34,446 bases of DNA, from contig NZ_CADEPJ010000043.1 of NCBI RefSeq assembly GCF_902829245.1, positions 1 through 34,446 of the forward strand. The letters are read 5' to 3'. Origin of the DNA: Comamonas jiangduensis (GTDB lineage: Bacteria; Pseudomonadota; Gammaproteobacteria; Burkholderiales; Burkholderiaceae_C). Below are positions 1 through 34,446 of the stretch, in pieces (the first letter of the stretch is position 1; each line of letters begins with the position of its first letter). A program made the translations under genes and the position numbers. The notes beneath the pieces were generated by a model. That model saw only the letters and a program-made list of their open reading frames with translations, was not told the origin of the DNA and did no database searches.

Positions 1-306
1 CCCTTGCACCAGCACGTCGTTGACGCTCATGGCCACCAGGTCGATGCCCACGGTGTCGTGCATGTTCCACTCGAAAGCCAGGCGCAGCTTGGTGCCCACA
101 CCGTCGGTGCCAGACACCAAGACGGGTTCTTTGTAGCGCTTGGGCACTTCAAACAGTGCACCAAAGCCGCCAATACCGGCCATGACGCCTTCGCGCATGG
201 TTTTTTTGGCCAAGGGCTTGATGCGCTCGACCAAGGCGTCGCCCGCGTCGATGTCAACGCCAGCGTCTTTGTAGGAGATGGGGGTGGAGGAGGCAGAAGT
301 GCTCAT
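1..306 (-). CDS. purM: Phosphoribosylformylglycinamidine cyclo-ligase (AIR synthase), N-terminal part
   Basis: AIR synthase closes the imidazole ring in de novo purine synthesis, an ATP-dependent cytosolic step. Only the first 102 codons are visible; the frame is still open at base 1, so the gene continues outside the window. Reading from the ATG at 306, the protein begins [20 protein letters not shown] and carries the glycine-rich loop [11 protein letters not shown] and the [12 protein letters not shown] segment typical of PurM. It is transcribed away from hda, with about 400 bases between the two. Identification rests on these conserved N-terminal blocks. The rest of the enzyme cannot be checked. 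Confidence 0.93.
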
Positions 307-708
307 GAGATGGATCTGTGCAGTGAGGCCCGCGCGGGCGAGGGGAATCCTGCGATTCTAAGTCGAGACATTAGGGTATGTCCTTCATGCCGCTTCACCG
401 AGGCATGGCATCGCAGAATGTGAGCGTCCCCCCAAGGCGACTTTGCTAGGGTGTTTAGCGTCTCTAGGGTATGCAGCGTATGTGGCGCATGCAGTGCAGG
501 GATACGGGCGTAGTCTGTGAGATCGGTGGAAGCAGACTAAAATGTACAAATTGTTGTAGCAATTGCTGCTGCTCTCTTGCACGTCCCCCGGTCACCACAC
601 TGGGCGGGGAGTTCTCGTTCTTTTCCTCTTCATGCCTACGGTTTTGCCCTTGATTGCATTTTTGGTGCACACGCACTTGCTTGATCGCAGGCAGGGCGTA
701 TTGACTGC
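307..708. other. Intergenic region between purM and hda
   Basis: This 400-base stretch separates the divergent purM and hda genes and must hold both promoters. I see no credible coding frame. It contains three copies of a TAGGGT-type word: TAGGGTATG at 372-380 and 465-473, and TAGGGTGT at 447-454. A pyrimidine-rich stretch lies near 610-640. No terminator-like hairpin stands out. The meaning of the repeated word is unknown. Confidence 0.5.
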
Positions 709-717
709 ATGCCTCCT

Positions 718-1414
718 ATGAAGCAACTGGCGCTGGATATTGGCTTGCCTACTGGGCCGTCCCTGTCGCGCTTTTATGCAGGCCGTAACACGCCGGTGGT
801 CAGCCACCTCCAGAACTGGGTCAACAATGGTTTCGGTGCAGCGACACGTTCGCCAGTGCCTACTTACTTGTGGGGTGCTTCTGGCTCTGGCAAAACCCAT
901 TTGCTCAAAGCGGTGCGTGAAATGCTGCGTGAGCAGGGGGTGCAAGTGGGGTGGATGGATGCATCAACCGGCTTTCCGCCTGAGTTTGATGAACGCTGGT
1001 CGGCGGTGGTGATGGATGATGTCCACCAGTACACGCCCATGCAGCAAGCCCGTGCCTTCAACTGGTTTGTGAACGCGATCAACCCTCCCAGTGGCTCGCC
1101 GTGCTGGATTTTGTCCGCCGGAGATGCGCCGCCCGCCGCGATGGAGGTGCGTGATGATTTACGCAGCCGCTTGGGTTGGGGGCATGTGTTTCAGCTGCAT
1201 GTGCCCAATGAGGAGGAGCGCCGAGAGGTGCTCAAAACCAGCAGCAGCGGCGCGGGTGACGCTCAGCGCGGACGTGGTGGACTACATGCTCAAGCGTTTC
1301 TCGCGCGACTTGGCCAGCCTGATGCAGTTGCTGGACATGCTGGACGAGTTTGCGCTTCGCAACAAGCGCGCCATCACCATCCCATTGCTCAAAACCATGC
1401 TGGAGACGGAGTGA
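718..1414 (+). CDS. hda: DnaA regulatory inactivator Hda (one frame break)
   Basis: Hda is a short AAA+ protein related to DnaA. With the DNA-loaded sliding clamp it stimulates hydrolysis of DnaA-bound ATP and so prevents re-initiation. The protein starts MKQLALDIGLP, where QLALDI is the clamp-binding motif. A Walker A loop GASGSGKTH lies near residue 60 and a Walker B VVMDDVH near residue 100. An upstream in-frame ATG at 709 would add only three residues. The frame breaks between about 1,238 and 1,262: before it the protein reads EERREVLK, and after it VTLSADVVDYMLKRFSRDL continues one frame over to the stop at 1412-1414. Both halves match one Hda of about 230 residues. It is followed by the HAD gene, pcnB and folK. 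Confidence 0.88.
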
Positions 1415-1476
1415 GCGGGGGGATGAACACCCACCTCTTAGCTACCGTTTTCGCTTTTTACTGGATTGAAACACGC

Positions 1477-2172
1477 ATGTCACTTGCTGCTCAGCGTCCG
1501 CGCCTGGCCCTGTTTGACCTTGACCATACGCTGATCCCGATGGATTCAGACCATGGCTGGGGAGAGTTTGCGATTGCGATGGGCTGGTGCGACCGCACCG
1601 AGTTTGGCCGTCGCAATGACGAGTTCTTTGCCCATTACCAAGCCGGAACGCTGAACGTGCAAGATTACGTGCGCTTTGCCACGGAAGCCATCGTGCAGCG
1701 CGGCGAACAAGCCGCCGTTGCTGCGCATGAGCGCTTTATGCAAACGGTGATTCACCCTGCCATCAAGCCCCAGGCTGTGGCGCTGGTGCAAAGCCACTTG
1801 CGTGCAGGCGATGTGGTGGTGATCACATCGGCCACCAATGAGTTTGTCACGCGGCCGATTGCTGCTGCGTTTGGTGTGGAGCATTTGCTCTCTACGGAAC
1901 TGGAGCGCGGAGCGGACGGCTGGTTCACGGGGGAAGTGAAGGGTCTGCCCAATATGCGCGAAGGCAAGGTCACGCGCATGGATGCTTGGCTGGCGGCGCG
2001 TGGGCTGTCCTGGGATACGGTGGAATCCACTTTCTACAGCGACTCCATGAACGACGTGCCTTTGCTGGAGCGTGTCAATCACCCTGTGGCTACCAACCCC
2101 GAGCCCCGACTACGCGCATTGGCGCAAGAGCGCGGCTGGCGTGTGCTGGATCTGTTTACTGAAAACACATGA
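1477..2172 (+). CDS. HAD-superfamily phosphatase, subfamily IB
   Basis: A 231-residue haloacid-dehalogenase-type phosphatase of the phosphoserine-phosphatase-like IB group. Motif I is FDLDHTLIP, with the nucleophilic and acid aspartates; motif II is ITSATN; the motif III lysine is in GKVTR; motif IV is YSDSMNDVPLL. The substrate cannot be read from the sequence; members of this group act on phosphoserine, histidinol phosphate or lipid phosphates. The ATG at 1477 is chosen because homology begins at RPRLALFDLDH just after it; another in-frame ATG exists at 1423. The stop overlaps the start of pcnB in an ATGA arrangement, so the two are probably translationally coupled. The frame is also open far upstream, but only because of the frame break in hda. 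Confidence 0.85.
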   Translation: MSLAAQRPRLALFDLDHTLIPMDSDHGWGEFAIAMGWCDRTEFGRRNDEFFAHYQAGTLNVQDYVRFATEAIVQRGEQAAVAAHERFMQTVIHPAIKPQAVALVQSHLRAGDVVVITSATNEFVTRPIAAAFGVEHLLSTELERGADGWFTGEVKGLPNMREGKVTRMDAWLAARGLSWDTVESTFYSDSMNDVPLLERVNHPVATNPEPRLRALAQERGWRVLDLFTENT

Positions 2173-3728
2173 TTAAAACCATCATTGATAAATTGCTGGG
2201 CAAAGAGCCCGCCACCCGTTCGCGCAAGCCGCGTTTTGGCAAGCGTGAAGAGGTGCCGGCCAGTGTGCACGGCATTGATCCGCAGTTGGTGGATCCGCGC
2301 GCCGTGGACGTGGTGCGCACGCTCAAGGATGCAGGCTTTGAGGCCTACATTGTGGGCGGCGCGGTGCGCGACTTGCTGCTGGGGCTGCGCCCCAAAGACT
2401 TCGATGTGGCCACCAATGCTACGCCTGAGCAAGTCAAAACCTGTTTCGCCGTGCCTTCATCATTGGCAAGCGTTTTCGCATCGTGCACGTGGTGTACGGG
2501 CGTGGGCGTGAGCATGAGGTGATTGAAGTCTCCACCTTCCGCGCCTTCCTGGACAACAGCCTGGCCGAACAAGTCAGCGGCAATGAGCGCACCAGCAAGC
2601 TGGCGCTGGCGCATATGAAGCATGCCGTGGATGCCAGCGGCCGCGTGCTGCGTGACAACGTCTGGGGCCCGCAAGACCAGGACGCGACGCGCCGTGACTT
2701 CACCGTGAATGCCATGTACTACGACCCGGAAAGCGAAGTCGTGGTGGATTTCCACAAAGGAATCCAAGATGCGCAAAAGCGGGTGTTGCGCATGATTGGC
2801 GACGCGGCTACGCGCTACCGCGAAGACCCGGTGCGCATCATTCGTGCCGTGCGTTTTGTGGCCAAGCTCAGCCCGCTGGGTTTCAAACTGGAGTCCAAGA
2901 CGGCCAAACCCTTGGTGGAGTCGGAGCACTTGCTCAAAGAAGTGCCCCAAAGCCGGTTGTTTGACGAAATGCTCGCTGCTGCAAACCGGCCATGCGCTGG
3001 CATCGATTGAGCAGCTCAAAAAGCTGGGCCTGGCCAAGGGCATTTATCCGTTGCTGGACGTGGTGGTCGAGCGTGCAGACCACCCCTTCGTGCAAGCGGT
3101 GCTGGCCGATACCGATCGCCGCGTGGGCGAAGGCAAGCCCGTAGCGCCCAGCTTTATGCTGGCTTGCGTGCTGTGGCAAGACGTGAAGACGGGCTGGGAT
3201 CAGCGCCTGAAAAAGGGTTTTCACGCCTTTCCTGCGCTGAGCGAAGCGATTGACGAAGTGTTTGACCAGCGCATTGGTGATGTCTCGGGCCGCGGCAAGC
3301 TGGCTGCGGACATGCGTGAAATCTGGGTCATGCAGCCGCGCTTTGACAAGCGCACCGGCTCATCCCCGTTTGGCATGGTGCTGCAAGCGCGCTTTCGTGC
3401 AGGCTTTGACTTTTTGCGCCTGCGCGCTGATGTGGGCGAGGTGGACGAGGCACTGGCGCAGTGGTGGCAAGACTTCCAGGCGTCGGACGATGCACACCGC
3501 GAAGACTTGGTGGCCCAGGCCCGTGAAGAGCAGCGCCAAAAGCAAAAGGCGGCCCAACCGCGCAAGACGGTGCGCCAAGCCGAGTCGGAAGATGCCCCAC
3601 AGGATGCCATCGGCCATGAAGGCGCTCAGGCGCTGGGTGATGCACCGGCGAAGAAAAAGCGCCGCCGCCGTCGCAAGCCCGCAGGCAGTGGCGCGGCCGC
3701 CGCAGCCGGCGCGGCCGAAGCCGAGTGA
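2169..3728 (+). CDS. pcnB: Poly(A) polymerase I (two frame breaks)
   Basis: PcnB adds poly(A) tails to RNA 3' ends and promotes RNA decay; it is a class II nucleotidyltransferase related to CCA-adding enzymes. The head domain has the motif GGAVRDLLLGLRPKDFDVAT, with the catalytic DxD, and later RRDFTVNAMYYDP. The C-terminal tail is very basic, with KKKRRRRRKPAGSG, as in other PcnB proteins. Two frame breaks interrupt it. Near 2,445 one base is missing after PEQVK; near 2,975 two bases seem to be missing where LFDEMLKLLQTGHA is expected. All three pieces match one protein of about 515 residues. The start overlaps the HAD stop and the end overlaps folK by one base, so it lies in a tight operon. 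The breaks are more likely sequence errors than decay. Confidence 0.88.
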
Positions 3729-4225
3729 TGACTGGCGTGCGTGTGTATGTAGGCCTGGGTGCCAATTTGGGTGACCGTGGGGAGGCGCTGCTGCAAGCAC
3801 TCCGTGCGATGGCGGCCCTGCCACAGACCCAGTTGCTGGCCGTGTCATCGCTCTACAGCAGCGCGCCCGTGGATGCGACAGGGCCAGACTATTTGAACGC
3901 CGTGGCTGCGCTGCAGACGCAGCAAAGCCCCGAGGCTTTTTTGCAGGCGCTGCAAACTGTGGAGCTGGCCGCAGGCCGTGAGCGCCCTTACCGCAATGCG
4001 CCGCGTACACTGGATTTGGATATTTTGCTGTGGGGCAATGCGCAACTGGACACCCCGGCGCTGACCGTGCCGCACCTGCGCATGTATGAGCGCGCTTTTG
4101 TACTGCTGCCTTTGGCGCAACTGGATGCCAGTTTGGTGCGTGCAGACCAATTGGCGGCGGTGGCAGACCAGCGGATTGCCGTGGCACAAGATGCGGATTG
4201 GGCGGCCAGCGCGTTGCAGGCTTAG
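3728..4225 (+). CDS. folK: 2-amino-4-hydroxy-6-hydroxymethyldihydropteridine pyrophosphokinase
   Basis: HPPK transfers pyrophosphate from ATP to hydroxymethyl-dihydropterin in folate synthesis. The 165-residue protein has the N-terminal GLGANLGDR, the catalytic and magnesium-binding segment RPYRNAPRTLDLDILLWG, and VPHLRMYERAFVLLPL, all family signatures. Length fits the family (about 160). The start is ATG at 3728, overlapping the last base of the pcnB stop; a GTG at 3725 is also possible. It is the last gene of the hda-pcnB run. A symmetric terminator follows 38 bases after the stop. Confidence 0.95.
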   Translation: MTGVRVYVGLGANLGDRGEALLQALRAMAALPQTQLLAVSSLYSSAPVDATGPDYLNAVAALQTQQSPEAFLQALQTVELAAGRERPYRNAPRTLDLDILLWGNAQLDTPALTVPHLRMYERAFVLLPLAQLDASLVRADQLAAVADQRIAVAQDADWAASALQA

Positions 4226-4263
4226 TTCACCCAGCCTGGGCTGTGGGGCACCGTTGCCCTAAG

Positions 4264-4299
4264 AAAAAAGCGCACTTCGGATCGAGCGTGCGCTTTTTT
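4264..4299. terminator. Bidirectional intrinsic terminator after folK
   Basis: Stem AAAAAAGCGCAC (4264-4275) pairs perfectly with GTGCGCTTTTTT (4288-4299) around a 12-base loop. The A-tract on one side and T-tract on the other let it work in both directions. It sits between convergent folK and ridA. Confidence 0.85.
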
Positions 4300-4317
4300 A
4301 TAGCTAGAAATATTAAA

Positions 4318-4406
4318 AAAAGAGCTGCTGGCGCTTTTGGATATTGGATTTCAATATGTTTTGATATTGAAATCAAAGACTGTATTGCGCAGGCAGCTCT
4401 TATTTT
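4318..4406. repeat. Intergenic palindromic repeat, copy 1 (long form)
   Basis: The left arm AAGAGCTGCTGGCGC (from 4320) and right arm GCGCAGGCAGCTCTT (4387-4401) pair as the outer stem. Nested inside is a perfect 11-bp hairpin: 4347-4357 pairs with 4364-4374 around the loop GTTTTG. The right arm is followed by TATTTTTAT and ends just before the ridA stop codon. The other members of this family in the window lie at 10008, 13040, 14680, 17281, 18341, 23558, 27002 and 29960. Confidence 0.8.
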
Positions 4407-4408
4407 TA

Positions 4409-4866
4409 TCAGGCAATCTCTGCGATCAGTTCAATTTCCACGCACGCACCCATGGGGATTTGGGCCACGCCAAATGCGCTGCGGGCGTGGGTGCCTTTGT
4501 CGCCAAAAACCTCGGCGATCAGCTCGAGCAGCCATTGGTCACCAGGTGTTGCTCGGTGAAGCTCGGGGTGGAGTTGACTAAGCTCATCACCTTGATGATG
4601 CGTTGCACACGGTTCAGAGCCCCGCCGCAGGCCACTTGCAAGGTGCCCAGCAAATCAATCGCCACGGCGCGCGCGGCTTGCTTGCCTTCTTCGGTGGAAA
4701 TGTTGGCGCCCAGTTGGCCAGCCCAGACTTGCCCCTCTTTTTTGGCAATGTGGCCGCTCAAGAACACCAAATTGCCCGTTTGTACAAACGGCACATAGGC
4801 GGCAGCAGGTACAGCGGCGGCGGGCAGTTGGATGTTCAGGGCTTGCAGTTGGTCATAAACGCTCAT
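4409..4866 (-). CDS. RidA family protein (one frame break)
   Basis: RidA/YjgF-family proteins hydrolyse reactive enamine and imine intermediates released by PLP enzymes. The protein starts at ATG 4866 with [15 protein letters not shown] and carries [19 protein letters not shown] and the cysteine-containing [13 protein letters not shown]. The frame breaks near 4,525, where one G is missing in the TCGGAG context. It then resumes as [20 protein letters not shown] and [16 protein letters not shown], which holds the arginine that normally binds the substrate carboxylate. Combined length is about 152 residues, fitting the longer RidA subgroup. It is divergent from comEC by 74 bases and convergent with folK. 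The exact substrate is unknown. Confidence 0.85.
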
Positions 4867-4940
4867 GGGGTTTTCCTTTCGTCTTGTTGGAGCGGGGCGT
4901 AACTGGGTGACTGGCTTTGCATACCCAGCCTACACGCCGC

Positions 4941-7348
4941 ATGCTTGCCAGTATGCCAATACATTGCAGCGCTTTGCCCCAGCGACCAGTCACCGGCGTA
5001 TATGCCATGGTGGGTCTGGTGGCTGGCAGTGCCTTGCAACTGCAGCAAAGTGCACTGTTTTCGTCCGGGGCGTATGTTGCCATCGCGGGTGCAGCGGTGG
5101 CGCTGGCCATGGTGCTGGGGTGGTGGATCAAGCCTGCACGCAGTCATCCGTGGTGTGTGCTGGCCTTGGCCATGGTGTTGGCTTGGGGTTGTACGGGATG
5201 GCGGGCAGCCGCTTTTCAGCAAACGGCCATGCCCGCTGCCTGGGAGGGACGTGATGTTCGCGTCGAGGGTGTGATTGTCGACATGCCGCAGACCACAGCG
5301 CGCGGGGTGCGCATGCGTTTTGAGATTGAGCAAGCATGGGCACAAGGCATGCCCATTCGGTTGCCCGAGGGAGTGATGCTGACCTGGTATGGAGAGCCGC
5401 CGGCCGAGGCTTGCAGGCTGGCCAGCGCTGGGCATGGACGGTGCGTCTCGAAGCACCGCATGGAACGGAATCCGCAGAGCAGGGATTGGGAGTTGTGGCT
5501 GTGGAGCCAAGGGGTGCAAGCCACCGGTTATGTGCGCCAGCACCGCAGTGGTGGCGGCAGCGGCAGCGACAAGGGCGAGGTGGCGCGCCGCAATGGCTGG
5601 CGCAAACAGCACGGGCACCGGTGGCGCAGTTGCGCGGCCGCTTGCTGCAAGCGATGCAACCGCCAGAGGGGGCATCAGCGCGTGAGCAGGCATCGTGGGC
5701 GTGGTACAGGCCTTGGTGACAGGGGCGCAGTCCCGCATCACGCGTGCAGATTGGCAATTGTTCAGAGATACGGGCGTTGCCCACTTGGTCAGCATCAGTG
5801 GTCTGCACATCACAATGTTTGCGTGGCTGGCTGTGGCGCTGGTCAATGCAGGATGGCGGCGCAGTGCGCGCGCTGTTGCTTGTGGCTGCCAGCACCGCTG
5901 GCAGCGCATGGGCTGGCTGGTGCTTGGCCACGGTGTACGCCGTGTTCAGCGGTTGGGGCATTCCGGCCCAACGCACGATTGGCATGCTGCTGGTGGTGGT
6001 GCTTTTGCGCACCCAAGGGCGCACATGGCCTTGGCCTGTGGTGTGGTTGACGGTGCTGACCGTGGTGGTGCTGCTGGATCCGTGGAGCTTGTTGCAAGCC
6101 GGGTTCTGGTTGAGTTTTGTAGCAGTGGGGGTGTTGTTTGCCGCGCAGCCCCCGGACCGCAATCGGCACGAGAAAAAATACCGCCATGCCGGGTTGCGGC
6201 TGCTGAGAGAGCAGGCAGTGCTAGGGCTGGCCCTGGCACCGCTGACGCTGCTGCTGTTTGGCCAAATCTCGGTGGTGGGCCTGCTGGTGAACTTGTGGGC
6301 CATTCCCTGGGTGACGTTGGTGGTCACGCCGCTGTCCATGCTGGGGGCGCTATGGCCGCCTTTGTGGCAACTGGCGGTATCCGGGGTGACGGCCATGATC
6401 TGGCTGCTGGAGGTCATGGCAGCATGGCCGGTGGCTGTGCTGTACTTTGCGCAGCCTGCGTGGTGGGCAGCGGTGGCAGGCGTGCTGGGGTGCTTGTGGC
6501 TGGCGATGCCTTGGGGTTGGCGCTGGCGTTTGCTGGGGCTGCCGCTGGTTATGCCGATGCTCTGGTGGCAGCCTGCAACCCCAGCGTGGGGGCAGTTTGA
6601 TCTGTTGGCGCTGGATGTGGGAGGCAGGGCGGTGCTGGTGCGCACACAGCACCACAGTCTGTTGTTTGATGCAGGGCCCCGCTGGTCGGAGCATGTCGAT
6701 GCAGGAGAGCGTACGGTGGTGCCGGTGTTGCGGGCGCTGGGCGTGGATCTTTCGGCGCACATGATCAGCCATGCCGACAGCGACCATGCAGGAGGTGCGC
6801 CTTCGGTGCAGCAGGCCTTCCCCCAGTCGCAAGGCTTGGGTGCCGGTGGCGTACCTTGCCAGGCAGGCCAGTCATGGCGCTGGGATGGCGTGCATTTCCA
6901 GGTGCTCCACCCCTTGCCCATAGGCCCTGGGGGGCGTGCGGTTCATACCGCCAGTAATGCCAGCAGCTGCGTGCTGCAGGTAGAAAGCCTGGCAGGACAG
7001 CGGGCATTGTTGAGCGGCGATATTGAAGCGCGGCAGGAGCGGGCGCTTATTCGTGCTGGTGCAGATGTGCGTGCCCAGGTGCTGCTGGTGCCGCACCACG
7101 GTAGCACCACATCTTCCAGCGCCGCATGGATTGAGGCGGTACAACCTGTGATAGCGATTGCCCAAGCCGGCTATCGCAACCGGTTTGGGCACCCGGCACC
7201 TGCCGTGGTGGAGCGTTACCAGCGCGCCGGTGTTGACTGGGTCGCAACGCCGACATGTGGGGCCGCGTGGTGGCGCTCCACGCAGCCCGATCAGGTGCAG
7301 TGTGAACGCGCGCATCGGCGCAGGTATTGGTCGACCCTGTCCCCTTGA
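4941..7348 (+). CDS. comEC: ComEC/Rec2 family DNA-uptake channel (multiple frame breaks)
   Basis: ComEC forms the inner-membrane channel for single-stranded DNA in natural transformation. In order the sequence shows an N-terminal membrane region (AMVGLVAGSALQLQQ), an OB-like region (EGRDVRVEGVIVDMPQTTA), the Competence domain beginning near VTGAQSRITRADWQLFRDTG and HLVSISGLHITMF, several membrane helices, and a C-terminal metallo-beta-lactamase-like domain with HADSDHAGGA and LVPHHGSTTSSS. The frame changes at about 5,400, 5,470, 5,600, 5,690, 5,850 and 5,920; downstream of that it is open to the stop at 7346-7348. Total length (about 800 codons) is normal, so no large segment is lost. In the last domain the expected LDVGQG loop reads LDVGGRA. 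The start is uncertain: ATG at 4941 or 4953. It is either a pseudogene or heavily miscalled sequence; the breaks cluster in the first half. Confidence 0.82.
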
Positions 7349-7478
7349 GAGCTAGCCCGGTTGCTACACTCCATGCCACTTTGGACGCTGCAGTGGCGGG
7401 CTGTGGCGGACGGGCAAGTTCATGCAGGCCTGATTCTTGCTGCAGAAGCAGCAATCCATATGTGGGAGGCGCGCGAAG

Positions 7479-8993
7479 ATGCAAAAGTTTGATGAAATGT
7501 ACGCCATGCTGCCTTTCGATGGCAGCGATGTGCGGCCCCATTACAAGGCCTATGCCCAGTGGCTGGCACGCCAAGCGCCAGCCACGATGCAGGCACGCCA
7601 GGCCGAGGCAGAAATGATTTTTCGCCGGGTGGGCATTACGTTTGCTGTCTATGGTGACAAGGACGAAAGCGGCGCAGGAACGGAGCGGCTGATTCCGTTT
7701 GACTTGATTCCCCGCATCATTCCTGCTGGTGAGTGGCAGCGCATGCAGCAAGGGCTGGTGCAGCGTGTGACCGCGCTCAACCGCTTTATCGGTGACATCT
7801 ACAACGGACAGGAAATTCTGCGGGCAGGCATTGTTCCGCGTGAACTGATTGACGGGAACAGCCAGTTCCGCCCTGAGATGTGCGGGCTGCAGGTGCCCGG
7901 CCATATTTACGCGCATATTGCTGGCATTGACATCGTGCGGGCCCCCAATGCGCAGGGCGAGGGTGAGTATTACGTGCTGGAAGACAATCTGCGCGTGCCT
8001 TCTGGTGTGTCTTACATGCTGGAAAACCGCAAGATGATGATGCGCTTGTTTCCTGACTTGTTCAGCGCGCACGCGGTCGAGCCGGTGGCGCATTACCCCG
8101 ATATGTTGCTCGATACCTTGCGTGCCAGCGCACCGCCCAGTGCTGCAGCGGCCACCGCGACCGTCGTGGTGCTGACCCCCGGCATGTACAACAGCGCTTA
8201 CTTTGAACACGCCTTTTTGGCCCAGCAAATGGGGGTGGAGCTGGTTGAAGGCCAGGACTTGGTGGTACGCAATCAGGTGGTGTACATGCGCACCACCCGT
8301 GGCTTGCAGCGGGTCGATGTGATTTACCGCCGGGTGGACGATGATTTCTTGGACCCGGATGTTTTTCGCCCTAGCTCAACGCTGGGGTGTGCGGGCTTGA
8401 TGGAGGCTTACCGCGCAGGCAATGTGACGATTTGCAATGCGGTGGGAACGGGGATTGCGGACGATAAGTCGGTCTACCCCTACGTGCCGGACATGATCCG
8501 CTTTTACCTGGGTGAAACGCCCATTCTCAACAACGTGCCCACCTGGCTGTGCCGCAAGCCCGACGACCTGCGCTATGTGCTGGAGCATTTGCAGGAGTTG
8601 GTGGTCAAGGAAGTGCATGGCGCTGGTGGCTATGGCATGTTGATTGGCCCTGCAGCGACGACGGCAGAACTTGAAGACTTCCGCAACGCATTGCGGGCGA
8701 ACCCTGCGGGCTATATCGCCCAGCCGACGCTGAGCCTGTCGAGTTGCCCGACGATGGTGCAAGCGGGCATTGCACCGCGTCACATTGACTTGCGCCCTTT
8801 TGTGCTGAGTAGCAGCGAAGGCGTGCACATGGTGGCGGGTGGTCTGACCCGTGTGGCTTTGAAAGAGGGATCGCTGGTGGTCAATTCTTCTCAAGGTGGC
8901 GGAACCAAAGACACCTGGGTGCTGGGTGAGCCTGGCCAAGATGCGTTGCTGGCGGCGCAAGCACAGCCGTATGGCATGGCTCGGGGGGTATGA
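7479..8993 (+). CDS. Circularly permuted ATP-grasp protein (DUF404/DUF407 type)
   Basis: A 504-residue member of the circularly permuted ATP-grasp type 2 family. These are predicted peptide or amide ligases, usually encoded beside an alpha-E protein. The family block MQKFDEMYAMLPFDGSDVRP opens the protein. RRVGITFAVYGD and RLIPFDLIPRII follow, then YVLEDNLRVPSGVSYMLENR, GTGIADDKSVYPYVP and the ATP-binding lysine and glycine-rich segment VVKEVHGAGGYGMLIGP. The C-terminal part has QPTLSLSSCPT and HIDLRPFVLSS. The start at 7479 is supported by GGAGG about ten bases upstream and by homology beginning there. The alpha-E gene starts one base after its stop, so they form an operon. The reaction and substrate are not known. 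Confidence 0.9.
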   Translation: MQKFDEMYAMLPFDGSDVRPHYKAYAQWLARQAPATMQARQAEAEMIFRRVGITFAVYGDKDESGAGTERLIPFDLIPRIIPAGEWQRMQQGLVQRVTALNRFIGDIYNGQEILRAGIVPRELIDGNSQFRPEMCGLQVPGHIYAHIAGIDIVRAPNAQGEGEYYVLEDNLRVPSGVSYMLENRKMMMRLFPDLFSAHAVEPVAHYPDMLLDTLRASAPPSAAAATATVVVLTPGMYNSAYFEHAFLAQQMGVELVEGQDLVVRNQVVYMRTTRGLQRVDVIYRRVDDDFLDPDVFRPSSTLGCAGLMEAYRAGNVTICNAVGTGIADDKSVYPYVPDMIRFYLGETPILNNVPTWLCRKPDDLRYVLEHLQELVVKEVHGAGGYGMLIGPAATTAELEDFRNALRANPAGYIAQPTLSLSSCPTMVQAGIAPRHIDLRPFVLSSSEGVHMVAGGLTRVALKEGSLVVNSSQGGGTKDTWVLGEPGQDALLAAQAQPYGMARGV

Positions 8994-8994
8994 A

Positions 8995-9957
8995 ATGCTA
9001 AGCCGCACTGCTGACCATTTGTTCTGGATGTCGCGCTATACCGAGCGGGCAGAAAACACTGCCCGCATGTTGAGTGTGAGCTATGACACCTCCATGCTGC
9101 CCATGCGCGCTGAAGATGCCACGCGGGTGTGGCAAGGGGTGCTGTCGATCAGTGAGTTGATTCCGGCGTTCCAGTCCCGCTACGGCGAAGTCACGCGCGA
9201 CAACGTGCTGTTTTTCATGGTGGCCGATGAGCGCAACCCCGCATCCATCGTCGCGTGCTTGCGTGCAGCGCGTGAAAACGCACGCGCGGTGCGCGGTGCA
9301 TTGACGACGGAAATCTGGGAAACGCAAAACCAAACATGGCTGGCGCTGCGCGCACAGCTGTCCGGAGGCGCCTTGGGCAAAGACCCCGGTCAGCTGTTTG
9401 AATGGGTCAAGTACCGCTCGCACCTTGCACGGGGGGTGGCGTTGGGCACCATGCTGCAAGACGAAGCCTTTAACTTCGTGCGCATGGGTACTTTTTTAGA
9501 GCGCGCAGACAACACGGCGCGACTGCTGGATGTGCGTTTTCATGCCGTTGAGCGTGACTATCACGGGGTGGATTTCAGCCGCAAAGCAGGGCAGCAACTG
9601 GATTTTTACCACTGGAGCGCGTTGCTGCGCAGCGTGTCAGCGTTCGAGGTGTACCGCAAGGTTTACCGTGACGTGATCACGCCTGCGCGTGTGGCAGACC
9701 TGCTGGTACTGCGCGCCGACATGCCACGCTCGCTGCACGCCTGCATGCGCGAGGTGGTGGACAACCTCAAGGCCGTGGCCCACGAGGGCTCGCAGGAAAG
9801 CCAGCGCAAGGCGGGGCGCCTGCTGGCCGATCTGCAGTACGGCCGCATTGATGAAATTCTGGACACCGGCTTGCACGCCTACCTGACGCAGTTCCTGGAT
9901 CGCGTGAACCTGCTGGGTGAATCCATCACCCGGGATTTTCTGGTGCCCGAGCTGTGA
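8995..9957 (+). CDS. Alpha-E domain protein (DUF403)
   Basis: A 320-residue, almost wholly helical protein of the alpha-E family. It starts MLSRTADHLFWMSRYTERAE and carries the family's repeated arginine- and glutamate-rich helices, such as RMGTFLERADNTARLLDVR in the middle and ESITRDFLVPEL at the end. Alpha-E proteins nearly always accompany circularly permuted ATP-grasp proteins, and the role is thought to lie in a peptide-synthesis or tagging pathway. That is an inference from neighbourhood, not biochemistry. The start codon lies one base after the preceding stop. A perfect terminator follows at once, so the usual further partners (transglutaminase-like protein, proteasome-like hydrolase) are not part of this transcript. 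Confidence 0.9.
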   Translation: MLSRTADHLFWMSRYTERAENTARMLSVSYDTSMLPMRAEDATRVWQGVLSISELIPAFQSRYGEVTRDNVLFFMVADERNPASIVACLRAARENARAVRGALTTEIWETQNQTWLALRAQLSGGALGKDPGQLFEWVKYRSHLARGVALGTMLQDEAFNFVRMGTFLERADNTARLLDVRFHAVERDYHGVDFSRKAGQQLDFYHWSALLRSVSAFEVYRKVYRDVITPARVADLLVLRADMPRSLHACMREVVDNLKAVAHEGSQESQRKAGRLLADLQYGRIDEILDTGLHAYLTQFLDRVNLLGESITRDFLVPEL

Positions 9958-9971
9958 GTACACCACAGCGC

Positions 9972-10007
9972 AATAAACAACGGAGCCCGAAGGCTCCGTT
10001 GTTTATT
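9972..10007 (+). terminator. Strong intrinsic terminator after the alpha-E gene
   Basis: A perfect 16-bp stem, AATAAACAACGGAGCC (9972-9987) with GGCTCCGTTGTTTATT (9992-10007), around the tetraloop CGAA. It begins 15 bases after the stop codon. Confidence 0.9.
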
Positions 10008-10042
10008 GATAGCTGCTAGCGTAGATGGGGTAAGGGCTGGCA
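10008..10042. repeat. Intergenic palindromic repeat, copy 2 (degenerate)
   Basis: The left arm GATAGCTGCTAGCG matches the family well; the right arm, GTAAGGGCTGGCA, is degraded. It follows the terminator directly, between convergent alpha-E and bfr genes. Confidence 0.55.
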
Positions 10043-10087
10043 CTGGTTTTGGCTACATAGACCGCTGCCAAAGATGCCTGAGCAGAC

Positions 10088-10570
10088 TCAATGTCCCTCA
10101 GCCTCGCCCATCTGGGTCTGCAAGTAGTTTTGCACGCCGACTTTCTCAATCAGATCCAACTGGGTTTCCAGAAAGTCGATATGTTCTTCGGTGTCGTCCA
10201 GAATCTTGAGCAGCAGGTCACGAGAGACAAAATCGTGCGCAGCTTCTGCCGTCTTGATGCCGTCCTTGATGGTGGCCTGGGCCGCCAGCTCCAGGTTCAG
10301 GTCGCACTGCAGGCCTTCGGGCACGTCTTCACCAATTTGCAGCTTGCCCAGATCCTGCAGATTGGGCAGCCCGTCCAGCATGAAGATACGATCCATCAGC
10401 ACGTCGGCGTGCTTCATTTCGCCGATCGATTCTTTGTACTCCACTTTGGCGAGCGCCTCAAAGCCCCAGTGCTTGTACATGCGGTAGTGCATGTAGTACT
10501 GGTTGATGGCGGTCAGTTCATTTTTGAGTTGTGCTTGCAGCGCTGCAATGACTTGTGGATCGCCTTTCAT
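10088..10570 (-). CDS. bfr: Bacterioferritin
   Basis: Bacterioferritin is a 24-subunit haem-containing iron-storage cage that oxidises Fe(II) at a di-iron site in each subunit. The 160-residue protein begins MKGDPQVIAALQAQLKNELT. Aligned by eye with the E. coli protein, it keeps ferroxidase residues E18, E51, H54, E94 and H130, and the haem ligand M52. The usual E127 of the EXXH motif reads T127 (TEEH), which I also recall from other beta-proteobacterial Bfr proteins. The ATG at 10570 is preceded by GGAGCCCC-type sequence. It is divergent from ahpC, with an OxyR-like palindrome in the 225-base gap, so joint peroxide and iron control is plausible but unproven. Confidence 0.93.
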   Translation of the reverse strand: MKGDPQVIAALQAQLKNELTAINQYYMHYRMYKHWGFEALAKVEYKESIGEMKHADVLMDRIFMLDGLPNLQDLGKLQIGEDVPEGLQCDLNLELAAQATIKDGIKTAEAAHDFVSRDLLLKILDDTEEHIDFLETQLDLIEKVGVQNYLQTQMGEAEGH

Positions 10571-10688
10571 GGGGGCTCCTTTTGTGGTGAGGTGGTGGAA
10601 CGTATTGTGCGGGATGGGGGTTCTGTGACGCCCGATGTCCACACTGGCGCGCAGTGGCTGCGGTTGATGATAAGTCGTGTTTGTATTG

Positions 10689-10711
10689 ATTGATAGCTTT
10701 ACGCAATCAAT
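10689..10711 (+). promoter_or_regulatory. OxyR-like palindrome upstream of ahpC
   Basis: ATTGATAG (10689-10696), seven bases, then CAATCAAT (10704-10711). The arms match in seven of eight positions, and the GATAG-N7-CTATC core of OxyR half-sites is present with one mismatch. It lies about 85 bases before the ahpC start. A second inverted repeat, ACTGTA (10741-10746) and TACAGT (10758-10763), sits closer to the gene. Binding is inferred. Confidence 0.5.
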
Positions 10712-10795
10712 TTGATTAAGTCAATTGATTGGTTTTATTAACTGTAAGCGCTTAGACTACAGTCTGTGTTCAGTCGCATCACATAAGGAAACAAC

Positions 10796-11359
10796 ATGTC
10801 CGTTATCAATACCGTTATCAAGCCTTTCCAAGCCTCCGCATTCAAGGATGGCAAGTTTATCGAAGTGTCCGAAAAGGACGTGCTGGGCAAGTGGGCTGTG
10901 TTCTTCTTCTACCCCGCTGACTTCACCTTCGTGTGCCCCACCGAACTGGGCGACGTGGCTGACCACTACGACCAATTCCAGAAGCTGGGCGTAGAAATCT
11001 ACTCCGTGTCCACCGACACCCACTTCGTGCACAAGGCATGGCACGACGCTTCCGAAACCATCGGCAAGATCAAGTACACCATGATCGGTGACCCATCGGG
11101 CGTGGTGACCAACAACTTCGAAGTGATGCGTCCCGGCGTGGGCCTGGCCGACCGCGGCACCTTCATCGTGGACCCCGATGGCGTGATCCAAGCTGTGGAA
11201 ATCACCGCGGAAGGTATCGGCCGCAACGCCGAAGACCTGCTGCGCAAGGTGAAGGCTGCCCAGTACGTGCGCAACCACCCCGGTGAAGTGTGCCCCGCCA
11301 AGTGGAACGAAGGCGAAGCCACACTGGCTCCTTCGCTGGATCTGGTTGGCAAGATCTAA
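10796..11359 (+). CDS. ahpC: Alkyl hydroperoxide reductase subunit C (typical 2-Cys peroxiredoxin)
   Basis: AhpC reduces hydrogen peroxide, organic peroxides and peroxynitrite in the cytosol. The 187-residue protein has the peroxidatic cysteine C47 in [12 protein letters not shown] and the resolving cysteine C166 in GEVCPAKW. Length and both sites fit the AhpC/Prx1 family. The start is ATG at 10796, preceded by AAGGAAACAAC. A terminator lies between it and its reductase gene ahpF, so ahpC is probably made in excess with partial read-through into ahpF. A peroxide-responsive operator candidate lies upstream. Confidence 0.97.
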
Positions 11360-11373
11360 TCCGATTGCCCGTG

Positions 11374-11403
11374 AAAAGCCTGGGCGAGGCCCGGGCTTTT
11401 TTT
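11374..11403 (+). terminator. Terminator or attenuator between ahpC and ahpF
   Basis: Stem AAAAGCCTGGGC (11374-11385) pairs with GCCCGGGCTTTT (11389-11400) through 12 pairs, one of them G-T, around loop GAG, and runs into a T-tract. Its place between ahpC and ahpF suggests differential expression of the two subunits. Confidence 0.85.
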
Positions 11404-11456
11404 CAACCAAGCAATCTCTGGCTATCAAAAAAGAATTTAATTAGGATTTGACTATT

Positions 11457-13013
11457 ATGCTCGACGCCAATCTCAAGACCCAACTCAAAGCTTACCTCGA
11501 ACGCCTGCAAAAGCCGCTCGAACTGGTGGCCACTTTGGACGACAGCAAGGCGGCTGGCGAAGTCAAGTCCCTGCTGGCCGACATTGCGGCGCTCAGCGAC
11601 AAGATCACCGTGGTCGAGAATAACGACCTGAACGTGCGCAAGCCCTCTTTTGCCATCAACAACCCCGGCGTTGAAACCGGTGTGCGTTTTGCCGGTGTGC
11701 CACTGGGGCACGAATTCACCTCCCTGGTGCTGGCGCTGCTGCACGTTGGCGGCCATCCCTCCAAGGAATCGGCCGACTTGCTGGAGCAGGTCAAGGCGAT
11801 TGATGCACCACTGCATTTCGAAACCTACTACTCGCTGTCCTGCCACAACTGCCCCGATGTGGTGCAGGCGCTGAACCTGATGTCGGCCCTGAACCCCCAC
11901 ATCACCCACACGGCCATCGACGGCGGCCTGTTCCAGGACGAAGTCAAGGAGCGCGAAGTCATGGGCGTGCCCACCGTGTTCGTGAACGGCGAGCGCTTTG
12001 GCCAGGGCCGCATGGAGCTGGCGGAAATTGTCGCCAAGGTGGACACCGGCGCCGCAGCCCGCGAAGCCGCCAAGATTTCGGCCAAGGACGCGTTTGACGT
12101 GCTGGTGGTTGGCGGTGGCCCCGCCGGTGCCGCTGCGGCCATCTACGCCGCCCGCAAGGGCATCCGCACCGGGATTGCTGCCGAGCGCCTGGGCGGCCAG
12201 GTGCTGGACACCGTGGACATCGAGAACTTCATCTCGGTCAGCAAGACCGATGGCCCCAAGCTGGCCGCGGCCATGGCGGCCCACATCCGTGACTATGAAG
12301 TCGATGTGATGAACCAGCAGACCGGCGCCAAGCTGGTGCCCGCTACCACCGAAGGTGGTCTCATCGAAGTGCACACCGCTTCGGGCGCGGTGCTCAAGTC
12401 CAAGACCGTGATCCTGTCGACCGGCGCGCGCTGGCGCAACATGAACGTGCCCGGCGAGGAGCAGTACCGCACCAAGGGCGTGACCTTCTGCCCGCACTGC
12501 GACGGCCCCCTGTTCAAGGGCAAGGACGTGGCGGTGATTGGCGGTGGCAACTCCGGCGTGGAAGCGGCCATCGACCTGGCCGGCCTGGTCAAGAGCGTGA
12601 CGGTGCTGGAATTTGCCAGCGAGCTGAAGGCCGACGCCGTGCTGCAAAAGAAGCTGCGCAGCCTGCCCAACGTGACCGTGATCCTGAACGCCCAGACCAC
12701 CGAAGTGAACGGCGACGGCAAGAAGGTCACCGGTATCACCTACAAGGACCGCACCACCGACCAGGTTCACCAACTGGCGCTGGAAGGCATCTTCGTACAG
12801 ATCGGCCTGCTGCCTAACACCGACTGGCTCAAGGGCACAGTCAACCTGACGCGCTTTGGCGAGATCGAAATCGATGCCAAGGGCCACACCAATGTGCCCG
12901 GCGTGTTCGCAGCCGGTGACTGCACGAATGTGCCGTACAAGCAGATCATCATTGCCGCCGGCGCCGGTGCCACGGCCGCGCTGTCGGCGTTTGACCACCT
13001 GATTCGCCACTGA
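11457..13013 (+). CDS. ahpF: Alkyl hydroperoxide reductase subunit F
   Basis: AhpF is the FAD-dependent NADH:disulfide reductase that recycles AhpC. The 518-residue protein shows the N-terminal double thioredoxin fold with a CxxC in [12 protein letters not shown], the FAD-binding loop [19 protein letters not shown], the redox-active pair in [13 protein letters not shown], the NADH-binding loop [17 protein letters not shown], and [19 protein letters not shown] near the end. The ATG at 11457 is preceded by TTAGGA at the right distance; an upstream TTG at 11448 is less likely. The gene is intact, with strongly G+C-biased third positions typical of a highly expressed gene. Confidence 0.97.
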
Positions 13014-13039
13014 TCGGTATTATCAGTATTTAAGAAAAA

Positions 13040-13080
13040 TCGGCATCTGGCGCTTATCTAACAAGCGCAGTGAGCTATTA
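13040..13080. repeat. Intergenic palindromic repeat, copy 3
   Basis: The core CTGGCGCTT (13047-13055), then ATCTAAC, then AAGCGCAG (13063-13070), followed by TGAGCTATT. It lies 27 bases after the ahpF stop and directly before the terminator. Confidence 0.75.
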
Positions 13081-13110
13081 AAAAAGGACTGCCCAGGCAG
13101 TCCTTTTTTT
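13080..13110. terminator. Bidirectional terminator between ahpF and the Bug remnant
   Basis: AAAAAAGGACTGCC pairs with GGCAGTCCTTTTTT around a very short loop, with A- and T-tracts on the two sides. It serves the convergent ahpF and receptor genes. Confidence 0.85.
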
Positions 13111-13143
13111 GTGAAGCAGCCCAGCGTAGGGCTGTGTTCCGCA

Positions 13144-13680
13144 TCAGTCCATGGTCAGCTTTTGCTTGTCCACCACGTCCTTGTAGGCGGTGTATTCGGC
13201 CTTGATTTCGGCAGCAAACTTCTCGGGGGTGTCGGCCACGATCAGTGAACCGGTTTCCTCGATGCGCTTGCGCACGGCGGGGTCTTGCAGCACTTTGTGT
13301 ACGGCTTTGTTCACCTTGTCCACGACGTCCTTGGGCATGCCCTTGGGGCCAATCACGCCGTAGTAAGCCATGCGGTTCACGCCAGGGGCGCCCACTTCAG
13401 CCAGCGTGGGCACATCAGGCAGCACAGCCAAACGTTGGGGTGCTGCCACGACCAGCGGGGTCAGGCGCTTGCTTTGGATAAAGGGCAAGGTGGAAGGGAA
13501 GTTGTCAAACAGCAGCGGGATTTGGCCCGCTACAGCGTCGTTCAGTGCAGGGCCCGAGCCACGGTAGGGGACGTGCTGCATTTCGGTGCCGGTGGCCAGC
13601 ATGAACATTTCCATCATCAAGTGACCGATGGAGCCAGTGCCGGGCGAGCCAAACGAATGCTTGCCGGGGTTCTTCTTCGT
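13144..13680 (-). pseudogene. Bug-family (TctC-like) solute receptor, C-terminal remnant
   Basis: Bug proteins are periplasmic receptors of tripartite tricarboxylate and related uptake systems. About 177 residues remain, from NPGKHSFGSPGTGSIGHLMM through HVPYRGSGPALNDAVAGQIP, LPDVPTLAEVGAPG and IGPKGMPKDVVDKVNKAV, ending KDVVDKQKLTMD. A full protein has about 325 residues, so the signal peptide and first domain are missing. At about 13,680 the sequence switches abruptly to the end of a CoA-transferase in another frame. This is a deletion junction or a misassembly, not a natural start. Lying beside gcdH and a glutarate-type CoA-transferase, it may once have bound glutarate; this is inference. 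Confidence 0.8.
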
Positions 13681-14664
13681 CCTCCAGCAGCGCAATCCAT
13701 TCCTGCGTGCCGCGCGTTTGCATCAGCGGCACCATCAGCGCCAGCAATGCCGTGCGGTTTTGCACGCGGGCCGTGTTGGTGGCAAAGCGCGCATCCTGCG
13801 CCCATTCGGGTTGATGCACCGCTGCGCAAAAGCGCGCGAACTGGCCGTCGTTGCCAATGGCCAGCAGCACATTGCCATCGCTGGTTTTGAAGTCCTGGTA
13901 GGGCGCCAGGCTGGGGTGGATATTGCCCGCACGCCCCGGTGCTTGGCCGGTGGCCAGATACCCTGCCGCCTGGTTGGCCAGCACGGCCATGCCCACATCC
14001 AGCAGCGCCATGTCGATGTACTGGCCCTGGCCAGTGCCGGTGCGGGCGTTGTCGCGGGCATTGATGGCCGCCAAAATCGCGTTGCTGGCGTACAGGCCGG
14101 TGAACACATCGATCACCGCCACGCCCACTTTGAGCGGGCCGCCGCCGGGTTGCTCGTCGGCATGGCCGGTGATGCTCATCAGGCCGCACATGGCCTGCAC
14201 CATCAAGTCGTAGCCTGCGCGCTCGGCGTAGGGGCCATCCTGGCCAAAGCCGGTGATGGAGCAGTAGATCAGCTTGGGGTTCAGGGCTTTGAGGCTGTCG
14301 TAGTCCAGCCCGTATTGCGCCAGGCCGCCGACCTTGAAGTTCTCAACCACCACATCCGCTTCTTGCGCCATCTGGCGCAGCAGCGCCTGGCCTTCGGGGT
14401 GGGCCATGTCGACGGTGATGCTGCGCTTGTTGCGGTTGCAGGCGGTGAAGTAGCTGGCCTCGCGCGTGTCGTTGCCCGCATCATTTTTCAGGAACGGAGG
14501 GCCCCAGTGGCGGGTGTCGTCGCCAGCCACGGGGCGTTCGACCTTGATCACATCGGCACCCAGATCGGCCAGCATTTGGGAGGCCCAGGGGCCGGCCAGT
14601 ACGCGGACAGATCCAGCACCTTGATGCCTGCCAGTGCACCTTTTGCTGTGGAATTGGACATCAT
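13681..14664 (-). pseudogene. Family III (CaiB/BaiF) CoA-transferase, truncated; probable glutarate CoA-transferase
   Basis: Family III transferases move CoA between carboxylic acids through an aspartyl-CoA intermediate. The start at 14664/14661 reads MSNSTAKGALAGIKVLDLS; then one C is missing near 14,613 and the frame resumes in MLADLGADVIKVERP. Family blocks follow: YFTACNRNKRSITVDM, VVENFKVGGLAQYGLDY, LIYCSITGFGQDGPYAERAG, and GYDLMVQAMCGLM. It stops matching after EWIALLE near 13,685, about 75-80 residues short, where it meets the Bug remnant. The order gcdR, gcdH, CoA-transferase, receptor matches glutarate catabolism clusters in which this gene is called gcdG. The gene as given could not make a whole enzyme. 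Repeat copy 4 lies just upstream of the start. Confidence 0.8.
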
Positions 14665-14679
14665 GAACCTTCTAGAGAA

Positions 14680-14720
14680 AAGAGCCGCAAATGCTTATTC
14701 TGTAAGCGCAGGCAGCTCTT
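14680..14720. repeat. Intergenic palindromic repeat, copy 4
   Basis: The left arm AAGAGCCGCAAATGCTTA and right arm TAAGCGCAGGCAGCTCTT (14703-14720) surround TTCTG. It lies between gcdH and the downstream CoA-transferase, 15 bases before the latter's start codon, an unusual 5' position for this family. Confidence 0.75.
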
Positions 14721-14776
14721 AGAAGCAGAGCGAACTCCTGGGAACGCTCTGCATAGTCAACCTAGGTGAATGGCGC

Positions 14777-15967
14777 TCAGTTGGCGAATGCCGCAATGCC
14801 AGTCTGGGCGCGGCCCAGAATCAGCGCGTGCACATCGTGCGTGCCTTCGTAGGTGTTGACTACTTCCAGGTTCACCAGGTGGCGGGCCACGCCGAACTCG
14901 TCGGAGATGCCGTTGCCGCCCATCATGTCGCGCGCCAGGCGGGCCACGTCCAGGGCCTTGCCGCAGTTGTTGCGCTTGATCAGCGAGGTGATCTCGACCA
15001 CGTTCTGGTGCTCGTCCTTCATGCGGCCTACGCGGAGAGCCGCTTGCAGGCCCAGGGTGATTTCGGTCTGCATGTCGGCCAGCTTCTTCTGGATCAGCTG
15101 GTTGGCGGCCAGAGGGCGGCCAAACTGTTTGCGGTCCAGTGTGTACTGGCGCGCGGTGTGCCAGCAGAACTCGGCCGCACCCATGGCGCCCCAGGCGATG
15201 CCAAAGCGTGCGCTGTTCAGGCAGGTGAAGGGGCCCTTGAGGCCACGCACTTCAGGGAAAGCGTTTTCTTCTGGGCAGAACACGTCGTCCATGACGATTT
15301 CACCGGTAATCGATGCGCGCAGGCCCACCTTGCCGTGGATGGCGGGGGCGCTCAGGCCTTTCATGCCCTTGTCCAGAATGAAGCCGCGGATCTGGCCCAC
15401 GTTGCCGCCTTCAGAGACTTCCTTGGCCCACACCACAAACACGTCGGCCACGGGGCTGTTGGTGATCCACATCTTGGAGCCCTTGAGCTTGTAGCCGCCA
15501 TCGACCTTGTAGGCACGGGTGGCCATGGAGCCGGGGTCGGAGCCGTGGTCGGGTTCGGTCAGGCCAAAGCAGCCAATGAATTCGCCCGATGCCAGCTTGG
15601 GCAGGTATTTTTGCTTTTGCGCTTCGGTACCAAACTCATTGATCGGCACCATCACCAGCGACGACTGCACGGAAGCCATGGAGCGGTAGCCCGAGTCCAC
15701 GCGCTCGATTTCGCGTGCCACCAAGCCGTAGCTCACGTAGTTCAGGCCAGCGCCGCCGTATTCGGTGGGGATGGTGGGGCCCAGCAGGCCCAGCTCGCCC
15801 ATCTCGCGGAAGATGGACACGTCGGTCTTCTCGTGGCGGAACATGTCCTGCACGCGGGGCATCAGCTTGCCCTGGCAGTACTCATAGGCCGCGTCGCGGA
15901 TCATGCGCTCGTCAGCGGTCAGTTGCTCGTCCAGGTGAAAGGGGTCTTGCCATTGGAAGTTGGACAT
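14777..15967 (-). CDS. gcdH: Glutaryl-CoA dehydrogenase
   Basis: GcdH is a flavoprotein that oxidises and decarboxylates glutaryl-CoA to crotonyl-CoA in lysine, tryptophan and glutarate catabolism. The 396-residue protein has [38 protein letters not shown] and, near the end, [20 protein letters not shown], with the catalytic glutamate at about residue 374. That last block distinguishes glutaryl-CoA dehydrogenase from other acyl-CoA dehydrogenases. The start is ATG at 15967 ([15 protein letters not shown]) with AAGGAGCACC just upstream; the frame is open further upstream but without homology. It is divergent from gcdR with a perfect palindrome at 16072-16088 in between. Confidence 0.95.
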
Positions 15968-16071
15968 GTGGTGCTCCTTGGATATCTCTGGGTGGTCTGG
16001 TGGCAGTGCATGCGGTTTTGTGCAGGCATGCCGGTCAATGGAAGCCATCGTACGAAGAGGCTGGGTGCCAG

Positions 16072-16088
16072 GCAAACGATTTGTTTGC
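16072..16088. promoter_or_regulatory. Palindrome midway between gcdH and gcdR
   Basis: GCAAAC, five bases (GATTT), GTTTGC: perfect 6-bp arms. It lies about 105 bases from the gcdH start and 101 from the gcdR start. A divergent LysR regulator normally binds such a site, so this is the best candidate operator. It does not clearly show the T-N11-A form. Confidence 0.4.
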
Positions 16089-16188
16089 ATCCAGATATGA
16101 GGTTTGCGCATGTATGGCTTGAATGTGCAGAGCAATTGCGGCAGCATGTGCAGTCTTGCCTTGCCCTCCATAAAACAGTCCTCCCTCC

Positions 16189-17130
16189 ATGCGCCGCTCT
16201 ATCCCTTCCACCCAAGCCCTGGCCTGCTTTGAGGCCGCCGCCCGCCACGAAAGCTATACCCGCGCCGCGCAAGAGCTGGCGCTGACGCAAGGTGCGGTCT
16301 CACGCCAGGTGATTGCGCTGGAAGCGTTTGTGGGGGTGGAGCTGTTTCGCCGCACGCGCCATGGCGTGGCCCTCACGCCGGCTGGCGAGGCTTATGCGCG
16401 CAAGGTGCGCAGCTGGTTGCTGGGCATGGAGCGCGACACGCTCGACCTCATGGCCCACCAGGGCGCGGGGGGCACCATCAAACTGGCGGCCGTGCCCACG
16501 TTTGCCACGCGCTGGCTGATGCCACGCCTGCCGCAACTGGCCAAAACCTATCCCGACATCACCGTGCACATTGATGTGCAAACTCGCCCGTTTTTGTTTG
16601 CCGACACGGGCTTTGATGCAGCCTTGTATGCGGGCACGCCCGATCAGGTGCACAACTGGCCGGGGATTGAAGCCCTGCACTTGATGGACGAAGACGTGGT
16701 GCCCGTGTGCAGCCCCCAGTTGCTGGCCCGGGCCGTGCAGCGCGATCTGGGGCGTGCGTGGCAGCCGCTGGCCCGCAGGCGCTGGCAGATTGCCGCTGCT
16801 GCAGCAAAGCACGCGCCCGCAAGGTTGGGTGCAGTGGTTTCAGTCGGTGGGGTGGATGCGCAGCGCGCCATGGACGGGCCGCGTTATGAGCTGTTTTCCA
16901 TGCTGGCGGTGGCAGCCACGCAGGGGATGGGGGTGGCGCTGATTCCGCCCATGCTGGTAGAGGCCGAACTGGCGCGCGGTGAGCTGGTGGTGGCCTGCGC
17001 CCAGCCTTTACGGGGCGAGCGCGGCTACTACCTCATCACCCCCGCGCAGACCATGCCCTCAACGGTGGTGACGGCGTTTTCGACATGGCTGCACCGCATG
17101 GCCCAGCACAGCAACGGTGTCGCAGGCTAG
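16189..17130 (+). CDS. gcdR: LysR-family regulator, probable glutarate regulator GcdR (internal frame slip)
   Basis: A LysR-type transcription factor whose place opposite gcdH fits GcdR, the activator of glutaryl-CoA dehydrogenase genes. The N-terminal helix-turn-helix lies in [20 protein letters not shown] through [19 protein letters not shown]. The effector domain reads [20 protein letters not shown] and ends [20 protein letters not shown]. The frame is open throughout 313 residues, but between about 16,735 and 16,850 the protein looks out of frame. The expected [20 protein letters not shown] is present one frame over (from about 16,790). Normal sequence resumes at [15 protein letters not shown]. 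Compensating indels therefore corrupt some 25-40 residues. The start ATG at 16189 begins [20 protein letters not shown], as in the family. Confidence 0.83.
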
Positions 17131-17152
17131 CGGTGCTTAAAAACTGGCAACC

Positions 17153-17189
17153 ATAGAAAGTGTCTATCGTGACAATAGCTTAAGCCCCT
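17153..17189. promoter_or_regulatory. OxyR-like four-part operator in a convergent gap
   Basis: ATAG (17153-17156), seven bases, CTAT (17164-17167), seven bases, ATAG (17175-17178), seven bases, then CCCT (17186-17189). The OxyR consensus is ATAG-N7-CTAT-N7-ATAG-N7-CTAT, so three of four elements are exact at exact spacing. It lies 22 bases after the gcdR stop, with no recognised gene start nearby. Confidence 0.45.
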
Positions 17190-17280
17190 TATCCAGTGGG
17201 CTAGGCACACTTGTCCACAAGCTTGTTGGGGCTGGTGGGGAGAACTTTTCGTGCCGAGCGGGCGAAAACGGTTGGCGCAA

Positions 17281-17321
17281 AATAGCTGCCCGCGCTGATC
17301 TATCAAGCGCTGGCAGCTATT
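17281..17321. repeat. Intergenic palindromic repeat, copy 5 (best short form)
   Basis: AATAGCTGCC pairs perfectly with GGCAGCTATT as a 10-bp outer stem, with CGCGCT and AAGCGCT inside around ATCTATC. It lies between convergent gcdR and ppsR, 25 bases past the ppsR stop. Confidence 0.85.
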
Positions 17322-17346
17322 TGGAGCATGCATGAGGAGAGGCGGC

Positions 17347-18180
17347 TTAGCCGTGCAGCCCCACCCCCAGGCGCTGTGGCAGAACCTCTTGCAAGATGGT
17401 GGTCGAAATCTCTTCAATCGATTTGGTGGTAGTGGACAGCCAGTTGACCCCCGCGCGGCGCATCATGGCTTCGGCTTCATGCACTTCCGAGCGGCAGTTT
17501 TCCAGGCTGGCGTAGCGCGAGCCGGGGCGGCGCTCGTTGCGGATGGTGGACAGGCGGATCGGGTCGATCGTCAGGCCAAACAGCTTTTTCTTGATGGGCT
17601 CCAGCGCCGGGGGCAACTTCTTGCGCTCAAAGTCTTCGGGAATCAGCGGGTAGTTGGCCACCTTCAGGCCAAACTGCATCGCCAGGTACAGGCTGGTGGG
17701 GGTCTTGCCCGAGCGGCTCACGCCCACCAGCACCACATCGGCGCCGCTGAGGTCGTGGTTGGTTTGGCCATCATCGTGGGCCAGCGTGTAGTTGATGGCT
17801 TCCATGCGGTCCAGATACTCTTTGCTCTGGCTGATGTCTGAAAACCGGCCCACGCGGTGCTGGCTCTTCATGCCCAGCTCGTCTTCGAGCGGCTGCACAA
17901 AGGTGCCAAACATGTCCATCAACAAGCCTTTGCAGTGATCGTGGATGACGGCCACCACATCTTGATTGACCAGGGTGCTGAACACGATGGGTTTTTTGCC
18001 CTCCACCTCACCGGTGTGGTTGATCTGGCGTACCGCTTGGTGGGCCTTGTCAACGGTGTCGACGAAGGGAATGCGCACAATGCGGGGTTTGATATCGAAC
18101 TGCGCCATCAAGGCGGTGCCGAAGGTTTCGGCGGTGATCCCTGTGCCGTCAGAAATTACGTATACGGTGCGCGAGTGCAT
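17347..18180 (-). CDS. ppsR: PEP synthase regulatory protein (kinase/pyrophosphorylase)
   Basis: PpsR inactivates phosphoenolpyruvate synthase by ADP-dependent phosphorylation of a threonine next to the catalytic histidine, and reactivates it by phosphate-dependent removal. The 277-residue protein starts [20 protein letters not shown]. It has the P-loop [17 protein letters not shown] near residue 150 and [20 protein letters not shown] further on, all signatures of the DUF299 family. The ATG at 18180 is chosen because homology starts at [11 protein letters not shown]. It is divergent from its target ppsA, the usual arrangement in this order of bacteria. Confidence 0.95.
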
Positions 18181-18731
18181 GGGCAGTTTTCCAAATCGAG
18201 TCAAACAAGCGCACGCGCTTGCGCGGCAAAGGCAGAGCCAGCGTGCGCGGCAAGGCGTGCGGTGCTGCGCATTATTCCTAATTTCAGCGCCAGTCTGCGG
18301 TTGGCTGGCGCATGGAATGTGGCAGGGGGCGGAACGTGATCAAAAAAGAGAGCTTCTGACGCTTGTGCAACCGAAGTTTTAAAGCTATTTGACATTTAAA
18401 CCATTGATATAAAAGCGCAAACAGCTATTAAATTTATAGCGTGCGCCGTATTTTCCTTTAGAAACAGCGGACTAAACACAGCTGTCCTTCAGAGGGCTGT
18501 GAGCATCTGTACGGCGCGTGCCAGATAACAGCGCGCATTGCTGGGCAGGAGTAGAATGCCTGCGCAAAGATTCAAGCGCTTGGAGCCTCTCCAGGCGCTG
18601 CACGGGCTGGCTACCGATGACCGATAACCTCGAACAGCAAAGTTGTGGTTGGTGTCCAGCACGTGCATCCAGCAGGCGGGTTTGTTGGGCCAGCCGCTGG
18701 GACGTACCGGTTTTTAACTTTGGAGCCTCCC
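18181..18731. other. Long intergenic region between ppsR and ppsA
   Basis: The 550 bases between divergent ppsR and ppsA contain repeat copy 6 (18341-18430) and no credible gene. The two promoters must lie here, and the ppsA leader could be long. I found no clear promoter, riboswitch or operator. Confidence 0.5.
18341..18430. repeat. Intergenic palindromic repeat, copy 6 (long, diverged form)
   Basis: The left arm GAGAGCTTCTGACGCTT (from 18349) and right arm AAAAGCGCAAACAGCTATT (18411-18429) flank about 45 bases of A+T-rich sequence. Both arms are diverged. Unlike most copies it lies between divergent genes. Confidence 0.6.
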
Positions 18732-21122
18732 ATGTCTAACCGTTTCGAAGCGACCGCTTTGGTCGTGCCTTTCGAAAATTTGCGTATGAGCGACGTCGAA
18801 GTCGTTGGCGGTAAAAACGCCTCCCTCGGCGAAATGATCTCCCAGCTGCCTCAAGGCGTGCGCGTGCCTACCGGCTTTGCCACCACCGCCCACGCATTCC
18901 GCGAATTCCTGGCATTTGAAGGCTTGGCCGACAAGATCTCCGCCAAGCTGAAAGCGCTGGACGTGGACGACGTACGCGCACTGGCCGCTGTCGGCGCTGA
19001 AATCCGTGCCATGGTGGAAGCACAACCTTTCCCCGCTGACTTGGAAGCTGCTATCCGCGCCGCTTTCATCACCCTGCAAGGCGGCAACGAAGCCGCTTCG
19101 TTTGCGGTGCGTTCTTCCGCAACTGCTGAAGACTTGCCTGACGCATCGTTTGCGGGCCAGCAGGAAACTTTCCTGAACGTGGTTGGCATTGAAGACGTGC
19201 TGCACAAGATGAAGGAAGTGTTTGCGTCGCTGTACAACGACCGCGCCATTTCCTACCGCGTGCACAAGGGCTTTGAGCACGACGTGGTGGCCTTGTCTGC
19301 TGGCGTGCAGCGCATGGTGCGCTCCGACCTGGGCGCTGCCGGCGTGATGTTCACCATCGACACCGAATCCGGCTTTGAAGAAGTGGTGTTCATCACTTCC
19401 AGCTACGGCCTGGGCGAAACCGTGGTGCAAGGCGCTGTGAACCCCGACGAGTTCTACGTGCACAAGCCCATGCTCAAGGCTGGCAAGAGCGCGCTGATTC
19501 GCCGCAATTTGGGCTCCAAGCTGATCCAGATGGTGTTCTCCACACCCGAAGAAAAGGCCGAATCCGGCAAGCTGGTCAAGACCACGGACGTGGCACCTGA
19601 GTTGCGCAACCGCTACTCCTTGAGCGACGCTGACGTGCAAGAGTTGGCCAAGTACGCGCTGGTGATTGAAGAGCACTACGGCCGTCCTATGGACATCGAG
19701 TGGGGCAAGGACGGCACTGACGGCCACCTGTACATCCTGCAAGCGCGTCCTGAAACCGTGAAGAGCCAGTCCAAGGGCCAAGCCGAGTTGCGCTACAAGC
19801 TCAAGGGCACAGGCAATGTGCTGGCCGAAGGCCGCGCGATTGGCCAGAAGATTGGTACCGGCCCTGTGCGTCTGGTGTCTGACATCTCGCAGATGGACCA
19901 AGTGAAAGCCGGCGACGTGCTGGTGACCGACATGACCGACCCCAACTGGGAACCCGTCATGAAGCGCGCCAGCGCCATTGTCACCAACCGTGGTGGTCGT
20001 ACCTGCCACGCCGCGATCATCGCGCGTGAGTTGGGCATTCCTGCCGTGGTCGGCTGCGGTGACGCCACCGCACTTCTGAAGGATGGCACCTTGGTGACCG
20101 TGTCCTGCGCCGAAGGCGATACCGGCAAGATCTATGACGGCCTGATCGAAACCGAAGTGACCGAAGTGGTGCGCGGCGAAATGCCCGAGATCAGCACCAA
20201 GATCATGATGAACGTGGGCAACCCCCAGCTGGCTTTTGACTTTGCCCAGTTACCCAACCAGGGCGTGGGTCTGGCTCGCCTGGAGTTCATCATCAACAAC
20301 AACATTGGTGTGCACCCCAAGGCCATCCTGGACTACCCAGCGGTAGACCCTGACCTGAAGAAGGCCGTGGAATCCGTGGCCCGAGGCCATGCATCGCCCC
20401 GCGCTTTCTACGTGGACAAGGTCGCCGAAGGCGTGGCAACGATTGCTGCTGCGTTCTGGCCCAAGCCCGTGATCGTGCGTATGTCGGACTTCAAGTCCAA
20501 CGAATACCGCAAGCTGATCGGTGGCAGCCGCTACGAGCCCGAGGAAGAGAACCCGATGCTGGGCTTCCGCGGTGCTGCGCGTTACATCTCCGAAGACTTC
20601 GGCGAAGCCTTCAAGATGGAATGCGAAGCCCTGCGCCGTGTGCGTGAGGACATGGGCCTGACCAACGTGCAGATCATGATTCCTTTCGTGCGTACCTTGA
20701 AGCAAGCCGAACGCGTGACCACCATGCTGGGCGACAACGGCCTCAAGCGCGGTGAGAATGACCTCAAGCTGATCATGATGTGCGAAGTGCCTTCCAACGC
20801 GATTCTGGCGAATGAGTTTCTGGAATACTTCGACGGCTTCTCGATTGGCTCGAACGACCTGACCCAGCTGACCCTGGGTCTGGACCGTGACTCCGGTCTG
20901 GAATTGCTGGCTGCGGACTTTGACGAGCGTGACCCCGCAGTCAAGAAGATGCTGGAGATGGCAATTGACGCGTGCTTGGTCAAGGGCAAGTACGTGGGTA
21001 TCTGCGGCCAAGGCCCTTCCGACCACCCTGACTTTGCCAAGTGGCTGGCAGACAAGGGCATTGTCTCGATCTCGCTGAACCCTGACACCGTGATCGATAC
21101 TTGGCAGAATCTGGCGGGCTAA
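18732..21122 (+). CDS. ppsA: Phosphoenolpyruvate synthase
   Basis: PpsA converts pyruvate and ATP to PEP, AMP and phosphate for growth on three-carbon substrates. The 796-residue protein has the ATP-binding domain ([34 protein letters not shown]), the phosphohistidine domain with H426 in [14 protein letters not shown], and the C-terminal PEP-binding barrel with [18 protein letters not shown] and catalytic C758 in [11 protein letters not shown]424, two residues before H426, is the expected target of the neighbouring PpsR. The start is ATG at 18732 just after TGGAGCCTCCC. A small DUF4212 gene and a symporter follow on the same strand 26 bases downstream, suggesting co-expression. Confidence 0.97.
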
Positions 21123-21148
21123 CCTACCGCCTGCGTGAAAGGCCTGTG

Positions 21149-21439
21149 ATGCAGTTTTCTGAAAATGATGTGCATGGCGGGCCAGATCCAATCTCGGCCA
21201 ACGGGGGGCATATGCCCCCCGATTGGCACGACACACACCACCTGTGGCTCAAAGCAGTTTTGCTGGCAGTCTGGGTGGTGTCTTCATTTGGGGTGGTGTT
21301 TTTTGCGCGGGATTTGCAGGCCTGGGTGCAAGGCTGGCAGCTGGGTTACTGGATGGCCGCCCAAGGGGCAGTCCTGATGTTCATGCTGATCGCGCTGGTT
21401 TACTGTGTCGTGATGGATTTGTTCGAGCGCTCGGCCTAA
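21149..21439 (+). CDS. DUF4212 protein, small subunit of sodium:solute symporter
   Basis: A 96-residue membrane protein with two predicted helices, around LKAVLLAVWVVSSFGVVFFA and GAVLMFMLIALVYCVVMD, joined by the family block DLQAWVQGWQLGYWMAAQG. DUF4212 proteins are encoded just before a large sodium:solute symporter subunit of the acetate-permease-like group, as here. The ATG at 21149 begins MQFSENDVHGGPDPISANGG; no strong ribosome-binding site is seen. It sits between ppsA and the symporter with short gaps, consistent with one transcript. Its own role, whether stability or activity of the large subunit, is not established. Confidence 0.9.
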   Translation: MQFSENDVHGGPDPISANGGHMPPDWHDTHHLWLKAVLLAVWVVSSFGVVFFARDLQAWVQGWQLGYWMAAQGAVLMFMLIALVYCVVMDLFERSA

Positions 21440-21473
21440 GCACGCCGCAGCTTTTCTCCTTCCTTCACGTTGC

Positions 21474-23563
21474 ATGCCCATTCCTTCTGGCGCTAGCGCC
21501 GCATCTTTCCCTCGCGCGCGCGCCTACCAGTGGCGTATCCACCGCCTGGTAGGGCTGTACTGCGTCTGCGTGCTGCTTTTTCTGCTGCTGATGACCTGGG
21601 CTGAGCGCCAGGGGCTGTCACGCCACTGGATTGGCCCCATTTTTTTGTTCGTGCCGGTGATGATGTATGCCGGTATCGGTGTCTGGGGGCGCACCGGCGA
21701 TGCCGATGAGTACTACGTTGCAGGGCGCCGTATCCCGCCGATGTACAACGGTATGGCAGCTGCCGCCGACTGGATGAGCGCGGCGTCTTTCATCAGCTTG
21801 TCGGGCGCTTTGTATTTGCAAGGCTTTGGTGGCAGCAGCGGACAGCCAGGGGGCTGGCGTACTTGCTGGGTTGGACGGGCGGGTTTTGCTTGGTGGCCAT
21901 GCTGGTGGCGCCCCACCTGCGCGCCATGAATTTGTATACGTTGCCGGACTTTTTCCAGCAGCGCTTTGGTGGGCGCTGGCCACGCACAATTGCCGCGATT
22001 GCCTCGATTGTGTGCTCCTTCACGTATGTGGTGGCGCAGATCTACGGGGTGGGGCTGATCGCTTCGCGGCTGACCGGGGTGCAGTTTGAGATTGGCATCA
22101 TGCTGGGTCTGGGCGGTGTGCTGTTGTGCTCTTTTTTGGGTGGCATGCGTGCTGTGACCTGGACACAGGTGGCGCAGTACGTGGTGATCTTGCTGGCATT
22201 CCTGATTCCCGTGTCATGGCTGGCCTACAAACAGCTGGGCAACCCCGTGGCGGCGGTTGCGTATGCCAGCCAGTTGCAAAAAATTGCCGAACTGGAAGCG
22301 CAGTTGCTGGTGTCGCCCCAAGAGCTGTCCGTGCAGCACCTCTACAGCGAACGCGCGGACGCGCTGGAAGCCAAGCTCCAAGATGTGCCCTTGGCAATGG
22401 AGCGTGATCGCTTGGTGTTGCACGAGCGGCTGCGTTACTTGCGCTCCACCAATGGCGATATGGGGCAAATTGCGGCCATCAGCCGGGAATACGCCAACTT
22501 GCCGCGCAATCCTGCAGTGGCCGAGCAGCAATGGCGCCAGCAACTGCAGGATTACCGTGAGCGCGCAAAACCTCTGTCTGGGTTGCCGCGCCACAGCCAG
22601 CCTTTTGGTGGCGACCCGGATGGCACACCCGCAGAGCGGGCCCAGTTCAACGATGAGCGCAACAACTTCTTGGCGCTGATGTTTTGTCTGATGCTGGGTA
22701 CAGCGGGCCTGCCGCATTTGCTCACGCGTTACTACACCGTGCCTTCCGTGTCGGGCGCGCGCACTTCTGTGGCATGGACGCTGTTTTTTATTGGCCTGAT
22801 TTATTTGAGTGCCCCGGCACTGGCGGCGCTGATCAAGCTGGAAGTGATGAACAACCTGGTGGGCGTGCGCTTTGATGAGCTGCCCAACTGGATTGCCCAG
22901 TGGGCGCGGGTGGATGCGTCGCTGCTGTCGGTGGAAGACATTAACCGCGATGGCATTTTGCAGTTTGGTGAGTTGCGGCTGGGGGCCGATCTCATCATGC
23001 TGGCCACGCCCGAAATTGGGGGCTTGCCCTATGTGGTGGCTGGACTGGTGGCTGCGGGTGGGCTGGCGGCGGCGCTGTCGACGGCCGATGGCCTGCTGCT
23101 CACCATCAGCAATGCACTGGTGCGGGACTTGATTGTTTCGCGGCGCTTGCGTCAGGCATCCTCAGAGCAGCGCGTGATTTTGTCCAAGTTCATGCTCATG
23201 GGCGTGGCTTTGTTGGCGGCTTTTGTGGCCGGGCAGCGTTCTTCCGACATTCTGCCCATGGTGGCCGCATCTTTTTCGTTGGCGGCCTCTGCCTTTGTGC
23301 CGGCCATGGTGCTGGGTATTTTCTGGCGTGGCGTGACGCGCTATGGCGCCATTGCGGGCATGTTGTCAGGCTTGGGCGTGGCGCTGTATTACATGCTCTC
23401 GCACAGCCTGTGGGTGCAGCATTGGGTGCCATCGATTTTGCTGGCCGATGGCCTGTGGTGGGGGCTGCAGCCCGTGTCTGCCGGGGTTTTTGGTGTGCAG
23501 GCGGGCTTGCTGGCGACCGTGCTGGTGAGCTGGTTGACACCGCATATCCATCAAAATAAATAG
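21474..23563 (+). CDS. Sodium:solute symporter, large subunit (VC_2705-like), one frame break
   Basis: A multi-helix inner-membrane transporter of the SSS family, acetate-permease-like, that uses sodium to import a small carboxylate. N-terminal blocks are YYVAGRRIPPMYNGMAAAAD and SAASFISLSGALYLQGFGG. The frame breaks near 21,855 (one C missing in GGCCTGGCG) and resumes as LAYLLGWTGGFCLVAMLVAP. An unusual hydrophilic insert of roughly 130 residues (about 22,265-22,660), rich in charged helix such as KIAELEAQLLVSPQEL, splits the membrane region. Codons at 22937-22972 encode an exact EF-hand loop, DINRDGILQFGE. The core GLAAALSTADGLLLTISNAL follows. The stop TAG at 23561 lies inside repeat copy 7. 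Substrate is unproven; acetate, lactate or pyruvate would suit the ppsA neighbour. Confidence 0.88.
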
Positions 23564-23631
23564 CTGCTGGCGCTCAATTGATAAAGCTTTCGATGATGAA
23601 ATTATTTGAAAGTGTTATTTGGTGAGCGCCA
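23558..23631. repeat. Intergenic palindromic repeat, copy 7
   Basis: TAGCTGCTGGCGCTCA begins at 23561; TGGCGCTCA (23568-23576) pairs perfectly with TGAGCGCCA (23623-23631) around about 46 A+T-rich bases. Its first three bases are the symporter stop codon. Confidence 0.75.
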
Positions 23632-23742
23632 AATGCTCATGAAGTAGTAGCAAAAATTCGCAGCCCAACATGGATTGCCCCAATGCAGCGCCGCTCGCTT
23701 GTGTGCGATGCTGAACAGCACCAAGCCAATTCAGGAGACGGT

Positions 23743-24189
23743 ATGAGCGCGGTTTTGATCAAAACACCGGAAGGCCAGCAAGCCTTCAAAGAGCGCAGCG
23801 CGCTGCTGGCAGGTAAATTGCGCTCCGCTTTTTTGCTGTTTGATGGCCAGCGCAGCGTATCCCAGGTACTGGCTGCCACCCAAGGTTTGGGGGTGGTGCA
23901 GGCAGATATTCAAGCCCTGCAGCAAGCAGGTTTTTTGCAAGATCTGGTGGCCCATACCCCAGACCTGGCACCGGCTGATATGCCCCAGCGTAGCGACCAG
24001 GATCGCTACCGTGATGCCTACCCCTTGGCCGTTGCGTTGACGGGAAAACTGGGTTTGTCTGGCTTTCGTTTGAATTTGTCGGTGGAGGGATCGACCTGCT
24101 ATGCAGATTTGGCAGCCGTGGCTCCCAAGATCAAAGAAGCCGTGGGGCCAGCCGCTTACGCACCGCTGCAGCGGGCGTTGTTTGCGTAA
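23743..24189 (+). CDS. Hypothetical protein, possible winged-helix N-terminal region
   Basis: I do not recognise a named family. The 148-residue soluble protein starts MSAVLIKTPEGQQAFKERSA at an ATG preceded by AGGAGACG. The first 75 residues look like a small helical and winged-helix fold: KLRSAFLLFDGQRSVSQVLA resembles domains seen in uncharacterised Comamonadaceae proteins. A proline- and acid-rich linker follows (HTPDLAPADMPQRSDQD). The C-terminal half, YPLAVALTGKLGLSGFRLNL through APLQRALFA, is amphipathic and helical. No signal peptide, membrane helix or metal site is seen. It stands alone between repeat copy 7 and a terminator, convergent with the FKBP gene. The clean frame and ribosome-binding site support a real gene; function is unknown. 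Confidence 0.75.
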   Translation: MSAVLIKTPEGQQAFKERSALLAGKLRSAFLLFDGQRSVSQVLAATQGLGVVQADIQALQQAGFLQDLVAHTPDLAPADMPQRSDQDRYRDAYPLAVALTGKLGLSGFRLNLSVEGSTCYADLAAVAPKIKEAVGPAAYAPLQRALFA

Positions 24190-24234
24190 AAGCGTGGATA
24201 CTGCATGCAGCATCAGATGGTGGCATCCGATGAA

Positions 24235-24263
24235 AAAACGGCCTGTCATTGACAGGCCGTTTT
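24235..24263. terminator. Bidirectional terminator between the hypothetical gene and the FKBP gene
   Basis: AAAACGGCCTGTCA pairs with TGACAGGCCGTTTT around a minimal loop; A- and T-tracts flank it. This is the only convergent junction in the window without a palindromic repeat copy. Confidence 0.85.
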
Positions 24264-24294
24264 GCATTCTCCGTGAGAGAGGCTGGGCAGTGGT

Positions 24295-24987
24295 TTACAC
24301 CGCCAGCAACTCCACCTCAAACTTCAGGGTGGCGTTGGGCGGAATCACGCCGCCTGCGCCGCGGGCACCGTAGCCCATTTCTGGGGGAATGATCAGCGTG
24401 CGCTTGCCGCCGACCTTCATGCCTTCCACGCCTTTGTCCCAGCCTTTGATGACCATGCCCGCGCCCAACTGGAACACGAAGGGGTCATTGCGGTCCTTGC
24501 TGGAGTCAAACTTGGCGCCTTGCTCGCCGTTGTGGTAGAGCCAGCCGGTGTAGTGCACGGTCACGCGCTTGCCGCGCGTGGCTTCGGCGCCTTCGCCGAC
24601 CACGGTGTCTTCTGCCTGCAGCACGGGCGCGGTCTTGGTGCCCAGCAGTTCCACTTCAAACTTCAGCGTGGCGTGGGGCGGGATCACGCCGCCTGCGCCG
24701 TGGGCACCGTAGCCCAGTTCTGCAGGGATGATCAGGGTGCGCTTGCCGCCCACCTTCATGCCTTGCACGCCTTCGTCCCAGCCACGAATGACCATGCCAT
24801 CGTCCAAGGTGAACTCAAAAGGCTCACGGCGGTCTTTGCTGGAGTCGAATTTGGCGCCTTGCTCGCCATCTTGGTAGAGCCAGCCGGTGTAGTGCACCTT
24901 GACGTCAGCGCCGCTGACAGCTTGGGCACCTTCGCCGACAACGACGTCTTCGTATTGCAGGCCAGAGGCAGTGGTGGTCAGTGCCAT
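24295..24987 (-). CDS. Tandem two-domain FKBP-type peptidyl-prolyl isomerase
   Basis: FKBP isomerases speed cis-trans isomerisation at proline. The 230-residue protein holds two complete FKBP domains head to tail. Domain 1 runs from about residue 8, with [40 protein letters not shown] and [16 protein letters not shown]. Domain 2, from about residue 123, has [40 protein letters not shown] and [18 protein letters not shown]. By eye the domains share about 80% of residues over some 88 positions. Single-domain versions of about 115 residues are what I expect in related bacteria, so an internal duplication is likely. The ATG at 24987 ([14 protein letters not shown]) has GGAACACTCC upstream; a longer open frame to 25056 lacks homology. 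No signal peptide is seen, so it should be cytosolic. Confidence 0.92.
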
Positions 24988-25013
24988 GGAGTGTTCCTTG
25001 TGAGATTGCGCAA

Positions 25014-25040
25014 ATAAAAACAGGCACTGTGAGTGCCTGT
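25014..25040 (-). terminator. Intrinsic terminator after the HxlR-type regulator
   Basis: On the minus strand ACAGGCACT, loop CAC, AGTGCCTGT is followed by TTTTATTTG. A perfect 9-bp stem lies about 43 bases past the regulator stop, separating it from the FKBP gene. Confidence 0.75.
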
Positions 25041-25082
25041 GAGTCGGTGGCGGCAAGGGCCGCCACGAGGCAGGTGCCTAGA

Positions 25083-25388
25083 TTACTTCTTCGCGCGGGC
25101 GGCTGCCCAGCGTGTGGCAAAAGCCTGTAGATCGCTCAGGCGCTTGAGCAGGTCTTGGCCCGAAGGAGTGACGGTATAGCCGTCGTTGCCGTGCTCCATC
25201 AAACCTTCTTCGCGCAGCTCTTTGATGCGGGTGTTCAAAGTGTTGGGCGTGATGCCGCCCACGCTGTCTTGCAACAAACGGAAGGTTTGGGGGTGACCAT
25301 CGCGCAGTGCCCACAGCACGCGCAGTGCATAGCGGCGCTCGAGTTTTTCGAGCAACTGATTGATGGCGGCGTTTTCCTTAGCGCTCAT
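25083..25388 (-). CDS. HxlR-like winged-helix transcriptional regulator
   Basis: A 101-residue DNA-binding protein. The winged helix-turn-helix is seen in RRYALRVLWALRDGHPQTF, RLLQDSVGGITPNTLNTRIK and the wing ELREEGLMEHGNDGYTVTPS. It ends in a basic tail, RWAAARAKK. HxlR-family regulators act as dimers, often sensing redox or electrophile stress; this protein has no cysteine, so thiol sensing is unlikely. The start ATG at 25388 follows AAGGAGAAGCGGCC. The frame is open further upstream but without homology. It is divergent from a CoA-transferase gene, and two matching CTAC-N7-GTAG inverted repeats lie in the shared gap, likely its own operators. Confidence 0.8.
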   Translation of the reverse strand: MSAKENAAINQLLEKLERRYALRVLWALRDGHPQTFRLLQDSVGGITPNTLNTRIKELREEGLMEHGNDGYTVTPSGQDLLKRLSDLQAFATRWAAARAKK

Positions 25389-25477
25389 GGCCGCTTCTCC
25401 TTGCGCTGAGATGGGGGCTGGATCTGGTGCATTGCTGCCGATCCACACGGGTTTGACTATCGCTTTGAATCTTGTCT

Positions 25478-25494
25478 GCTACAAGTTTAGTAGC
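25478..25494. promoter_or_regulatory. Candidate HxlR operator 1
   Basis: GCTAC, seven bases (AAGTTTA), GTAGC: perfect 5-bp arms. Its inner CTAC-N7-GTAG design is shared with the second site 65 bases downstream. Confidence 0.45.
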
Positions 25495-25543
25495 TCGGAG
25501 CGCAGAATCGCTAGGCGGTAAAGTCCAAAAAACGTCAAAAACA

Positions 25544-25558
25544 CTACTTTTGTTGTAG
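25544..25558. promoter_or_regulatory. Candidate HxlR operator 2
   Basis: CTAC, seven bases (TTTTGTT), GTAG: perfect 4-bp arms with the same spacing as operator 1. The centres are about 65 bases apart, close to six helical turns, so both lie on one face of the DNA. Confidence 0.45.
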
Positions 25559-25699
25559 CGTTGCCACGTTCTCCAGCGCGCGCGCTCACCTTCGGGGATG
25601 GGCGGATTGCCCAAAACATCGGGAAGGGGCTGGGGTGGACTTTCTAGAATTGTTGGCACACAGGGGAAACCCTTGGCGGCAAGGAGTTGTCGCTGTTTG

Positions 25700-26956
25700 A
25701 TGAATTTTTTTGCCATGACCGACAACGCTGCTTCTGACCTACCTACCGCTTCTTCTTCCAGCCCCAACCAAGCCTCTTTGCCTTTGCAGGGCATACGCGT
25801 GGTGGAGTTCAGCCACATGGTCATGGGGCCTGCGTGCGGCATGGTGCTGGCGGATCTGGGCGCAGAAGTCATCAAGGTGGAGCCAGTGACGGGCGACCTG
25901 ACACGCGGGTTGCTGGGTGCGGGCGCGGGATTTTTTCCCATGTTCAACCGCAACAAGAAAAGCGTTGCCATCGTCCTGCGCCGCGCTGAAGGGCTGCAAG
26001 CGGCGATTCGCTTGGCCTCCACCGCCGATGTGGTGGTGCAAAACTTCAAGCCGGGCGTGATGAAGAAGTACGGGCTGGACTATGCCCATCTGTCCCAGCT
26101 CAACCCCGGCCTGATCTATGTGAACCACACCGGCTTTCTGCCTGGCCCTTACGAGCATCGCACCGCACTGGATGAAGTGGTGCAAATGATGGGTGGGCTG
26201 GCGTATATGACTGGCCGCCCCGGCGATCCGCTGCGTGCCGGCTCCAGCGTGAACGACATCATGGGCGGCATGTTTGGGGCGATTGGCGCGCTGGCCGCGC
26301 TGATGCAGCGCAACCAGACCGGCAAGGGCCAAGAGATTGACTCGGCCCTGTTTGAAAACAATGTGTTTCTGGTCGGGCAGCACATGATGCAGTACGCCGT
26401 CACCGGCCAGCCTGCGGCACCCATGCCGGAGCGCATTTCCTCATGGGGGCTGTATGACGTGTTCAGCGTCAAAGATGGTGAGCAGATATTCCTAGCCGCC
26501 GTGAGCGATGCCCAGTGGCGCACCTTTTGCACCGCCATGGGGTTTGAAGACATGGCCAACGATCCGGCTTTGCAGACCAACAACGACCGTGTGCGTGCCC
26601 GCGCCAGCATGCTGCCCGAGCTGCGCAAGCGCTTGGCGCACTACAGCGCTGCACACTTGGCGCAGGTCTTTGAAGCACACCAGTTGCCCTTTGCGCCGAT
26701 CTCGCGCCCCGAGCAGTTGCTGGACGATCCACACTTGCTGGCCACAGGGGGCTTGGCGGATGTGGTGCTCAGCGATGGGGAAAGAGCGGGCCACACCGCG
26801 AAAACCACCTTGCTGCCGATCCGCATGGATGGCGAGCGTTTGGGGGTGCGCAGCCAGCCCCCTAAACAGGGGGAGCATACGCGCGAGCTGCTGGCGTCCT
26901 TGGGGTATACGCAAGCAGAAATAGACGCCATGCTGCAATCCCAATCCATTGCTTAA
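25700..26956 (+). CDS. Family III (CaiB/BaiF) CoA-transferase
   Basis: An intact CoA-transferase of 418 residues, working through an aspartyl-CoA thioester. Family blocks are GIRVVEFSHMVMGPACGMVL, LGAEVIKVEPVTGD, PMFNRNKKSVAIVL, VVQNFKPGVMKKYGLDY and LIYVNHTGFLPGPYEHR, and later GKGQEIDSALFENNVFLVGQ. The substrate cannot be told from sequence. The start ATG at 25700 lies 14 bases after AAGGAG; a second ATG at 25715 (MTDNAASD) is further from it. It is clearly distinct in sequence from the truncated CoA-transferase at 13681-14664. Placement opposite an HxlR-type regulator suggests inducible control. Confidence 0.93.
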   Translation: MNFFAMTDNAASDLPTASSSSPNQASLPLQGIRVVEFSHMVMGPACGMVLADLGAEVIKVEPVTGDLTRGLLGAGAGFFPMFNRNKKSVAIVLRRAEGLQAAIRLASTADVVVQNFKPGVMKKYGLDYAHLSQLNPGLIYVNHTGFLPGPYEHRTALDEVVQMMGGLAYMTGRPGDPLRAGSSVNDIMGGMFGAIGALAALMQRNQTGKGQEIDSALFENNVFLVGQHMMQYAVTGQPAAPMPERISSWGLYDVFSVKDGEQIFLAAVSDAQWRTFCTAMGFEDMANDPALQTNNDRVRARASMLPELRKRLAHYSAAHLAQVFEAHQLPFAPISRPEQLLDDPHLLATGGLADVVLSDGERAGHTAKTTLLPIRMDGERLGVRSQPPKQGEHTRELLASLGYTQAEIDAMLQSQSIA

Positions 26957-27001
26957 GGCATGCACGGCCAGGAAAAGCCCGAACAGAATTTTGAGTGTTT
27001 T

Positions 27002-27040
27002 TAGGCTCTGGCGCTTATGGGGTAAGCGCTGGTAGCTATC
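27002..27040. repeat. Intergenic palindromic repeat, copy 8
   Basis: CTCTGGCGCTTA and TAAGCGCTGGTAGCTAT flank TGGGG. It lies between convergent CoA-transferase and rpoD, 45 bases past the former. Confidence 0.75.
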
Positions 27041-27090
27041 AAATTTATGTATCAAGACTTATCGATCAAAACTTAGCAATCAAGCATAAA

Positions 27091-27116
27091 AAAAGGAGAC
27101 CCGAGGGTCTCCTTTT
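27091..27116. terminator. Bidirectional terminator between CoA-transferase and rpoD
   Basis: AAAAGGAGACCC (27091-27102) pairs with GGGTCTCCTTTT (27105-27116) with a two-base loop; seven A residues start the left arm. Confidence 0.88.
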
Positions 27117-27155
27117 GGTTGTGCGCTGGCCAGCAGTGGCTGGCAGGGCAGGCTT

Positions 27156-29604
<2,449 letters not shown>

Positions 29605-30052
29605 GAAAACTCTTGGTCAAAAGCGAACACACAAAGGGAAAACGCAAGCGCCACTCAACCCGGCGCATGAACGTGCTAACAAAAATTAGCACGCACGGGA
29701 GCGAACAGCTCCTAGGCAAGATGTCTGGGCGATCATTTGGTGTGCAGTCCTTGCGGATATTGGGCGAGCAATTGCTGCTCAACACGTGATTCCATCACGG
29801 TGCCCGGGCCGGAGGTGCTGCTGTCGCTCTTGCCGAAGAATCCATTAATTATAGCGTTTGCTAGAAATTGCAAGAGGTAAACGCGATTTTTGCGTAAATA
29901 TTTTTTAATGAGGCCGCAAACCCTTGCTGGGTAAGGGTTTGCAAGGTGTATTTTTAAAAATAAGAGCAGGAAGCGCTTGTTAATAAAGGCTTTCAAATAT
30001 TTTTATATTTAAAAACCTTGCTTTTAAAGCGTGAAGTGCTCTTGTTTTTAAT
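29605..30052. other. A+T-rich intergenic region between dnaG and rpoD
   Basis: This 448-base gap has no gene. It holds a 10-bp hairpin (GCAAACCCTT at 29916-29925 with AAGGGTTTGC at 29933-29942), repeat copy 9 and, nearest rpoD, a G+C-richer leader. The A+T-rich centre (29,840-30,050) is the likely site of an rpoD promoter. A hairpin followed by TTATTTTTA on the minus strand would end dnaG transcripts. Confidence 0.6.
29960..30046. repeat. Intergenic palindromic repeat, copy 9 (long form)
   Basis: AAGAGCA (29962-29968) pairs with TGCTCTT (30037-30043); AAGCGCTT and AAAGCG lie inside, and an inner AAATAT/ATATTT hairpin (29995-30010) is nested. It follows the dnaG stop by about ten bases and probably serves as its terminator. 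Confidence 0.65.
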
Positions 30053-32059
30053 TTAATTGCCCGGTGCGGTGGGCGCTGCCAGCAGACGGTTGCGTCGCTC
30101 GATGAGGGCTTGGTACTGGGTTTTGGCCGCCTGGTCTAAGGGGTTGGCCATGTAAGTTTTGAGCGCCTCGGTGGCCAGGTTGCTGACGCGTTTGGCCATC
30201 ATGGGAGCCAAAATGTTGCGCAACTCTTGGAACTGCTCTTCTTCCTCACCTTCGGGGTGGCCGTGTGGGCCGCTCATGAGGTGTAAGGCCAGCGCGGCAT
30301 GCGGCGTTTGCGTGACGCGCTCTTTCAACACCGCCCACGCTTGCGGGCCGTGGTCTTGAAACTCACTTTCAATCCACGCAAACAGCGGGCCGTGCGGGGC
30401 TGGCTGATTGACCAAGGTGTCCAAGTCATCGTTGTCCAGCCGCTCCATGAATTTCATCTGCGACAGCAAAATCCGCGTGGCCTCATCGGGCGCGGTGGAG
30501 GGCGCCACGCGTGGGCCGTTGGACATGGGGGGGCGCTGTTCTTTAAAGCGGCTGACTTTGTTGCTGCGTTTCCAGTCCCCACGGGTGTTGCCGCCGCCGC
30601 TGTTGCCACCGTTGTTGCTCCAGCGGTCTGTGTAGGGGGCGCTGTGGCTGGGCGCAAATTCCCCCACCCAGTCGGGAGGGGCTGATGCATACGGTGGAGG
30701 GTTTTCATGGCTGGGAGCTGCGGCGTGTTTGCTGCCGCCGCGCTGAAAACGCTTTTCCTGGGCTTCGGCCTGGGCCCACAGCTCTGACAGTTCACGGGTG
30801 TCGATCTGAATTTTGTGGGCCAGCTCGCCCAGTACCAGGCGCTTGAAGGCGCCATCGGGCAGCAGATTCCACAGCGGGCGCGCTTGGCTGGAGAGCTTGG
30901 CGCGGCCTTGGGCCTGCCCCAAGTCGCACTCGGCGCTGGCGGCTTCGATCAGAAACTGGTTCAGCGGCAAGGCGTTGGAGACTTGGCGTGCAAACGCGTC
31001 GCTGCCGTGTGCGCGGATGAAGCTGTCAGGGTCGTGCTCGGCAGGCAGGAACAAGAATTTGATGCTGCGCGTGTCGCTGGCGTAGGGCAAGGCGGCTTCC
31101 AGTGCTTTGTGCGCTGCGCGGCGGCCCGCGCTGTCGCCGTCAAAGCTGAAGACGACCGAGTCGGTAAAGCGAAACAGTTTTTGCACATGGTCGGCGGTGC
31201 AGGCGGTGCCCAGGGTGGCCACCGCATTCGGAAAGCCTAGCTGTGCCAGGGCTACCACGTCCATATAGCCTTCGGTGACCAGTGCGTAGCCCATGCTGCG
31301 CAGCGCATCACGGGCTTCAAACAGGCCGTAGAGTTCGCGTCCTTTGTGGAACAAAGGAGTTTCAGGTGAATTCAGGTATTTGGGTTTTTCATCGCCCAAT
31401 ACGCGGCCGCCAAAGCCGATGCACAGGCCTTTGACATCGCGGATCGGGAACATGATGCGGTCACGAAAGCGGTCGTAGCGCTTGTCGTCTTCGCCCACGA
31501 TGACCAAGCCCGATTCGTGCAGCTGCGGGTCGTCATATTCCGGAAAGACACTGGCCAGGTTGCGCCAACCGGCAGGCGCATAACCCAGCCCGTATTTGCT
31601 GGAGATGGCCCCGGAGACGCCGCGATCTTTCAAGTACTGCACGGCATGCGGGGCAGCCTTGAGTTGCGCGCGATAAGCAACGCCCGCACGCTCGAGCACA
31701 TCGTTGAGTGTGGCTTGCTTGAGCTTGGCCGCGGCCTGGCGCTCGCGCTCTTGGGGGCTGATGTCTTCCTGTGGCACCACCATGCCAACTTGGCCGGCCA
31801 AGTCGTTGACGGCCTCGATAAACCCCATGCCCGTGTGTTCCATCAAAAAGCTGATGGCGTTGCCGTTTTTGCCGCAACCAAAGCAGTGGTAGAACTGCTT
31901 GGCAGGGCTGACGCTGAACGACGGTGACTTTTCCCCGTGGAAGGGGCACAAGCCCATGAAGTTGGCGCCGCCTTTTTTGAGCTGCACGTAGCGGCCCACC
32001 ACGTCGACGACATCGACGCGGGCAAGCAGCTCTTGAAGAAAAGATTGGGGAATGGACAC
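30053..32059 (-). CDS. dnaG: DNA primase
   Basis: DnaG makes RNA primers at the replication fork. The 668-residue protein has the N-terminal zinc ribbon (C38, H41, C59, C62 in LCPFHGEKSPSF and FYHCFGCGKNG). The catalytic core has GRELYGLFEARDALRSMGYA, and the toprim motifs are VTEGYMDVVALAQLGFPNA and FSFDGDSAGRRAAHKALE. A glycine- and asparagine-rich linker (RWSNNGGNSGGGNTRGD) leads to the C-terminal helicase-binding region. Homology starts at VSIPQSFLQELLARVDVVDV, so the GTG at 32059 is chosen. The frame is open to 32134, but this extension overlaps the terminator. The gene is intact. It lies upstream of rpoD as in the macromolecular synthesis operon, but rpsU is absent and flhDC sits upstream. 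Confidence 0.95.
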   Translation of the reverse strand: MSIPQSFLQELLARVDVVDVVGRYVQLKKGGANFMGLCPFHGEKSPSFSVSPAKQFYHCFGCGKNGNAISFLMEHTGMGFIEAVNDLAGQVGMVVPQEDISPQERERQAAAKLKQATLNDVLERAGVAYRAQLKAAPHAVQYLKDRGVSGAISSKYGLGYAPAGWRNLASVFPEYDDPQLHESGLVIVGEDDKRYDRFRDRIMFPIRDVKGLCIGFGGRVLGDEKPKYLNSPETPLFHKGRELYGLFEARDALRSMGYALVTEGYMDVVALAQLGFPNAVATLGTACTADHVQKLFRFTDSVVFSFDGDSAGRRAAHKALEAALPYASDTRSIKFLFLPAEHDPDSFIRAHGSDAFARQVSNALPLNQFLIEAASAECDLGQAQGRAKLSSQARPLWNLLPDGAFKRLVLGELAHKIQIDTRELSELWAQAEAQEKRFQRGGSKHAAAPSHENPPPYASAPPDWVGEFAPSHSAPYTDRWSNNGGNSGGGNTRGDWKRSNKVSRFKEQRPPMSNGPRVAPSTAPDEATRILLSQMKFMERLDNDDLDTLVNQPAPHGPLFAWIESEFQDHGPQAWAVLKERVTQTPHAALALHLMSGPHGHPEGEEEEQFQELRNILAPMMAKRVSNLATEALKTYMANPLDQAAKTQYQALIERRNRLLAAPTAPGN

Positions 32060-32116
32060 GGGCGCTATTGTCCGATACGGCGGCAGTTTTCGCCGGGGTG
32101 TGCCTTTGGCAAGGCG

Positions 32117-32145
32117 AAAAAAAAGCCCGGCCAAAAGGACGGGCT
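32117..32145 (-). terminator. Intrinsic terminator after flhC
   Basis: On the minus strand AGCCCG, loop TCCTTTTGGC, CGGGCT is followed by a T-tract. It lies about 30 bases past the flhC stop and separates flhDC from dnaG. Confidence 0.8.
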
Positions 32146-32174
32146 GTCAAAGAAGGGGAAAGGGGGGATGCGGC

Positions 32175-32720
32175 TTAGTGCAGCATCAGGGCGCCAGCGC
32201 TCTTGCTCTTGCCGGCGCGTGCGGGGGGGGTGCACAGGCCGCATTCGTAGTGGCGGGCGGTTTCATACAGTTCGGTCACAAACATGCCGCTGCACTTGCT
32301 GCACTTGGTGCGGGTGAGCATGTTGGCATCCACAAATTTCACCAGACGCCAGGCGCGGGTGAAAGAGAGCAGGCAGTCCAGCTGCGAAGCTGTCACTTGC
32401 TCGGTGTACAGGCGGTAGGCCTTGGTCAGGATTTCCACGGAGTCTGCATCCACGCCTTTGGACAGGTACTCGTAGATGTTCAGGAACAACGAGCTGTGGA
32501 TGTTTTCTTGCCAGGTCAGGAACCAGTCGGTGGAAAAAGGGAGCTGGCCCTTGGAGGGGGATTTGCCCGCGATTTCCTTGTACAGGCGGATCAGGCGTTC
32601 ATAAGAGAGGGTGGTCTCCGACTCCAGCACTTGCATGCGTGCGCCCATGTTGATGAGCATGGCGGCGCGCTCGATTTGCTTGGATTCGTTCAGAACGCTT
32701 TTGGTTGCTGTGGTGGCCAT
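32175..32720 (-). CDS. flhC: Flagellar transcriptional activator FlhC
   Basis: FlhC joins FlhD in the heteromeric master activator of flagellar genes. The 181-residue protein starts MATTATKSVLNESKQIERAA and has the family core LSYERLIRLYKEIAGKSPSK and FSTDWFLTWQENIHSSLFLN. The zinc site uses four cysteines, C140, C143, C160 and C163 (TKCSKCSG and YECGLCTPP). Length fits the family. It follows flhD by 54 bases and is closed by a terminator. No flagellar structural genes lie in the window. Confidence 0.96.
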   Translation of the reverse strand: MATTATKSVLNESKQIERAAMLINMGARMQVLESETTLSYERLIRLYKEIAGKSPSKGQLPFSTDWFLTWQENIHSSLFLNIYEYLSKGVDADSVEILTKAYRLYTEQVTASQLDCLLSFTRAWRLVKFVDANMLTRTKCSKCSGMFVTELYETARHYECGLCTPPARAGKSKSAGALMLH

Positions 32721-32774
32721 GGCAGAACTCCGTGTCAGTGTTTGGGGTGTCAGTCTTAAAGAGGGCTTTAAGGC

Positions 32775-33101
32775 TTAGAGCACTTCGGAGACGCGGCTGG
32801 CCATCAAGATGTTGGCGTGCAGCGTGTTGGTGGCTTCGTTGCCGATCTTGTTGCTGCTGTGGTTGGTCAGCAGGTTCCAGACCAGGTCATCGTCCACACG
32901 GAAGCTGCACAGCATGGTGTTGCGGGAGGCAATCTTCAGCACTTGGGCTGCAGACAGGGTGGCCAGAATGTCGCAGGCCTCTTCGCTCAAGCCCAAGCGG
33001 AAAACTGCTTCGGCTTTGTCTTTGCGGATCAGCGTCTGTGCCAGCATCAGGTAGGTCAGATTGGCTTCTCGGATCTCGGCAAGCAGTTGTTCGTCATTCA
33101 T
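32775..33101 (-). CDS. flhD: Flagellar transcriptional activator FlhD
   Basis: FlhD is the partner subunit of the flagellar master regulator and sits at the top of the motility cascade. The 108-residue protein reads MNDEQLLAEIREANLTYLML, QTLIRKDKAEAVFRLGLSEE and AAQVLKIASRNTMLCSFR, matching the FlhD family along its length. The ATG at 33101 is preceded by AGGGTGGAATC. It is the first gene of flhDC. The 412-base gap upstream is unusually rich in inverted repeats, consistent with the many inputs known to act on flhDC promoters in other bacteria. Confidence 0.95.
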   Translation of the reverse strand: MNDEQLLAEIREANLTYLMLAQTLIRKDKAEAVFRLGLSEEACDILATLSAAQVLKIASRNTMLCSFRVDDDLVWNLLTNHSSNKIGNEATNTLHANILMASRVSEVL

Positions 33102-33513
33102 GATTCCACCCTTTCAAATTCCAAAAATTGAGTCTTAGCTCGCGGTGTCGCTGTGGCGCTAGGCAGGCAGCGATCTGATGGAATGAATTGTGAAATACCG
33201 CAAACAGGAATTTGAGTCGGGGTACGCCGGTGCGTCGCGTCTCGTTGAGACGCCGTGTTTGTCTGGTTTGTATCGGGTGTATGTAGGAGAAATTCCTACA
33301 TCAGCAACATTGCATTGCTGGCATGAGGTGGATTGTAAGTCTGTTTGTAACAAACTGATACATCCATCTAAGGGGCTAAAACCAGCCCTTATGCAGGCTT
33401 GGATGAAAGGGGGGTTTTTCTTTCACTGCAGGCCTGCATAGTGCCTGAATTACGGGCGGATGATGCTCCTGAAAAAGGTGCAAAAACCGCCTTGTTCTCA
33501 GCGGAAAAGATAG
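33102..33513. other. Structured intergenic region upstream of flhDC
   Basis: A 412-base gap without a gene between sseA and flhD, both on the minus strand. It holds a series of inverted repeats: 33237-33253, 33282-33300, 33302-33320, 33371-33390 and 33390-33440. The last is a long hairpin with TATGCAGGC and GCCTGCATA arms and an inner TGAAAG/CTTTCA stem. It may end sseA transcripts; the others may be flhDC operators. Confidence 0.6.
33282..33300. promoter_or_regulatory. Candidate operator upstream of flhDC
   Basis: TGTAGGA, five bases, TCCTACA: perfect 7-bp arms, about 180 bases before the flhD start. The AATTCCTA half resembles sites of NarL-type response regulators such as RcsB and BvgA; the binding factor is unknown. 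Confidence 0.4.
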
Positions 33514-34446
33514 TTAACTTTTGGCCACCGGGCGCGCCGGGTTGCTGCACCATTCGCTCCAGCTGCCTGCAAACAGTTTGGTAGGTGCAAACCCTGCAAT
33601 CTCCATGGCGATCAGGTTGGGCAGCGCGCTGACGCCGCTGCCGCATTGGTGCACCACGGTGGCGGGGTCACGGTCTTGCAACAGGGCTTCAAACTCTGCA
33701 CGCAGCAATTCTTTGGGTTTAAAGCGACCGTCTAGTGCGATGTTGTCGGTGAAGGGGCGGTTCAGGGCGCCGGGAATGTGTCCGGCTACGGGTCCATAGG
33801 TTCCACTTCGCCGCGGTAGCGGGCAGGGGCACGGGCATCGATCAGGGTTTGGTGGCCTGCTTGCGCCAGGCTTTGCTCCACCTCGTCGGCTGACACCAGC
33901 TGGCGCAGGCTGTCGTGCAGCGCAAAGTTGGATTGAAAGTGTGCTGGCTCTGTGCCTTGGCTGGTGGCGCCGCCCAGCGCAGTCCATGTTTGCAGTCCGC
34001 CATCAAGCACGGCAACCGCATCGTGGCCGGCCCATTTGAGCATCCACCACAGGCGACCACAGAAATTGCAGCCTTGGCGGTCATACACCACGGCTTGCAT
34101 GTCGTTGCGAAAACCGACGGAGGACAGCCATTGCGCAAAGCGCTCGCGGCTGGGCAAAGGGTGGCGGCCACCGGAGGCGGGCTGGTCAGTTTGCGCGGTA
34201 TGCACCTGCCCGTCTTTGCCGGGCGCACCATGGCGGGCGCTGAGGCGCTGGTCCAAATCCGCATACACCGCGCCGGGGATATGGGTTTGCGTGTACTGCT
34301 GGCGGCCTGCGGCGGGGGTGGCCCAAACAAAAACGCAGTCAAAAACCATATAGGGGCGGGCGCCGGCTTTGGGGGGTTTGGGGTGGGCGGGCGGAATCAG
34401 TGGGGGGGAGGGCCTGGCCTCCGCGGAGAGGGGTCCATCTCTGGGC
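33514..34446 (-). CDS. sseA: SseA-type sulfurtransferase, two rhodanese domains (partial, one frame break)
   Basis: A thiosulfate or 3-mercaptopyruvate sulfurtransferase that moves sulfane sulfur through an active-site cysteine. The first rhodanese domain has AAGRQQYTQTHIPGAVYADL, VVYDRQGCNFCGRLWWMLKW and DGGLQTWTALGG. The second has LIDARAPARYRGEVEPMDP, VAGHIPGALNRPF and the active site HQCGSGVSAL; CGSGV is the mercaptopyruvate-type loop. The frame breaks near 33,795, where one base is missing between EPMDP and VAGHIPG. The stop is at 33514-33516. Homology extends a little upstream of the ATG at 34349 (ARPYMVFDC), and no in-frame start is seen before the right edge, so the true start is probably outside the window. 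The last 100 bases are G-rich on the plus strand. Confidence 0.85.

Follow-up and report, generated by a model that had tools for sequence, protein, structure and literature searches.

The locus raises the question of whether an enzyme gene and a receptor gene of a Comamonas genome have been fused by a deletion in the organism or only in its assembled sequence. The stretch of DNA analysed here (the window) is the whole of contig C43, 34446 bases long, from a draft genome whose 322 contigs sum to 2.76 Mb and which is listed at 75.45% completeness and 3.58% contamination, and the relatives used for comparison also belong to Comamonas (handles G029, G010, G066 and others). At one point of its minus strand, a gene encoding a family III CoA-transferase passes abruptly into a gene encoding a Bug/TctC tripartite tricarboxylate receptor. 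The evidence set out below makes it very probable that this junction is a sequencing or assembly artefact in an indel-rich and misjoined draft.

The first-pass annotation, made from the sequence alone, described a switch from the CoA-transferase to the Bug receptor, out of frame and on the minus strand, and both its site and its partners are confirmed at the junction listed in Table 1. Frame -3 carries the CoA-transferase part and frame -1 the Bug part, the DNA alignment to relatives is continuous in the CoA-transferase down to 13679 and picks up at 13677 in Bug, and base 13678 falls to neither side in most comparisons. A 23-mer spanning the junction has a single occurrence in the window with up to three mismatches (none expected by chance). 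Against G029, the window lacks residues 329-418 of the CoA-transferase (90 residues, where 75-80 had been proposed), 223 intergenic bases and residues 1-144 of Bug, which amounts to 928 nt. The proposed total of about 0.7 kb is too small as well: when the comparison with the cluster of relatives is run, the positions that are adjacent in the window lie 811-999 nt apart in the nine relatives measured (G029, 928; G010, 938; G009 and G033, 975 each; G004, 999; G002, 811; G019, 817; G021, 832; G031, 905). The Bug receptor of G002, G019, G021 and G031 is mostly more distant, and the five relatives with the most similar receptor give 928-999 nt. BLAST extends both sides of the junction over the same nine bases in G009 and G033 and the same three bases in G028 and G017, a weak signal. 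In window 12800-14800, the listed imperfect direct repeats and one exact 12-nt pair all lie off the junction; this search is not a real test of a deletion, because a deletion between repeats leaves one copy. An enzyme-receptor fusion protein was rejected as a candidate, since the frame changes between the two halves, the receptor has lost residues 1-144 and the enzyme is 90 residues short.

Table 1. Coordinates of the features in the window (C43) and of the junctions in the other contigs compared.
Feature	Contig	Position	Strand	Observation
Bug/TctC tripartite tricarboxylate receptor remnant (PF03401)	C43	13144..13677	-	C-terminal 177 residues (145-321)
Junction	C43	13677..13679	-	CoA-transferase ends at 13679, Bug receptor begins at 13677
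Family III CoA-transferase remnant (PF02515)	C43	13679..14661	-	about residues 1-328 of the 418 of the G029 homologue
One-base deletion	C43	14604..14605	-	against 4/4 relatives; splits the CoA-transferase N-terminus from the rest
gcdH-like acyl-CoA dehydrogenase	C43	14777..15969	-	unbroken; 97-98% identity to four relatives
gcdR-like LysR regulator	C43	16189..17130	+	three private 1-base deletions at 16770-16849
Deletions in gcdR	C43	16772, 16788, 16848		
Insertion in hda	C43	1240		
Deletions in pcnB	C43	2437, 2974		
Deletion in sodium/solute symporter gene	C43	21850		
rpoD	C43	27159..29604	-	private 1-base deletions at 27804 and 27973 against 3/3 relatives
Deletion in sulfurtransferase-like gene	C43	33789		below model cut-off
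Junction	C199	2582		about 378 nt lost within Peripla_BP_6 gene
Junction	C199	6303		AMP-binding gene joined to HDOD/EAL gene
Junction	C37	3221-3222		different CoA-transferase abruptly joined to different Bug receptor
Junction	C20	17911-17915		about 1.8 kb fewer than 3/3 relatives; cuts FecCD gene
Junction	C10	near 7705-7769		about 540 nt fewer; start of rpoC gone

Both remnants belong to the families assigned to them. The CoA-transferase remnant matches PF02515 (CoA_transf_3) with 359 bits over profile positions 12-301 of 366, and the intact G029 homologue does so with 447.3 bits over positions 1-366. The receptor remnant matches PF03401 (TctC) with 121.7 bits over positions 101-269 of 274, its N-terminal part being absent. 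The best match of the G029 homologue is NF052585 (succinate--glutarate CoA-transferase), with 520.5 bits against a cut-off of 750, a score that comes from this homologue and not from the window remnant; since it lies below the model cut-off, glutarate specificity rests on gene context. The CoA-transferase shows a further lesion which is absent from the first-pass annotation: the deletion near 14605 shifts its first approximately 19 residues into another frame. The retained CoA-transferase DNA shows 82-89% identity to relatives with an intact cluster. Mismatches against G029 by codon position are 22/17/75 in the CoA-transferase remnant, 16/3/55 in the Bug remnant and 4/3/63 in the intact gcdH, so constraint is weaker on the CoA-transferase remnant than on gcdH. 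Substitution in both remnants is dominated by third positions and gives no indication of long decay, a pattern that a very recent deletion would leave too.

The gene order in the window, a gcdR-like LysR gene on the plus strand followed by gcdH, the CoA-transferase and Bug on the minus strand, is that of a glutarate cluster. A gcdR-gcdH-gcoT glutarate cluster is described in Pseudomonas putida KT2440 (PMC6667623), and the window resembles that description in grouping a LysR regulator, gcdH and a glutarate CoA-transferase gene: gcdH and, after it, the CoA-transferase share a strand, from which the regulator gene diverges. Unlike the cluster described in P. putida KT2440, a Bug/TctC gene follows in the Comamonas relatives, and in the window the CoA-transferase and the receptor are truncated at one junction. 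The earlier view that gcdH and gcdR are left in place holds for gcdH, which is unbroken, but gcdR is not simply intact: its three deletions (net -3) alter approximately 27 residues, after which the frame is restored.

The order gcdH, CoA-transferase and Bug is intact in seven relatives (G029, G010, G066, G065, G009, G033 and G004), and three others depart from it. In G071, Bug adjoins gcdH with no orthologous CoA-transferase between them (7090-9612 of the fetched locus), in G035 no Bug match is found in its locus, and in G002 about 1 kb, perhaps an insertion element, splits the Bug gene of the glutarate cluster (6019-7053 of the fetched locus). G071 also shows, beyond Bug, a family III CoA-transferase with 36% identity, which has 87% identity to window 25784-26950. 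A scan of the genome_contigs collection gave 338 loci encoding a relative of the CoA-transferase; among the best 80, which include some genomes also present among the G handles, the enzyme is full length in all 80. With up to 3 kb of flank fetched per locus, a Bug gene of more than 50% identity is present in 25 of these 80 (24 full, one interrupted) and none was seen in 48; in the remaining seven the flank runs off the contig.

If the junction is an artefact, indispensable single-copy genes should also be broken in the same contig, and rpoD is such a gene. In a search of the whole draft RpoD is found in this contig only, in three pieces in different frames, and two further matches, with 29-30% identity, look like other sigma factors. 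A cell with no intact housekeeping sigma factor is not viable, and the rpoD indels are for this reason errors. They belong to a set of eleven private indels of 1-2 bases in conserved coding sequence of the window, ten deletions and one insertion, called against up to four relatives and each seen against all those aligned there (two to four). These eleven are a selection, many others in intergenic, terminal or low-complexity stretches having been set aside.

Other differences from relatives are present in the window. Around 17108-17345 there is a synteny break: the preceding sequence matches G010 C15 and G029 C69, and the sequence after it matches mostly G010 C14 and G029 C63. This break may be real, because in G071 parts of both sides share one contig. 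At 8926-8995, approximately 165 nt extra are present in G010 and approximately 395 nt in G029; G029, G009 and G033 have partial copies of the start of an alpha-E domain gene, and the match of the upstream gene ends 26 residues early (one query). This difference is either natural variation or another collapse. Between 24301 and 24987 the window encodes a protein with two FKBP_C stretches, and the internal repeat of this gene is also seen in comparison with three relatives.

An artefact of this kind should also produce large junctions elsewhere in the draft, indispensable genes included, and similar ones are found. Four other contigs of the draft were compared with G010, G029 and G066: C199 and C37, chosen as holders of paralogues of the two genes, and C10 and C20, which are longer than the other four in a set of six chosen by number (the length of C10 was already known). 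C143, C96, C50, C150, C250 and C300 were left out of this comparison, as were the initial 3000 bases fetched from C1 and C100. Large and abrupt gene-cutting junctions are present in all four contigs (Table 1). The junction points of C37 are separated by about 2.65 kb in G010 and G066. In C10, the only match to rpoC in the draft lacks residues 1-178 (1-174 by another search), and in place of the rpoC start positions 7648-7769 contain a 61-nt arm followed, with no spacer, by its 98% reverse complement. This fold-back derives from sequence after rpoB and looks like a fold-back chimera. The same contig carries frameshifts in nusG and in rpoB (at 3633). As rpoC is indispensable, a large junction can be artefactual in this draft. 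In C199, positions 3093-6304 are 97% identical to G029 and the rest of the contig 71-89%, the block stopping abruptly at 6303; it is possibly a cross-species chimera or a transfer.

The frequency of such damage was compared with that in relatives by a leave-one-out control, based on reference proteins whose full length had been validated in two genomes other than the target. Split or truncated conserved genes amount to 16 of 43 in five contigs of the draft and to 2 of 127 in ten relatives (Fisher's test, p = 2.5e-9, genes with a common lesion not being independent), and the two broken control genes are the halves of the single Bug gene interrupted in G002. An earlier form without leave-one-out gave 9/29 against 0/103 in four relatives, and an earlier leave-one-out form with fewer loci gave 9/30 against 2/99. 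In these counts one lesion may score twice, as do both sides of 13678 and of C199:6303, and what is scored as a gene at C10:3331-7562 is a reading frame antisense to rpoB. C37 scored 0/3 because its junction genes failed the validation rule, and the loss in rpoC is uncounted because it falls below the 20% length rule. Among the control regions, some belong to drafts which are likewise metagenome bins (G009, G035) and others to isolates. The control shows that the draft is abnormal and does not address the cause.

Taken with the damage in these contigs, we infer that the same process made the junction in the window and that intact genes exist in the cell. Most likely, the true chromosome would carry an ordinary cluster of gcdR and, divergently, gcdH, the CoA-transferase and the Bug receptor; approximately 0.9 kb would have been skipped where two pieces were wrongly joined, and the base near 14605 in the CoA-transferase would have been dropped by the same poor consensus. 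Of the two outcomes considered in the first-pass annotation, the assembly error gains support from the breakage of the only rpoD and the only rpoC and from the junctions in 4/4 other contigs. Indels left uncorrected are reported to shift reading frames and to leave gene predictions incomplete in metagenome and long-read drafts (PMC8021871, PMC12007338), and for metagenome drafts it is documented that frameshifts arise from long-read indels (PMC8021871); beyond errors of this type, the present draft also has kilobase-scale joins and a fold-back. An amplification chimera was considered because of the fold-back in C10, which resembles the inverted chimeras with a deletion that multiple displacement amplification produces (PMC1855051). 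In the chimeras reported there, direct joins of less than 10 kb are rare (11/475; PMC1855051), and the junction in the window, a direct join of this kind, falls in this rare class.

The other outcome, a real and recent deletion of about 0.9 kb in the strain that fused the genes and abolished the formation of glutaryl-CoA from glutarate by this enzyme together with the adjoining receptor, is unlikely, and its proposed effect, the removal of glutarate uptake and activation, finds no independent support, although parts of the cluster do vary in some relatives. A true deletion keeps some probability because the missing stretch is poorly matched in the draft and because parts of the cluster go missing naturally. 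Sought across the whole draft, outside its own flanks, the missing stretch finds a best match of 78% (80 nt) and a longest strong match of 77% over 354 nt, on C199, and these matches are diverged Bug paralogues only; this is what a real deletion predicts, yet the draft is only 75% complete. The absent or interrupted cluster parts in G071, G035 and G002 and the weaker constraint on the CoA-transferase remnant than on the intact gcdH also fit a real deletion, and a recent one inside an error-rich contig would look the same. Under this explanation, the base missing at 14605 would be either an error of its own or another true lesion. Against it stand the broken single-copy rpoD in the same contig, the headless single-copy rpoC elsewhere in the genome and the commonness of broken genes in the contigs sampled. 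No independent genome shows the same junction either: a 48-mer across it has no matches in the genome_contigs collection, which may omit the window's own or very near records, and the enzyme is full length in the 80 best loci of that collection. Mass pseudogenisation of a genuine kind, such as a newly host-restricted symbiont undergoes, would make the fusion one pseudogene among many and would account both for the total of 2.76 Mb and for the damage (frameshifts, truncations or gene-cutting junctions) present in the window and in 4/4 other contigs compared, but it is rejected as extremely improbable because rpoD, rpoC, rpoB and nusG are affected, which is not expected to be tolerable in a living cell, and it agrees poorly with a projected size of about 3.7 Mb (by arithmetic from 2.76 Mb and 75.45% completeness), inside the span of the same-genus genomes listed, and with coding substitutions dominated by third positions in both remnants.

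It is likewise improbable that a single recent deletion has deprived a Comamonas lineage of glutarate activation and of the adjoining receptor, with gcdH and an altered gcdR kept. If true, this lineage could use only internally made glutaryl-CoA and, taken with G071 (no orthologous CoA-transferase) and G035 (no receptor), the glutarate module would have been eroded repeatedly within the genus; a real deletion would amount to a modest example of catabolic gene loss. Under the far more probable artefact, and with over a third of the testable conserved genes broken in the five contigs tested (16 of 43), apparent pseudogenes, fusions and pathway losses in this draft are not believable without reads, and no statement on the glutarate metabolism of the organism should rest on this contig.
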